Part shown: in pieces, positions 1-64,000 of the stretch
Layout: every line of letters begins with the position of its first letter
Position numbering within the stretch: the first letter of the stretch is position 1
Assembly: GCF_029543125.1 (NCBI RefSeq)
Contig: NZ_JARQWW010000002.1
Span: 620,001 to 684,000 of the forward strand
DNA: 64,000 bases
Source: Caulobacter segnis
Lineage (GTDB): Bacteria; Pseudomonadota; Alphaproteobacteria; Caulobacterales; Caulobacteraceae
Direction: 5' to 3'
Position numbers and translations under genes: made by a program
Notes under the pieces: model-generated
Told to the model about the DNA's origin: nothing
What the model saw: the letters and a program-made list of their open reading frames with translations, nothing else
Databases searched by the model: none

Positions 1-1839
<1,839 letters not shown>

Positions 1840-2982
1840 CTACTGGTCCAGAACCGTCAGGCCGGAGGCGTCCACGCGGACACCCAGGGCCCGACCCTTG
1901 AGGTGGTCGAACAGCGCTTCGTCGGTGCCCGTCAAAAAGGCTTGAAGGCCCAGCGCCGTGATTTCGTCGGCCAGAGCAGCCCGCCGTTTCAGGTCGAGAT
2001 GCGCTGCGACTTCGTCGAGCAACAATATAGGATTTGGCGCTGATTCCGCACGCGAAAGTCGCGCCGCTTGGGCCAAAACCAAGTTCAAAATCAGCGCTTT
2101 CTGCTCGCCGGTGGAGCATTCGGCGGCTGGACGGTCCTTTTCGGCGTGGACGACAGCAAGATCGCCCCTGTGAGGCCCCGTCAAGGAGCGTCCGGCGGCC
2201 GCATCACGAGGCCTGGCGGCGGCCAGGGCGGCCGAAAGACGGGCCTCGATCTCGGGTGATTCGCTGCCGCTGACGGCCATGGTCTCCCAGTCGCCGGTGA
2301 GGCTCAGGCGCGCCTGGGGAAACGGCCGGTCGCCCCGACTGTCGATCTCGTCCTGCAGGGCGCGCAGGGTCCGCGCCCGGGCGGCGGCCATCAGCGCGCC
2401 GGCCTGGGCCATGCGGGCCTCCAGCGCAGTCAGCCAGGCCTCGTCTCCCACCTCGTCGACCAGCAGGCGCAGACGCTCGCGCTGGGCCTTCTCATAGGCG
2501 CCGGCATGGGCGGCGTGGGAGGGTTCGGCGGCGAAGACCAGGCGGTCGAAGAACTTGCGGCGTTCGGAAGCCGCCTCCAGAAACAGACGGTCCTGCTGCG
2601 GGGTCAGCCAGACAGGGCGGATGTGGTCGGCCATGCGGCCTGGCGGCACGGGTTCGCCCTCCAGCCGCACCACGCGGCGGGCCGCGCCGGCGCTCTCCGT
2701 GCCGGTGCCCAGGCGGGTCCCGCCCTCGCCGTCCTCGACCACGGCGGCCACGGCCCAGGCGCGGCCCGCCGTCTCGCCCGGCAGGCGGCGGCCCACCTCG
2801 GCGAAGGCCGAGCCACGCAGGCCGCGCCCCGGCGACAGCAGGGACACCGCCTCCAGCAGGTTGGTCTTGCCCGCACCGTTGGGGCCGAACAGGAAGACCG
2901 AGCGGCCGTCAGCCTCCAGCCGCGCCCGTTCGTAGGAGCGGAAGTCGGTCAGGCTCAGGGAAAGAACGGCGGCGCGGCTCAC
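1840..2982 (-). CDS. recF: DNA replication and repair protein RecF
   Basis: SMC-like ATPase that loads RecA at single-strand gaps with RecO and RecR. At 380 residues it has the usual length. Walker A is GPNGAGKT at residues 33-40, the ABC signature region reads [10 protein letters not shown], and Walker B is [12 protein letters not shown]. The start is GTG at 2982, overlapping the TGA of the upstream S9 peptidase by four bases, and the stop abuts the gyrB ATG. Order dnaN - peptidase - recF - gyrB suggests one transcription unit. Family and role are well established; coupling is inferred from the overlap. Confidence 0.95.
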
Positions 2983-4926
2983 CCGGCGGGTTTTAGCCCC
3001 AAGACCTTCTGAAGGAACAGGGTTTCCGCCTCGCGGCGGCGGTCGCTGTTCACGCGCTTGAAGAAGCCGTGGCCCTCGTCCTTGAACAGGACGTACCAGG
3101 TCTCGACCCCGTTCTGGCGCAGCTGGGCGACCACCTGGTCGGATTCCGACTGCGGCACGCGGGGGTCGTTGGCGCCCTGCATCACCAGCATGGGCTTGGT
3201 GATCTTCTTGACGTTGTTCAGCGGCGAAATGCGCTCGAACACCTTCTGCATCTTGGGATCACGCTCGTCGCCGTACTCGGCGCGGCGCAGGTCGCGGCGG
3301 TAGGTCTCGGTGTTCTTGAGGAACGAGGTGAAGTTGGAGATGCCGTAGCGCTCCACACCCCCGGCCAGACGGTCCGAATAGTGGGTCATGACCGCCAGGG
3401 ACATGTAGCCGCCATAGGACTGGCCGTAGACCACGGCGCGCTTGGCGTCGAGGTCGGGCTGGGTCGCGATCCAGTCCAGCAAGGCGCCGATGTCCTTCAC
3501 CGAGTCCTCGCGCTTCTCGGCGTTGTCGAGGTTCAGGTAGGTCTTGCCGTAGCCGGTGGAGCCGCGGACGTTGGGGACGATCACGGTGATCCCCATCTCA
3601 CCGACCATCTGCTGGATGTGCTGGTTGATCGAGTTGTAGACCGGCCGCGACTGGCCTTCGGGCCCGCCGTGGATGTCGATCACCACCGGGGTGGGTCCCT
3701 TGGCGTTCTTCGGCCGATAGACCAGGGCCGGAATCGAGCGGCCGTCGAAGGACTTGAACCGCACCAGGCTCGGCTCGACCAGGCTGGCGGGATCAAGGCC
3801 GCCCAGCTCGGAATTGGTCCAGCGCTGCAGCTTGCCCTCCAGCACGTCCCAGCTCCAGGCGTCGCTGGAGGAGGTCGGGGTGGAGAGCGAGAATCCGAGC
3901 TTGGAGCCGTCCTTGCTGAAGGTCAGGTTCGACAGCACCCCCGCCGGCAGCTGCGCCTGAGGCAGGGCGCGGCGCGTGACGAAGTCGCGGACGATCAGCT
4001 TCGAGTAGCCGTCCTCGTTGACCACATAGGCCAGGATCCGCCCGTCGCTGGAGAGGGCGAAGTCCTCCACATCCCAGTTCAGCTCGCCCGACAGATTGGT
4101 TTTCTTGCCGGTGGCGAGATCGATCTCCACCAGACGGGCGAAGTCCGAACCCTCGTCCGACAGGATGAGGACGCGCTTGCCGTCCGGCGTGAACTTGCCG
4201 CCCTGATAGGCGATCGGGGTTTTGCCGGCGCCGAGCGGGGTCAGCTTGCCGCCGGCCACATCCAGCAGCCAGCGCGGGGAGTCGTTGATCGACAGGTAAC
4301 GGCCCAGCAGCACGGTCTTGCCGTCGGCGGACACGTCGATCGGCGACATCGCGCCCGTGCCCTCCAGAATCGTGCGGCGGCCGTCCGGCGCGGACGGGTC
4401 GAGCATGAGAATATCGGCGTCCGCGTCGCCCTTGGCCGAGCGGCTCCAGACCAGGACCGAGCCGTCCTTGGACACGGCGGGCGACTGGTTGCGGGTGCCG
4501 GCCTCGGTGATGGTGGTGGTCTTGCCGTCGGGCCTGCGGACCAGCAGCTGGAACCATTCGTCCCCGCCGGTGTCCTTGGTCAGCATCAGGCCCTTGCCCG
4601 CCGGCAGGGAGGCGACGCCGGCCACCGGCTCGTCATAGAAGGTGATCTGGTTGCGGGCCGCGCCGGGGGCGGCGACCGTGTGGACCTGGTTGGTCTGGCC
4701 GAACCGGGTGGTGATCAGCATGGAGCCGTCGGCGGCCCAGTCCTGAAAATAGGCCGAGCGGACGTTCTGGTACTTGGCCAGGCCCTCGCGCACCGAGGCC
4801 GGAGCCTCGGGCACGTTCTCGAGCACCTGATTGCCGATCTCGCGGCGCTGGACGGCCTGGGCCGACACATCGGCGGCGGCGAACAGGCACAGGACGGCCG
4901 CGCCGAGGAACAGAGACTTCTTCACG
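2979..4926 (-). CDS. Secreted S9 family prolyl oligopeptidase-like serine peptidase
   Basis: Two-domain S9 peptidase: a signal peptide ([21 protein letters not shown]), a beta-propeller-like region with repeated WS/DG motifs, and a C-terminal alpha/beta hydrolase domain. Catalytic residues are visible: Ser503 in GQSYGG, Asp587 in NDPRVP and His619 in DEGHGF. It should cleave peptides in the periplasm. I chose GTG at 4926 because a GGGAG motif lies six bases upstream; an in-frame TTG at 4931 abuts that motif and is a worse start. It sits between dnaN and recF, 48 bases after dnaN and overlapping recF by four, an unexpected place for an exported peptidase. Exact substrate unknown. Confidence 0.9.
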
Positions 4927-4974
4927 ATCAACTCCCCCGCCCGCCCTCGGACACGGGGCGAGCTCGTTATGAAC

Positions 4975-6096
4975 TCAGACCCGCAGCGGCATCAGGACGT
5001 AGCGTACGCCCGGATCGGCCGGGTCGAGCACCAGGGTCGGGCTGGCCGGGTCAGCGAAGCGGAACTCCGCCGTCTCGGCGCCGATCTGGCCGCAGACGTC
5101 CAGCAGGTAGCGGGCGTTGAAGCCGATCTCGAAGGGCTCGCCGTCGTAGTCGACCTCGACCTCTTCCACGGCCTGGCCGGCCTCCATGTTGCGGACGGTG
5201 AGGATTACCTTGCCCGGCTCCACGGCCAGCTTCACCGAGCGGCTCTTCTCCGCCGAGATGGTGGCCACGCGGTCCACAGCCTTGGCGAACAGGCTGTTGT
5301 CGACCAGCAGCACCTTGGCGTTGTCCTTGGGGATGACCCGGACATAGTCGGGGAACGAGCCGTCGATGACCTTGGAGGTCAATGCGGCGGCGCGGCCGAA
5401 CTCCAGGCGCACCTTCTGCGGGCTCAGCTGCAGCTCGACGTTCTCGCCGGCGTCGTCCAGCAGGCGGCGGATTTCGTTGATGGTCTTGCGCGGAACGATG
5501 ACGCCCGGCGTGCCGGCCGTGCCTTCCGGCGCGGCCATCTCGGCCAGGGCCAGGCGGTGGCCGTCGGTGGCCACGGCGCGCAGCTTGGTCTCGCCGCCCT
5601 CGACCACCGTGTGGAGGTAGAGGCCGTTGAGGTAGTAGCGCGTCTCTTCGGTGGAGATGGCGAAGCGGGTCTTGTCGATCAGGCGGATCAGGTCGCCGGT
5701 GTCGACGCTGATGCGGCCCGACAGGCCGTCTGACGACATGACCGGGAAGTCGCCGGCCGGCAGGACCGGCAGGTTGAACTTGGAGCGGCCAGCCTGGATC
5801 TGCAGGCGCGGATCATCACCGTTGAAGCTGAGGGACACGTCGGCGCCGTCCGGCAGCTTGCGGACGATTTCGTACAGGGTCTGGGCCGGAGCCGTGATCT
5901 GGCCCGGAACATCGACCTGGGCCATGCCCTCGTCGATGATCTCCATGTCCAGGTCGGTGGCCGAGAAGCTGACCTGCTCGCGGTCGGCCGACAGCAGGAC
6001 GTTGGACAGGATCGGGATGGTGTTGCGGCGCTCAACAACGCTCTGCACATGCCCCAGCGCCTTCAGAAGCGCCGCCCGCTCGATCGTAAGCTTCAT
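4975..6096 (-). CDS. dnaN: DNA polymerase III beta subunit (sliding clamp)
   Basis: Ring-shaped processivity clamp of DNA polymerase III; also docks many repair factors. The 373-residue protein begins MKLTIERAALLKALGHVQSVVERR, with the standard NTIPILSNVLL segment, and ends in YVLMPLRV, the conserved clamp C-terminus. Three clamp domains fit the length. It is the first gene of a leftward set dnaN, S9 peptidase, recF, gyrB. dnaA is not adjacent, as in Caulobacter. The upstream 176 bases hold the presumed promoters of dnaN and of the divergent DUF2061 gene plus several short inverted repeats (for example AGAGGC/GCCTCT around 6182-6215). Confidence 0.97.
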   Translation of the reverse strand: MKLTIERAALLKALGHVQSVVERRNTIPILSNVLLSADREQVSFSATDLDMEIIDEGMAQVDVPGQITAPAQTLYEIVRKLPDGADVSLSFNGDDPRLQIQAGRSKFNLPVLPAGDFPVMSSDGLSGRISVDTGDLIRLIDKTRFAISTEETRYYLNGLYLHTVVEGGETKLRAVATDGHRLALAEMAAPEGTAGTPGVIVPRKTINEIRRLLDDAGENVELQLSPQKVRLEFGRAAALTSKVIDGSFPDYVRVIPKDNAKVLLVDNSLFAKAVDRVATISAEKSRSVKLAVEPGKVILTVRNMEAGQAVEEVEVDYDGEPFEIGFNARYLLDVCGQIGAETAEFRFADPASPTLVLDPADPGVRYVLMPLRV

Positions 6097-6272
6097 GTCT
6101 AGTCCGGACTCGTGAGGCCGCAGGAGCCCCCGCGCGGCCTATGGAAAGGACCACGGACATTAGCCGAACTTGCCGCTTTAGGAAGAGGCAAGGCCCGCGT
6201 TTGGGCGCCTCTTGCAACCTATCCCCGCGATATTATGTTATTGCGACGCACTCGCAATTAAGGCATCGCAAA

Positions 6273-6521
6273 ATGCGGCTCGCCCTGAAGACCCTGACCT
6301 ACGCTAGCATGCACCTGTTGGTGGCTGTCGCCGTGGCCTATGCGCTGACGCGCAGCTGGAGGGTGGCCCTGGCCGTGGGCATCATCGAGCCGATGGTCCA
6401 GACCGTGGCCTTCAACCTTCACGAAAGGGCCTGGTCGCGCGCCGACAAGCGGCGCGCGGAGAAAGATCAGGCGCGGGTGTCCACCGAACCGCCCTCGCCC
6501 GCCGCTTCGGCGCTGGCGTAG
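6273..6521 (+). CDS. Small DUF2061 membrane protein
   Basis: An 82-residue protein starting MRLALKTLTYASMHLLVAVAVAYA, with two hydrophobic segments and the motif GIIEPMVQTVAFNLHERAW typical of DUF2061 proteins of unknown function. A longer in-frame start at 6141 would add 44 residues of non-conserved basic sequence, so ATG 6273 is preferred. A possible promoter TTGCAA-N16-TATGTT lies just upstream. The last 55 bases overlap the 3' end of grpE in the opposite direction; the tail after residue 64 is charged and low-complexity, as if the gene has run on into grpE. Confidence 0.8.
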   Translation: MRLALKTLTYASMHLLVAVAVAYALTRSWRVALAVGIIEPMVQTVAFNLHERAWSRADKRRAEKDQARVSTEPPSPAASALA

Positions 6522-7096
6522 GGATTGGCCGCTGCGGTCGGCTCGGCCGCCGTCGTCTCGCCGACGCCCGTGGAGCCCTTGGCGGCGACCACCACCATGG
6601 CCGGACGCACCAGACGCCCCAGCAGCTCGTAGCCCGGCTGCAGAACCTGGATGACGCCGCCGGCGGCGACCTCCGTTGAGGGCTGCTCCATCATCGCCTG
6701 ATGCAGGTGCGGGTCGAACTTGGCGCCCTTCACCGGATCCACGCGCTTCAGACCGTTGCGCTCGAAAGCGTCCATCAGGGCCTTTTCCGTCATCTCGATG
6801 CCGACCGTGAAGGTCTTCACCGGACCGTCAGCGTCTTCCCTGGGCGCGGCGGCCATGGCGCGCGACAGGTTGTCGGCCACGCCCAGCAGGTCGCGGGAGA
6901 ACTTCTGGATGGCGTAGGCGCGCGCGTCGTTCATCTCGCGCTCGGCGCGGCGGCGGGTGTTGTCGGCCTCGGCGGCGTAGCGAAGCACCTGCTCCTTCAG
7001 CGCGGCCACCTCGGCCTTCAGCGCTTCGGTCTCGGCGGCGGCGATCTCCGCGCCGTCGAAGGTTTCTTCGTTCGCCGGCGTTTGTTCGTCGGTCAT
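6467..7096 (-). CDS. grpE: Heat-shock nucleotide exchange factor GrpE
   Basis: Cochaperone that releases ADP from DnaK. The 209-residue protein starts MTDEQTPANEETF at 7096, with a long N-terminal coiled coil (residues about 20-75, many A/E/K heptads) and the C-terminal beta domain carrying FERNGLKRVDP, FDPHLHQAM and VLQPGYELLGRLVRPAMV. A further upstream in-frame start at 7168 lies inside hrcA and is not conserved. The gene begins seven bases after the hrcA stop, the standard hrcA-grpE operon. Its 3' end overlaps the convergent DUF2061 gene. Confidence 0.96.
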   Translation of the reverse strand: MTDEQTPANEETFDGAEIAAAETEALKAEVAALKEQVLRYAAEADNTRRRAEREMNDARAYAIQKFSRDLLGVADNLSRAMAAAPREDADGPVKTFTVGIEMTEKALMDAFERNGLKRVDPVKGAKFDPHLHQAMMEQPSTEVAAGGVIQVLQPGYELLGRLVRPAMVVVAAKGSTGVGETTAAEPTAAANPYASAEAAGEGGSVDTRA

Positions 7097-7103
7097 GTCT
7101 CTC

Positions 7104-8177
7104 TCATCCGTCCAAAAGCTTGCCCAGGACCCTGGCGGTATAGTCCACCAAGGGGATGACCCGGGCATAATTCAAGCGGGCAGGCCCGATCACGCCGATC
7201 GCGCCCAGCACCTTCTGCCGGCCCGTCATATAGGGCGCGGCGATCACAGCGGAACCCGAAAGCGAGAAAAGCCTCGTTTCCGCGCCGATGAATATACGCA
7301 CGCCCTGGGCTTCGCGCACATTGTCCAGCAGTCCGACCAGCTGTTCCTTCTGCTCCAGATCGTCGAACAGCATGCGGACCCGCTCCAGGTCCTCCATGGC
7401 GCCGGGCTCGGACAGCAGGTTGGCGCGGCCGCGCACGATCAGGGCCCGGTCGGCCCCGTCGCCGCCGCCCCAGGCGGCCAGTCCGTCCTCAACCAGGCGG
7501 GCGGCGGTCTCGTCCAGCTCGCGCCGGGCGCGGTCAAGTTCGCCGCGCATCTCCAGCTTGGCCTCGGCCAGGGTGCGGCCGGCCAGGCGCGCGGCGAGGA
7601 AGTTCGAGGCCTCCTGCAAGGCCGAGGGCGTCAGGCCAGCCGGCCGCTTCATCAGCCGGTTCTCGACCGTGCCGTCCTCAAAGACCATGACCGCCAGGGC
7701 CTGATCCGCGCCCAGGGCGATGAACTCCACATGCTTGACCCCGGCGTCGCGCACCGGGGCCGAAACCACACCCGCCCCGCCGGCCAAGCCGGACAGCATG
7801 GCGCTGGCCTCGTTCATCACCTCTTCGAAGGAGTTTCCCTTGGCGAACAGGCGCGCGTCGATGGCGCGGCGCTCCTCCTCCGCCAGGTCGCCCACCTCCA
7901 GCAGGCCGTCCACGAACAGGCGCAGGCCCGCATGGGTCGGCAACCGGCCGGCGCTGGTGTGCGGTGCGCCGAGCAGGCCCAGCTGGGTCAGATCCTGCAT
8001 GGTGTTGCGGATCGAGGCCGGGGAAAGATGCACGCCGCCCTTGGAGACGGTGCGCGAGCCCACGGGCTCCCCCGTCTCCAGATAGGTCTCCACCACACGG
8101 CGGAAAATGTCGCGCGCCCGGCTGTCCAGATCGGTCAGGGACAAGGTCGGGGCCGCGCCGGGCAGGAACGACGTCAT
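7104..8177 (-). CDS. hrcA: Heat-inducible transcription repressor HrcA
   Basis: Repressor that binds CIRCE operators in front of chaperonin genes and is stabilised by GroEL. The 357-residue protein has an N-terminal winged helix ([27 protein letters not shown], then [18 protein letters not shown] and [14 protein letters not shown]) followed by the inserted and GAF-like dimerisation domains. It is divergent from rph and leads hrcA-grpE. I see no CIRCE inverted repeat in the 76-base intergenic region, so auto-repression through CIRCE is not supported here. Confidence 0.96.
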
Positions 8178-8253
8178 GGATGCAGATGTAAGCGGCGTGG
8201 ACGATCCGCGCCATATCTAGGATAAGCGGCGCCTTCATAGGAAAGCTTGAGCC

Positions 8254-8970
8254 ATGCGCCCGTCCGAACGCACTCCCGACGCCCTTCGCCCCGTGACCCT
8301 GGAGACCAAGGTTAACCGCTATGCCGAGGGTTCGTGCCTGATCGGCTTCGGCCACACCAAGGTGCTGGTCACCGCCACGGTCGAGGAAAGCCTGCCGGGC
8401 TGGCTGCGCGGCAAGGGCCAGGGCTGGGTCACGGCGGAATACGGCATGCTGCCCCGCGCCACCCACAGCCGCGGCCGCCGCGAGGCCGCCGCCGGCAAGC
8501 AGACCGGCCGAACGCAGGAGATTCAGCGCCTGATCGGCCGCTCCCTGCGCGCCGTCGTGGACCTGAAGGCCCTGGGCGAGCGTCAGATCACCCTTGACTG
8601 CGACGTGATCCAGGCCGACGGCGGCACCCGCACGGCGGCCATCACCGGCGCCTGGGTCGCCCTGCGCCTGGCCACCGGCTACCTGCTGGAGGAAGGCGTG
8701 CTGAAGACCGACCCGATCCTGGACCAGGTGGCGGCGGTGTCCTGCGGCGTGTTCAAGGGCGTGCCGGTGCTGGACCTCGACTACGAAGAGGATTCCAACG
8801 CCGAAGCCGACTCCAACTTCGTCCTGACCGGCGGCGGCGACATCGTCGAGATCCAGGCCACAGGCGAGAAGCGCGGCTTCACCCGCGCCGAGTTCGAGAG
8901 CCTGTATGGCCTGGCGGAGAAGGGCATCGGCGAGCTGTTCGTCATGCAGCGCCAGGCCGCCGGCCTCTGA
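8254..8970 (+). CDS. rph: Ribonuclease PH
   Basis: Phosphate-dependent exoribonuclease that trims the 3' ends of tRNA precursors; works as a hexamer. At 238 residues it is the usual length. The sequence opens [17 protein letters not shown] and contains [34 protein letters not shown] and the phosphate/metal-site segment [17 protein letters not shown]. It is transcribed away from hrcA, the arrangement found in many alphaproteobacteria. The next gene starts 18 bases on and may be read from the same transcript. Confidence 0.97.
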
Positions 8971-8988
8971 TGCTCTAGGCCGGCCGTC

Positions 8989-10023
8989 ATGCAGATCATG
9001 TCCCTATCGGCTCTGGATGTGATCGTGCGCGCGGCCGGCGCGACCCTGATGCTGGCCGGAGTCTTCCTGCTGCATCGGGACGGCCATCGCCGGCTGGCGG
9101 CGGCTTTCCTGCCCCTGGCGCTGGGCCTTTGCGGATTCCTGGCGGGCAACACGCCGCAGACGGCCCTGCGCCTGGGCGGGGCGGTGGGCTATGTGGGCAA
9201 GTTCCTGGCCGGATACGCCGCGGTCTTCCTGTGGTGGTTCTGCCTGGCGGTGTTCGACCGCACCTTCCGGCCCAGGGCCGTGGTCCTGGCCGTGGGCCTC
9301 GCCTGGATCGTCATCGCCAGCGCCGACAGGGGGCTGTTCGGCCCGGCTCTGGAAAGCCTGGGGCTGTCCTGGATCCTGGTGACCCTGGGCTTCGGCATGG
9401 TCGCGCACCTGGCCTGGCGGGTGATCCGCGACCGGCAGGGCGACCTGCTCGACCGGCGGCGCGGGGCGCGGGTGCTGCTGGTGGTTCTGCTGGCGGGACA
9501 GCTTCTGGCTGACCTGCTGGTGGATGTGGTGCTGGGCATGGACTGGCAGCCGCACGCCTTCTCCATCGCCCAGAACGCGGGCTTTCTGCTGTTCACCTGC
9601 TGGCTGGTCTGGGTCGGGTTCGACAGCGACGAGCCGGCGCCGGCGCCGGCGCGTCCCGCCATCACGGCCACGCCCGACGACGCCCGTCTGAAAGATCGCC
9701 TCAACACCCTGATCGAGATCGAGCGCGTCCATCTCGATCCGGAGCTGACCTTCGACGGCTTCGTGCGTCGGATGGGGGCGCCGGAGCGCACGGTGCGCAG
9801 GCTGATCAACCACCAGCTCGGCCACGACCATTTCCGCAGCTTCCTGAACGCCCAGCGCGTGGCCGAGGCCCGTCGCCTGTTGGCTGACCCGACGCGCCGA
9901 ACCGACAAGCTGATCGCCGTGGCCATGGACAGCGGCTTCTCCTCCCTCGCCTCGTTCAACCGGGTGTTTCGCGACGTGGAGAACACCACGCCCAGCGCCT
10001 TTCGGGCCCGCGCCGGGTTCTGA
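8989..10023 (+). CDS. Membrane-anchored AraC-family transcriptional regulator
   Basis: A 344-residue protein with about seven hydrophobic segments in the first 210 residues, then a Pro/Ala linker (EPAPAPARPA) and a C-terminal AraC/XylS DNA-binding domain (RLKDRLNTLIEIER to FNRVFRDVENTTPSAFRAR). The architecture, a 7-TM sensor fused to an AraC domain, is known in several proteobacteria and implies signal sensing at the membrane with direct DNA binding. The ligand is unknown. It starts 18 bases after rph, and a second in-frame ATG at 8998 is possible. It may control the neighbouring CPBP protease gene. Confidence 0.85.
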   Translation: MQIMSLSALDVIVRAAGATLMLAGVFLLHRDGHRRLAAAFLPLALGLCGFLAGNTPQTALRLGGAVGYVGKFLAGYAAVFLWWFCLAVFDRTFRPRAVVLAVGLAWIVIASADRGLFGPALESLGLSWILVTLGFGMVAHLAWRVIRDRQGDLLDRRRGARVLLVVLLAGQLLADLLVDVVLGMDWQPHAFSIAQNAGFLLFTCWLVWVGFDSDEPAPAPARPAITATPDDARLKDRLNTLIEIERVHLDPELTFDGFVRRMGAPERTVRRLINHQLGHDHFRSFLNAQRVAEARRLLADPTRRTDKLIAVAMDSGFSSLASFNRVFRDVENTTPSAFRARAGF

Positions 10024-10105
10024 GGAACGCTTGGCCGCCTTCTGAGGAGAGCGGCGCGCAAGGCCAAGTTAGCTGTCCCCGCATGACAATTGCGGAGACA
10101 GACGC

Positions 10106-10822
10106 GTGAACAGTTTCATTGGAATCCTGGGCGTCGGCGCCCTGCTCCTCGCGACGGGCGGGGTGATCGGAGCGACCCGTCCCAGCCAGTTCAGCCTGCG
10201 GTGGCTCCTGGTCTCGGCGGGTCTGGTCCTGCTGATCGATTTCCTGCTGACCCGGGGCTACGGCCTGCTGCCGAACCTGATCCCCCTGGGAGAACGCAAC
10301 TGGCAGGGCATGATCCTAGCCCTGGCGGCGACGCTGGCCGTGGCCTCGACCCCGGCCTTCGGCTGGCGCGCCTCGTACCTGACGCCGGTCCAGGCGCCGG
10401 GCAGCGTGAAGCCGGCCCTCCTGGTCTCGGCGCTCTATATGGGCTTCTTCCTCGCCCTGGCCCTGGTGTTCCCAAACGAGCCGAGCACCACCGAGAACCT
10501 GGCCTTCCAGATGACCATGCCGGGCCTGATGGAGGAGGCCTTCTATCGCGGGGTGCTGCTTCTGGCCCTGGGCCGCGCCTTCACCGGCCGCGTGACGCTG
10601 CTGGGCGTTGACTGGAGCTGGGGCGCGATCCTGTCCTGCGCCCTGTTCGGCCTGGCGCATGCCTTCGGCTTCTCGCGCGGCGGCTTCTCGTTCGACCCGC
10701 TGACCATGGCGCTGACCGCGATGCCGTCGCTGATCGCCGTGTGGATCGTGCTGCGGACGCGGAGCATCTTGCTGCCCATCGTGCTGCACAACTTCGGCAA
10801 CACGATCATGAACCTGCTCTAG
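10106..10822 (+). CDS. CPBP family intramembrane metalloprotease (Abi/CAAX-like)
   Basis: A 238-residue integral membrane protein with about seven hydrophobic helices. The three family motifs are present: EEAFYRGVLL (the EExxxR motif), FGLAHAFG (FxxxH), and HNFGNTIMN near the C-terminus. The family includes CAAX prenyl endopeptidases and bacteriocin immunity proteins; the substrate here cannot be told. The start is GTG at 10106 with GGAG eight bases upstream. It lies 82 bases downstream of the membrane AraC regulator in the same direction. Confidence 0.88.
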   Translation: MNSFIGILGVGALLLATGGVIGATRPSQFSLRWLLVSAGLVLLIDFLLTRGYGLLPNLIPLGERNWQGMILALAATLAVASTPAFGWRASYLTPVQAPGSVKPALLVSALYMGFFLALALVFPNEPSTTENLAFQMTMPGLMEEAFYRGVLLLALGRAFTGRVTLLGVDWSWGAILSCALFGLAHAFGFSRGGFSFDPLTMALTAMPSLIAVWIVLRTRSILLPIVLHNFGNTIMNLL

Positions 10823-10828
10823 GCGGGG

Positions 10829-11083
10829 CTAGCTGAGGCCGCCCTGCAGCTCTTCCTCGAAGTCGTCGTCATCGCCGGGCCCCGGCTCGAAAACCACCAG
10901 GTCTCCGGGCTGGCAGCCCAGCTCGCGGCACAGGGCGTCGAGGGTGGAGAAGCGGATGGCCCGCGCCTTGCCGGTCTTGAGGATCGACAGGTTGGCGATG
11001 GTCACGCCGACCCGATCGGCGAGTTCGGTGAGGGACATGCGCCGTTCGGCGAGGACGCGGTCGAGCTGAACACGGATGGCCAT
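10829..11083 (-). CDS. Small XRE-type HTH regulator (YozG-like)
   Basis: An 84-residue DNA-binding protein with a Cro/C1-type helix-turn-helix at residues 11-66 (ERRMSLTELADRVGVTIANLSILKTGKARAIRFSTL is the HTH core) and an acidic tail. Such regulators are repeatedly found next to DUF2975 membrane proteins, as here: the DUF2975 gene lies 24 bases upstream on the same strand. The pair most likely forms an operon in which the membrane protein modulates or reports to the regulator, but this is inference. It ends six bases from the convergent CPBP gene. Confidence 0.85.
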   Translation of the reverse strand: MAIRVQLDRVLAERRMSLTELADRVGVTIANLSILKTGKARAIRFSTLDALCRELGCQPGDLVVFEPGPGDDDDFEEELQGGLS

Positions 11084-11107
11084 GGGTCGAGGCTCTGCCT
11101 GAAAACT

Positions 11108-11641
11108 CTAAATGGTCAGTTCAGCTTCGCGGCGAAGGCGAGCGCCCTCGCGGAAGATTTCGGCCAGCACCAGCACCACCAGCACCGAGAACCAGGCGGT
11201 CAGGTTGATCGCGCCGTCGATGCGGTTGGAGCCGGGCGCCAGCCAAGCGGCCAGGCCCCAGAAGGCGTAGCGGCCCAGCTCCAGCCCGCCCAGCACCAGG
11301 CCCACGACCCGCAGACGGCGCACATTGTCGGGATGGAAGGGATCGCCAGCGGTGAGGGTGACGAAGATGCGGCGCAGGCGGCCGACGATGATCAGCACCC
11401 CGCCCAGATAGAGGGCGGCGGCGGCCAGGACGCCGGCCAGCAGCGGCCCCTTGGCGGTCACTTCACGGCCGTCGTCGCCGCTGATGTGGATGCCCTTGAG
11501 CAGTTCGGGATTGAAGCTGAGCAGCAGCGCCCCGAGGGCGCAGAGCGCGAGCAGGGCCACACCGGCCCAGAGCGCGAAATAGACGACGTCGAGGATGATC
11601 TTCAGAAAGCTCGATACCGAGCCCGGTCCCAAGGCGCGCAT
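11108..11641 (-). CDS. DUF2975 family membrane protein
   Basis: A 177-residue protein with four predicted membrane helices (about residues 12-42, 68-88, 107-130 and 145-163) and the DUF2975 hallmarks: a tract like RLRRIFVTLTAGDPFHPDNVRRLRVVGL between helices 2 and 3. Function is unknown; these proteins are typically co-transcribed with a YozG/XRE-type regulator, which follows here after 24 bases. The 131 bases upstream, before the small membrane protein gene, contain no other coding sequence I can support. Confidence 0.85.
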   Translation of the reverse strand: MRALGPGSVSSFLKIILDVVYFALWAGVALLALCALGALLLSFNPELLKGIHISGDDGREVTAKGPLLAGVLAAAALYLGGVLIIVGRLRRIFVTLTAGDPFHPDNVRRLRVVGLVLGGLELGRYAFWGLAAWLAPGSNRIDGAINLTAWFSVLVVLVLAEIFREGARLRREAELTI

Positions 11642-11772
11642 GCCTCAAATCCCCCTGCGTCGTTCGTCCGGGGTCCGCCCCGGAACCCGCCGCGCCCGGC
11701 CTCTAAGGCCAGGGCGCACGGCGAGAATGCCTTGCGTCGGGCGGGCTTGAAAGTCCGCCGACGTGGACCGCC

Positions 11773-11889
11773 TTAGATCGAGCGGACCAGGAACATGGCC
11801 GCCGACAGGGGCAGGCCCGACAGCAGGACGGCGGTGAGGGCCGTCATGGACAGACGGTCGAGAGTGTTCATGAAACGGGAGGCGGTCAT
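11773..11889 (-). CDS. Putative 38-residue single-pass membrane protein
   Basis: A short frame starting MTASRFMNTLDRLSM, with one hydrophobic helix (LTAVLLSGLPLSAAMFLV) and ending in RSI. The start at 11889 has AAAGGA eight to nine bases upstream; an ATG at 11898 lies directly on that motif and is less likely. Third codon positions are almost all G or C, as in real genes here. Two promoter-like pairs and three inverted repeats lie in the 180 bases upstream. No family recognised. It could be a regulatory micropeptide or membrane protein partner of the neighbouring DUF2975/HTH pair. Confidence 0.55.
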   Translation of the reverse strand: MTASRFMNTLDRLSMTALTAVLLSGLPLSAAMFLVRSI

Positions 11890-11917
11890 TTCGGTCATCC
11901 TTTGTGCGGCGCAACAT

Positions 11918-11938
11918 GAAACGGGACGGTCCCGTTTC
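11918..11938. promoter_or_regulatory. Perfect inverted repeat, TetR-operator-like
   Basis: Arms GAAACGGGAC (11918-11927) and GTCCCGTTTC (11929-11938) around a single G. The size and dyad form match operators of TetR-family repressors. It lies between the candidate promoter at 11972-12000 and the start of the small membrane protein, so binding could block transcription; alternatively the RNA could fold as an eight-pair stem with a five-base loop. The binder is unknown. Confidence 0.6.
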
Positions 11939-11971
11939 GTGAGGCCGTGATGGCCTCGTTTTCTGAAGCGC

Positions 11972-12000
11972 TACCTAGGATTTCACCGACTAACGATCAA
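11972..12000 (-). promoter_or_regulatory. Candidate promoter of the small membrane protein
   Basis: Read leftwards: TTGATC (12000-11995), 17 bases, TAGGTA (11977-11972). A second pair, TTGCGA (12035-12030), 17 bases, TCGATA (12012-12007), lies upstream and its -10 overlaps the inverted repeat at 12006-12022. Assigned from sequence only. Confidence 0.4.
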
Positions 12001-12005
12001 GGAAC

Positions 12006-12022
12006 ATATCGAAAAACGATAT
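12006..12022. promoter_or_regulatory. Inverted repeat ATATCG-N5-CGATAT (operator-like)
   Basis: A perfect dyad with arms at 12006-12011 and 12017-12022 and an AAAAA centre, in an AT-rich patch of an otherwise GC-rich region. It covers the -10 of one candidate promoter and lies five bases upstream of the -35 of another. The regulator is unknown. Confidence 0.55.
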
Positions 12023-12067
12023 TAAACCTTCGCAATGTTATGAACAGGTTGTAATGCAGCGCAGCAT

Positions 12068-12655
12068 TCACTCCTTGGGCGCGGACGCCGTCATCGACGG
12101 CCGGCTGCTGACCTGCTCGAACCAGGCCGTCAGGTGCGGCCGGCCTTCGCGCCAGTCGAGCACCTTGCGGAAGTCGAGATAGCCGAGCTGAGCCGCCACT
12201 GCGATCTCACCGATCTCGAAACGCCCGTCGAATTCGTCGTCCTCCAGGCTGTCGAGCGCCGCGAGGATGGCCGCGCGCTGGCGGGCGATCTGATCGGCGT
12301 GCTGCTCGGCGACCGGCCGCTTCTCCTGACCCACCACGCGCAGGGCCGCATCGCCGATGCCGTCGGCCAAGGCCTGGGCGGTCAGGGCGCGCCAGCGCTC
12401 CGGTCCGTTTGCGGGAAACAGCCGACCGCCGGCCAGGACGTCGAGATGCTCGCAGATCACTCGGCTGTCGAAGATGATCTCCCCGTCCCCGGTGACCAGG
12501 GTAGGCACTTTCGACAGGGGGTTTTGGCCGCGCAGGGTCTCGTCGGTCCACGGATCAACCGCCGCCAGCTGGATGCGGTCCTCCAATCCGAGTTCGATCA
12601 TGGCCACACGCACCTTGCGGGCGAAGGGCGAGGTGGGCGAGTAGAGCAGCTGCAT
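12068..12655 (-). CDS. Glutathione S-transferase family protein
   Basis: A 195-residue GST with the N-terminal thioredoxin-like fold ([24 protein letters not shown], the SPFARKV active-site region; [10 protein letters not shown] with the cis-proline; [11 protein letters not shown] binding the glutathione gamma-glutamyl group) and an all-helical C-terminal domain. Likely cytosolic glutathione conjugation or disulfide chemistry; the substrate is unknown. It is divergent from rdgB, with only 23 bases between the starts. Glutathione synthetase is encoded nearby at 16598-17542. Confidence 0.9.
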
Positions 12656-12678
12656 CGAAGCAATCCTGGAGACCGGCC

Positions 12679-13281
12679 ATGACCCTGACCCTCGCCCCCG
12701 GACTTAAGATCGTGGCGGCCACGCACAACCCAGGAAAAGCCAAGGAGCTGGCAGCCCTTCTGGAAGGGCGGTTCGAGATCGTCACCGCCGGGTCGCTGAA
12801 CCTGCCCGAGCCGGACGAGACGGAAAGCACCTTCGTGGGCAACGCCCTGCTCAAGGCGCGGCACGCCGCCGAGCTGTCGGGCCTGATCGCCATCGCCGAC
12901 GATTCCGGCCTGTCGGTCACCGCCCTGGACGGGGCGCCGGGCATCTTCTCCGCCCGCTGGGCCGGCCCGACCAAGGACTTCACCCTGGCCATGAAAAAGG
13001 TCGAGGAGCGGATCGAGGAGACGGGATCGAAGGACCGCAGCGCCTGGTTCACCAGCGCCCTGGCCGTCTGTTGGCCGGACGGCGGCCCGGCCGTGGTGGT
13101 CGAGGGCCGCGTCGACGGGACGCTGGTCTTCCCGCCGCGCGGCGACAAGGGTTTCGGCTATGATCCGATCTTCGTCCCCGAAGGCCGCGACCTGACCTTC
13201 GGCGAGATGGAGCAAGCGGCCAAGGAGGCGATCAGCCACCGCACCCGCGCCTTTGAAAAGCTGAAAGCCGCCCTGTTTTGA
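12679..13281 (+). CDS. rdgB: RdgB/HAM1 family non-canonical purine NTP pyrophosphatase
   Basis: Hydrolyses ITP, dITP and XTP to keep damaged purines out of nucleic acids. The 200-residue protein has the family signature: [11 protein letters not shown] near the N-terminus, [24 protein letters not shown] in the middle, [12 protein letters not shown] and a C-terminal [10 protein letters not shown]. First gene of a rightward series rdgB-hemW-rsmI-yraN-SirB1-like-gshB; its TGA overlaps the TTG start of hemW by one codon step (TTGA). Confidence 0.97.
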
Positions 13282-14420
13282 GCCTGCCGCTCGCCGTCTA
13301 TGTCCACTGGCCCTATTGCGCGAAGGTCTGCCCCTATTGCGACTTCAACGTCGTGCGCGACCGGGGGCGGACGGACGAGCAGGCGGCCCTGGCGGCGGCG
13401 ATCATCGACGACCTCAAAGGCTGGCGTGCGGCGACGGGCCCGCGCCGCCTGACCTCGATCTTCCTGGGCGGCGGCACCCCGTCCCTGATGGACCCGGCGG
13501 CCGCGGCGCGGGTGATCGAGACCGCGAAGAGCCTGTGGGAGGCCGAGCCGGACCTGGAGATCAGCCTGGAGGCCAACCCCACCGACGCGGAGGCGGACCG
13601 GTTCGAGGCCTTCGCCCAGGGCGGCGTGACCAGGCTGTCGCTTGGCGTGCAGGCGTTGAATGACGCGGCCCTGGCGTTTCTGGGCCGCAATCATGACGCC
13701 GACACCGCTCGCCGGGCGGCGCGCAAGGCGGCGGCGACCTTCCCCCGCCTGTCCATGGACATGATCTACGCCCGCCCCGACCAGACGCCGGAGAGATGGG
13801 TGGAAGAGCTGAAGGAGGCCCTCGACTTTGGGCCGGAGCACGTCTCGCCCTACCAGCTGACCATCGAGGCCGGCACCGCCTTCGACCGCGCGGTGGGACG
13901 CGGGAGGTTCACTCCGCCCGACGAGAACCTGGCCGCCGCCCTGTTCGAAACGACCCAGAGCGTGCTCGAGGCCGCCGGCTTCGACGCCTATGAGGTCTCC
14001 AACCACGCCCGGGGCGAGGCGGCGCGGTCACGGCACAACCTTGCCTACTGGCGCGGCTACGACTACGCCGGGGTCGGACCCGGCGCCCATGGCCGGCTGA
14101 CTCGGAACGGCGGCCGCCTCGCCACCGCCGCCGAACGGCGCATCGGCGACTACATCGAACGGGTCGGACGCGAGGGAACGGGTTTCGAGCCGGAGCCCCT
14201 GACCGCCCTGGAGGCGGCGGAGGAACGGCTGCTCATGGGCCTGCGCATCGACGCCGGGGTGAGCTTCGAGGAGGTCGCGCCCCTTGGTCTGACGCCCGAC
14301 CACACGATTATCCGCGACCTGACCGCCGAAGGGCTGCTGGTCGAGGACCGGGCGCGCCTGCGCGCCACCCGCCAGGGCCGCCTGGTGCTGGACTCCCTCA
14401 CCGCCGCCCTGATCGTCTGA
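13278..14420 (+). CDS. hemW: Radical SAM heme chaperone HemW
   Basis: HemN-like radical SAM protein that binds heme and is thought to deliver it to target proteins; not a coproporphyrinogen oxidase. The 380-residue sequence has [11 protein letters not shown] (Cx3Cx2C cluster ligands followed by the DF of HemW), [17 protein letters not shown] and the C-terminal HemN domain ([20 protein letters not shown], then ERLLMGLRI). The start is TTG at 13278, overlapping the rdgB stop. The missing extra Cys after the cluster motif supports HemW over HemN. Confidence 0.93.
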
Positions 14421-14458
14421 CTTTGGCCGTCCCGGCGTAACCTGTTATGCGGAGGCCG

Positions 14459-15328
14459 ATGGCTCAGCACCCGCCCCCGCCCGCCCTGTCGACCGCCCCG
14501 CTCGCGCCAGGCCTCTATGTGGTCGCGACGCCGATCGGCAACCTGCGCGACATCACCCTGCGGGCCCTGGACGTGCTGAACGCCGCCGATCTGGTGCTGG
14601 CCGAGGACACCCGGGTCACCGGCAAGCTGCTGTCGGCCTACAACCTGTCCAAGCGCATGGAGCGCTATGACGAGCACGCCGCCGAACGCGCGCGGCCCAA
14701 GGTCATGGCGGCGCTCGAAGGCGGCGGCCGGGTGGCCCTGGTGTCGGACGCCGGCACCCCCCTGGTCTCCGACCCCGGCTATCGGCTGGTCAAGGAGGTG
14801 GTCGAGGCCGGCCATCAGGTCTATCCGATCCCTGGCGCATCGGCGGCCCTGGCGGCCCTGACCCTGGGCGGCCTGCCCACCGACCGCTTCCTGTTCGCCG
14901 GCTTCGCTCCGCCCAAGAGCGCGGCGCGGCGCACCTTCCTCAGCGAGTTCGCCCCGGTGCGGGCGACCCTGATCTTCTACGAGAGCGGTCCACGCCTGGC
15001 CGACAGTCTGGCCGACATGGCCGCCGTGTTCGGCGGCGACCGCCCAGCCGCCGTGGCCCGCGAGATCACCAAGCTGCACGAGACCTGCATCCGCGGGACC
15101 CTGGCCGAACTGGCCGCCGATCCGAAGCTGGACAGTCCCAAGGGAGAGATCGTCGTCCTGGTCGGCCCCGGCGAGGAGAAGGCCGCCACGGCGGAGGACG
15201 CCGACACCGCCCTGGCCGAGGCCCTGACCCGCATGGGCCCGGCCGACGCCGCTTCGGAAGTGGCCAAGGCCCTGGGCCTGCCCCGCCGCGAACTCTATCG
15301 CCGCGCCCTCGACCTGAAGGGCGCCTGA
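14459..15328 (+). CDS. rsmI: 16S rRNA (cytidine1402-2'-O)-methyltransferase RsmI
   Basis: SAM-dependent tetrapyrrole-methylase-fold enzyme that 2'-O-methylates C1402 of 16S rRNA. Motifs: [62 protein letters not shown] and [16 protein letters not shown] prefer ATG 14459 because GGAGG precedes it, though the spacing is short; ATG 14447 is four codons upstream in frame and has no ribosome site. The next gene begins one base after the stop, so translation with yraN is probably coupled. Confidence 0.95.
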
Positions 15329-15329
15329 G

Positions 15330-15704
15330 ATGAGCCAGGTCCGCTCCGCACGCGGCGCGGCCGCGAGGCTTTGCGGCCGTCGGGGCGAGGCCCGGGCGGC
15401 GGCGTGGCTGATGCTCAAGGGCTATCGCATCCTCGGATTCCGCCTGGCCACCCCCATGGCGAAGATCGACCTGCTGGCCTTGCGCGGCAAGCTCCTGTCG
15501 GTGGTGGAGGTCCAACAGCGCCGCACCCTCGAAGAAGCGCTGGAGGCGGTGCGGACGGATCAGCGGGAACGCCTGCGGCGCGCGGGCGCTCATATAGCCG
15601 CGATGCGGCCCGCATTGAGTAATGTCGCGGTCCGCCTGGATCTGATCGCTCTCGCGCCCGGCCGCGCACCGCGTCATATTCCCGACGCTTGGGCCGGCGC
15701 GTAG
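15330..15704 (+). CDS. YraN/UPF0102 family protein with altered nuclease motif
   Basis: A 124-residue member of the UPF0102 family, which has a restriction-endonuclease-like fold and is usually encoded next to rsmI, as here. The family core is a G-E-I-D-L-I segment followed by F/V-V-E-V-K. Here these read AKIDLLA (residues 44-50) and VVEVQQR (58-64): Asp47 and Glu60 remain, but the Glu after Gly is Lys45 and the catalytic-type Lys is Gln62. The rest (GRRGEARAAAWLMLKGYRIL, RLDLIAL) fits. It may have lost nuclease activity; its cellular function is not settled. Confidence 0.85.
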   Translation: MSQVRSARGAAARLCGRRGEARAAAWLMLKGYRILGFRLATPMAKIDLLALRGKLLSVVEVQQRRTLEEALEAVRTDQRERLRRAGAHIAAMRPALSNVAVRLDLIALAPGRAPRHIPDAWAGA

Positions 15705-15727
15705 AGACTGGCCGGAGGGGGATCGTT

Positions 15728-16543
15728 TTGGACCGCCAGGAAGCGGAAGAGCTGCTGAACGCCGCCGGGCGCGCCGGGGACGCGGATTTTCCGTTGTTCG
15801 AGGCGGCGCTCGCCTGCGCCGTGCATGACGATCCGTCCCGCGACCCGCAGATCGCCCGCAACCTGGCTGAAGAGGCGGTGATCCGCGTCCGGGAGCGCCT
15901 GGAGCTCGAAAGCCCGGAGGAGGCCATCGCGGAGGCCCTCTCTGGTGACCTGCGTCTGTCCGGCGACCTGATCACCTACGACAACCCCGACAACGCCGAC
16001 ATCATTTCGGTGGCCGACCGCCGCAAGGGCCTGCCCGTGGCGCTGGGCATCTTCTACCTGCACGCCGCCCGCAAGACGGGACTGAACGTCCAGGGCGTCG
16101 ACTTCCCCGGCCACTTCCTGCTGCGCATCGAGACCGAGGAAGGGCCGCTGGCCCTGGATCCGTTCAGCGAGGGCCGCGTGGTCCTGCCGTCGGAGCTGAC
16201 CCGCCGCGCCCTGCGCACCGGGCTGACGCCGGACGTGGCCGCCAAGCTGGACGTGCTGATGGCCCCGGCCCCCGACCGCAACGTTTTGATCCGCCTGCAG
16301 AACAACATCTTCGCCCGCGCCCAGGCGGCGGGCGACTGGGCGCGGGCCGAGCGCTCCGCCTTGCGCCGCGCCCTGCTCGACCCCACCGACCACAGGCCCT
16401 GGCTGGACGTGGCCGCCGCCCGCGAGGGCCAAGGGGCCCTGGCCGGCGCGCTGCAGGCCCTGGCCCAGGCGCAGTTCCTCGACGGCGGCGCCGCCCTCGC
16501 CGCCCGCGCCCAGCGCGAACGCGTCCGGATGCGGCTGAACTAG
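15728..16543 (+). CDS. SirB1 family transglutaminase-like/TPR protein
   Basis: A 271-residue protein. The N-terminal two thirds carry the SirB1 transglutaminase-like core (ADRRKGLPVALGIFYLHAARKTGL, then VDFPGHFLLRIE and LALDPFSEGR), and the C-terminus resembles a TPR-like helical segment (LQNNIFARAQAAGDWARAERSALRRALLDP). The usual catalytic Cys is not obvious in the visible motif, so it is probably non-enzymatic. The start is TTG at 15728 with GGAGGGGG seven bases upstream; an ATG at 15689 lies inside yraN. Role unknown; part of the rdgB-gshB gene series. Confidence 0.85.
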   Translation: MDRQEAEELLNAAGRAGDADFPLFEAALACAVHDDPSRDPQIARNLAEEAVIRVRERLELESPEEAIAEALSGDLRLSGDLITYDNPDNADIISVADRRKGLPVALGIFYLHAARKTGLNVQGVDFPGHFLLRIETEEGPLALDPFSEGRVVLPSELTRRALRTGLTPDVAAKLDVLMAPAPDRNVLIRLQNNIFARAQAAGDWARAERSALRRALLDPTDHRPWLDVAAAREGQGALAGALQALAQAQFLDGGAALAARAQRERVRMRLN

Positions 16544-16597
16544 GCTTTTGCGGCGGCAACGCCTATCTGATCGGCCAAGGTCGATTGAGGAGCCGTC

Positions 16598-17542
16598 ATG
16601 TCCCTGCGCGTCGCCGTCCAGATGGACCCCATCCATGGGGTCAACATCGAGTCCGACACCACTTTCCTGATGATGTTGACGGCGCAGGAGCGCGGCCACT
16701 CGCTCTGGTTCTACACCCCCGACCGGCTCAGCCTGGAGGACGGCCGGGTGTTCGCCCGCGCCCAGAAGCTCGAGGTGAAGACAGCCCAGGGCGAGCACGC
16801 CAAGCTGGGGCCCGTGGAGGTCCTCGATCTCGCCGAGGACGTGGACGTGATCCTGATGCGCCAGGATCCGCCCTTCGACATGCACTACATCACCGCCACC
16901 CACATGCTGGAGCGCGTGCATCCCAAGACCCTCGTGGTCAACAATCCGGTCGAGGTGCGCAACGCCCCCGAGAAGCTGTTCGTCACCACCTTCCCCGGCG
17001 TTCAGCCGCCGACCCTGATCACCAGCGACCGCGAGTCGATCTACGACTTCCGCGCCCGTCACGGCGACGTGGTGCTGAAGCCGCTGCACGGCCTGGGCGG
17101 CCTGGGCGTGGTCCGCCTGCGCCCCGATGATCCCAACCTCGACGCCCTGCTGGAGCTGCATGGCATGGCCAGCCGCGACCAGGTGGTGATCCAGAAGTTC
17201 GTCCCGGCGGTGAGCAAGGGCGACAAGCGCATCCTGCTGATCGACGGCGAGCCCGTGGGCGGCATCAACCGCGTCCCGGCCGAGGGCCAGGTGCGCTCCA
17301 ACCTCGCCCGGGGCGGCACGGCTCACCCGTTCGAGCTGACCGCCCGCGACAAGGAACTGTGCGCCATCATCGGGCCGGAGTTGAAGGCGCGCGGCCTGCT
17401 GTTCGTCGGCATCGACGTGATCGGCGACTACATGACCGAGATCAACGTCACCTCCCCCACCGGCGCCCAGCAACTGAAGCGCTTCACCGGGATCGACGCC
17501 ACCGCCGCCCTGTTCGAACGGATCGAAGCCCTGGCGATTTGA
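16598..17542 (+). CDS. gshB: Glutathione synthetase
   Basis: ATP-grasp ligase that joins gamma-glutamylcysteine and glycine to make glutathione. The 314-residue protein opens [22 protein letters not shown] and has [31 protein letters not shown], the ATP-binding [16 protein letters not shown] loop, and [20 protein letters not shown]. Usual length for the bacterial enzyme. Last intact gene of the rightward series from rdgB; the sequence downstream is decayed. Confidence 0.97.
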
Positions 17543-17639
17543 CCAACAGCGTCGCCCCGACTATGCTTCATATGTGAAGGGTGACACTTCGCCCACTGCT
17601 GTTGTGGGTGAAATTGTCCTGGTTCGACTTCTCCAGTTC

Positions 17640-17984
17640 ATGCCGCTCTCGGTGAAAAGCCACGCGTTCAGGAACGGCTTCCGTCGTTCTTGGCGACTTC
17701 ATCTCCCTCCAGGCGTCGCCGGGCCTCGCCGTCATCAAGGTCGGCGGCCTGACGATGCACGCCGGACCTGACGGCGCGTTCGTGGATTTCGGCGCGCCGG
17801 CCTTCTCGTTCGAGGACGCCATGCGTTTGGCCGCAGAGGTCGCGCCCGGGGGTCCGAGGTCGTCTTCCATTGGGGCGGCGAGTCCTATGCCTTCATGAAG
17901 GACGGCGATGCGCCTGCCGTGAGCCTCGTGGGGATGGCCCATATGCCGCTCATGGTGGCGCCGGAGGAAGCGGCGCCAGTTTAA
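17640..17984 (+). pseudogene. Frameshifted gene of unknown family
   Basis: Coding-like sequence with strongly GC-rich third positions, but split over two frames. From ATG 17640 (MPLSVKSHAFRNGF) the frame must change near 17681, where one extra base is present, to read VVLGDFISLQASPGLAV and on to RLAAEVAPG; a one-base loss in the G5 run at 17848-17852 returns to the first frame to give SEVVFHWGGESYAFMKD, ending VAPEEAAPV at TAA 17984. The joined product would be about 114 residues. I do not recognise the family. Either a pseudogene or two indel errors in the assembly; the bases from 17543 to 17640 show no coding signal. Confidence 0.5.
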
Positions 17985-17997
17985 GTGTGAAGGCTAG

Positions 17998-18390
17998 ATG
18001 ACTGATCGCCTTCATTTTCTTTCTTGGTTCCCCATCTGTTCGCGATCCGACCCGAACGTCCGTTATCACCTGTGGATAACTTCCGCCCGCGTGGCGAAGG
18101 CGCGCCGTTTTCAGGTGGAACGCGCCGCCAAGGCCGGTCCCGGCGCGGCGACGCTGAACGCCCGCGCCGAGGGACGTTTTCTTGAGGAGGCCGCGGCCAT
18201 GGACCAGACTGGCCATACGCTTCTGACCCGCGCCGCCGAAGCTGCCGGCCTGACCGCGCGGGGTTGGACCCGAACTCTGCGCCTGGCGCGGGCCACCGCC
18301 GACCTGGATGGGTCGGACCAGGTCCGGCGCGTCCATGTGGCCGAGGCCGTGGTCTATCGCCGCGTGGGGACCCTGGAGCCCACCGCCTGA
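17998..18390 (+). pseudogene. comM: 3' remnant of comM (Mg-chelatase-like AAA ATPase), C-terminal domain only
   Basis: The last about 100 residues match the C-terminal domain of ComM/YifB proteins: SARVAKARRFQVERA, LNARAEGRFLEE, HTLLTRAAEAAGLTARGWTRTLRLARATADLDGSDQVRRVHVAEAVVYRR. A full protein is about 500 residues; the AAA ATPase core and N-terminal Lon-like domain are missing. The frame opens at ATG 17998, but residues 1-28 do not look like ComM and their codon use is atypical, so the join is near 18085. ComM is a branch-migration helicase in natural transformation. Expression of the remnant is doubtful. Confidence 0.75.
18071..18079 (-). promoter_or_regulatory. DnaA-box consensus match
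   Basis: TGTGGATAA on this strand is TTATCCACA on the other, a perfect match to the DnaA box. It lies alone in the AT-richer junction just before the comM remnant. One such match in 64 kb can arise by chance, and there is no box cluster or AT-rich unwinding element, so it does not mark an origin. Confidence 0.35.
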
Positions 18391-18394
18391 CCCC

Positions 18395-18838
18395 CTACTT
18401 GGCTGGAGTCTTGGCCTCGCCCATGAAGGTCTTGTTGACGATCAGCCAGCGACCGTCGACCTGCAGCAGGGACATGTAGTCGGTGTAGCGGACGGTCGGA
18501 TAGTCGAGGACGATCTTCGCCACGCCCGCCCCGCCGACCACATCGATGCTTTCGATCCAGCGCTTGCGTTGGGCCTCGTCCGCCGAGGCGCGGCCCGAGC
18601 CGGCGCGCACCGCATAGGCGGCGGCCGTCTCGCGGAACACCTGGCCGTTGCGGATGCCGAACAGCTCCGCCTCCGGATGGAAGGCGCGCGCGAAAGCCTC
18701 ACGGCTGCCGGTGCGATGGCCTTCCAGATAGCTCTCCAGCGGCGCCAGGATGGCGGGATCGACCTTGTCGGGCGCAGCGGCGAAGGCCGCGCCCGTCATC
18801 GACACCAGACCCGCCCCCGCGGCCAGAAGCACCTTCAT
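18395..18838 (-). CDS. Exported lumazine-binding-like (NTF2-fold) protein
   Basis: A 147-residue protein with a signal peptide (MKVLLAAGAGLVSMTGAAFA) and a domain resembling the putative lumazine-binding/NTF2-like family: LESYLEGHRTGSREAFARAFHPEAELFGIRNG, then IDVVGGAGVAKIVLDY and YTDYMSLLQVDGRWLIVNKTF. No catalytic residues can be assigned and the ligand is unknown; likely periplasmic. The start at 18838 is the first residue of the signal peptide. It ends four bases from the comM remnant, and its promoter must lie in the 156-base gap shared with the kinase gene. Confidence 0.82.
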   Translation of the reverse strand: MKVLLAAGAGLVSMTGAAFAAAPDKVDPAILAPLESYLEGHRTGSREAFARAFHPEAELFGIRNGQVFRETAAAYAVRAGSGRASADEAQRKRWIESIDVVGGAGVAKIVLDYPTVRYTDYMSLLQVDGRWLIVNKTFMGEAKTPAK

Positions 18839-18994
18839 GGTCAATCTCCACGTCCGTTTCGGCGCGGTGCTTACAGCCCAAAGCTCACGCTTCCAAAACA
18901 ACGTTCTGTAATGTTCGCCGCCGGGCGCCTGCGACATTCTGAAACAAGCGTGGCCCATACGGCCCGTTAAGAGGCCGGCCCTTATGGTGCGCGG

Positions 18995-20524
18995 ATGAAC
19001 CGGACCCCGCCCAAGAGCGTCACGCCCGAACAACTGGCCACCCTGAGCCATGAATTCCGCACGCCCCTCAACGGCGTGCTGGGCGTCGCGCGGCTGCTGG
19101 AGGGCACGCGTCTGACAGCGGAGCAGCGGTCCTATGTGGCCGCCCTGCGCGACAGCGGCGATCACTTGCTGTCCCTGGTCAACGATCTGCTCGACTTCGC
19201 GCGCCTGGGTGAGGGCCGGGTGGAGCTGCATCCGGCCCCGGTGCATGTGGAGACCCTGCTGCGCCAGGTCTGCGAGCTGATGAGCCCGCGCGCCGACGAA
19301 AAGGGCATCGAGATCGGCTGGGCCGCCGCCCCTGGCGTCGGCGAGGTGATGGCCGACGAGGGCCGCCTGCGCCAGGTCCTGCTGAACTTCGTGGGCAACG
19401 GCGTGAAGTTCACCTTCAATGGCGGCGTCCTGCTGTCGGCCGAGCCGGCCGGCGAGGGCCGTCTGCGTTTCACCGTCTCCGACACGGGACCTGGCGTTCC
19501 CGCCTCCGCCCGCGAGAAGATCTTCCAGCCCTTCGTCCAGGCCGAGACCGCCGGCCATCCGGGCGGCACTGGCCTGGGTCTGGCCATCGTCCGCCGCCTG
19601 GCCGACGCCATGGACGGGGCCGCGGGCGTCGAGGGTGAAGAAGGCAACGGCGCCGACTTCTGGTTCGAGGCGCCCCTGCCCCCCGTGGAGACGACCTCCG
19701 TCGAGACGGCGCTGAAGGGCATGACCGTGGCCGTCGCCTCGCCCAACGCCATCGTCCGCGAAGCCGCCGCCCAGCAGATCGCCGCCAGCGGGGGCCGCGC
19801 GGTCGTCGGCTATGACGTGGACTCCGTGCTGCGCGCCGCCCCGACCGAGGCGGTGATCCTGATCGACGTCGCCCTGTCCGAGGGCAAGAAGGCCTTCCGG
19901 CCGCCGGCCGACCGCGCCTGCGTCGTGTTGCTGCGCGCTGAGGAGCGGGGCCGCATCGACCGCCTGCGGGCCGACGGCTTCCTGGGCTATCTGATCAAGC
20001 CGCTGCGCCGGGCGTCCCTGGCCGACCGGGTTCTGGCCGCTCGCGACACCTTCCAGGGGGCGGCCGCGCCGGAGACCGTGGTCCGCGCCGCCGACGACGA
20101 GCGGATCGCCGCCGCCGCCGCGCCGGGTCTGCGCGTCCTGCTGGCGGAGGACAATCCCATCAACGCCCTGCTGGCCCGCGCCCTGCTGGAGCGCGAGGGT
20201 TGCCGGGTGGACCGCGTGGCCAGCGGCCAGGAGGCCCTCGCCGCCCTTGCGGCCGGCGCCTATGACCTGATCCTGATGGATCGCCGCATGCCCGATCTGG
20301 GCGGCGTCGAGGCCACCAGGATCCTGCGCGCGCGCGGCGTGACGACCCCCGTGGTCGCCCTGACTGCAGACGCCTTCGAGGACGACCGCCGCGAATGCCT
20401 GTCGGCGGGCATGGACGATTTCCTGGTCAAGCCGATCAGCGCCGACGCCATGCGCGGGGTCCTGGCCCGCTGCGTTTCGGGCGGCTGGACGCAGACCCCG
20501 GCTCGCGCCAAGTTCGCCTCCTGA
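18995..20524 (+). CDS. shkA: Soluble hybrid histidine kinase, ShkA-like
   Basis: A 509-residue kinase with no membrane segment. Domains: DHp with phospho-His19 in LSHEFRTPLNG, HATPase (N-box NFVGNGVKF, DTGPGVP, GGTGLGLAIVRRL), a degenerate receiver at about 241-350, and a true receiver at about 379-492 with phospho-Asp429 (LILMDRRMPDLGG). This DHp-CA-Rec1-Rec2 order is that of Caulobacter ShkA, whose Rec1 binds cyclic di-GMP to release auto-inhibition. The ShkA ligand residues, as I recall them (R324, Y338, I340, R344), fall on Arg318, Tyr332, Ile334 and Arg338 (EERGR...GYLIKPLRR). Expected to feed the ShpA-TacA stalk pathway. Confidence 0.82.
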   Translation: MNRTPPKSVTPEQLATLSHEFRTPLNGVLGVARLLEGTRLTAEQRSYVAALRDSGDHLLSLVNDLLDFARLGEGRVELHPAPVHVETLLRQVCELMSPRADEKGIEIGWAAAPGVGEVMADEGRLRQVLLNFVGNGVKFTFNGGVLLSAEPAGEGRLRFTVSDTGPGVPASAREKIFQPFVQAETAGHPGGTGLGLAIVRRLADAMDGAAGVEGEEGNGADFWFEAPLPPVETTSVETALKGMTVAVASPNAIVREAAAQQIAASGGRAVVGYDVDSVLRAAPTEAVILIDVALSEGKKAFRPPADRACVVLLRAEERGRIDRLRADGFLGYLIKPLRRASLADRVLAARDTFQGAAAPETVVRAADDERIAAAAAPGLRVLLAEDNPINALLARALLEREGCRVDRVASGQEALAALAAGAYDLILMDRRMPDLGGVEATRILRARGVTTPVVALTADAFEDDRRECLSAGMDDFLVKPISADAMRGVLARCVSGGWTQTPARAKFAS

Positions 20525-20559
20525 GAAGGGGGCGACGCGCCCTCCGCCAGGGGGACGCG

Positions 20560-22236
20560 ATGAGCGAGACGACCGGGACCAAGCCCAAGCGCAGCCTGCT
20601 TCAGGCGCTGGCCATCTTCCGTGAGCGGCGGAGCCTGGCGATGCTGGGCCTCGGCTTCGCGGCGGGCCTGCCCTATATGCTGATCTTCGACACCTTGTCG
20701 GTGTGGCTGCGCGATTCCGGCCTGTCCCTGGCGGTGATCGGCTTTTTCAGCCTGGCGACCCTGTCCTTCTCGTTCAAATTCCTGTGGGCGCCCCTGATCG
20801 ACCGGGCGACGATCCCCGGCCTGACCAAGCTGCTCGGGCATCGCCGGTCGTGGATGCTCGTCTGCCAGCTTCTGATCATGCTCGGCCTGTGGCTGGTCTC
20901 GGGCCTGGATCCGGCCCGCAATCTCGGCCTGATGGCGATCGTCGCCGTGGCGGTTGGCTTCTTCACCGCCACCCACGACATCGTCATCGACGCCTGGCGG
21001 ATCGAGGTGGCGGGCGAGGAAGGCCAGGGACCCCTGGCCGCGGCGGTGCAGTGGGGCTTCCGCGGGGCCATGGTGGCCGCCGGGGCGGTGCCGCTTCTGC
21101 TGGCCGAGAGCTTCGGCTGGAACATCTCCTACGCCATCATGGCCGCCGTCATGGTGGTGGGCCTGGCGGCCACGCTGCTGGCCCCGCGCGAAGCCTCTCA
21201 CGACATCCGGCCCATCCCCACCGGCGACGTGAAGCAGTCCGGCCTCTCCCAGGCCGCCGAATGGGTGCTCCGCCTGGCGATCCTGCTGACCGGCGCCCTG
21301 CTGCTGGGCTCCGGCCTGGCGGGGGACGCCAGCCTGCTGTCGCAGATCGTGGGCGGCGAAGCCCTGGCGGACGCCTGGAGCGACAAGCAGTCCGGCGTCT
21401 GGCTCCAGTTGGGCGGCGTCCTCGCCGGCCTCGTCATCGTCGTCGCGGCGGCCTGGCCGATCCCCAGGGTCCGCACCAAGCCGGGGGTCTATCTGTCCAC
21501 CGCCCTGGGCGCGCCGTTGGGCGAGTTCATGCGCCGCTATCAGGGCGTGGCGGGCCTGATCCTGGCGACCATCTGCCTCTATCGGGTGGCGGATTTCGTC
21601 CTCAACATCATGAACCCGTTCTACCGCGACCTGGGCTTCACCCTCACCGAGATCGCCGAGGTGCGGAAGGTGTTCGGCATCATCGCCTCCATGCTCGGGG
21701 TCGCCCTGGGCGGCCTGCTGGTGGCGCGGCTGAGCATCATGCGCGTGCTGATCATCGGCGCCTTCGCCGGGCCGATCAGCAATCTGATCTTCATCTGGCT
21801 GGCGGCCCAGGGGCATTCGATCCCGGCCCTGTTCATCGCCATCTGCCTGGACAACCTGGCCGGCGGCGTCGCTGGCACGGCCCTGATCGTCTACATGTCC
21901 AGCCTGACGACCAGCGGCTTCACCGCCACCCAGTACGCCATGTTCACCTCGCTCTACGCCCTGCCCGGCAAGCTGATCGCCTCGCAGTCAGGGCGGCTGG
22001 TGGAATGGGCGGCGAAATCGGCGGAGGCCGGCGGCCTGCTCGGCGCCATGAAGGGCATGTTCAGCGGCCTGACCCCGGAAAGCTACGTGTCCGCCGGGGC
22101 CAAGCTGGGGGTCAGCCCCGCCGCCATGGGCGTGGGCTACACGACCTTCTTCATCTACTCGGCGCTGATCGGCATCGTGGCGATCGTGCTGTGCCTGATG
22201 GTGGCGGTCCGCCAGCCCAAACCGACCGAAGCCTAG
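20560..22236 (+). CDS. ampG: AmpG-like muropeptide MFS transporter
   Basis: A 558-residue major facilitator protein with about 14 hydrophobic segments. Family features: GFAAGLPYMLIFDTLSVWLRDSGLSLAVIGFFSL at the N-terminus, KFLWAPLIDRATIPGL, FFTATHDIVIDAWRIE, and NLAGGVAGTALIVYMSSLT with FTATQYAMFTSLYALPGKL. AmpG imports anhydro-muropeptides from the periplasm for cell-wall recycling. The start at 20560 has AGGGGGA four to five bases upstream. Downstream of the kinase gene by 35 bases, same strand, possibly co-transcribed. Longer than the enterobacterial protein, as is common for two-AmpG alphaproteobacterial forms. Confidence 0.87.
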   Translation: MSETTGTKPKRSLLQALAIFRERRSLAMLGLGFAAGLPYMLIFDTLSVWLRDSGLSLAVIGFFSLATLSFSFKFLWAPLIDRATIPGLTKLLGHRRSWMLVCQLLIMLGLWLVSGLDPARNLGLMAIVAVAVGFFTATHDIVIDAWRIEVAGEEGQGPLAAAVQWGFRGAMVAAGAVPLLLAESFGWNISYAIMAAVMVVGLAATLLAPREASHDIRPIPTGDVKQSGLSQAAEWVLRLAILLTGALLLGSGLAGDASLLSQIVGGEALADAWSDKQSGVWLQLGGVLAGLVIVVAAAWPIPRVRTKPGVYLSTALGAPLGEFMRRYQGVAGLILATICLYRVADFVLNIMNPFYRDLGFTLTEIAEVRKVFGIIASMLGVALGGLLVARLSIMRVLIIGAFAGPISNLIFIWLAAQGHSIPALFIAICLDNLAGGVAGTALIVYMSSLTTSGFTATQYAMFTSLYALPGKLIASQSGRLVEWAAKSAEAGGLLGAMKGMFSGLTPESYVSAGAKLGVSPAAMGVGYTTFFIYSALIGIVAIVLCLMVAVRQPKPTEA

Positions 22237-22247
22237 TTCGCCCCGCC

Positions 22248-23078
22248 CTAGTTAGCGAGGCACACCACCTGGGCCACGCGCAGGTCGCGGCGCAGGCTGT
22301 CGGCCACACGGCCATAGTTGTCGACGGTGATCGGCTCGCCCATGGCCAGACCGCCGCGGCGGCCACGCGCCAGCTTCAGGCTCTCCACCACCGTCTCCGG
22401 CGCCGTGGTGTAGATGCGGCCGCGACGGGGAGCCTCGGCCACCGTCACGCCGATGACCCGGCCGGCGTTGTCGAGCGCGGGCGCGCCGGACAGACCCGCC
22501 AACGTGCCCTTGAGGGTGTCGGTGCGGCCGACCTCGGCCCAGACCAAGACGGGTTCGGTCCGCGCGCCGCGTCCGCGCACCACCAGACGCTCCCGGCCCA
22601 GCAGACGTGAAGCCGCCTCGCCCGGCTGCCCTTGCGGGAAGCCGGGGTGGAAGGCGCGGTCGCCCCGGCGCAGGGGTCGATCCAGACCCAGCGGCAGGGC
22701 GCCGGAACCGCCCTCGGTCTGCAGGACGGCCACATCGGCCTTGGGATCAATACGGATGCGGGCGGCGACGCCGCGTCCGTCGGCGACCACAATGGCGGCT
22801 TGGCGGCAGCCGTCGACCACATGGCGGGCCGTCAGCCAGGTCCCGCCGTCATCCACGGAGAAGGCGGTGCCCGACCCCTGTTGCGGTGCGAAGGGCGCAT
22901 CGACCACGATCTCGGGATCGAAGGGTGAAGCCGGCCCCAGAGGCAGCCCCTCTTCACCCTCCACCGGCGGCGGCGGCGGCGGAGCGTCGGCGCGCTCCTG
23001 CCGGCCGACAGCGGCGATCAGCAGGGCGCAGACCACCGCGGCATAGACCAGCCAGTCGGGAAGACGGGGAAAGTGCAT
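22248..23078 (-). CDS. Membrane-anchored trypsin-like serine protease
   Basis: A 276-residue protein with an N-terminal membrane anchor or signal (WLVYAAVVCALLIAAVG), a proline-rich linker (residues 31-40) and a chymotrypsin-like domain. The triad is visible: His86 in TARHVVDG, Asp115 in ADVAVLQT, Ser197 in LSGAPALDN. There is no PDZ domain, unlike DegP. Likely periplasmic proteolysis; targets unknown. The next gene on the strand, DUF350, ends 16 bases upstream of its start, so the two are probably one operon. It ends 11 bases from the convergent permease gene. Confidence 0.87.
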   Translation of the reverse strand: MHFPRLPDWLVYAAVVCALLIAAVGRQERADAPPPPPPVEGEEGLPLGPASPFDPEIVVDAPFAPQQGSGTAFSVDDGGTWLTARHVVDGCRQAAIVVADGRGVAARIRIDPKADVAVLQTEGGSGALPLGLDRPLRRGDRAFHPGFPQGQPGEAASRLLGRERLVVRGRGARTEPVLVWAEVGRTDTLKGTLAGLSGAPALDNAGRVIGVTVAEAPRRGRIYTTAPETVVESLKLARGRRGGLAMGEPITVDNYGRVADSLRRDLRVAQVVCLAN

Positions 23079-23094
23079 GGGCCGCGCAGGCCGC

Positions 23095-23523
23095 TCAGCC
23101 GGCCACGGCGGCGGCGAGGATCAGGGCGGTGGCGATCTTGGCGCCGACCAGCAGGGCGGCGGCGGCCACCTCCCCCTCCTGGATGCGCTGGGGCAGGCCT
23201 TTCAGCACCATGTCGGTGATGCGGAAGACGAACAGCTGGACGATGGTCGTCGCCGCCCCCCAGATGCCGATGTCGATCAGGGTGCTGGAGGCCCGCAGGG
23301 AAACGGCCAGCGGAATGGCCAGACCGACCATCACCCCGCCCAGGGACAGGGCGGCGGCGGCGTTGCCCTCGCGGATCAGCTTGACCTCGCGGTGGGGCGT
23401 CAGCAGGGCGTAGAGCACCGTGCCCAGCAGCAGGATGGCGATCGTCGTCCCCGCGTGCAGCAGGGTGGTCGGAAAGCCCGTGGCGAAGGCCTGGATCTCA
23501 GGCGACTGAAGTTCTGGCGGCAT
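23095..23523 (-). CDS. DUF350 membrane protein
   Basis: A 142-residue protein with four predicted membrane helices. The sequence fits DUF350: GTTIAILLLGTVLYALLTPHREVKLIREGNAAAALSLGGVMVGLAIPLA, followed by helix 3 (TLIDIGIWGAATTIVQLFVFRITDMVL) and helix 4. Function is unknown; DUF350 proteins occur next to diverse stress and membrane genes. Here it leads a two-gene unit with a serine protease. The 70 bases upstream to rlmN hold no further gene. Confidence 0.87.
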   Translation of the reverse strand: MPPELQSPEIQAFATGFPTTLLHAGTTIAILLLGTVLYALLTPHREVKLIREGNAAAALSLGGVMVGLAIPLAVSLRASSTLIDIGIWGAATTIVQLFVFRITDMVLKGLPQRIQEGEVAAAALLVGAKIATALILAAAVAG

Positions 23524-23593
23524 GAAAGCGACAATCCCCGAACGACGCTGACCGCACCGTTAACATGGCGGCGCTTCGAAGCGATGACGCAAA

Positions 23594-24766
23594 TTATTCA
23601 GCCGCGACGACGGTCTCTTCAACCGCCTTGCGGCGGGCGCTGGCGCGGATCTTCTCGCTCTCGGACTTCAGCTGGCCGCAGGCGGCCAGAATGTCCCGCC
23701 CACGCGGCGTGCGGATCGGCGAGGCGTAGCCCGCGCGGTTGATGACCGCGGCGAACTTTTCGATCGTGCCCCAGTCGGAGCACTCATAGGGGCTGCCCGG
23801 CCACGGGTTGAACGGGATCAGGTTGATCTTGGCCGGCATGCCCTTGAGCAGCTGGACCAGGGCCTTGGCCTCGGCCGGGCTGTCATTGACGCCCTTGAGC
23901 ATCACGTACTCGAAGGTCACCCGGCGGGCGTTGGAGATGCCCGGATAGGCGCGGATGCCGTCCATCAGCGCCTTGATCGGGTACTTCTTGTTCAGCGGCA
24001 CCAGCTTGTCGCGCAGCTCGTCATTGGTGGCGTGCAGGCTGATGGCCAGCATGGCGCCGGTCTTGTCGCCCAGGGCGGTGAGCTGCGGCACCACGCCCGA
24101 GGTCGAGACCGTGATCCGGCGGCGCGAGATGGCGATGCCCTCGTCGTCGCTGATGATGTCGATGGCGGCGGAGACGGCGTCCAGATTGTAGAGCGGCTCG
24201 CCCATGCCCATGAAGACGATGTTGGACAGGCGGCGCTCCTCGCGGTCGCTCGGCCACTCCTCCAGGTCGTCCTTGGCCACCTGAACCTGGGCGACGATCT
24301 CGGCCGCGGTGAGGTTGCGCACCAGGGGCTGGGTGCCCGTGTGGCAGAAGGTGCAGTTCAGCGTGCAGCCGACCTGGCTGGAGACGCACAGGGCGCCGGC
24401 CCGGCCCACGTCGGGGATGTAGACGGTCTCCACCTCGACCCCCGGGGCCATGCGGATCAGCCACTTGCGGGTGCCGTCCTTGGACACCTGGCGCTCGACC
24501 ACCTCGGGGCGCGAGATCACGAAGCGCTCGGCCAAGGCGGCGCGCAGGTCTTTGGCCACGTCGCTCATCTGGGCGAAGTCGGTGACCCCGCGATGGTGCA
24601 TCCAGCGCCACAGCTGGGTGGTGCGCATGCGGGCCTTGGCCGGCTCGACAACGCCGCTGTCGACCAGGGCGGCCGTCAGCTCCGCCCGGGTCAGACCGGA
24701 CAGGTTCTGCGGAAGCGAGGGCGCATCGGCGCGCGCCGGTCGGGCGAGGTCGAGGGTGATGGTCAC
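23594..24766 (-). CDS. rlmN: Dual-specificity 23S rRNA/tRNA (adenine-C2)-methyltransferase RlmN
   Basis: Radical SAM enzyme that methylates A2503 of 23S rRNA and A37 of some tRNAs. The 390-residue protein carries the cluster motif [11 protein letters not shown], the SAM-binding [32 protein letters not shown], and near the C-terminus ILAACGQL with the second active-site cysteine. The start is GTG at 24766. Monocistronic in appearance; followed upstream by the fold-back repeat at 24843-24943. Confidence 0.95.
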
Positions 24767-24842
24767 GGGAAAATCCAGATTGAGGGCCGGCTTATAGCAG
24801 ATGGGCGTTAATCCCGCAAAAACAGGCCCCTGCGACCCTAAA

Positions 24843-24943
24843 TCCTCCCCCCTTGGGGGAGGTGGCCCAAGGGCCGGAGGGGGCTTGCTGAGCAGAAAAC
24901 CCCCTCCACCGCTTCGCGGTCCCCCTCCCCCGAATGGGGCGGA
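24843..24943. repeat. Intergenic fold-back element (imperfect long inverted repeat)
   Basis: Two C/G-rich arms of about 42 bases, 24843-24884 and 24900-24943, are imperfect inverted copies (left starts TCCTCCCCCC and has GGGGGAGGTGGCCC; right has CCCCCTCCACCGCTTCGCGG and ends ATGGGGCGGA), separated by TTGCTGAGCAGAAAA. Each arm can also form its own small hairpin. Elements of this style are common between genes in Caulobacter-type genomes. It lies between two leftward genes, rlmN and the isoaspartyl peptidase. Confidence 0.75.
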
Positions 24944-24946
24944 TTT

Positions 24947-25825
24947 TCAGAACGCCGCCGCGCTGATCGTCCCGTCGGGGGTCAGGGTCGCCCGCTTCAG
25001 GCCCTGCGAGTGGAACGGCGTGGCCACCGAGCCGTCCGCGCCCACGGCGATCAGGCCGCCGTCGCCGCCGAGAGCGGCCAGTTCGGCGATCACCGCCTTG
25101 GCCGCCTCTTCCACGGACTGGCCCGCGAACTTCACCCGGAAGCCGATCTGGGCGGCGGCGGCCAGGCGGATGAAATACTCGCCCTGCCCCGTGCAGGAGA
25201 CCGCCACGTTTCCGTCAGCCCAGGCCCCGGCGGCGGGGATCGGGCTGTCGCCCACCCGGCCGGGCATCTTGTTGAACACCCCGGCGGTGGAGGTGGCGGC
25301 GGCCAGGCGGCCCTCCCCGTCACGCACCACGCAGCCCACCGTGCCGTGGGCCAGGGCGCCGGGGGCGTGGTTGGCCTCGAACTGGCCGGCATGGGTGAAC
25401 CAGGCCTTGGGGTCGTCGATGGCCTCCAGCCCCTGTTCGGCGGCGAAGCGTCCCGCGCCGGAGCCGGCCAGCATCACGTGCGGCGTCCGCTCCATGACCG
25501 CCCGGGCGGCGGTGATCGGGCTCTTGAAGCCCTGCAGGGCGGCCACCGAGCCGGCCTTGCCGCTCAGCCCGTCCATGATGCAGGCGTCGAGCTCATATTC
25601 CCCGGCCAGGTTCGGCGAGGCGCCCCGCCCGGCCACATAGAGGCCCGAGGCCTCCAGGGCGACCACCGTCGCGGTGGCGACGTCCAGGGCCGTGGCCCCG
25701 GCGCGCAGGGCGTCGCGCGCCTCTTCGACCAGTCCCCGCATGTGGGCGATCTCGCGATCGTAGCTCCGCCCCGGCTTGGCGCCCGCGCCGCCGTGCAGCG
25801 CCAGAATCAAACATTTGTTCGACAT
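24947..25825 (-). CDS. iaaA: Isoaspartyl peptidase/L-asparaginase (Ntn hydrolase)
   Basis: A 292-residue N-terminal nucleophile hydrolase that self-cleaves to expose a catalytic threonine, here Thr162 in HGTVGCV, then cleaves isoaspartyl dipeptides and asparagine. Further family motifs: ALHGGAGA at the N-terminus, RGASPNLAGEYELDACIMDG, GVFNKMPGRVGDSPIPAAGAWA and SCTGQGEYFIR. No signal peptide, so cytoplasmic. The start at 25825 is divergent from the quinone oxidoreductase gene, with 69 bases between. Confidence 0.93.
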   Translation of the reverse strand: MSNKCLILALHGGAGAKPGRSYDREIAHMRGLVEEARDALRAGATALDVATATVVALEASGLYVAGRGASPNLAGEYELDACIMDGLSGKAGSVAALQGFKSPITAARAVMERTPHVMLAGSGAGRFAAEQGLEAIDDPKAWFTHAGQFEANHAPGALAHGTVGCVVRDGEGRLAAATSTAGVFNKMPGRVGDSPIPAAGAWADGNVAVSCTGQGEYFIRLAAAAQIGFRVKFAGQSVEEAAKAVIAELAALGGDGGLIAVGADGSVATPFHSQGLKRATLTPDGTISAAAF

Positions 25826-25894
25826 TGGCCTTCCTTCCCTTGGGTCCGGTGCGATAGCGTCCCTTTCGAACAAAAAGAAGTCGGAGACGCGATC

Positions 25895-26893
25895 ATGAAG
25901 GCGGTGCTGAGCCAAACCGTAGGCGGTCCAGAGACCCTGAAGCTGGAGGAGCTGCCCGATCCCGCCGCCGGCGCCGGCCAGGTGGTCCTCGATGTGAAGG
26001 CTTGCGGCGTCAACTATCCGGACGTCCTGATCATCCAGGACATGTACCAGTTCAAGCCGCAGCGCCCCTTCGCCCCCGGCGGCGAAGTGTCGGGCGTGGT
26101 CAGCGCGGTGGGCGACGGCGTGTCGCACCTGAAGGTGGGCGACCGGGTGCTGGCCAGCACCGGCTGGGGCGGCATGGCCGAGAAGCTGCAGGTGGACGCG
26201 GCGCGGGTCGTGCCGATCCCCGACACCATGCCTTTCGACGAGGCGGCCGCCTTCCTGATGACCTACGGCACCTCCTATTACGGGCTGAAGGACCGGGGCG
26301 CGATCAAGCCGGGGGAAACCCTGCTGGTCCTCGGCGCCGCCGGCGGCGTCGGCTTGGCGGCGGTGGAGCTGGGCAAGGCCATGGGCGCCAAGGTGATCGC
26401 CGCCGCCTCCAGCCAGGAGAAGGTGGACCTGGCCATCTCGCGCGGCGCGGACAGCGGCGTGGTCTATCCCGCCGGCCCCTTCGACAAGGACGGCCAGAAG
26501 GCCCTGGCCCAACTGTTCAAGGACGCCTGCGGCCCCAACGGCTGGGACGTGGCCTATGACGCGGTGGGCGGCGACTACGCCGAGGCGGTGATCCGCGCCA
26601 GCGGCTGGGGCGGACGCTTCCTGGTCATCGGCTTCCCGGCCGGCATTCCCAAGGTGCCGCTGAACCTGACCCTGCTGAAGTCCTGCGACATCGTCGGGGT
26701 GTTCTGGGGCGCGGCGGTGGCCCGCGATCCCAAGGGCCACGCCCAGAACGTCAAGGCGCTGATGGCCCTCTACGCCGAGGGCAAGATCAAGCCGCACGTG
26801 TCGGAGACCTTCCCCCTCGCCAGGGCGGGCGAGGCCATCGCCCACCTCGCCAGCCGCAAGGCCATGGGCAAGGTGGTCGTCGTCACCGAATAG
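25895..26893 (+). CDS. NADPH:quinone oxidoreductase-like zinc-less MDR enzyme
   Basis: A 332-residue medium-chain dehydrogenase/reductase. It begins MKAVLSQTVGGPETLKLEELPDP, has the GroES-like substrate domain (NYPDVLIIQDMYQFKPQRPFAPGGEVSG) and the NADP-binding Rossmann motif LGAAGGVGLAAVELGKAMGA. The zinc ligands of alcohol dehydrogenases are absent, as in quinone oxidoreductases and acryloyl-CoA reductase-like enzymes. Start ATG 25895 is preceded by GGAG. A short-chain dehydrogenase follows after 64 bases on the same strand, suggesting a shared pathway, though the substrate is unknown. Confidence 0.88.
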   Translation: MKAVLSQTVGGPETLKLEELPDPAAGAGQVVLDVKACGVNYPDVLIIQDMYQFKPQRPFAPGGEVSGVVSAVGDGVSHLKVGDRVLASTGWGGMAEKLQVDAARVVPIPDTMPFDEAAAFLMTYGTSYYGLKDRGAIKPGETLLVLGAAGGVGLAAVELGKAMGAKVIAAASSQEKVDLAISRGADSGVVYPAGPFDKDGQKALAQLFKDACGPNGWDVAYDAVGGDYAEAVIRASGWGGRFLVIGFPAGIPKVPLNLTLLKSCDIVGVFWGAAVARDPKGHAQNVKALMALYAEGKIKPHVSETFPLARAGEAIAHLASRKAMGKVVVVTE

Positions 26894-26957
26894 AAAACCC
26901 CAGGGGCGAGGCCGCGTCAGATGGCCCGCCCCGCATCATTCGCCGAGGGAGGAAACC

Positions 26958-27848
26958 ATGGCGGGACGTCTGGACGGCAAGGTCGCCGTCATCACCGGCG
27001 GGTGCTCCGGCATCGGCCTGGGCACGGTGGAGCTGTTCGTGGCCGAGGGGGCGAAGGTCATCGCCGCCGACGTGCAGGACGAAAAGGGCGCCATGCTGGA
27101 GAAGCGGTTCCCCGAAGCAGTCCGCTACATCCATTGCGACGTGACCAAGGAGAAGGAGGTCGCCGCGGCGATCGCGCTCTCCAAGACCGCGTTCGGCGGT
27201 CTGGACATCCTGTTCAACAACGCCGGCCATGGCGGCTGCCCGACCGGCGTGCAGGAGATGGATATCCCGGCCTGGGACGCCACCTATGCGGTTCTGCTGC
27301 GCGGGCCGGCCATCGGCATGCACTACGCCGTGCCCCTGATGCTGGAGCGGGGCGGCGGCTCGATCATCAACACCGCCTCCATCGCCGGGCTGCAGGCCGG
27401 CTTCGGTCCCATCTGCTACTCGACCATGAAGTCGGCGGTGATCCATCTCAGCCGTACGGCGGCGGCGGAGCTGTCGCCGCAGAAGATCCGGGTCAACGCC
27501 ATCTGCCCGGGCCTGATCGCCACCTCGATCTTCGGGGCGTCGGTGGGCCTGCCGCGCGACGTGGCCGACCAGATGGCGGCGCGGGTGGTGGAGATCGGGC
27601 CGAGGATCCAGCCCATCCCCAAGGCCGGCCTGCCGGACGACATCGCCAAGGCGGTCCTTTTCCTGGCCAGCGACGACAGCATCTTCGTCACGGGCACGCA
27701 TCTCGTGGTCGACGGCGGCATCACCATCGGCGGACGTCAGAGCTGGGACAAGAACGCGCCCTCGCCCCTGCTGGCGGCCATGGGCATGACGGCGGAGCAG
27801 GCGGAAGAGATGCGCAAGGCCGCGAAAGCGCGGGAAGCAGCGGGCTGA
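26958..27848 (+). CDS. Short-chain dehydrogenase/reductase
   Basis: A 296-residue SDR with the Rossmann motif TGGCSGIG (13-20), NNAG (87-90), and the catalytic set Ser141, Tyr154 and Lys158 (YSTMK). It resembles 3-oxoacyl-ACP-reductase-like SDRs used in xenobiotic or lipid breakdown; the extra about 35 C-terminal residues (AMGMTAEQAEEMRKAAKAREAAG) are unusual for the short forms. GGAGG lies just upstream of the ATG. Follows the quinone oxidoreductase-like gene and faces the TonB receptor gene, with a shared terminator in the 52-base gap. Confidence 0.88.
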   Translation: MAGRLDGKVAVITGGCSGIGLGTVELFVAEGAKVIAADVQDEKGAMLEKRFPEAVRYIHCDVTKEKEVAAAIALSKTAFGGLDILFNNAGHGGCPTGVQEMDIPAWDATYAVLLRGPAIGMHYAVPLMLERGGGSIINTASIAGLQAGFGPICYSTMKSAVIHLSRTAAAELSPQKIRVNAICPGLIATSIFGASVGLPRDVADQMAARVVEIGPRIQPIPKAGLPDDIAKAVLFLASDDSIFVTGTHLVVDGGITIGGRQSWDKNAPSPLLAAMGMTAEQAEEMRKAAKAREAAG

Positions 27849-27862
27849 CCGCTGAAAAGTCA

Positions 27863-27891
27863 TCCGGGCGGAGCCATGAGCCCCGCCCGGA
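27863..27891. terminator. Bidirectional hairpin between SDR and TonB receptor
   Basis: Arms TCCGGGCGG (27863-27871) and CCGCCCGGA (27883-27891) with an 11-base loop, between two convergent genes. There is no strong T run on either side, so termination is likely but not certain. Confidence 0.55.
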
Positions 27892-27900
27892 CGGTCAGTC

Positions 27901-30129
27901 TTAGAAGCGCTTCGTCACCTGGACGCCGTAGGTCCGGGGTTCGTTGACGAAGGCCGTCAGGTTGTTGAAGTCGATGGCGCCGATGACGTTTTCCTCATCG
28001 GTGATGTTGCGGGCGTAGACCGCGGCCTCGATGCCGCGAGCCGCATCACGCCAGCCGGCGCGGACGCCGCCTTCGAAGGCCGTGTCCTGCATGAACTCAA
28101 CCGACTCGTAGAGGAACAGGTTGAAGTCCTTTTGCATGACCCAGTCGGTGGAGGCGAACAGCTCCGAACCGTTGCCCAGGGTGTGGACGTAGTTCAGCGT
28201 GATGTTGGCCGTGTACTTCGGGGCCTGCGGGAACGGGTTGCCGTTGATGTTGGCGCGACGGGTCGTGCCGACGTTCACGATCGGATCGGTGACGGTGCAG
28301 TTGGCGCCGCAGAAGGCGACCAGCAGGTCCTTGTCCTTGATCTCGGTGTGGTTCCAGGCGAAGCCGCCGGCCACGCTGAAGCCCGCCCCGAGATAGACGT
28401 CGCCGTCCAGTTCGATGCCGTAGCCCTCGCCCTTGTCGGCGTTGATCAGCTGGTTGAAGTTGCCTTCGCCGCCGATGGCGGTGAACTGCGGGTCGGAGAC
28501 CTCGTAGTAGTAGGCCGTGGCGTTGAAGCGCGCGCGGCTGCCCCACAGACGGGCCTTCAGGCCGGTTTCATAGGACATCACCGTCTCGGAATCCGCCGTG
28601 GTGACGACGTTCGCCGTGGCGATGCGGCCCTGGATCGACGGGCCGCGGTAACCCTTGGCCACGCGGGCGAAGAGGTTCAGGTCCGGGTTCACTTCGTACA
28701 GGGCGCTCAGGTCCCAGCTGACCTGCTCGTCGCCGACCGATTTGACGATCGCCAGGGGGGCGCCGAGGGTGCGGCGGCCGTCGAAGTCGCGGTGGTCGTC
28801 GGTGTAGCGCAGGCCGCCCGTGAGCTTGAAGGCGTCGGTGACCTGATAGTTCGCCTGACCGAACAGCGACCAGGAGTCCGACTTCTGAACGATGTCGGTG
28901 ATGATGGTCGGCTGCAGACCGCCTGTGCCGTTGAAGGTGGCGGAGATCAGGTTGAAGCGCTCGTTCCAGTAGAAGGCGCCGACCTGCCAGCCGAAGCGGC
29001 CGTCGCCGTTGGAGGCGAGGCGCATCTCGTAGGTGTATTGCTGAAGGTTGCTGTCGAGCGTGCCGGTCTCGGAGTTGAACGGCGTCTTATAGGGCGCGGT
29101 GGCCGGGGCCGAAGCCACGCCGCCGTCGATGTCGCCGTTGCCGGCCGACGAGCCCTGATAGGCGCCGAGCACGGTCGTCAGGGTCGCGCCGCCGAAGTCA
29201 TAGGCGACCTGCAGGGACTGCGAGGTCGTTTTCTGCTTCTGATAGTTGTTGCGGCCGCCGTCGTAATAGACGCGGTCACGGTCGAAGTTGGCGTTCAGCT
29301 CGTTGGAGCCCTTGGTCAGCACGTTGGCGCGGTTCATCGTGCCCGTGCCTTCGTAGTCGCGGCCTTGCAGGGTCAGCAGGGCCGACATGCGGTCGGTGGG
29401 CGTCCAGGCGACGTGCGCACGCACGGCCTTGTCGTCGAAGTTGCCCAGATCATCGCCGTCCGGATCGGCGAAGCCGGGGTTGTAGGCGTTGTCGACCCAG
29501 TCATCGCGCGAGTTCCACAGACCGGCGATGCGGACCTGCAGGGTGTCGTGCAGCGGGATGGTCACGCCGGCTTCGCCGCGCATGGAGCCCAGGTTGCCGT
29601 AGGTCAGCGAGCCGAAGCCGCCGAACTCGTTGGTCGGCTTCACGGTGTCGATCTTGACCACGCCGGCCGGGGTGTTGCGGCCGAACAGGGTGCCTTGCGG
29701 ACCGCGCAGCACTTCCAGCTGCTGGACGTCGAACAGCGGGAAGCCCTTCAGATAGACGTTCTCCAGCACCACGTCGTCGAGCACGACCGAGACCGGCTGC
29801 GAGGCGTTGAAGTCGAAGTCCACATTGCCGAGGCCGCGGATGTAGAAGCGCGGCGCATAGCGGCCGTTCGAGCTTTCCACCTGCAGGCTGGGCACGCGGG
29901 CCGACAGCGACAGGATGTCGGCGCCGCCGGCGGCGATGGCGGCGACCGTCTCCTTGTTCACGGCGGTGACGGCGAACGGGACGTCGCGGATGTTTTCGCT
30001 GCGGCGCTGGGCCGTGACAATGATGTCCTCGACGGTGGCGACGTCGGTCGACTGGGCAAGGGCGGGCGTCGACAGGAGGAGGGCCAGGCCGCTGACCGTA
30101 AGGGCCAGAGCGCTGAGACGGCGATTCAT
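27901..30129 (-). CDS. TonB-dependent outer membrane receptor
   Basis: A 742-residue receptor with a signal peptide ending in TPALAQ, a TonB-box-like stretch (TVEDIIVTAQRR), the plug domain (DVPFAVTAVNKETV to LEVLRGPQGTLFGRNTPAGVV) and a C-terminal 22-strand barrel ending VTKRF with the terminal aromatic needed for assembly. It belongs to the large group of IVTAQRR-type receptors of Caulobacterales and sphingomonads, which take up plant-derived or aromatic compounds, vitamins or iron complexes; the substrate is not evident. The neighbouring oxidoreductases suggest a carbon compound, which is inference only. Confidence 0.93.
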   Translation of the reverse strand: MNRRLSALALTVSGLALLLSTPALAQSTDVATVEDIIVTAQRRSENIRDVPFAVTAVNKETVAAIAAGGADILSLSARVPSLQVESSNGRYAPRFYIRGLGNVDFDFNASQPVSVVLDDVVLENVYLKGFPLFDVQQLEVLRGPQGTLFGRNTPAGVVKIDTVKPTNEFGGFGSLTYGNLGSMRGEAGVTIPLHDTLQVRIAGLWNSRDDWVDNAYNPGFADPDGDDLGNFDDKAVRAHVAWTPTDRMSALLTLQGRDYEGTGTMNRANVLTKGSNELNANFDRDRVYYDGGRNNYQKQKTTSQSLQVAYDFGGATLTTVLGAYQGSSAGNGDIDGGVASAPATAPYKTPFNSETGTLDSNLQQYTYEMRLASNGDGRFGWQVGAFYWNERFNLISATFNGTGGLQPTIITDIVQKSDSWSLFGQANYQVTDAFKLTGGLRYTDDHRDFDGRRTLGAPLAIVKSVGDEQVSWDLSALYEVNPDLNLFARVAKGYRGPSIQGRIATANVVTTADSETVMSYETGLKARLWGSRARFNATAYYYEVSDPQFTAIGGEGNFNQLINADKGEGYGIELDGDVYLGAGFSVAGGFAWNHTEIKDKDLLVAFCGANCTVTDPIVNVGTTRRANINGNPFPQAPKYTANITLNYVHTLGNGSELFASTDWVMQKDFNLFLYESVEFMQDTAFEGGVRAGWRDAARGIEAAVYARNITDEENVIGAIDFNNLTAFVNEPRTYGVQVTKRF

Positions 30130-30221
30130 TTGGAATTATCCCCGAGACACAAAAAAACGCGCGTCACCTAGGCCTCGAACGCCGAAGCGTCCACCAGATA
30201 ACCGGACAATGAGGTGAATTT

Positions 30222-30250
30222 TTCAAGACAAGGACACAGTGCGGTATAAA
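30222..30250 (+). promoter_or_regulatory. Candidate sigma-70 promoter of the metallophosphoesterase gene
   Basis: TTCAAG (30222-30227), 17 bases, TATAAA (30245-30250), 72 bases before the chosen GTG start, in a locally AT-rich stretch between divergent genes. Confidence 0.45.
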
Positions 30251-30321
30251 TGCGCCACCTTTGGGGGCTTTCGGAGGGTCGCGCCGTTGGCAGCCGCCCT
30301 CGAAGACCCCATGGAGATCCC

Positions 30322-31680
30322 GTGTCCAGCCGCTTGCTCCGCATCGACCGCCGCCGCCTGTTGGGCGGGTTGGGCGTGACCGTCGCCACGCCGTTCCTGG
30401 GCGCCATGGTTCCGGCGATCGCCGGGCGCGTGCTGGCCATGTCGGACCTGCACTCGGCCTATGAGCGGACGGGGCAGTTGCTCGCCGCCCTGGAGACGGA
30501 GGTCGCCTCCAGCCCGTTTCCGCATGTGATCGCCGTCGACGGCGACATCTTCGAGCACGGCAATGTCGTCGCCCTGCGTTCCGGCGGCGCCATCGACTGG
30601 GCGTTCCTGGGCGAGCTGCCGAAGATCGCGCCCACCGTGGTCAATCTGGGCAACCACGACAACGACATCACCCTGGATCTGGCTGAGGTGGTCGCCCGCC
30701 TGCGCGGCCTGGGGATCACCGTGGTCAGCAACATCATCGACGCGCGGACAAACGCGCCTTACGCGCCGGCCAGCGCCGACATCCCGTTCGGCCGCCGCAC
30801 CCTGCGGGTGGTCGGGATCGCAACCAATTCACTGAACACCTATCCGGCGGCCAGCCGCCCGGCCCTGAACATCCCCGATCCCGGCGCCTGGGCCCGGGCC
30901 CATCTGGCCGGGGCCTTGGCCGGCGCCGACCTGGCCATGGTCATGAGCCACGCCGGCGTCGCAGCGGATCGGGAGATTCTGCCCCTGCTGCCCAAGGGGG
31001 CGGTGATGATCGGCGGGCACAACCATCTGCTTTTCAACCATCCGCTTCCAAACAATGTGTATGCGCACACCGGATCCTGGAGCAACGCCTACACGGCCGT
31101 GACCCTTCGTCTTGGCGGGGGTGGCGACGCCGCCTCTCGATCCGTCGCTCTTGAAGCCGCACGGTCGCCCCGCATCGCCGCCCTGATCACCCAGACCCTG
31201 GCCGCGACCCTGACGGAGCAGGAGCAGGCCATCCTCGGGCGTTCGCCCAAGGCCCTGACCCTGGGCGGCACTGGGCGCGCCGTGGCGGAGGCCATGGCCC
31301 GCGCGGTCGGCGCCGACGCCGGCTTCATCGGCCACACCACCTTGGGTACCGGCCTGCCGGCGGGGCCGGTGTCACGCTACGCCTTCGACGCCGTCGTGCG
31401 CTTCGAAGGCAAGCTGATGACGGCGGAGGTTTCGCGGGAGCGGCTGGCCGGGTTCATGGCCCGCGCCAATCAGGACCGGCCCATGCCGTTCGATCAGCGC
31501 AGCGGAGATTTCCTCTACGGCGCGAAGGCGTCATCCGCTTCGGCGGACAAGCTGCGCATCGTCACCACCGACTGGTGCGCCACGAACCAGGCCGAGTATT
31601 TCGGCGTGTCCGACCTCGCCTTCACCGAGACGCCGGACCTGCGCCTGAAGGCCGTCGCGGCCCGGGCGCTGCTGACCTAA
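30322..31680 (+). CDS. Exported calcineurin-like metallophosphoesterase (5'-nucleotidase-like)
   Basis: A 452-residue protein with a Tat-type signal ([24 protein letters not shown]), then the metallophosphoesterase motifs: [27 protein letters not shown] and GGHNH. The last third looks like the 5'-nucleotidase C-terminal substrate domain. It should hydrolyse nucleotides or other phosphate esters in the periplasm with two metals. I chose GTG at 30322, with GGAG five bases upstream, because it starts directly before the Tat motif; an ATG at 30250 adds 24 non-signal residues and overlaps the promoter. Its stop overlaps the convergent hydroxylase stop by four bases. Confidence 0.85.
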
Positions 31681-32357
31681 ACCTCGGACCACATCCGCAG
31701 AAGGTTGTGGTAGGTCCCGGTCAGGGCGATCAGGGACGGATCGTTGCCGCCAACCTGTGCGGCCAGACGCTGGATCGCCACGTCCATGTCGAACAGCAGG
31801 GCCCGCTGGGCGTCCTGGCGCACCAGGCTCTGGATCCAGAAGAAGGACGACACCCGCGCCCCGCGCGTCACCGGCTCGACCCGGTGCAGGCTGGAGGCGG
31901 GATAGAGGATCAGGTCGCCGGCCGGCAGCTTGACCTCATGGACGCCATAGGTGTCGTCCACCACCAGCTCGCCGCCGTCATAGTCTTCCGGTTCGGTGAG
32001 GAAGAGCGTCGCCGACAGGTCGCTGCGGATGCGCATGCCGTCGGCGGCGACGCGGATCGAATTGTCCACGTGATCGCCGAAGGTCTGGCCGGGGCCATAG
32101 CTGTTGAACAGCGGCGGAAAGACCTTCAGCGGCAGGCCGGCGGCCACGAACAGCGCGCTCTTCTCCAGGGCGTCGAGGATGGCCGCGCCAGCGTCGCGCG
32201 CGGCGTCGGAGCCTTCGGGCAGCTGCCGGTTGGCCTTGGCCATCCGCGACTGGCTGCCGGAGGTGGCGTTGCCGTCGATCCAGTCCGCCGCGTCGATCAC
32301 CGCGCGCAGGCGGGCGACCTGTTCCTTGGTCAGGACCTGGGGAATGTGAAGCATCAT
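31677..32357 (-). CDS. piuC: PKHD-type Fe(II)/2-oxoglutarate hydroxylase (PiuC-like)
   Basis: A 226-residue dioxygenase of the PiuC/YbiX group. Iron ligands His96 and Asp98 (GDHVDNSIR) and His158 (SSLHRVEPV) and the oxoglutarate-binding Arg168 (TRGAR) are all present. The family is encoded beside catecholate siderophore receptors, as here with the receptor upstream on the same strand, and is thought to act in iron acquisition. Start 32357 has AGGAGAG nine bases upstream. A strong hairpin between it and the receptor suggests reduced read-through into this gene. Confidence 0.92.
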
Positions 32358-32397
32358 GGCGAGGCGCTCTCCTGGGAGCGGAGCCTTAAACGAAAGC

Positions 32398-32429
32398 GCG
32401 CCCCGTCCAAGGGCCGTTGGACGGGGCGC
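32398..32429 (-). terminator. Intrinsic terminator after the siderophore receptor gene
   Basis: A perfect 13-base-pair stem (GCGCCCCGTCCAA, 32398-32410, and its complement, 32417-32429, loop of six). Read leftwards it is followed by GCTTTCGTTT. A second hairpin, AGCGGCGCGG/CCGCGCCGCT at 32435-32444 and 32454-32463, lies just before it. Confidence 0.75.
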
Positions 32430-32470
32430 ATCGAAGCGGCGCGGGAGGGAGCTCCGCGCCGCTCCGCAGA

Positions 32471-34774
32471 CTAGTAACGGACGTTCAGGGTCAGGATGGC
32501 CTGACGACCCGGTCCGAAGTCGGCGTGGTGAACGCCGTTGGTCCGCGCGATGTACTTCTCGTCGCCCAGGTTCTGGACGTTGAGCTGCAGATCGATCTTC
32601 TCGTTGATCGCGTAGGCCGCGAAGGCGTCGAAGCGCCAGTAGGACGGGGCGTAGATCGTGTTGGCGCCGCCACCGGCGCCGCCCTGGTTGCCGCCGAAGC
32701 TCTTCGACACGTAGTAGGCGCCGCCGCCCACCGACAGCGCGTCCAGGACCTTGTAGGTCGAGAACATGCTGAAGCTGTGCTTGGGCGTGTTGGCCAGCGG
32801 ATCGCCGACATTGACGCTGTTGTAGGCGCCGCGGACCAGCTCGCTGTCCATGTAGGTGTAGCCGCCGAACACCTGCCACTTGTCGGTGACATTGCCCGAC
32901 ACGCCGAGTTCGACGCCCTGGACCTCGGCTTCGCCGACCTGGGCGTAGACCCCGTTGGCGATCTGGATTTGGGCGTTTTCACGCTTGGTCTTGAAGGCGG
33001 CCGCCGACAGCTGCAGCTGGTCGCGGAACAGGGCCCACTTCACGCCGGCTTCGATGCTTTCGCTCTCTTCCGGCTCCAGAATCTCGGTGGCCAGGTTGCC
33101 CGTGCCCACGCCCGAGGTGGTGTTCTGGTCGCCGCCCGCGATGGTCGGCGGGGTCGAGGCCGTGCCGTAGGACACGTAGATGCTGCTGTTTTCGGTCGGC
33201 TTGTAGATCAGGCCCACCTGGTAGTTGAAGAAGTCCCAGCCGCCCTTGCGGGGCGTGGTGTAGGTCACGCCGGTGACCACGCCGTTGGCGCTGGTCGAGG
33301 CCGCGTTCACGCCGCTGGTGTTGTACTCGTCATAGCGGCCGCCCAGGTTCAGCAGCCACTTCTCGCCGAAGCTGATGGTGTCGAAGGCGTAGACGCCGCC
33401 CGAACGGGTGCGCGCCGTCGAGGCCGGGCCCAGATTGACCACGCCCTGCCATGGATCGTTCGGCGTCGGAGCGAACACCCGGGTGCAGTCGCCGATGCCG
33501 GCGGTGGTGACGTTGTTGGTGAAGCCCGTCGGGCAGGCCGCGCCGGCGGTCGTGTAGATCAGGTAGGAGGCGTTGTCGTTGACCTCCTTGCTCAGCTCCA
33601 CCCCGGCGGCGAAGTTGTGCTTCAGGACGCCGGTGTCGAACTCGCCATAGACCTCGGTGATGTTGGCGATCGTGGTCGCCTCGTTCCAGCGGGACTTGGT
33701 GCCGCGCTTCATCCACCATTCGCCGGCCACGAACTGGGCCGCGCCGCCGTCGCCCGGGTTGGTGACGATGTAGTCGTTCACCGTCTGCGAGTAGCGGAAG
33801 ACGTTGCGGATCGAGATCTTGTCGTTGAAGTCGTGCTCCACGAAGAGCGTGCCGATGTCAGCCTTCGTCTTCATGAAGTCGCGGGCCTTCAGGCCGTAGA
33901 ACGTGCCCATGCCCACCGGCAGCACGCCGCTCTTGGTGCGCGGGAAGCCGGCGACCTTGGTCATCAGCGGCACGCCGTAGTCCGGCATGTCGTCGCTTTC
34001 CAGGTGGTAGTAGCTGGCGGTGGCGCGGGTGTCGGTGCCCAGGCCGTAGGCCACCGCGGCCAAAACGCCGAAGCGCTCGAAGTCCACCGCGTCGCCGCGG
34101 CCCGGGACATCGCCCTGGGTGCCCATCAGGTTCAGGCGGACGGCCGAGGTGGCGCCGATCTGGTAGTTGGCGTCGATCGCGCCGCGCAGATAGTCGTCGG
34201 TGCCGGCGCGCGCCGAACCGGTGACGAAGGTGCCCAGCTTCGGCTTCTTGGTGGACAGGTTGATGCTGCCGCCGCCCGAGCCGCGGCCGTTATAGGCGCC
34301 GTCCGGACCCTTCACGACCTCGACCTGCTCCAGGGCGAAGACTTCGCGGATCTGGCCGCCGGTGTCGCGCAGGTTGTCGACGAAGATGTTGTTGCCGCTG
34401 TTCTGGCCGCGGATGAACGGACGGTCGGCCAGGGGCTGGCCGCCTTCACCAGCGCCGAAGGTGATGCCCGGCGAGGTGCGCAGCAGGTCCTGCAGCGAGG
34501 TGGCGGCGGTCTGGTCGATGATCTGTTGCGGGATCACCGTGACCGAACGGGGCGTATCCACCAGGGAGCCGGTGAACTTGGGCGATTCCGGCTTTTGGCC
34601 CACGACGGCCTGGACGTCGACGCCCGACACTTCGGTCGGATTGTCGGCCGCGGCGGCCGCATCGGCGGCGAAGGCGGCGGGAGCCAAGGACAGGCCGGCG
34701 GCCCCGGCCACGGCCGCGACGCCGATGGCGCGCTTGGCCCGGGCGCGGATGCCCGAAGAGTTCATATTGCGCAT
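32471..34774 (-). CDS. fiu: TonB-dependent catecholate siderophore receptor (Fiu-like)
   Basis: A 767-residue receptor with an N-terminal signal (ending APAAFA), plug domain ([35 protein letters not shown], then [40 protein letters not shown]) and the siderophore-type barrel ending LNVRY. The sequence class is that of Fiu/catecholate receptors. Start 34774 has GGGGA seven bases upstream. A Fur box over the -35 region and a downstream PiuC gene support iron regulation. Specific siderophore not known. Confidence 0.9.
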
Positions 34775-34838
34775 TGATGTATCCCCGATCAGCTCGCATC
34801 GCCGGTTTGAGAGAGATGGGCGGTGCGATTGCGAGGCG

Positions 34839-34867
34839 TTCTTATGTGCAAGCTTTGTGTATTGCAA
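34839..34867 (-). promoter_or_regulatory. Promoter of the siderophore receptor gene
   Basis: Read leftwards: TTGCAA (34867-34862), 17 bases, TAAGAA (34844-34839). The -35 hexamer overlaps the Fur box, so bound Fur would block polymerase. Confidence 0.6.
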
Positions 34868-34881
34868 TGATAATCATTCTC
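34863..34881 (-). promoter_or_regulatory. Fur box
   Basis: The 19-base dyad TGCAATGATAATCATTCTC matches 15 of 19 bases of the classical Fur consensus, with a perfect ATGATAATCAT core. It lies about 90 bases upstream of the receptor start and overlaps its -35. The divergent gene at 34950 could also be affected. Confidence 0.8.
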
Positions 34882-34949
34882 AAGAGGGGGCAGGACCTTG
34901 ACGCAACTCCCCCTTTGCCCCGCCTGCGGAGCGGATTAGGCTCGCCGCC

Positions 34950-35324
34950 ATGTGGAGCCCGCCTCAGAACAAGCTGCCCCTCGTCCTCGCCGCGCTCGGC
35001 GTCTGCGCCGTCTGCGGCTTCGCTGTCGGCGTTCAGGGCGCGTTCCAGCGTCAGGGACCGCCCACGGTGGCCGCCGCCGCCCCCGACAGCCGCATCGCCG
35101 CTCCGGCCAAGGACGCCGTGCCCTTGGGCGCGCCGCTGATCGAAACCAAGAAGGTCGCCGAGACGCCCAAGGAGGAGCCGAAGGAAGAGGAGGTCGTGGA
35201 GACCGCCGAAACCGCCCCGGCCCCCGTGCCGATCCCGTCGGCCCCGGCGCCCACGACGCCCGCTCCGGCCGAGGCCCCTGCCACCGATCCGGCCAAGGCG
35301 CCGCCGCCGGTCATTCCCTACTGA
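34950..35324 (+). CDS. Hypothetical single-pass membrane protein with Pro/Ala/Glu-rich tail
   Basis: A 124-residue protein: one N-terminal hydrophobic helix (LPLVLAALGVCAVCGFAVGVQG) followed by a low-complexity tail with acidic KEEPKEEEVVE and proline-rich PAPVPIPSAPAPTTPAP stretches ending PPPVIPY. No known domain. The tail resembles TonB or periplasm-spanning linkers in composition, and it is divergent from a TonB receptor gene with a Fur box between them, so a TonB-linked role can be imagined but is not shown. Strong GC bias at third positions supports coding. Confidence 0.65.
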   Translation: MWSPPQNKLPLVLAALGVCAVCGFAVGVQGAFQRQGPPTVAAAAPDSRIAAPAKDAVPLGAPLIETKKVAETPKEEPKEEEVVETAETAPAPVPIPSAPAPTTPAPAEAPATDPAKAPPPVIPY

Positions 35325-35353
35325 TCGGGCCCGACAATCGAACCACAAAGCAG

Positions 35354-35383
35354 AACGGGCGGCCCATCCCTGGGCCGCCCGTT
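35354..35383. terminator. Bidirectional intrinsic terminator
   Basis: A perfect 13-base-pair stem (AACGGGCGGCCCA, 35354-35366; complement 35371-35383; loop TCCC) between the convergent hypothetical gene and pnp. Short T-rich stretches follow on both sides. Confidence 0.75.
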
Positions 35384-35412
35384 CGCATTTCAGCTTCGGT
35401 TGAAGCGGAGCC

Positions 35413-37557
<2,145 letters not shown>

Positions 37558-37747
37558 TTTTGCTTCTTTCGGTTCCCGAAGACCCATTTCTTCGGGGTGG
37601 ACAGGGGCGGCAGGCCCGGCGGGCGTGGCGGAATCCTCATCCTATCGACAGGCTGGCGAGGATTACTTCGAACCCTCGATAATCAAACCGGGAACGTCCC
37701 GGGCGCCATCGTCCTAAGCCTGTCCAAGGCCGATGGCGAAAACTGGA

Positions 37748-37777
37748 CCGCCCATCCCCGGCTCCGGGAATGGGCGG
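37748..37777 (-). terminator. Intrinsic terminator between rpsO and pnp
   Basis: Near-perfect GC-rich stem (CCGCCCAT-C-CCC paired with GGG-A-ATGGGCGG, 37748-37777), followed leftwards by GTTTTCGCC. It would limit read-through from rpsO into pnp. Confidence 0.6.
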
Positions 37778-37789
37778 CAAGGGATGCGC

Positions 37790-38059
37790 TTAGCGGCGCA
37801 GGCCCAGCTTTTCGATGAGGGTCGAATAACGACCTTCGTCGGACTTCTTCAGGTGATCGAGGAGCGACCGGCGTTGCGAGACCAGCTTCAGCAGGCCGCG
37901 ACGCGAGTGGTTGTCCTTCTTGTGCGTCTTGAAGTGCTCGGTCAGGTTCGAGATGCGTTCCGACAGGATCGCGACCTGGACTTCAGCGCTGCCCGTGTCA
38001 CCTTGAGTGCGGGCGTGTTCGGTGATGAGCGCGGACTTGCGCTCGGCAGTGATCGACAT
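37790..38059 (-). CDS. rpsO: 30S ribosomal protein S15
   Basis: Primary 16S rRNA-binding protein that organises the central platform of the small subunit. The 89-residue product [21 protein letters not shown]...GLRR contains the S15 signature with [19 protein letters not shown] and [14 protein letters not shown]. Start ATG 38059. It follows truB by 14 bases and precedes pnp beyond a terminator-like hairpin, the conserved truB-rpsO-pnp order. Confidence 0.98.
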
Positions 38060-38073
38060 CGTGTTGTCTCCGC

Positions 38074-39006
38074 TCAGGTGAGTTGGAAGACCCGCACCGG
38101 ATTGAGCCGTCCGGCGCGCATCTCGCACAGAGCGACGATCTTCTCTCCGTTCATGGCGGAAACGGTGCGGTCACCCGGCGTGAGCTGGGCTTTCAGCGTT
38201 TCTACCTGTCGGGGAACGAGAACGATCGGCCGTCCCTGGGCAAGCCGGAAGGCGTCTTCATCGGTCACGGCCAACGCCGGGATGTCGTCCAGCGCGGTCT
38301 CGACCGGAAGCAATGCCTCCGACAGTCGGGCGTCATAGTCGAAATTCTCAAGAGTTTCCAGCGATATCGCCGTCGCCTCGGTGAACGCGCCAACCCGCGT
38401 TCGGCGAAGCTGGCTGACGTGACCGCAGGCGCCGAGGGCTTCGGCCAGGTCGCGGACCACCGCCCGGACATAGGTTCCCTTGCCGCAATCCATCTCCAGC
38501 TCCACATGGTCGGCGTCAGGCGCGCCGACTACGGACAGGGAATAGATGCTGACCTTGCGGGTCTTCAGCTCGAACTCCACCCCCTCGCGCGCCAGGTCAT
38601 AGGCGCGCTCGCCGTCGACCTTGATGGCGGAATAGGCGGGCGGAACTTGATCGACCTCGCCCACGAACGCCGGCAGGGCGGCTTCGACCTGCTCCACAGT
38701 GGGGCGCACGTCGGACTGGGCCGTGGTCTCGCCCTCGCGGTCGAAGGTGGCCGTGGTGCGGCCCCATTCGATGGTGAAGCGATAGGTCTTGTCCGCATCC
38801 ATCAGGAACGGAACGGTCTTGGTCGCCTCGCCCAGGGCCAGGGGCAGAATGCCGGTGGCCAGGGGGTCCAGGGTGCCCGCATGGCCCGCCTTCTGGGCGT
38901 TGAACGCCCGGCGGACCCGGCTGACCGCGTGGGTGGAGCCCAGGTCATAGGGCTTGTCGAGATTGACCCAGCCGGAGACGGCCTCGCCCTTCTTGCGACG
39001 GGCCAT
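38074..39006 (-). CDS. truB: tRNA pseudouridine(55) synthase TruB
   Basis: Makes pseudouridine 55 in the T loop of tRNAs. The 310-residue protein starts [32 protein letters not shown], with the catalytic motif [14 protein letters not shown] (catalytic Asp), [40 protein letters not shown] and [15 protein letters not shown]. The ATG overlaps the rbfA TGA by one base (TGATG), so the two are probably translationally coupled. Confidence 0.97.
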
Positions 39007-39452
39007 CAGTCCTCATCCTCGTCGCCGAGGACATCGCTCAGACGGCGGATGTCCTGCTGGACGCGGGGATCGGAGAACAGGCGGTCCATCTCCCCGGCGG
39101 TGTTGAAGCTCTCGTCGTGGATGAACTTCAGGTCCGGGGTGAACTTCATGTCGATATGACGGCCCAGACGGCCGCGCAGGAACTTGGAGACCCGGTTCAG
39201 GCCCTTGACCACCTCATTGGCCGGGGCGGCGTCCGACATGCCGGCGCCCAGGGGCTCGACGAAACAGATGGCGTGTTTCAGGTCCGGGCTCATCCGCACC
39301 TCGGTGACGGTGACCGAGACGCCCTGCAGCGCCTCGTCCTGCAGCTCCTCCTCCCGGAGGATGTCGACGAGGGCGTGGCGGATCAGCTCGCCGGCGCGGA
39401 GCTGGCGTTGGGTGGGGCCCGTCAGGGCGCCCTTGTTCTGGTGGCGTTTCAT
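39006..39452 (-). CDS. rbfA: Ribosome-binding factor A
   Basis: Cold-shock-linked 30S maturation factor with a KH-like fold, about 148 residues. Features: [68 protein letters not shown], and an acidic tail (LGDEDED). First gene of the rbfA-truB-rpsO block; infB, its usual neighbour, is separated here by seven accessory genes. Its own promoter must lie in the 72 bases before it or read-through must come from the dienelactone hydrolase gene. Confidence 0.96.
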
Positions 39453-39524
39453 TGGCTCTTTCAGCCTGCTGGCCCGGCCGGCGGGTCGAACGCCGGTCGC
39501 GGGGAGAATAGGAAGGGCGCGCTT

Positions 39525-40367
39525 CTAGGCCTCCGGACCCGCCCTGTCCACCCCGAGCCTGTGGCGAAAGAAGTCCACGACCCGGTCGCGGGCCCGCATG
39601 GTGGGGCCGGCGGGATCGGAACGGTCCAGATGCGTGGACAGAACCGAATGCGGCGTGCGGCCTGTCCCCTGACGGGCGGAGGCGGGGTCGAGCTCGATCG
39701 CCTCGAACCGATCGCCGAAGGCCTTGCGATAGGCGTCGAACCGCGCCGCCGGCACGAACGGGTCGCCGTGAAAGCGCAGGCCGAGCAGGGACAGATCCTC
39801 GGTCTCGAACCGGGTGCGGGCGCAGGCGATCTCGTCCAGCGAACACCCCATGGACGCCGCGCCCCGCTCGCCCAGCGGCAGGGAGGGTTGCGAGACGACC
39901 GGCGCGATCACTGACGGCTCGGTCATCATGGCCAGGGCGAAACCGCCGGTGAAGCACATGCCCACCGCGCCGACGCCCGGCCCGCCGCATTCGGCGTGCG
40001 CCTTTCGCGCCAAGGCCCGCAGCCAGTCGACGATGGGGCTGGAGCGGTCCGTGGCCCACACCGTGAACTCCCGCCGCACGCACAGGGTCTTGAGGATCAC
40101 GCCCCGGGCGTAGTTCGGCGTGACCCGGCGGCCTGGGTCGCCCATCAGACTGGGGCAGAAGACGGTCATGCCCGCCGCCACGAGGTCATTGGCGAAACGG
40201 ATGACCTCGGGGTGCAGGCCGGGCATTTCGTGGATGACGATGACGGCCGGGCCGGCGCCCTTTCGGAACACATCGCGCGACCAGCGGCCGTCGTCGAAGG
40301 CGAAGTGTTCGAAGTCTTCCAAATCTCCGGATTTGTCTTCGCCGGAGTCTCCGAAATCTCCGCCCAT
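39525..40367 (-). CDS. Dienelactone hydrolase family protein
   Basis: A 280-residue alpha/beta hydrolase of the dienelactone hydrolase type, with GMCFTGGFAL giving the catalytic cysteine, AVIVIHEMPGLHPEVIRFANDLV at the N-terminal core and STHLDRSD near the His region. The N-terminal 25 residues are acidic and low-complexity (GDFGDSGEDKSGDLEDFEHF) and their DNA is a degenerate tandem of GGAGATTT/GGAGACT. The start at 40367 has GAAGGTG six to seven bases upstream. Nearly abuts the upstream serine hydrolase gene. Substrate unknown. Confidence 0.87.
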   Translation of the reverse strand: MGGDFGDSGEDKSGDLEDFEHFAFDDGRWSRDVFRKGAGPAVIVIHEMPGLHPEVIRFANDLVAAGMTVFCPSLMGDPGRRVTPNYARGVILKTLCVRREFTVWATDRSSPIVDWLRALARKAHAECGGPGVGAVGMCFTGGFALAMMTEPSVIAPVVSQPSLPLGERGAASMGCSLDEIACARTRFETEDLSLLGLRFHGDPFVPAARFDAYRKAFGDRFEAIELDPASARQGTGRTPHSVLSTHLDRSDPAGPTMRARDRVVDFFRHRLGVDRAGPEA

Positions 40368-40369
40368 TG

Positions 40370-41737
40370 TCACACCTTCGGCCCAGCCATGAATTGCTCG
40401 ATCTTGCCGTCGGGAGTCATGCGCAGGCTGACCCAAAGGACCTTGCGGCCATAGATCGCGTCGAACCCGGCATAGGTCATGCCGCCCCGCTTGCTCGCCC
40501 CCGTGGGCCGCAACATCCGCAACGGACCCAGCGCGGACAGCGAGGCCTGATAGTCGGCCAATACCTGCGGGGAGAAGAAGGCGTCGGCGTTGGGCGTCAG
40601 GCGCGCGCGGTCGATGCGCCCCGCCGCCGCGTCCGCCAGCAGCCCCCGCATCACCGCCGCCGACCCGGTCGAGGGCAGCAGCAGGAAGGCCAGGCGCTCG
40701 GCGATGACGCTCTGGGCCTGATTGTCCTCGGTGTTGACCATGACGCTGAGCGCCAGCTTCTCGTCCGGCCAGATGCGGTTGTCGGTGTGAACGCCCGACA
40801 AGGCGCCGCCGTGGCTCCACACCCGGCGACCGTCCTGCACAGAAACGCGCAGGCCCAGGGCGTAGGTGGTCGGCTCGCCGCTGGTCAGGACCGCGGGCGT
40901 GGTCATGGCCGTGATCGAGGACGGCTTCAGCAGGCCGGCGTCCATCAGACTGATGTTCCACAGCGCCAGGTCCGCGGGGCGCATGGCCAGATGGGCGGCG
41001 GCGAACAGCCAGCCGGGGCCTTCCTTGTCGGCCGGGCGCAGAGGCCCCGCGCCGTAGCGGGTGTAATTGGCGGCGTGCGGCGACCTCAGCGGGGCGGTGT
41101 CGTTCTCGGTCACCCCGGTCATGCGCAAGGGGGTGAATATCCGCTCTCTCTGAAAGGCGAACAGATCCTGGCCGCTGACCTTCTCCACCACCATTCCGGC
41201 GATCACGAAGCCGGTATTGGAATACCGGTACTCCGTGCCCGTGGGGAATTCGAGCGGCGTGCGCGCCCAGCCGTCGAGGATGTCGTCCCGGCTGGCAGGC
41301 CGCTTCATGCGCGCGAAGACAAAGTCCTGCGGCCAATAATCCGTATAGCCCGACACGTTGTTGAGCACATTCCGGATGGTGATCCTGTCCCCGTCCGTCA
41401 GGTTCGGAACATAGCGGCCCACCGGATCGTCGAGGTTGAGCTTGCCGTCTTCGGCCAGCAGCAGGATCGAGGCGGCGGTGAACTGTTTGGAGACCGAGGC
41501 GACGCCATAGCGGGTTTCGGTCGTAGCCGCGACTGGCGGGTCCAGTCGGGCCTCTCCAAAGGCGGCGAGGTGGGCGAGGCGGCCTTCCTGGACCACGGCG
41601 ACGGAGGCGGAGGGAGAGCCGGTTTCAGCCAGCACCTCGCGGATGATCGCGTCGATCTCGGCCTTGGGCGCCTCAGCGGCCGCCGGGACGGCGAACGCCA
41701 ATGCAGCCGCCATCAACGCGCTTCGGAACACTCGCAT
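40370..41737 (-). CDS. Exported class C beta-lactamase-like serine hydrolase
   Basis: A 455-residue protein with a signal peptide (FRSALMAAALAFAVPAAAEA) and the penicillin-binding/esterase fold: SVSK (Ser81, Lys84), YSN (172-174) and HGG as the third motif. The family covers D,D-peptidases, esterases and AmpC-like enzymes; antibiotic hydrolysis cannot be inferred. A C-terminal about 90-residue extension follows the catalytic domain. Start 41737 has GGGAGGCGGGG just upstream. Operon-like with the dienelactone hydrolase gene two bases downstream. Confidence 0.88.
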   Translation of the reverse strand: MRVFRSALMAAALAFAVPAAAEAPKAEIDAIIREVLAETGSPSASVAVVQEGRLAHLAAFGEARLDPPVAATTETRYGVASVSKQFTAASILLLAEDGKLNLDDPVGRYVPNLTDGDRITIRNVLNNVSGYTDYWPQDFVFARMKRPASRDDILDGWARTPLEFPTGTEYRYSNTGFVIAGMVVEKVSGQDLFAFQRERIFTPLRMTGVTENDTAPLRSPHAANYTRYGAGPLRPADKEGPGWLFAAAHLAMRPADLALWNISLMDAGLLKPSSITAMTTPAVLTSGEPTTYALGLRVSVQDGRRVWSHGGALSGVHTDNRIWPDEKLALSVMVNTEDNQAQSVIAERLAFLLLPSTGSAAVMRGLLADAAAGRIDRARLTPNADAFFSPQVLADYQASLSALGPLRMLRPTGASKRGGMTYAGFDAIYGRKVLWVSLRMTPDGKIEQFMAGPKV

Positions 41738-41782
41738 CCCCGCCTCCCGAACCTTCGCCACGGGAGGCTAACCCGCGTTCGC

Positions 41783-42310
41783 TCAGAACCGCAAATTGCT
41801 GTCGAAGGTGTCCTCGAAGGGGTCCGGACGGGTGCCGTTCCCGAGACGCCATTCACCGCGATAGGCGAACTCCATCTCGGCGCAGGCCCGCGCCGGGCCG
41901 CCCGCCGGATCGTCGCCCAGAACCTGGACCTTCAGGTCGCGGCCATGACGCAGCGTTCCCACCGCCAGCCAGACCCGGGTCGAACCGGGACAGAAGGCGC
42001 GGACATAGACCTTGCCCTGGGCCTTCTCCGCATCGATCTCGTAGATGTCGCCCGGGCCGACCGGCGCGCCCTTGCCCAGGGCGCCGACGCCGACCGACTT
42101 GACCTCCGCCGAGGCGGGCACGGCGGTGGCCATGATCTTGCGCACCTTGCCGCCGCCCAGCATCCGTGTCTCGAACAGGAAGGTCAGGCCCGTGCCCGTC
42201 AGACGCCGTGCGTCCGGCGAAACCGGGTCGTAGGAAAAGATGCGGGTCTCGGCCGCGGCGGGTGAGGCGGCGGCGAGAGCGGCGAAGGCCGCGAGAATCA
42301 GACGCTTCAT
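41783..42310 (-). CDS. Exported hypothetical protein
   Basis: A 175-residue protein with a clear signal peptide (MKRLILAAFAALAAASPAAA). The mature part has no domain I recognise; it shows alternating hydrophobic strands (GLTFLFETRMLGGGKVRKIMATAVP, KVYVRAFCPGSTRVWLAVG) compatible with a beta-rich periplasmic fold and two cysteines that could pair. The ATG overlaps the stop of the upstream DUF2939 gene (ATGA), so the two are coupled and likely act together. Confidence 0.7.
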   Translation of the reverse strand: MKRLILAAFAALAAASPAAAETRIFSYDPVSPDARRLTGTGLTFLFETRMLGGGKVRKIMATAVPASAEVKSVGVGALGKGAPVGPGDIYEIDAEKAQGKVYVRAFCPGSTRVWLAVGTLRHGRDLKVQVLGDDPAGGPARACAEMEFAYRGEWRLGNGTRPDPFEDTFDSNLRF

Positions 42311-42819
42311 GGCAGCTTCAGCTCCGAGACCGGACCGTCGAAGCTGACCAGCCGCCACACCCCGCCCTGATTGGCGAAGGTCAGCAGGCAGGGCCCCTTG
42401 TCGCTGCGCGCCGCACAGACGCGGCCGCCGCCGATGGGGCGCAGGGCGCTGGCGATGGCCAGGCGGCCCGGGATCGGCTGGGACGGACGATAGCCGTAGG
42501 ATTCGGCCACCGCGCGGAACACGGTCGGACGCAGCAGGGCGTCGCCGGCCAGGTCGGCGGCGGTGCGCGACAGCATGTAACCGAGGGCCTTGAGCGGGTC
42601 CGGCGCATTGGAGCGCTGTGTCTGCTCGACGATGCGGCTCTCCAGCTGGCGCTTGAGGGCGACCTTGTCCACGTGGCGGTCGAAGGTCGCGCCGTCATTG
42701 TCGCGTATGGCGATCAGCAAGGCGTGGACGTCATTGGACGCATCGACCCGCGAAACCGTGGCGCAGGCGCTCAGGGCCAAGGCCGCCAGCAGAAGCGGCA
42801 GAACAAGCAGCTGTCTCAT
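42307..42819 (-). CDS. DUF2939 lipoprotein
   Basis: A 170-residue protein whose signal ends in a lipobox (ALSAC), so it should be a lipid-anchored envelope protein. The mature part has the DUF2939 pattern: LLIAIRDNDGATFDRHVDKVALKRQLESRIVEQ, a conserved region near FRAVAESYGYRP, and a C-terminal FANQGGVWRLVSFDGP. Function unknown. It overlaps the next gene by four bases. Confidence 0.82.
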   Translation of the reverse strand: MRQLLVLPLLLAALALSACATVSRVDASNDVHALLIAIRDNDGATFDRHVDKVALKRQLESRIVEQTQRSNAPDPLKALGYMLSRTAADLAGDALLRPTVFRAVAESYGYRPSQPIPGRLAIASALRPIGGGRVCAARSDKGPCLLTFANQGGVWRLVSFDGPVSELKLP

Positions 42820-42871
42820 GAAGCCCTTTTAGCGTCGGGACGCGCCAGGAGACAGCGTGAAGGCGGCGGTT

Positions 42872-43342
42872 TCAGGGCTGGCGCGCGAACCTCCACGCCG
42901 CCAGACCGATGGGCAGGCCGAAGGCGAAGGCGTGCACGAACAGGCCGAGCACGACATAGGCCGGTTCCGGCGGGCGTTGAGGCGGGTTGGCGTTCAGCGG
43001 CAGGACCACGGCGTTCATCACCCCGAACATGCCCAGGCCGAACAGCGGACCCCATATCAGAGGCCGCTCCAACAGTTGCGGCAGGACCCGCGTCGCCACA
43101 AGCACGAAGACCACGGCGGCGGCCATGGCGATGGCGAAATGAAGGAACAGCCCCAGGGCCGCCATGGCGATCCCGCCGCCCATCGCGCCCTTGCCCAGGA
43201 GACCCGCGGCGATGCCTTTGAGGATGCGGGCCGGGGTGACGCCGCGCGGCGCCCACGACAGGAAGGCGCAGGTGATGTCGAGCGCCCCGGAGGTGAGACC
43301 GCCGACGAACATGGCGGCGACGGGCCCGGAAAGGCGGCTCAT
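42872..43342 (-). CDS. Multi-pass membrane protein of unknown function
   Basis: A 156-residue protein with about four hydrophobic helices (AMFVGGLTSGALDITCAFL, GIAMAALGLFLHFAIAMAAAVVFVLVATRVL, LIWGPLFGLGMFGVMNAVVLPL, AYVVLGLFVHAFAFGLPIGLAAW). It resembles small YagU-like or DUF1440-type membrane proteins, but I cannot place it firmly. A short hairpin GAGAAC/GTTCTC lies just upstream (43351-43369). No evident operon partner. Confidence 0.7.
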   Translation of the reverse strand: MSRLSGPVAAMFVGGLTSGALDITCAFLSWAPRGVTPARILKGIAAGLLGKGAMGGGIAMAALGLFLHFAIAMAAAVVFVLVATRVLPQLLERPLIWGPLFGLGMFGVMNAVVLPLNANPPQRPPEPAYVVLGLFVHAFAFGLPIGLAAWRFARQP

Positions 43343-43420
43343 GTGATGCTCCCGAGAACTCTTCTGGTTCTCAAGGGATAGGCCGTGCAGCGGCGCGCCG
43401 CTTTCAAAAACCTGCGCTTG

Positions 43421-44206
43421 TCAGTGCGCCAGGGCTTGGCGCAGCGCGGCCGGCGGCGCCCCGAAGCAGCGCCGGAAGGCCGCCGTCATATGGCTGTGGC
43501 TCGAGAAGCCGAGGTCCAGCGCCGTGGCGGTCAGGTCGCGCTCCCCTTGGTCCAGCCGGTGTAAAGCGGCGGCCAGACGCAGTCGAAGGCGGTAGTCGCG
43601 AAGGGATCGTCCGGTCACCGCCCGGAACAGCCGGGCCAGATGGAAGGGCGAGCAGGCCGCCTCGGACGCCACGTCCGACAGGCCCAGAGGCGCGGAAAGG
43701 TCGGCGGCGATCAGGGCCCGCGCGGCGGCGACGCGCCTTTCATCGCGGGCGCTGGGCGTAATCCCGGCCAGTCCCTGGCGATCTCGGGCGATGCCGTGCA
43801 GCAGCTCCATCGCCGCCTCCTCCACGATCAGACGGTCGGCCCCCTTGCGCGCGGCGCGATAGAGTCGGGCGTGAGCCAGCTGGGTGTCGCCGCTGAGCGG
43901 GGTGGTCAGGGCGCCGGCGATCACCGCCTCGTCCATCACCTGCGCCGCCGGTTCGAACACCGTGCAGTCGAAGCCCTCGGGGCCCGCGCTGGTCAGGTGA
44001 TGCTCGTCGCCCGCGTGATAGATCAGGCCGCAGGCCGGGTCGGCCACATGGGCGCGGCCGCGCATCTGGCAGACATACGCGCCCCGCCGCACCAGCCCGA
44101 AATCGGACTGGGTCACGAGACCGGGCGTGCGGGCGCCGGCCTCCCACGTGAAGAAGTCGCTGATCCGGAAGAGATCGGATGAAAAAAGGGCCGCGAAGAC
44201 GGTCAT
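43421..44206 (-). CDS. AraC family transcriptional regulator
   Basis: A 261-residue regulator with an N-terminal cupin-like sensing region (residues 1-130) and a C-terminal AraC domain (ARALIAADLSAPLGLSDVASEAACSPFHLARLFRAVTGRSLRDYRLRLRL, then ALDLGFSSHSHMTAAFRRCFGAPPAALRQ). The target genes are unknown. Its proposed start codon and first eight codons lie inside the infB-operon terminator, so the true start may be further downstream or the gene may rely on read-through. Confidence 0.85.
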   Translation of the reverse strand: MTVFAALFSSDLFRISDFFTWEAGARTPGLVTQSDFGLVRRGAYVCQMRGRAHVADPACGLIYHAGDEHHLTSAGPEGFDCTVFEPAAQVMDEAVIAGALTTPLSGDTQLAHARLYRAARKGADRLIVEEAAMELLHGIARDRQGLAGITPSARDERRVAAARALIAADLSAPLGLSDVASEAACSPFHLARLFRAVTGRSLRDYRLRLRLAAALHRLDQGERDLTATALDLGFSSHSHMTAAFRRCFGAPPAALRQALAH

Positions 44207-44218
44207 CTGCGCGGCCCT
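44182..44218 (-). terminator. Intrinsic terminator of the rimP-nusA-infB operon, overlapping the araC start
   Basis: Read leftwards: stem AGGGCCGCG (44218-44210) with its complement CGCGGCCCT (44095+ ending 44087), a 14-base loop that contains the araC ATG (44206-44204), then TTTTTT (44187-44182). The complementary arm is at 44195-44187. The 3' arm and T run also code for AraC residues 4-8. Confidence 0.75.
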
Positions 44219-44242
44219 TCCATTCTTGATTTTCGCGACGCC

Positions 44243-47239
44243 CTAGAGCGAGCGCTTCACTTCCTCGACGGTGAAGCATTCGATCAGGTCGCCCGGACGG
44301 ATGTCCTGGAAGCCTGCGAAGGCCATGCCGCATTCCTGGCCGGACGGGACTTCGTTGACCTCGTCCTTGAAGCGCTTGAGCGTCTGCAGGGTGCCGAGTT
44401 CGAGAACCACCACGCCCTCGCGGACGATGCGGACCCGGGCGCCCTTGCGGACCACGCCTTCGGTGACCCGGCAGCCGGCGACCTTGCCGACCTTCGAGAT
44501 GTCGAAGGCCTGCAGCACTTCGGCGTTGCCGAGGAAGGTTTCGCGTTGGATCGGCGAAAGCATCCCGGACATGACGCCTTTGATGTCGTCGATCAGGTCA
44601 TAGATGATCGAGTAGTAGCGGATCTCGACACCTTCGCGCTCGGCCAGCTGGCGCGCCTGGGCCGAGGCCCGGACGTTGAAGCCGATGACCGGGGCGTTGG
44701 CGCCCTTGGCCAGGGTGACGTCGCTTTCGCTGATCGCGCCGGCGCCCGACAGGATGATCCGTGCGCGGACCTCGTCGGTGCCCAGCTTGTCCAGCGAACC
44801 GATGATCGCTTCGGCCGAGCCCTGCACGTCGGCCTTGATGACCAGCGGCAGCTCGCGCAGCTTCTTGTCCTGCAGCTTGGCCATCATGTCGGCCAGCGAG
44901 GCGCCGGCGCCCACGGGGGCCATCGACTTCTCGCGCTTCAGGCGGATGCGGTACTCGGTCAGCTCGCGGGCGCGGGCTTCGTTCTCGACCACGGCGAAGG
45001 GATCGCCCGGCGAGGGCGCGCCGTCGAGGCCGAGAATCTCCACCGGGGTGGAGGGACCGGCTTCGGTCAGCTGCTCGTCGCGCTCGTTCAGCAGGGCGCG
45101 CACGCGGCCCCACTGGCTGCCGGCCACGACGATGTCGCCGCGCTTCAGCGTGCCGCGCTTGACCAGGACGGTGGAGACGGCGCCGCGGCCCTTGTCGAGC
45201 TTGGCTTCGATAACCACGCCGTCGGCGACACGGTCCGGATTGGCCTTCAGGTCGAGGATTTCGGCCTGCAGCAGGACGCGCTCCATAAGCTCGTCCAGGC
45301 CCTGGCGGGTCTTGGCCGAGACTTCGACGATCTGGGTGTCGCCGCCGAGGCTTTCCACCACGATCTCGTGCTGGAGCAGCTCGTTGGTCACGCGGGTCGC
45401 GTCAGCGCCCGGCTTGTCCATCTTGTTCACGGCCACGATCATCGGGACCCCGGCCGCCTTGGCGTGCTGGATGGCCTCGACGGTCTGCGGCATGACGCCG
45501 TCGTCACCGGCGACCACCAGGATGATGACGTCGGTGATGTTGGCGCCGCGGGCGCGCATGGCCGAGAAGGCCGCGTGGCCCGGCGTGTCCAGGAAGGTCA
45601 CGCGGTGACCATCCTTCAGGCGGACCTGATAGGCGCCGATGTGCTGGGTGATGCCGCCGGCTTCGCCCGCCGCGATGTCGGTGGAGCGCAGGGCGTCCAG
45701 CAGCGAGGTCTTGCCGTGGTCGACGTGGCCCATGACGGTCACGACCGGCGGGCGGGCCTCCAGGTGATCGTCGATGTCCTCGGCGCCGATGAAGCCTTCT
45801 TCAACGTCGGCTTCCGAAACGCGCTTCACCGTGTGGCCGAATTCGGTGGCCACCAGCTCGGCGGTGTCGTTGTCGATGACGTCGTTGATCTTCATCATCA
45901 GGCCCTGACGCATCAGGAACTTGATGATCTCGACGCCGCGGGTGGCCATGCGGTTGGCCAGCTCCTGGACGGTGATGACGTCCGGGATGACCACTTCGCG
46001 AGAGACCTTGGCCTGCTCTTGGGCGCCGCCACGACGCTTTTCCTTTTCGCGTTCGCGGGCTCGGCGGACCGAGGCGAGCGAGCGCATGCGGTCGGCGGAC
46101 TCACCGTCGCCGGCCACAGTCTGGATCGTCAGGCGGCCTTCGCGGCGCTGGGGCTGACCCTTGGTGCGCGACACGGCCTTGCCGGGCGCGCCCTTGCGGC
46201 GATCATCGTCGCTGTCGTCAGGACGGCGGTCGAGATTGAGCGAACCGGGGCGCGGGGTCGAGCGGGCCGCACGTTGGATTTCGGGCGTGGCCGGAGCAGC
46301 CGGAGCGCCGGGGCGGCCGCCGGGACGCGGAGCGCCCGGACGCGCGCCGTCGCGCGGCGCCGGCTTGGGAGCCAGGGCAGAATAGCGGACGGTTTCGCCG
46401 CCAGCGCCGCCGGAGCGGTCGCCGCCTTGCGGGCGGTCGCCGCCACGATAGCCGCCGCCCTGAGGACGGTCGCCGTCACGAGGCGGACGCGGGCGGTCGT
46501 TGTTGAAGCCGCCTTCGCGGGGCGCACGCTGGTTGAACGGACGGTCCTCGCGCGGGGCGCGCTGGCCATAGACGTTCTGCGGGCGGTCACCGGCCGGACG
46601 GTCGGGGCGGTAGGTGGTGGTGGTCGGCCGGTCGTCGCGACGCTCGCGGCTCGGCTCGTAGGTGCGCGTCTGACCAGCGGCCGGGGCCGGCGGCGCAGCG
46701 GCGCGGACAGGTTCAGCCGGAGCCGCCGGGGCGGCCGGGCGCGGCGCTTCAGCGGCCGGAGCCGGAGCAGCGGGAGCCGGAGCAGGCGCCGCCGGCGGCG
46801 GAGCCGCTGCAGCGGCGGCCGCGGCGGCGGCGGCTGCCTTGGCGGCCTCTTCGCGACGACGCGCTTCATCTTCGCGGGCGCGTCGGTCGGCTAGGTCGCG
46901 TTCCTGCTGCTGGCGAGCGGTTTCGATGGCGCGCTGACGCGCTTGCATCTCTTCAGCCGACAGGCCGCCGGCGCCGCCCGAGGTCGGGGCGGGACGCGGC
47001 GCCGCCGGAGCGGCGGGGCGCGGAGCCGGTGCGGCGTCGCGACGCTCGGCTGATGACGGCGCGGCGAGATTGCCGGTCGCGGGCGCATGGCTGCGCGCGC
47101 GTTTGGTCTCAACCACAACCGTCTTCGACCGCCCGTGGCTGAAGCTTTGCTTCACCACGCCCGAGCTGACCGAGCCCGCGCGGGGCTTCAGGGTCAGGGG
47201 TGCCCGTCCGGGGCGGCCGTTTTCGTTCTCGTCGCTCAT
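44243..47239 (-). CDS. infB: Translation initiation factor IF-2
   Basis: GTPase that brings fMet-tRNA to the 30S subunit. At 998 residues it is long. Residues 70-340 are disordered and rich in Ala, Pro, Arg and Gly (an Ala tract at 135-147, then RDDRP/GGDRPQ repeats). An IF2-N domain follows at about 417-468, then the G domain with GHVDHGKT at 504-511, DTPGHAAF and NKMDK, and the C-terminal tRNA-binding domains. Such a long N-terminus is known in alphaproteobacteria. It is the last gene of rimP-nusA-ylxR-infB and ends at a strong terminator. Confidence 0.97.
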
Positions 47240-47327
47240 GCGTTCGCTTGACTACCCGCCGGCGTTCCGACGGACCCATAAATCCAAACACGAAAGGGAC
47301 CGGGCGATGACTCGCCTAGCCCTATTT

Positions 47328-47969
47328 CTACGGCTCCTCGCGCCAACTCGCCGTCCACTCAGGAGGAAGGAGCGGGCGAAAGCCTGATAACCGCAGAACT
47401 TCAGAAGTCCAGCGATCGGCGCCTCGCCCCGCAAGGAAGGCGGTATGTATCACATTCTCCCCGCCCAAGGCCAAACCCAATTCCTCCGACGTGAAAACGC
47501 CGAAAATCCGGGGTTCTGGCGAGGCCTTGCGAGCCTGGGCCAGCATCTTGCGCCGGCCGTCGGGGGCTCCGTCGGAGGCCTCGACCAGCCAAGCCGCCTT
47601 TCCGGCGGAGAGGACGGAAGCAACCTTCTCAAAACCAAAGGTAAGATCGCCGGCCCGGCGCGCAAGGCCCAGACCGTCGAGAACCCGCTGCGTCAAAAGG
47701 CGCTCCACCTGATCGGCCAGATCGACCGGAACGGAGAGCTTGGCCTTCGCCGCGCGGGAGAAGAGCCCCTTCTTCGCCGCCGCCTCCACAGAGGCGCGGT
47801 CGGCCGCCACCCATAGTCCCCGGCCCGGCAGCTTGCGCGCCAGATCGGGAACGACCGATCCGTCCGGACCCGCCACGAAGCGGATCAGGCGGCTCTCGTC
47901 CATCACCTCGCCGGTGACGATGTCGCGGCGCTCGCGATGCGCCTCGGCGTGGGTCTTGGGTGCGGTCAT
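47328..47969 (-). CDS. ylxR: YlxR-L7Ae fusion RNA-binding protein
   Basis: A 213-residue protein of two parts: an N-terminal YlxR/DUF448 domain (residues about 10-95; RRDIVTGEVMDESRLIRFVAGPDGSVVPDLARKLPGRGLWVAADR) and a C-terminal L7Ae/ribosomal eL8-like domain (LLTQRVLDGLGLARRAGDLTFGFEKVASVLSAGKAAWLVEASDGA). The gene sits between nusA and infB as in many bacteria, and YlxR-type proteins bind RNA and nucleoid targets. The two-domain fusion is typical for alphaproteobacteria. A hairpin lies in the nusA-ylxR gap. Confidence 0.92.
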   Translation of the reverse strand: MTAPKTHAEAHRERRDIVTGEVMDESRLIRFVAGPDGSVVPDLARKLPGRGLWVAADRASVEAAAKKGLFSRAAKAKLSVPVDLADQVERLLTQRVLDGLGLARRAGDLTFGFEKVASVLSAGKAAWLVEASDGAPDGRRKMLAQARKASPEPRIFGVFTSEELGLALGGENVIHTAFLAGRGADRWTSEVLRLSGFRPLLPPEWTASWREEP

Positions 47970-47977
47970 GAAGAGAA

Positions 47978-48003
47978 CCGCCCGCTCCTTAAGAAGCGGG
48001 CGG
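47978..48003 (-). other. Stable hairpin between nusA and ylxR
   Basis: Arms CCGCCCGCT (47978-47986) and AGCGGGCGG (47995-48003), eight-base loop. An AAGGAG motif is partly buried in it, about 15 bases before the ylxR ATG, and only a weak TTCTCTTC follows. It may be an RNA-processing or translation-control structure rather than a terminator. Confidence 0.55.
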
Positions 48004-48014
48004 CGGAGACTCCT

Positions 48015-49700
48015 TTAGGCGTCGCGGGACTCGCCCTGGGCTTCGGACAGAGCCAGACGCTCTTCCTCGCTCACGGCGTGATCCGGATCCAGGTCGGCGT
48101 CGTCGAGGCTGGCCTCTTCGTCGTAGACCGGCTCTTCCGGAGCCTCGACCCAGCCCATGACGATGCGGGCGCGCATGATCAGGGCTTCGGCGTCGTCGGG
48201 CGACAAGTTGAAGCTTTCGAGGATGCCCGGCTCACGCACGCGCTCGCCGTTCTTGTTCTCGAACCAGCCGCGCATGTCGTCCGGCACCAGGCCGGCCAGA
48301 TCCTCGACCGTCTTCACGTCGCCCTTGCCCAGGGCCACGGCCATGGGAAGGGTGACGCCCTCGATCTCGAGCACGGCGTCCTCGACGCCCAGCTCGCGAC
48401 GCTTGGCGTCGTACTCGGCGGCTTCCTTCTCCAGATACTCGCGGGCGCGGGTCTGCAGCTCTTCAGCGGTGTCTTCGTCGAAGCCTTCGATCGCCGCGAT
48501 CTCATGCGGCTCCACATAGGCGACGTCCTCCACCGAGGCGAAGCCTTCGGTGACCAGCAGCTGGGCGATGACCTCATCCACATCCAGGGCTTCCTGGAAC
48601 AGGGCGGTGCGCTCGGCGAACTCGCGCTGACGGCGCTCGCTCTCCTGGCTTTCGGTCATGATGTCGATCTGCCAGCCGGTCAGCTGAGAGGCGAGGCGGA
48701 CGTTCTGCCCGCGGCGGCCGATGGCCAGCGACAGCTGCTCGTCCGGCACCACCACTTCGACGCGCTCGTCTTCCTCGTCCATCACCACCTTGGTGACTTC
48801 GGCGGGAGCCAGGCCGTTGACGATGAAGGTCGCCTCGTCCTCGGACCACTGGATGATGTCGATCTTCTCGCCCTGCAGCTCGGCCACCACCGCCTGCACG
48901 CGCGAGCCGCGCATGCCGACGCAGGCGCCGACCGGGTCGATCGAGCTGTCGTTGGAGATGACGGCCATCTTGGCGCGCGAGCCCGGGTCGCGGGCCACGG
49001 CGCGGATCTCGATGACGCCGTCGTACACTTCCGGCACTTCCTGGGCGAACAGCTTGGCCATGAAGCCGCCATGGGCGCGGCTCAGCATGATCTGCGGGCC
49101 CTTGGTCTCGCGACGGACGTCGTAGATGTAGGCGCGGATGCGGTCGTTGAGCTGGAAGTTCTCGCGCGGGATCGACTGGTCGCGGCGCATGATGCCTTCG
49201 CCGCGGCCCAGGTCGACGACCACGTTGCCGTATTCGACGCGCTTGACCACACCGTTGACGATCTCGCCCACGCGATCCTTGTACTCTTCGTACTGGCGCT
49301 CGCGCTCGGCTTCGCGGACCTTATGGGTCACCACCTGGCGGGCCATCTGGGTCTGGACGCGGCCGAACTCGAAGGGCGGCAGGATTTCTTCGGTCACCTG
49401 GCCGACGAAGGCTTCCTTGTCGGCGCGCTTGGCGTCGCTGATCGTGACCTTGCCGACTTCGCCTTCCATCTCGAAGTCGTCCGGCACGACGGTGATGACG
49501 CGCTTCAGGGTCATCTCGCCGGTCTTCGGGTCGATCTTCACGCGGATGTCGTGCTCGGCGCCGTAACGCGAACGGGCGGCCTTCTGGATCGCGTCCTCGA
49601 TCGCCTCGATGACGATCTCCTTCTCGATCGACTTTTCGCGCGCGACGGCGTCGGCGATCTGCAGGAGTTCAAGGCGGTTGGCGGAAATGCCGGTGGCCAT
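48015..49700 (-). CDS. nusA: Transcription termination/antitermination factor NusA
   Basis: RNA polymerase-bound factor controlling pausing, termination and antitermination. The 561-residue protein begins [24 protein letters not shown] and has the N-terminal RNAP-binding domain, S1 domain ([26 protein letters not shown]), two KH domains ([40 protein letters not shown]) and two C-terminal acidic helix-hairpin repeats. It starts two bases after the rimP stop. Likely autoregulates its operon through the leader described at 50274-50301. Confidence 0.97.
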
Positions 49701-49702
49701 GG

Positions 49703-50251
49703 TCAGTCCTCTTCACTCTCGGACGATTGTTCGGATTCGATGCGGGCGGCCCGTTGGTCGGCCCCACGTTTCATGAGCTGGTCGGTGAGGACCAGCTTGG
49801 CCTCGACCACCCAGGCGAAGGGGACGAGAGCCGTCTCCTCCTCGCCTTCGAGGTCGATGCAGATGTTGTCGTCTTCGACGCCGGCCAGGATTCCCTTGAA
49901 CCGCTTGCGGCCGTCGGCCAGGCGGTCCAGCTCCAGCCGGGCCTCCAGGCCTTCATAGGTGTCGAAGTCCTTCAGGCGGGTCAGCGGACGATCGACGCCG
50001 GGGCTCGACACCTCCAGCAGATACTCGCCGCTGATCGGGTCAACGGAGTCCAGCACCTCGGACACGGCGCGCGACAGGCGGGCGCAGTCCTCGACGTTCA
50101 TGTCGCCATCAGGGCGCTCGGCCATGATCTGCAGGCGGCGCTGCTCCTTGCCCGCCATCAGACGAAGGCGGACGATCTCGTAACCGACGGCCTCGGCCAC
50201 CGGATCGAGCAGCTCCACGAGCTGGCGGTCTTCAGCGGTTCTACCGCGCAA
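49703..50251 (-). CDS. rimP: Ribosome maturation factor RimP
   Basis: Assists 30S assembly. The 182-residue protein contains [46 protein letters not shown] and the signature [20 protein letters not shown], ending in an acidic tail. I set the start at TTG 50251 because AGAGG lies seven bases upstream and the residues before it (which would run to ATG 50425) cover the promoter and terminator and are not conserved. First gene of rimP-nusA-ylxR-infB. Confidence 0.93.
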
Positions 50252-50273
50252 AGCTTGACCTCTTTCAGCCAAC

Positions 50274-50301
50274 AAAAAAGCGGCGGGCTTTCGCCGCCGC
50301 T
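50274..50301 (-). terminator. Intrinsic terminator/attenuator in the rimP leader
   Basis: Read leftwards: AGCGGCGG (50301-50294), loop CGAAAGC, CCGCCGCT (50286-50279), then a run of six T (50279-50274). It lies between the proposed promoter and the rimP ribosome site, 22 bases before the start codon. It could be a regulated attenuator of the nusA operon, or a stop for antisense transcripts from the XRE gene further upstream. Confidence 0.75.
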
Positions 50302-50340
50302 CGAAAGCGCTATCCAGCGCGATCGGACGATGTTGCGGTG

Positions 50341-50369
50341 AATATAGCGCTGGATATCGAGGAGCGCAA
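50341..50369 (-). promoter_or_regulatory. Candidate promoter of rimP-nusA-ylxR-infB
   Basis: Read leftwards: TTGCGC (50369-50364), 17 bases, TATATT (50346-50341). A 10-base dyad (TATCCAGCGC and its complement at about 50311-50320 and 50346-50355) flanks the start region, and a nine-base dyad GCGCAAATC/GATTTGCGC spans 50364-50395. Confidence 0.6.
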
Positions 50370-50434
50370 ATCCCCCGTCCGGCGGCGATTTGCGCCTTGC
50401 GCGTCCGTGGGGAGCGGGACCACAAGACGGCGCG

Positions 50435-51205
50435 ATGCTGCTGACCGATCCCATCTTCTACGCCGTGGCCGTGCCGGCCGTGATCATTCTTGGCCTGGCC
50501 AAAGGCGGGTTCGCCGGCGTGGGGGTGGTGGCGGTGCCCTTGATGACCCTGATCATGCCGCCGGTGCAGGCCGCTTCGATCATCCTGCCGATCCTGCTCG
50601 TGCAGGACGTGGTGGGGGTGTGGGCGTTCCGAAAGACGGTGGAGTTCAGCCTCCTCAAGCTGCTGCTGCCCAGCGCGGCGGTGGGCATCTTCTTGGGTTT
50701 CGCCCTGGCGGCCTTCGTCTCATCGGCGGCGGTGGAGCTGGCGGTGGGCGCCGTGTCCATCGTCTTCGCCCTGCAGCGCCTGTGGGCCGAACGGGCGGTG
50801 AAGGCGGCGGCGGAGGTCCAGGGCAAGCCGTCCTCGCCCATTCTCGGCGCGATCTGCGGCGCAGCCTCGGGCTTCACCAGCCAGATCGCCCATGCCGGCG
50901 GGCCGCCCTTTCAAATGTACGTCCTGCCCAAGCGCCTGCCGCGCGACCTGTTCATCGGCACCAGCGCGGTGTTCTTCGCGGTCGTGAACTGGATGAAGGT
51001 TCCGGCCTATTTCGCCCTGGGCCAGATCAACCGCGACAGCCTCATGGCGGCCGGCGTGCTGTTGCCCTTCGCGGTGGCCTCCACCTGGGCCGGGGTGGTG
51101 CTGGTCCGCAAGGTGCCGGCCGAGGGATTCTACCGCTTCATCTACATCTTGCTGGTCGTGGTCGGCGCCAAGCTGGTCTGGGACGGTGCGGCGGGCCTGC
51201 TCTAG
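50435..51205 (+). CDS. TauE/SafE family (TSUP) membrane transporter
   Basis: A 256-residue protein with about eight hydrophobic helices. Family signs: [44 protein letters not shown] at the N-terminus and [51 protein letters not shown] in the second half. TSUP proteins move sulfite, sulfoacetate or other organic anions; the substrate is unknown. Start ATG 50435. Its stop overlaps the convergent XRE gene stop by four bases. Confidence 0.9.
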
Positions 51206-52026
51206 CCGGCCAGCGATCGGCAGAACGCCTCGGTCGCCTCGTCCGCCGGAAACATGCATTCGATCCGCAGACCCTCGACCGTCACGTCCCGGGCCGTGCC
51301 GAACGTGGTCAGGGTCGAGAAGAAGCGCAGCTCCAGGTCATCCTTGCGGAACACCGTGGTGATCACCGGCAGGGGCGTCGCGCCCAGCTCCCGCCGCCGC
51401 CAGTCCTGCGGCACGTCGGGATAGGACAGCACCTCGGCCAGCAGGGCTCGGGCCCTCATGTCGGACGGCGCGGCGGCGGCTTCATGATGCAGGTGCCGGA
51501 TCAGGTCGCCCGCCACCTCCTCCCAATTGGCCAGCAAGGGGCGCATGTCCGCGGGGTCGAAGACCTGGCGCAGGATGTTGCCGTGGGTCGGGCCGCCCGG
51601 CTTCAGGGCGCCAAACACCCGCTGCATGGCGGGATTGACCATCAGAACATCCCAGTGACGGTCGATGACGAAGGCCGGGAACGGCTCCTGCTGGCGGATG
51701 ATGAACTCCACCGCCTTGCGCAGCAGCGCCATCTCCGGATCCGCGAGGGCCGTCTCGCGGTACTTGGGGGCGTAGCCGGCGGCGACCAGCAGACTGTTGC
51801 GCTCGCGCAAGGGCATCTCCAGGGCGTCGGCAAGCTGCTCAACCAACTCACGGCCGGGCTGCGACTTGCCAGTCTCCACCCAGCTCAGGTGGCGGGAGGA
51901 GACATTCGCCTCCAGGGCCAGATCGAGCTGGCTCATCCGTCGGGCGGCGCGCCACTCGCGCAGCAGATCGCCGACGCGGCTCGGGGCGGCGGGCGGATTT
52001 GGGGATCGGAGGGCGTTGGATCGCAT
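51202..52026 (-). CDS. XRE family regulator with MmyB-like ligand-binding domain
   Basis: A 274-residue protein: an N-terminal HTH (residues about 22-75; REWRAARRMSQLDLALEANVSSRHLSWVETGKSQPGRE) and a C-terminal PAS-like MmyB domain (AFVIDRHWDVLMVNPAMQRVFGALKPGGPTHGNILRQVFDPADMR; FRKDDLELRFFSTLTTFGTARDVTVEGLRIECMFPAD). Such regulators are usually encoded divergently to the gene they control, here the alpha/beta hydrolase-like gene 110 bases away. Start ATG 52026. A TGAGACG direct repeat at 52066 and 52077 in the shared gap may be a binding site. Confidence 0.88.
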   Translation of the reverse strand: MRSNALRSPNPPAAPSRVGDLLREWRAARRMSQLDLALEANVSSRHLSWVETGKSQPGRELVEQLADALEMPLRERNSLLVAAGYAPKYRETALADPEMALLRKAVEFIIRQQEPFPAFVIDRHWDVLMVNPAMQRVFGALKPGGPTHGNILRQVFDPADMRPLLANWEEVAGDLIRHLHHEAAAAPSDMRARALLAEVLSYPDVPQDWRRRELGATPLPVITTVFRKDDLELRFFSTLTTFGTARDVTVEGLRIECMFPADEATEAFCRSLAG

Positions 52027-52136
52027 GGCCGAAGAATACAAGCCGCGTGACCACAGGCCATGACCTGAGACGTCATTGAGACGGCGACGCCGCATCCTTA
52101 GCCCTCAAGAGGATGCAATCTCTGAAGGCTATCCCG

Positions 52137-53087
52137 ATGCAACGCAGACAGTTCCTCGCCGCGACGGCGGCTTTAGGGTTGGCCGGACCCGCCCTGGCTG
52201 GCGACAAGGCCGCGCGTGACGTTCAGCACGCCCGGGACTACACGACCCGGCGGCGCTTCATGGCCACGCGCTTCGGCAAGACCGCCTATGTGGAGCGTGG
52301 CGACGGCCCCGCCGCCCTGTTCCTGCACGGCTTTCCGCTGAGCAGCTTCCAATGGCGCGACGCCATCGCCCTGCTCTCGCCTCACCGCCGCTGCATCGCG
52401 CCCGATTTCATGGGGCTGGGGCTGACCGAGGTCGCCCGGGGTCAAGGCGTCGCGCCCGCCGATCAGGTGGAGATGCTGACCGTGCTGCTGGAGCGCCTGG
52501 GCGTCGACCGTTTCGACCTGATCGCCAACGACAGCGGCGGGGCGGTGGCCCAGCTTCTAGCCCTGCGCCATCCGGGGCGGGTGCGGACCCTGCTGCTGAC
52601 CAATTGCGACGTGGAGCCGGACAGCCCGCCGCCGGCCCTTCTGCCGGTGATCGAGATGGCGCGGGAGGGGACCTATCCCGACACGTGGCTGGTCCCGTGG
52701 CTGGCCGACAAGGCGCTGTGCCGGTCGGCCGAAGGACTGGGCGGCCTCTGCTACAGCGACCCCGCCCAGCCCACGGACGCGGCCATCGAACAGTATCTGG
52801 GTCCGCTGGTCGCCTCGCCGGAACGCAAGGCCCTGACCAACGCCTACACCCTGGGGCTGGACCCCAATCCGCTGGCCGGGATCGAGAAGGATCTGCGCAA
52901 GCTGCAGGTCCCGGCCCGCATCGTCTGGGGCATGAGCGACGACATCTTCTCCAAGGACAGCCCCGGCTATCTCGACCGCGTGCTGCCCCAGTCGCGGGGC
53001 GTGCGCCGGCTGGAGAAAGCCAAGCTGTTCTTTCCCGAAGAATACCCCGAGGTCATCGCCGAAGAGGCCCTGAAGCTCTGGGCCTAG
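52137..53087 (+). CDS. Tat-exported alpha/beta hydrolase-fold protein lacking the catalytic histidine
   Basis: A 316-residue protein with a Tat-like signal (MQRRQFLAATAALGLAGPALA). The core resembles haloalkane dehalogenases and epoxide hydrolases: oxyanion motif HGFP (64-67), nucleophile position Asp132 in ANDSGG, acid region WGMSDD. At the position of the catalytic His the sequence reads AKLFFPEEYPE, with Leu297 in place of His. Hydrolase activity is therefore doubtful. Start ATG 52137 has GAAGG about nine bases upstream; ATG 52113 sits directly on its own AGAGG. Divergent from the XRE regulator. Confidence 0.83.
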   Translation: MQRRQFLAATAALGLAGPALAGDKAARDVQHARDYTTRRRFMATRFGKTAYVERGDGPAALFLHGFPLSSFQWRDAIALLSPHRRCIAPDFMGLGLTEVARGQGVAPADQVEMLTVLLERLGVDRFDLIANDSGGAVAQLLALRHPGRVRTLLLTNCDVEPDSPPPALLPVIEMAREGTYPDTWLVPWLADKALCRSAEGLGGLCYSDPAQPTDAAIEQYLGPLVASPERKALTNAYTLGLDPNPLAGIEKDLRKLQVPARIVWGMSDDIFSKDSPGYLDRVLPQSRGVRRLEKAKLFFPEEYPEVIAEEALKLWA

Positions 53088-53090
53088 ACC

Positions 53091-54077
53091 TTAGAGCATG
53101 GAAGGAATGACACGGTCCGGCGGACGGTGGCCGTCCATGAAGGTCTTGATGTTGACGATGACCTTCTCGCCCATGTCCGTCCGCCCTTCCACCGTGGCCG
53201 AGCCCATGTGGGGCAGCAGCACGACATTGGGCAGCTTGAGCAGCTTGGGATTGATCGCCGGTTCGTGCTCGTAGACGTCCAGGCCGGCGCCGGCGATTTC
53301 GCCGCGGGCCAGCATGTTGGCCAGAGCGCCTTCGTCGATCACCTCGCCGCGCGCGGTGTTGACCACGATCGCGTCGGGCCGCAGCAGCTTCAGCCGGCGG
53401 GCCGACAGCAGGTGATAGGTCGCCGGGGTGTGCGGGCAGTTGACCGAGATCACATCCATGCGGGCGAGCATCTGGTCGAGGCTTTCCCAGTAGGTCGCGC
53501 CCAGCTCGTCGGCGATGCGCGGGCTGACCGGCTTGCGGTTGTGATAGTGAACCTGCATGCCGAAGGCCTTGGCCCGGCGGCCCAGGGCCTGGCCGATCCG
53601 ACCCATGCCGATGATGCCCAGGCGCTTGCCCCAGATCCGCCGGCCCAGCATCCAGGTCGGCGACCAGCCGGCGAAATCGCCGCTCTGAACCACGTTCGCC
53701 CCCTCCACTACCCGGCGGGCGGCGGCCATGATCAGGCTCATGGTCAGGTCGGCGGTGTCTTCGGTCAGCACGCCGGGGGTGTTGGTGACGGTGATCCCCC
53801 GCGCGTTGGCGGTGGCCACGTCGATATTGTCCACCCCGGCCCCGAAATTGGCGATCAGCTTCAGCTGTTCGCCGGCCCGAGACAGCAGCCGCGAGTCGAT
53901 CCGGTCGGTGATGGTGGGCACCAGGACATCGGCGCGGCTCATGGCGTCAACGAGCTGATCGACGGACATCGGCGTGTCTTCGAGGTTGAGTTCCGTATCG
54001 AAAAGCTCGCGCATCCGGGTCTCGACCGGATCGGGGAGTTTTCGCGTAACGACGACTTTGGGCTTGCGGGCTGCCAT
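53091..54077 (-). CDS. D-isomer 2-hydroxyacid dehydrogenase (glyoxylate/hydroxypyruvate reductase-like)
   Basis: A 328-residue NAD(P)-dependent enzyme. Motifs: GAGVDNIDVATANARGI, Rossmann GIIGMGRIGQALGRRAKAFGM, NCPHTPATYHLLSARRL, the catalytic Arg in NTARGEVIDEGAL, Glu in LDVYEHEP and His in LLPHMGSAT. The sequence is of the GRHPR/GyaR type reducing glyoxylate or hydroxypyruvate. The N-terminus MAARKPKVVVTRKLPDPVETRM starts at 54077. It ends four bases from the hydrolase-fold gene and is divergent from the SH3 protein gene. Confidence 0.92.
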   Translation of the reverse strand: MAARKPKVVVTRKLPDPVETRMRELFDTELNLEDTPMSVDQLVDAMSRADVLVPTITDRIDSRLLSRAGEQLKLIANFGAGVDNIDVATANARGITVTNTPGVLTEDTADLTMSLIMAAARRVVEGANVVQSGDFAGWSPTWMLGRRIWGKRLGIIGMGRIGQALGRRAKAFGMQVHYHNRKPVSPRIADELGATYWESLDQMLARMDVISVNCPHTPATYHLLSARRLKLLRPDAIVVNTARGEVIDEGALANMLARGEIAGAGLDVYEHEPAINPKLLKLPNVVLLPHMGSATVEGRTDMGEKVIVNIKTFMDGHRPPDRVIPSML

Positions 54078-54194
54078 CGGCGGTCTGAAAGAAGCTCTCT
54101 GCGCAGGGAGTGTTCGGCCGTTCGGCCTTTTTGTATTCCTGACCAGTATCAGACGGTTCGCGAGGGGCAAAGCAAGGTGGCGTTCGGAAAAGGC

Positions 54195-54725
54195 ATGACC
54201 CAGCGTAAGCCGCGAAAGGCGGCGATCGCCGCTTTTTTCCTGGTCGCGCCCCTCATGCTGGCCGCCTGCGAGAAGGAGACGGAAGCCGCCTCTGGCCGGA
54301 TCGGCCCGTCCGGCTTGCCGGTCCCCCGCTACGTCGCCCTGAAGTTCGACGAGGTGAACGCCCGCGCCGGCCCCGGCGAGGACCACAAGGTTCTCTGGGT
54401 GTACCGCGCCAAGGGTCTGCCCGTGCAGGTGGTGGCCGAAACCCGCGACTGGCGCCGAATTTGTGATCCCCAGGGCGGCCTCGCCTGGGTCAAGGGGCGG
54501 GTCACCGATGGCCGCCGCACGGTCATGCGGGTGGAGCCCGAGCCCCTGGCCATGCGCGCGCAGCCCAAGCTGGAGGCCAAGACGGATGCCTATCTGAGCG
54601 GCGAGGCCATCGCCGGTCTGGACCGCTGCGAGGACGGCTGGTGCCGCATCAAGGCCGGCGGCCGAAAGGGCTGGATCCCTGAAAACGCGGTCTGGGGGAC
54701 CGATCCGAAAACCCAATGCCGTTGA
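54195..54725 (+). CDS. SH3-domain protein with lipoprotein-type signal
   Basis: A 176-residue exported protein. The N-terminus has a hydrophobic signal ending MLAAC, which could be a lipobox. Two bacterial SH3-like repeats follow: YVALKFDEVNARAGPGEDHKVLWVY...GGLAWVKG and AMRAQPKLEAKTDAYLSGEAIAGLDRCEDGWCRIKAGGRKGWIPE. Such domains bind peptidoglycan or proteins in the envelope. Start ATG 54195; an upstream GTG at 54177 with GAGGGG nine bases before it is also possible. Lies upstream of fabA by 69 bases. Confidence 0.85.
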   Translation: MTQRKPRKAAIAAFFLVAPLMLAACEKETEAASGRIGPSGLPVPRYVALKFDEVNARAGPGEDHKVLWVYRAKGLPVQVVAETRDWRRICDPQGGLAWVKGRVTDGRRTVMRVEPEPLAMRAQPKLEAKTDAYLSGEAIAGLDRCEDGWCRIKAGGRKGWIPENAVWGTDPKTQCR

Positions 54726-54745
54726 GGCGCGTTGCATCAACGTGC

Positions 54746-54780
54746 TAGGGCGAGACGCTTCGGCGACATGGTTCGCCCTA
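54746..54780. promoter_or_regulatory. Dyad TAGGGCGA/TCGCCCTA before fabA
   Basis: Eight-base inverted arms at 54746-54753 and 54773-54780, 15 bases before the fabA ATG. It may be an operator of the fabA-fabB unit or part of a terminator for the SH3 protein gene; no regulator is identified. Confidence 0.4.
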
Positions 54781-54794
54781 AAAGAGATGAATTG

Positions 54795-55331
54795 ATGACG
54801 GCTGAGACCACCCACGTCCGCAAGAGCACCTACGATTTCGAGGAGCTGCTGGCCTGCGGCCGCGGCGAGATGTTCGGTCCGGGCAACGCCCAGCTGCCGG
54901 TCCCGCCGATGCTGATGTTCAACCGCATCGTGAAGATCGAGTCCGACGGCGGCGCCTACGGCAAGGGCTACGTGGAGGCGGAGTTCGACATCGACCCGTC
55001 GCTCTGGTTCTTCGACTGCCACTTCATCGGCGACCCGGTGATGCCCGGCTGCCTGGGCCTGGACGCCATGTGGCAGCTGGTCGGCTTCTTCCTGGGCTGG
55101 TCCGGCGCGCCGGGCCGCGGCCGCGCCCTGGGCGTGGGCGAGGTGAAGTTCACCGGCCAAGTCACTCCGGACATCAAGAAGGTGGTCTACAAGATCGACC
55201 TGAAGCGCGTGATCATGCGCAAGCTCGTCATGGGCATCGGCGACGGTGTCATGGAAGCGGATGGAAAGGTCATCTACGAGACCAAGGACCTGAAGGTCGG
55301 CCTGTTCACCGCCGAGCAGATGGCGTCCTGA
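54795..55331 (+). CDS. fabA: 3-hydroxydecanoyl-ACP dehydratase/isomerase FabA
   Basis: Dehydrates 3-hydroxydecanoyl-ACP and isomerises trans-2- to cis-3-decenoyl-ACP, the branch point to unsaturated fatty acids. The 178-residue protein has the hot-dog active site: His76 in [24 protein letters not shown], with Asp90, and [13 protein letters not shown]. Start 54795 is preceded by AGAGATGAATTG. Followed by fabB and fabI on the same strand, a standard alphaproteobacterial fabAB pair. Confidence 0.97.
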
Positions 55332-55390
55332 TCCATTAACCGAACCGGCCGCCAGAGCCGGAACCGCAGGGTGGGAGAAGAGGAATAGAT

Positions 55391-56608
55391 ATGCGTCGCG
55401 TCGTGGTCACCGGCATCGGCATCGTTTCGTCGATCGGCAACAACGCCAATGAAGTCCTAGCCTCCCTGCGGGAGGCCAAGTCCGGCGTCCGCGCCGCCCC
55501 CACCTACGCGGAGCTCGGCTTCCGCTCTCAGGTGGAGGCCGCGCCGCAGATCGACTGGGAATCCCTGGTCGACCGCCGCGCCGCCCGTTTCCTGGCCCAG
55601 GGCACGGCCTTCGGCCACATCGCCATGGAGCAGGCCATCGCCGACGCCGGCCTCGAGGAGTCCGATGTCTCCAACGAGCGCACCGGCCTGATCGTCGGCT
55701 CGGGCGGCCCGTCCACCCAGGCCATCATCCAGGCGGCCGAGACCACCAAGGAGAAGGGCCCCAAGCGCATCGGGCCGTTCGCCGTCCCCAAGGCCATGAG
55801 CTCGGGCCCGTCGGCCGTCCTGGCCACCTGGTTCAAGATCCGCGGCCTGAACTTCTCGATCAGCTCGGCCTGCGCCACCTCCACTCACTGCATCGGCTCG
55901 GGCTACGAACAGATCGCCCTGGGCAAGCAGGACATCGTCTTCGCCGGCGGCACCGAAGAGATCGACTGGAGCCTGTCGAACCTGTTCGACGCCATGGGCG
56001 CCATGTCCACGCACTTCAACGAGACGCCTTCGGTGGCCAGCCGCGCCTATGACAAGGACCGCGACGGCTTCGTCATCGCCGGCGGCGCGGGCATCCTCGT
56101 CCTCGAGGAGCTTGAGCACGCGAACGCGCGCGGCGCGAAGATCTATGGGGAAGTCGTGGGCTACGCCGCCAATTCCGACGGCTTCGACATGGTCGCGCCC
56201 TCGGGCGAAGGCGCCGTGCGCTGCATGAACCTGGCCTGGAAAGAGGCCGGCGGACGCAAGATCGACTATCTGAACCCGCACGGCACCTCCACGCCGGTGG
56301 GCGACAGCAAGGAGATGGGCGCGGTTCGCGAGGTGTTCGGGGCCAATGCGCCGCTGATCTCCTCAACCAAGTCCCTGACCGGTCACAGCCTGGGCGCCGC
56401 CGGCGCGCAGGAGGCGATCTATTCGATCCTGATGATGCAGAACGGCTTCGCCGCCGAGAGCGCCCACATCGAGAACCTCGATCCGGAGTTCGCCGACCTG
56501 CCGATCCTGCGCCAGCGCGCGGACCAGCCGATCGGCACGGTGATGTCCAACAGCTTCGGCTTCGGCGGCACCAACGGCTGCCTGATCATGAGCCGCCTGG
56601 ACGTCTAG
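55391..56608 (+). CDS. fabB: 3-oxoacyl-ACP synthase I FabB
   Basis: Condensing enzyme that elongates cis-3-decenoyl-ACP in unsaturated fatty acid synthesis. The 405-residue protein has catalytic Cys161 in [11 protein letters not shown], the two histidines in [11 protein letters not shown] and [10 protein letters not shown], and the C-terminal [10 protein letters not shown] loop. Start 55391 has an AGAAGAGG motif upstream. It follows fabA by 59 bases; the pairing with FabA identifies it as FabB rather than FabF. Confidence 0.96.
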
Positions 56609-56680
56609 GACTCTTCCCTGACCGGGCGCTTTGCTTCAAAAGCGCCGTTCACGACACCCAATTCCAAGGGAGGCCGAGCC

Positions 56681-57496
56681 ATGGCCGACGACTACACCTT
56701 CCCGACCGGCGAGCTCATGAAGGGCAAGAAGGGCCTGGTCATGGGCGTGGCCAATCACAACTCCATCGCCTGGGGCATCGCTTCGCAGCTCGCCGCCCAG
56801 GGCGCCGAGATGATCTTCACCTACATGGGCGAAGGCCTTGAGCGCCGCGTGCGTCCGCTGGCCGAGAGCATCGGGGTGAAGACCCTGATCCAGGCTGACG
56901 TCACCGACGACGCCTCCATGGACGCCGCCTTCGCCGAGATCGAAAAGGTCTTCGGCAAGCTGGACTTCGTGATCCACTCGGTGGCTTTCGCCAACAAGGA
57001 TGAGCTGAAGGGCTCGTTCGTGGACAACACCACCCGCGAAGGCTTCCTGACGGCCATGAACATCTCGGCCTTCAGCTTCGTGGACGTGGCCAAGCGCGCC
57101 TCGAAGATCATGCCGGACGGCGGTTCGCTGATCACCATGACCTATCTGGGGTCTGAGCGGACCATCCCGAACTACAACACCATGGGCGTGGCCAAGGCGG
57201 CTCTCGAAGCCTCCACCCGCTACATCGCCCGCGACCTGGGCCCCAAGGGCATCCGCGTCAACGCCATCTCGGCCGGCGCCATGCGCACCCTGTCCCTGGC
57301 CGGCATCAGCGGCGGCCGCGGCATGATCGCCCAGGGCCGCGCCTTCTCGGCCATGAAGGAAGACACGTCGATGGAAGGCGTCGCCGGCTGCGCCCTGTGG
57401 CTGGCCTCCGACCTGGGCCGCTCGACCACGGGCGAAGTCGTCCACGTGGACGCCGGCTTCCACATGATGGGCATGCCCGACGAGGCAGAGGCCTAA
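56681..57496 (+). CDS. fabI: Enoyl-ACP reductase FabI
   Basis: NADH-dependent enoyl-ACP reductase, last step of the elongation cycle. The 271-residue SDR-type protein has GVANHNSIAWGIA, the active-site Tyr155 and Tyr165-x6-Lys172 (NYNTMGVAK), and GPKGIRVNAISAGAMRTLS. GGAGG precedes the ATG. Part of fabA-fabB-fabI. Its TAA overlaps the convergent tetR TAG by four bases. Confidence 0.96.
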   Translation: MADDYTFPTGELMKGKKGLVMGVANHNSIAWGIASQLAAQGAEMIFTYMGEGLERRVRPLAESIGVKTLIQADVTDDASMDAAFAEIEKVFGKLDFVIHSVAFANKDELKGSFVDNTTREGFLTAMNISAFSFVDVAKRASKIMPDGGSLITMTYLGSERTIPNYNTMGVAKAALEASTRYIARDLGPKGIRVNAISAGAMRTLSLAGISGGRGMIAQGRAFSAMKEDTSMEGVAGCALWLASDLGRSTTGEVVHVDAGFHMMGMPDEAEA

Positions 57497-58098
57497 GGCG
57501 CGTAAGCCTTCACGAAGCGGTCGGCCGCCTCCTGGGCGAGGCGGTCGATCTGCTCGGACGCCATGGGCTTGTTGAGGCCCAGCAGGGCGCGCAGCTGGCG
57601 CTGGCCCGTCACCATCCCTGCGAAGAATTCGGCCGCCTGCTCCGGCTCGGCCGCGGACAGACGCCCCAAGCGGGTCTGCTCAGCCAGATAGGCCGCCAGC
57701 TCCAGCCGCGAGCGCAGGGGCCCCGCCTCGAACACCTCCTGCGCCAGATCCGGCATTTCGCCGGCGCTCTGGATGATCGTCCGCAGGAACACCGGCGACT
57801 TGGAATTGGCCAGGTTCAGCATGTTGCGGGCGAAGTCGGCCAGCACCTCGCGCGGCGGCGCGGCGGCGTCGCGCGCGTGTAGCGAGCCGATGATCTGGTC
57901 CGATTTCTGGATCACCAAGGCTCGGACCAAGTCGTTCTTGCTGCGATAGCGGTTGTAGAGCGTCTGCTTCGACACCCCGGCGCGACGGGCGATGGCCTCC
58001 ATGGGCGCCGCCAGCCCACGCTCGGCGAAGACGTCGGCGGCGGCGTCGAGGATCGCCTCCGTCTTGGCCTCGTCGATCTGTCCGGCGACGCGCGGCAT
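57493..58098 (-). CDS. TetR family repressor of the EmrAB-type pump
   Basis: A 201-residue regulator with an N-terminal HTH (EAILDAAADVFAERGLAAPMEAIARRAGVSKQTLYNRYRSKNDL) and a ligand-binding C-terminal domain of the TetR_C type. It is the last gene of the leftward emrA-emrB-tetR unit; its ATG overlaps the emrB stop by one base. Likely auto-regulates the pump through the dyad at 60889-60908. Inducer unknown. Confidence 0.9.
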   Translation of the reverse strand: MPRVAGQIDEAKTEAILDAAADVFAERGLAAPMEAIARRAGVSKQTLYNRYRSKNDLVRALVIQKSDQIIGSLHARDAAAPPREVLADFARNMLNLANSKSPVFLRTIIQSAGEMPDLAQEVFEAGPLRSRLELAAYLAEQTRLGRLSAAEPEQAAEFFAGMVTGQRQLRALLGLNKPMASEQIDRLAQEAADRFVKAYAP

Positions 58099-59690
58099 CA
58101 GTGGGCGTCCGCGGGCGGCGGCGGCGCGTTCTTGGACGGAGCGGCGAACAGGGCCACCACCGCCGCGAAGAACCCGCACATGGCCAGCATGGCGAAGGCG
58201 TCGCCGAAGGCCAGGACCGAGGCCTGCTTGAAGATCATCCCGTGCAGCGCCTTGAAGGTCGCGCCCTCGGGATCGGCCACGCCCAACTGCTGCATGCGGG
58301 CGACGAGGCCGGCCATCATGCTCTGGATCTGCGGATCCGAGGCCCCGACCTTGGACGACATGTCGTTGTAGTAGAGCGCGCTCTGCTGGGTGATGGTGGT
58401 CGACAGCATGGCCAGCCCCACCGCGCCGCCGGTGTTGCGGAACAGGTTCACCAGGCCCGAAGCGTTCTTCACCATGTGGGGCGGCAGGGTGCTCATGGTC
58501 ACGGTCTGGGTGGCGATCATGGCGATCATCACCCCGACCCCGCGCAGGGCCTGGACCCAGGTGAACTCCCAGAAGCCCCAGTCGTCGGTGACCGTATGGG
58601 CCATCCACATGCCCCAGCCGGCCAGGCCGAAGCCGATGAACATGGGGATACGCGGGTCCACGGTCCGCACGATGCGGCCGGCGATGGGGCCCGTGAGGAA
58701 CATCGACAGGCCCGAGACGATCATGGTCGTGCCGATCTCGGCCGACGAGAAATTGCGGATGCGCGCCAGGTACTGCGGCAGCAGGAAGGTGCCGCCGAAC
58801 AGGGTGGCGCCCGACACGGCCGTCATCACCACGCCGATCAGGAAGTTGCGGTTGGCGAAGGCCCGCAGCTCGACGATCGGGTTGTAGTAGGTCAGCTGCC
58901 GCCAGACGAACAGGACCGCGCCGATCACCGCCACCACGGTCAGCCACAGGACATAGGCGTCCTCGAACCAGTTCTCCTTGGCGCCTTCCTCCAGGACGAA
59001 CTGCATGCTCATCAGGAAGATGGCCATGACCGCCAGGCCAAACCAGTCGAAGCCCTTGGCCAGGCTGGGGTCGCCCTTGTCGAAGTCGCCCCAGCGGGCC
59101 ACGCCGAACAGGACGATCACGCCGATCGGCACGTTGATGAAGAACAGGGCGCGCCAGTTGAACCATTCGGTCAGGTGCCCGCCCAGGGTCGGGCCGACGG
59201 TCGGCGCCAGGGTGACGATCAGGCCCATGATGACGCTGGCGGTCACCCGCCGCTCGGGCGGGAAGGCGGTGAAGGCCACCGCGAAAACCGTGGGGATCAT
59301 GGCCCCGCCGATGAACCCCTGCAGGGCGCGGGTCAGGATCATCATGTCGATGCTGGTCGACAGGCCCGTCAGTATGCTCATGACCACGAAGCCGAGGCAT
59401 GACGCCAGATAGACGTTCCGCGTGCCCCACAGGCGCGACAGATATCCCGACAGGGGGATCATCACCACTTCGGGGATCAGATAGGCGGTCTGGATCCAGC
59501 TGACCTGGTCGGCGCTGGCGCCCACCCCGGCCTGGATCTGCGGCAGGGACGCCGAGACGATCTGGATGTCCAGAATGGCCATGAACTGGCCGATGACCAT
59601 GGCGCCGAAGCCGAGGAAAAGCTTTCCCCAGTCGGTCTCCACGGGCGGAGCGGCGGCCGGGCGGCCGGCGGAGATGGCGGCGTCGCTCAT
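58098..59690 (-). CDS. emrB: DHA2 family MFS drug efflux protein (EmrB-type)
   Basis: A 530-residue, 14-helix major facilitator of the DHA2 group. Motifs: GAMVIGQFMAILDIQIVSASLPQIQAGVGASADQVSWIQTAYLIPEVVMIPLSGYLSRLWGTR, ALQGFIGGAMIPTVFAVAFTAFPPERR (motif C-like region follows with LAPTVGPTLGGHLTEWFNWRALFFINVPIG). It works with the periplasmic adaptor encoded 25 bases upstream to export hydrophobic toxins. Followed by its TetR regulator. Confidence 0.92.
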   Translation of the reverse strand: MSDAAISAGRPAAAPPVETDWGKLFLGFGAMVIGQFMAILDIQIVSASLPQIQAGVGASADQVSWIQTAYLIPEVVMIPLSGYLSRLWGTRNVYLASCLGFVVMSILTGLSTSIDMMILTRALQGFIGGAMIPTVFAVAFTAFPPERRVTASVIMGLIVTLAPTVGPTLGGHLTEWFNWRALFFINVPIGVIVLFGVARWGDFDKGDPSLAKGFDWFGLAVMAIFLMSMQFVLEEGAKENWFEDAYVLWLTVVAVIGAVLFVWRQLTYYNPIVELRAFANRNFLIGVVMTAVSGATLFGGTFLLPQYLARIRNFSSAEIGTTMIVSGLSMFLTGPIAGRIVRTVDPRIPMFIGFGLAGWGMWMAHTVTDDWGFWEFTWVQALRGVGVMIAMIATQTVTMSTLPPHMVKNASGLVNLFRNTGGAVGLAMLSTTITQQSALYYNDMSSKVGASDPQIQSMMAGLVARMQQLGVADPEGATFKALHGMIFKQASVLAFGDAFAMLAMCGFFAAVVALFAAPSKNAPPPPADAH

Positions 59691-59715
59691 GGCGCGCTCC
59701 TGATCTCTCTAGGCC

Positions 59716-60801
59716 CTAGCGGCTGGCGGTCTGGACGCCGCCGGCGTCGGCGAAGCCCTGGCCGGACTTGTCGCGGACATCGACCTTCACCTCGACCGAC
59801 AGGCCAGGGCGCAGGCCGCCCGCCACGCCCTTGCGGTCCACGGCGATGCGGACCGGCAGGCGCTGGGTGATCTTGGTGAAGTTGCCCACGGCGTTCTCGA
59901 CCGGGATCAGGGCGAACTCCTGGCCGGTGGCCGGGGCGAAGCTTTCCACGCGGCCCTCGATCTTCTGTTTGCCGAAGGCGTCGGCCTTGATCTCCACCGG
60001 CTGGCCGATGCGCAGACGGGAGACCTGGGTCTCCTTGAAGTTGGCGACGATGTAGGTCTGGCTCAGCGGCACCACCGACATCAATGCCTGGCCCGGCTGG
60101 ACGAGCTGGCCGGGACGCAGGGAGCGTGCGCCCACCACGCCGGCCACCGGAGCGCGCACCACGGTGCGCTCCAGGTCGATCCTCGCCTGCTGGACGGCGG
60201 CCTGAGCGGCCACGGCCTGGGCCAGGGTCTGGGCGCGGGTCGAGCCGAGGGAGGCGGCGGTGCGGCGCTCGGCCTCCAGGGCGGCCTGGGCCTGGGCCAC
60301 GGCGGCTTCGGACTGGGCGGTCCCGGCGCGCTCGGTCTGCACCTTCTGGGTGGAGACCCAGCCTTGCTTGGCCAGGGCGTCGTAGCGGCTGAGATCGGCG
60401 CGGGCGCGGCTGGCGTCGGCGCGGGCGCTCTCCACCCCGGCGGCGCGCTGGGCGATCAGGGCCTGTTCGAGGACGGTGCGGTCGTCCACGTTGCGGACCG
60501 CCGCATCCAGGGCCTGGGCGTTGGCGATCGCCTGGTCCAGACGCGCCTGATAGGTCGAGGGATCAATGCGGGCGAGAACGTCACCGGCCTGGACGCGCTG
60601 GTTGTCGGCCACCAGCACCTCGGCCACATAGCCGCTGACCTGCGGGCTGACCTGGACCGTATCGGCCTGAACGAAGGCGTTGTCGGTGGATTCGAAGCGC
60701 TGCTTGTCCAGCCACCACAGGCCGCCGCCGATGACGACGGCCAGGCCCGTCGCGCCAGCGACGATAAGCGGAACCAGCTTCTTCTTGCGATCTGCGGCCA
60801 T
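59716..60801 (-). CDS. emrA: HlyD family periplasmic adaptor (EmrA-type)
   Basis: A 361-residue membrane-fusion protein: N-terminal anchor (LVPLIVAGATGLAVVIGGGLWWL), biotinyl/lipoyl-like halves (FVQADTVQVSPQVSGYVAEVLVADNQRVQAGDVLARIDP; VRAPVAGVVGARSLRPGQLVQPGQALMSVVPL), a long alpha-helical hairpin rich in Ala, Gln and Arg, and a beta-barrel domain. It links the MFS pump EmrB to an outer membrane channel. First gene of the operon, under the dyad operator at 60889-60908. Confidence 0.92.
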   Translation of the reverse strand: MAADRKKKLVPLIVAGATGLAVVIGGGLWWLDKQRFESTDNAFVQADTVQVSPQVSGYVAEVLVADNQRVQAGDVLARIDPSTYQARLDQAIANAQALDAAVRNVDDRTVLEQALIAQRAAGVESARADASRARADLSRYDALAKQGWVSTQKVQTERAGTAQSEAAVAQAQAALEAERRTAASLGSTRAQTLAQAVAAQAAVQQARIDLERTVVRAPVAGVVGARSLRPGQLVQPGQALMSVVPLSQTYIVANFKETQVSRLRIGQPVEIKADAFGKQKIEGRVESFAPATGQEFALIPVENAVGNFTKITQRLPVRIAVDRKGVAGGLRPGLSVEVKVDVRDKSGQGFADAGGVQTASR

Positions 60802-60888
60802 CGGCCAATCCCCTGGGGCGATCTTAACGCTGCACAGACGCAGCTCGGGCGAGCGCTTTACGCCTACCCGTGTTGCGGCGCAATGAAA

Positions 60889-60908
60889 AATGGACGATCG
60901 GGTCCATT
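60889..60908. promoter_or_regulatory. Dyad operator of the emrAB-tetR operon
   Basis: Arms AATGGAC (60889-60895) and GTCCATT (60902-60908) with a six-base centre; the flanking A/T bases extend the symmetry. It sits 88 bases before emrA in the gap shared with the divergent DUF885 gene and overlaps a TTGAAT promoter-like hexamer on the emrA strand. A TetR-family site by position; binding is not shown. Confidence 0.65.
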
Positions 60909-60973
60909 ATTCAAGGAGCCTTCGCTATGATTCCTGAAAGGGCTAGCGTGCCGGCCCGTTTCCGGAGACGCCC

Positions 60974-62251
60974 ATGCGCCGACTGCTGACCGCCCTCGCC
61001 CTTTCCATCAGCGCCGCCTTCCCGGTCGCCGCGGCGCCGCTGGATGACGCGGCCTCCGCCTATGTGAAGCTTGTGCTGGGCGTGGGCGAGCATGAGGACG
61101 GCTATGTGGACGCCTATTACGGCCCGGCCGAGGTGCGCGAGGCGGTGAAGGCCGCCAAGCCCGGTCTGCCCGCCCTGGCGGCGGAGGCGGATCGCCTCGC
61201 CACCGCCGTGAATGCGGTCGATCCCGCGCCGCTGAGCGCCATCGAGCGTAAGCGCCGCGCCTTCCTGGCCGCCCAGATCAAGGCGGTGGAGTTCCGCATC
61301 GGCATGATCCAAGGCGCCAAGCCCACCTTCCAGGACGAGGCCGAGTCCCTGTTCGGGGTGAACCCGCCGCTGAAGCCGCTGTCGGCCTACGACCCGCTGC
61401 TGGCCAGGATCGAGGCGGCAGTCCCAGGTGACGGCCCGCTGGCCGACCGGGTGGACGCCTTCAAAATGCGCTACGCCATCCCCAAGGATCGGCTGGAGCC
61501 GGTGATGCGCGCCGCCATCGCCGAATGCCGCGCCCGCACCGCCGCGCATTTCAAGCTGCCGGCCCAAGAGTCCTTCGTCCTCGAGTTCGTCACCAACAAG
61601 AGCTGGTCCGGCTACAACTGGTACCAGGGCAAGGCCCACAGCCTGATCCAGGTGAACACCGACCTGCCGATCTTCATCGACCGGGCCGTCGATCTGGGCT
61701 GCCATGAGGGCTATCCCGGCCACCACACCCACAACGCCCTGCTGGAGGACCGTCTGGTCAAGGCGCGGGGCTGGGTCGAGTTCTCGGTCTATCCGCTGTT
61801 CTCGCCCCTCTCCCTGATCGCCGAGGGTGAAGGCAATTACGGCATCGACCTGGCCTTCCCGGGCGAGCAGCGCACCGCCTTCGAAGCCAAGACGCTCTAT
61901 CCGCTGGCGGGCCTAGACCCGAAGACGGCCGCCGCCTACGGGACCCTGCGCGAGGCTCTGAGCGGCCTGACGGGCGCGCGCCTGACCATCACCGCCGATC
62001 TGCTGAACGGCAAGATCGACCGCGAAACGGCCATCGGCCTGATGCAGAAGTACCAGCTCGTCTCCCGCGCCCGGGCCGAACAAAGCATCCGCTTCTCGGA
62101 AGGCTACCGCAGCTATGTGCTGAACTATGTCACCGGCCAGGAGATGGTGAAGGCCAAGGTGGAGCGGGCCGGGTCCGATCCGGCCGCCCGCTGGAAGGCC
62201 ATGGAGACGATCCTGTCGGAGCCGACCCTGCCGGCCGACCTGCTGAACTAG
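60974..62251 (+). CDS. Exported DUF885 family metallopeptidase-like protein
   Basis: A 425-residue protein with a signal peptide ([21 protein letters not shown]) and a mostly helical DUF885 fold. The zinc-binding type motif is HEGYPGHH at residues 244-251, with a further Glu in IAEGEGNYG. Members are putative carboxypeptidase-like metallopeptidases. Likely periplasmic. The gene is divergent from emrA; its stop overlaps the convergent dut stop by four bases. Confidence 0.87.
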
Positions 62252-62703
62252 CCCTTGCCGGTGGAGCCGAAGCCGCCGAGGCCGCGGGCGGTCTCGTCCA
62301 GGGTCTCGACCTCGCTCCAGGAAGCCTTGGCCACCGGGGCGATGACGAGCTGGGCGATGCGGTCGCCGCGGCGGATGACGAAATCCTCGGCGCCGAGATT
62401 GGCCAGGATCACCTTCACCTCGCCGCGATAGTCGGCGTCGATGGTGCCCGGCGAGTTCAGGCAGGTGATGCCGGCCTTGGCGGCCAGCCCCGAGCGGGGT
62501 CGCACCTGGGCCTCGAAGCCCACCGGCACGGCGAAGGACAGGCCCGTCGGCACCATGGCTCGCGCGCCCGGCTTCAGGGTGACCGGCTCTTCGTCGGCCA
62601 CCGCCGCCCGCAGGTCCATGCCGGCCGCGTGCTCTGTCTCATAGGCCGGCAAGGGCAAGCCCTCGGCGTGGGACAGGCGGACGATCGGAATGGTCGGGGT
62701 CAT
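62248..62703 (-). CDS. dut: Deoxyuridine 5'-triphosphate nucleotidohydrolase (dUTPase)
   Basis: Hydrolyses dUTP to dUMP to prevent uracil incorporation into DNA. The 151-residue trimeric enzyme shows the five motifs: [43 protein letters not shown] and [10 protein letters not shown]. Start ATG 62703, overlapping the coaBC stop (ATGA), so translation is coupled; coaBC-dut is a common pair in proteobacteria. Confidence 0.97.
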
Positions 62704-63890
62704 GAAAGGGCCTTTGCTATGCGGTCGGCGATCTGGCGGGCGACGGCGTCCTTGGACGCCCGCTCCCACCGTTCGGTGTCGGTCTTGGAGATCAGCAGGA
62801 CGGCGTTTTCCTCGCCGCCCATGACGCCGGGCTGGCTGACGTCGTTGGCGATGATCCAGTCGCAGCCCTTGCGCGCCAGCTTGGCGCGGGCGTGGTCTTC
62901 GACGTCGTTGGTCTCGGCGGCGAAGCCGACCACCAGGGTCGGCCGCTGAGGGCCCGAGGCGGCCAAGGTCGCCAGGATGTCGGGGTTCTCCACCAGGTGC
63001 AGGGCCGGCGGGCCGTCCTTGCCCTTCTTCAGCTTGATGCCGAAGGCCTCGTCCGGACGCCAGTCGGCGACAGCGGCCACGAACACGGCCACGTCGGCGG
63101 GCAGGGCGGACTGGCAGGCGGCCAGCATGTCTCGCGCGCTCTCCACATCCACCCGCTTCACCCCCGCGGGCGCGGGCAGGCCGGTGGGGCCGGAGACCAG
63201 GGTCACCTCGGCGCCCAGCTGCGCCAGGGAGCGGGCGATGGCGTAGCCCTGCTTGCCGCTGGAGCGGTTGGTCAGCAGACGCACGGGGTCGATGGCCTCC
63301 ACCGTCGGGCCGGCGGTGACCAGGGCGCGCTTGCCGGCCAGGGGGCGGCCGCCGCTCAGCATCCCCATGACAGCTTCGAAGATCACCAGCGGCTCGGCCA
63401 GGCGGCCTTCGCCATATTCGCCGCAGGCCATGGCGCCCTCGTCCGGACCCACGAAGGCGACGCCGTCAGCCTTGAGCTGGGCCAGATTCCGCTTGGTCGC
63501 CGGATGCTCCCACATGCGCACGTTCATGGCCGGGGCCATCAGGATCGGCGTGTCAGTGGCCAGCAGGGTGGTGGAGGCGAGATCGTCAGCCCGTCCCGTG
63601 GCCGCCTTGGCCATCAGATCCGCGGTGGCCGGAGCGACCACGATCAGGTCGGCGGAGCGCGACAGCTCGATATGGCCCATCTCCGCCTCGTCGGTCAGGG
63701 AGAAGAGCTCGGAATAGACCTTGTCCTCCGCCAGGGCTGACAGGGACAGGGGGGTGACGAACTCCGCCCCCGCCTTGGTCAGGATCGGGCGCACCGCGAC
63801 CCCGGCCTTGCGCAGCAGGCGGGTCAGCTCCAGCGCCTTGTAGGCCGCGATGCCGCCGCCGACGATCAGAAGGACGCGTTTCTCGCTCAA
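62700..63890 (-). CDS. coaBC: Bifunctional phosphopantothenoylcysteine decarboxylase/synthetase CoaBC
   Basis: Two steps of coenzyme A synthesis. The 396-residue protein has the N-terminal flavin domain CoaC (His73 in [11 protein letters not shown], the PAMN motif at 120-123, Cys156 in [12 protein letters not shown]) and the C-terminal CoaB domain ([43 protein letters not shown]). I set the start at TTG 63890, with GGGAGG seven bases upstream. A GTG further upstream at 63977 would add 29 residues without family support. Co-transcribed with dut. Confidence 0.93.
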
Positions 63891-63959
63891 GGCCAAGCCT
63901 CCCTGCGGGTTCGCCTGCGTCTTTAGGCGATGCCGCGCTATGGACAAAAGCCAAAGTTC

Positions 63960-63974
63960 GTTCTTACTTCGTTC
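63960..63974. promoter_or_regulatory. Candidate LexA site GTTC-N7-GTTC
   Basis: GTTC (63960-63963), seven bases, GTTC (63971-63974), the form of LexA boxes in Caulobacter and relatives, 70-84 bases upstream of the coaBC start. A perfect ten-base dyad CACACGTGTG lies at 63980-63989. Such a site occurs by chance about once or twice in 64 kb, so support is modest. Confidence 0.4.
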
Positions 63975-64000
63975 CACAACACACGTGTGAGCTGTAAATG

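Follow-up and report, generated by a model that had tools for sequence, protein, structure and literature searches.

A comM gene ended by deletion in a Caulobacter genome, with losses of comEC and the gene transfer agent in the same and sibling species

We find it probable that a short open reading frame (ORF) downstream of gshB in the window, that is, the whole 64,000-nt stretch of Caulobacter DNA analyzed here, is the stub of a comM gene killed by deletion, and that the com import arm decayed lineage by lineage after the gene transfer agent (GTA) had been lost. The stub itself is ordinary gene decay, and decay of comM as such has been seen before. The interest lies in the context, where three linked losses (comM, comEC and the GTA) with unlike lesions in three related species suggest, as correlative evidence, that the three form one pathway. 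G000 denotes the genome holding the window (4.08 Mb, 11 contigs), other G numbers the compared genomes, and L numbers loci.

Results

A C-terminal remnant of comM at a deletion junction

The ORF at 17998–18390 encodes 130 aa, and the C-terminal domain of ComM was recognized at residues 29–121 through a match to PF13335 (Mg_chelatase_C; E 2e-21, 76.7 bits). The TIGR00368 profile, covering ~500 aa with a cut-off of 362.4, was matched at positions 410–499 with 43 bits, which leaves the ORF outside the ComM family; the AAA core with Walker A/B and the N-terminal part are absent, codons 1–406 being gone. The original prediction, made from the letters of the window, that only ~100 C-terminal residues of the ~500-residue ComM are left and that the AAA core is gone, is therefore borne out by both profiles. 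The first 28 codons of the ORF belong to the old upstream region and not to comM, which begins at ~18083.

Table 1. Features of the comM locus and its flanks, in window positions
Feature	Positions	Strand	Evidence
gshB, glutathione synthetase, intact flank	16598..17542	+	Pfam GSH-S_ATP, GSH-S_N
Frameshifted orphan gene	17614..17984	+	Homologue open in G083 and G023, frameshifted in G012
Conserved comM upstream region, retained despite comM loss	17968..18082	+	Nucleotide alignment to G083 and G012
Predicted LexA-type box GTTC-N7-GTTC	18027..18041	+	Seen in 53/54 comM leaders
TGTGGATAA motif	18071..18079	+	Seen in 53/54 comM leaders
Deletion junction, comM start codon and codons 1–406 gone	18082..18083	.	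1,233 bp, comparison with G083
comM 3′ remnant, Mg_chelatase_C, codons ~407–508	18083..18390	+	Profile matches
Chance fusion ORF, upstream region plus remnant	17998..18390	+	Leader part with stops in G012 and G083
Putative lumazine-binding-like gene, intact flank	18395..18838	-	Pfam PF12893

Among 75 genomes of the genus, the closest match to the stub was found in G083 (72%), whose comM is full, with 508 codons. By blastn, window DNA aligns to G083 on either side of 18082|18083, and 1,233 bp of G083 are missing in between; compared with G083 and the sibling species, this junction showed neither foreign DNA nor the end of an element. The upstream region is 83.6% identical to G083 (17968–18082) and 84.4% identical to G012 (17978–18086), while no DNA alignment to G083 was obtained for 17793–17967, the middle part of the orphan gene, whose G083 homologue is longer. 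The leader carries stops in the same frame in both G012 and G083, so the fusion ORF is accidental. A profile search of G000 with TIGR00368 detected no second ComM; three further matches were weak (E 2e-5 to 4e-4, 20–24 bits) and cover parts of the AAA region in other long frames. The finding that would have spoken most directly against the original prediction, a complete comM elsewhere in the genome, was thus looked for in G000 without success.

Taken together, syntenic flanks, a junction free of foreign DNA and the lack of any second copy found in G000 mark a comM pseudogene formed by deletion, and neither an element nor the end of one lies at the junction as an island-disrupted comM would have it. 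These comparisons support the reading of the locus as a dead comM produced by deletion, with no visible island scar. The prediction had left deletion and island side by side: deletion stands, on the G083 alignment with its missing 1,233 bp, and the island scar gained no positive evidence. In G083, GCCGCNCGCGTGG occurs twice, once at the start of comM and once near codon 407, forming a direct repeat that could favour slippage; it is not relied on because the window lacks ~19 further bases upstream of the repeat.

Separately, the window carries at 24840–24946 a single copy of a dispersed palindromic repeat of ~110–140 bp with a computed fold of −71 kcal/mol. A query of G012 DNA holding copies gave 68 matches in G000. 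Of these, 4 are other sequence, and many of the remainder are one place matched in both orientations; G012, G023 and G083 carry the repeat as well.

The retained leader carries a LexA-type box

GTTC-N7-GTTC is the LexA motif of Caulobacter in the available part of PMC12700426, and ComM is counted in the C. crescentus stress regulon in the excerpt of PMC6473078 (citing Erill 2004). The motif upstream of the remnant, ~42 bp before it, is a predicted site of this kind. To place it, 54 of 60 loci with a comM N-terminus, from Caulobacteraceae and relatives with some species present twice, were used as a leader set, and both the box and TGTGGATAA recurred in 53 of the 54. The sole leader without the box within 150 bases was L113, in which the gap to the assumed comM start is longer. 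The box pattern occurs 5 times in the 64-kb window against 1.4 expected, so the box alone is weak evidence and its conserved position is the argument. Both half-sites are kept in G000, G012 and G023, with a differing spacer of lower A+T than in most leaders, and the lexA gene of G000 has a similar box pattern 49 bp upstream.

The four other sites of this pattern in the window are at 35031, 37946, 56324 and 63960, the last with an A/T-rich spacer. TGTGGATAA, the reverse of the DnaA-box consensus, is DnaA-box-like. A conserved RNA at 17968–18082 was considered and dropped, as no Rfam match up to E 1 was obtained in 17500–18500. In G012 (L071), the deletion puts the comM leader with its LexA-type box near a histidine kinase gene, whose control may thereby have been rewired.

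Different comM deletions in G000 and its two nearest species

In a search of 28 genomes, the nearest species to G000 were G012 and G023, with GshB identities of 94% and 93%, respectively. The genus assignment, Caulobacter, follows from the named relatives matched by GshB, with 79% identity at best (C. endophyticus, C. vibrioides, C. zeae, C. hibisci and C. radicis). Reading of the junction sequences showed that comM of G012 retains ~17 decayed N-terminal codons with the 3′ part gone, and that of G023 only about the last 12 codons. On these junctions, G000, G012 and G023 lost comM through different deletions with unlike breakpoints. One ancestral deletion with a shared left breakpoint, as a first blastn had suggested, was ruled out by the printed junctions: since G012 keeps the first ~17 and G023 the last ~12 codons, the apparent shared edge is merely the conserved upstream region. 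The original prediction had reckoned with close relatives carrying the same short gene; G012 and G023 carry other breaks, and the proposed alignment of the locus to relatives returned a full-length comM in G083, with a homologue of the orphan gene also upstream.

A gshB tree, built from the gshB sequences of 28 of 29 loci, grouped G083 with G023 (0.91) and G000 with G012 (0.78). When four blocks were concatenated, support reached no more than 54 and 67. In sequence identity, G000, G012 and G023 resemble one another more than they resemble G083 in three of the four blocks.

The stub compared with G083 gave dN 0.21 and dS 0.81 (dN/dS ~0.25), and G083 compared with G085 gave 0.27 and 0.98 (0.28). 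With six outgroups, 10–14 amino-acid changes were unique to the window versus 4–9 unique to G083, G064 giving the closest pair of counts (10 versus 9), and the gshB dS between G000 and G012 is 0.33. A stub dN/dS near the G083/G085 value, together with the counts of unique changes, points to a recent loss in G000, well after the split from G012, if the simple mutation model of the neutral simulations is assumed.

The orphan gene upstream is frameshifted

The gene between gshB and the comM leader was found, among the loci compared, only in G000, G012, G023 and G083. G083 and G023 have open homologues of 234 aa and 111 aa, respectively; in G012 and the window the gene is frameshifted, and three-frame translations of the window place the frame changes near 17681 and within the G run 17848–17852. 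With the TTG near 17614 taken as the start, there would be one more, near 17640. Both indels proposed beforehand are therefore confirmed as frame changes and read as firm, and a third is probable on this reading of the translations. No Pfam match up to E 0.1 was found for the two open homologues, and the G083 protein had no match in a plasmid collection.

comEC and the GTA cluster are damaged or lost in the same species

The comEC gene of G000 adjoins lexA on contig C5 and lacks one base at codon ~382 (near contig position 355865), outside a homopolymer. It is otherwise open over 723 codons, an outcome reproduced in none of 400 neutral simulations at a distance of 0.15 under the same simple mutation model, and the one-base lesion could be an assembly error. 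In G012, codons ~42–717 of comEC are gone; in G023, codons ~48–481 are gone and the frame changes at 530; in G083, comEC is intact. dprA scored above its cut-off in G000 and G012, and a comF-like gene is present in G000, G012 and G023, scoring under the family cut-off as it does in each of the 18 genomes searched.

The GTA was traced by its distal tail protein (TIGR02217) and its megatron (NF048004) at NCBIfam cut-offs, which were exceeded in 55 and 56 of the 75 genus genomes, respectively. A profile search of G000 found no match to either marker. G012 holds a TIGR02217 fragment (E 7e-4) and megatron fragments (tblastn with the G083 protein), G023 fragments of both, and G083 has both above cut-off. 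In G000, the flanking genes remain at the syntenic site, together with at most 3 matches of 26–31 residues to ORFs of the G083 cluster region, and against proteins of G003, which has an intact cluster, the flanking gene alone matched; G012 and G023 keep cluster fragments. G083 itself matches G003 ORFs across the GTA cluster to the megatron, with four tail/baseplate genes above NCBIfam cut-offs. The first matched genes of the G083/G003 cluster we take, from their position, to be terminase- and portal-like.

Overall, comM, comEC and the GTA are all damaged or gone in G000, G012 and G023, with differing lesions, and all three are kept in G083. The GTA recipient pathway (comEC, comM, comF and dprA with the GTA cluster) is thus incomplete in G000, with comM and comEC broken and the GTA absent. 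The original prediction, though supported in part, had missed the losses of comEC and the GTA cluster.

Losses of comEC and comM across the genus

Next to these species, comM was classed by frame length in the 75 genus genomes, and comEC was called open by the same measure. In 54 of the 75, comM lies in a long frame; these include G092, where a contig end cuts it. The disrupted genes comprise 6 deletions (G000, G012, G023, G026, G014 and G093), 8 insertions (G005, G098, G020, G087, G078, G081, G084 and G091) and 1 frameshift in G007 (L075), where one base is missing in the Walker B codons, amounting to 15 of 69 assessable genomes. Genes cut at contig ends (G034, G013) were not counted as disrupted, four genomes (G015, G016, G017 and G027) stayed unassigned, and G089, at first a candidate for a split comM, was counted intact because it has a single 501-aa ORF.

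By both markers, 19 of the 75 genomes are GTA-negative, the sub-cut-off fragments in G012, G015 and G023 being counted as negative and G094, without TIGR02217 but with the megatron, as positive. The genomes with a missing or broken comEC are G000, G012, G023, G004, G013, G014, G093 and probably G068 (two frames), all of them GTA-negative. This makes 8/19 GTA-negative versus 0/53 assessable GTA-positive genomes (Fisher p 6e-6, kinship ignored), after the GTA-positive G079, G080 and G092, with comEC cut at a contig end, had been dropped; at a completeness of at least 90%, the figures are 4/12 versus 0/47 (p 0.001, kinship ignored). comM is disrupted in 9/16 GTA-negative versus 6/53 GTA-positive genomes (p 0.0005, kinship ignored), and at a completeness of at least 90% in 4/10 versus 6/46 (p 0.07, kinship ignored). 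These counts include close kin, namely G000/G012/G023 and G014/G093, and the last two are partial genomes of 1.5 Mb.

Several genomes run against a link between com genes and the GTA. The comM frame is long in seven GTA-negative genomes, and 11 of the 19 retain comEC; G004 combines a long comM frame with the lack of comEC, and comM is broken in six GTA-positive genomes. In G026 (L073), GTA and comEC are present, comM is cut to ~23 N-terminal codons, and no dprA match was found.

Of the 6 genomes whose comM suffered a deletion, 5 also have a missing or broken comEC, versus none of the 9 with an insertion or frameshift in comM. Hence two routes of comM loss can be told apart, one by element insertion with comEC open and the other by deletion, mostly with comEC loss.

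Mobile elements in comM of other genus members

The original prediction had called comM an insertion hotspot, and this proved right for other members of the genus. Tn7-like genes for a Mu-type transposase, TniB and TniQ lie in comM of G005 (L074) and G098 (L084/L194) at codons ~279–282, with a TnsA-like gene in addition in the G098 element. An IS1595-type transposase sits at the Walker B codons in G020 (L076), G087 (L192) and, in another family, G045 (L079); G091 (L193) has similar ends there and is probably of the same type, its contig stopping just inside the IS1595-like end. Integrations at codon ~344 (NPC|RCGHGG) were found in G078 (L189), G081 (L190, L088), G084 (L191, L085) and G087 (L192, L086), with the right junction alike in all four and the left one seen in G081, G084 and G087. 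A large serine recombinase gene stands beside this junction in G081 and G087, and comM of G078 has an additional break near codon 217. Excision of an element from G007 was considered as well; the duplication footprint sought at its Walker B frameshift was not there, and a single base is missing instead.

Discussion

In Rhodobacter, according to the excerpts available of PMC10883770 and PMC6473078, ComEC, ComF and ComM import GTA DNA, and DprA and RecA recombine it; the former also gives rates of comEC, comF and dprA that covary with those of GTA genes. It is because Com proteins import GTA DNA there that we take the stub to reflect a decay of GTA-DNA import following the loss of the GTA. By analogy, ComEC and ComM would serve to import and recombine the DNA of GTA particles, with comM raised upon DNA damage. 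Without the GTA, these genes would have become superfluous and would have decayed separately in each lineage, an order of events that we infer; in G000, the deletion would have taken the comM start codon with codons 1–406 and joined the LexA-box leader to the C-terminal domain. A broader proposal, which we hold tentatively and at somewhat less than even weight, is that the main role of the Caulobacter com genes is to act as the GTA's import arm, that the SOS response raises comM to let damaged cells recombine GTA-borne repair templates, that GTA loss leads to repeated independent decay of comEC and comM, and that the stub is a recent snapshot of this decay. The clade around the window is a natural knockout series, in which the link between com genes and the GTA is directly testable.

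Com genes could serve the uptake of free DNA instead of GTA DNA, and the window might then record a loss of transformation unrelated to the GTA, whose own loss would be a coincidence of genome erosion. comEC and comM are indeed classical transformation genes, and comM is often inactivated in Acinetobacter baumannii (available part of PMC11472951); we consider this explanation unlikely, given that comEC loss is confined to the GTA-negative genomes of the genus, kinship being ignored in that count. The hits to comM by Tn7-like, IS1595-type and serine-recombinase-associated elements elsewhere in the genus lend some appeal to an island that once sat in the window copy and left by a deletion taking the flanks. 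Such elements break comM at codons ~217, 279–282, 302–316 and ~344, and the window breaks, before the start codon and at codon ~406, coincide with none of the insertion sites found. Moreover, the junction shows no trace of foreign DNA or of an element end, and comEC, broken in G000, is long in all nine genomes with an inserted or frameshifted comM, all of which makes a mobile-element scar distinctly improbable.

It may also be asked whether the C-terminal domain persists as a small protein of its own under the former LexA-type promoter, seeing that its 102 codons run without a stop or frameshift at a dN/dS of ~0.25 with a LexA-type box ~42 bp upstream. Neutral simulations at distances from 0.2 to 0.05 were nonetheless stop-free in 39–77% of cases, so the absence of stops proves little. 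Besides, comM has lost its start codon, the stub is altered at positions that do not vary among seven aligned relatives, and the C-terminal part is lacking in G012 and reduced to ~12 codons in G023. The stub is probably not a working protein, and its retention as one appears the most improbable of these accounts, with very little probability left to it. We therefore keep to a comM killed by deletion, amid decay of the import genes after GTA loss.

In the titles and beginnings of abstracts that were screened, no report of a joint com/GTA loss, or of com genes in Caulobacter GTA transfer, was found; comM as a whole word had no match in PMC8649781, and the parts available of PMC13236601, PMC9836097, PMC13384398 and PMC6120978 contain nothing on com genes. 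C. crescentus was called a species without competence machinery in a 2022 study (PMC9632790, available excerpt), despite which a long comM frame is present in 54/75 genus genomes.

Among known systems, comM of A. baumannii is inactivated by AbaR/Tn7-like and other elements in 22% of strains in the portion available of PMC11472951. As there, comM has been lost repeatedly in the present genus (15/69 assessable genomes); unlike there, the window holds an element-free deletion, accompanied by loss of comEC and the GTA. Tn6022/Tsy target the Walker B region of comM via TnsF (PMC10293859, in part), to which the Tn7-like genes in comM of G098 and G005 and the IS1595-type insertions at Walker B are comparable, whereas the window locus is without an element. 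In Piscirickettsia salmonis, the comEC channel gene is likewise broken, by transposable elements in the excerpt of PMC12955456, but here by one missing base in G000 and by deletions in its siblings. The closest parallel in gene content is the recipient machinery of RcGTA (ComEC, ComF, ComM and DprA), the same genes being concerned here, where GTA loss accompanies the loss of comEC and comM; in contrast, the RcGTA study, in the part available (PMC10883770), deals with rate covariation among GTA-bearing genomes and does not name comM as co-evolving.
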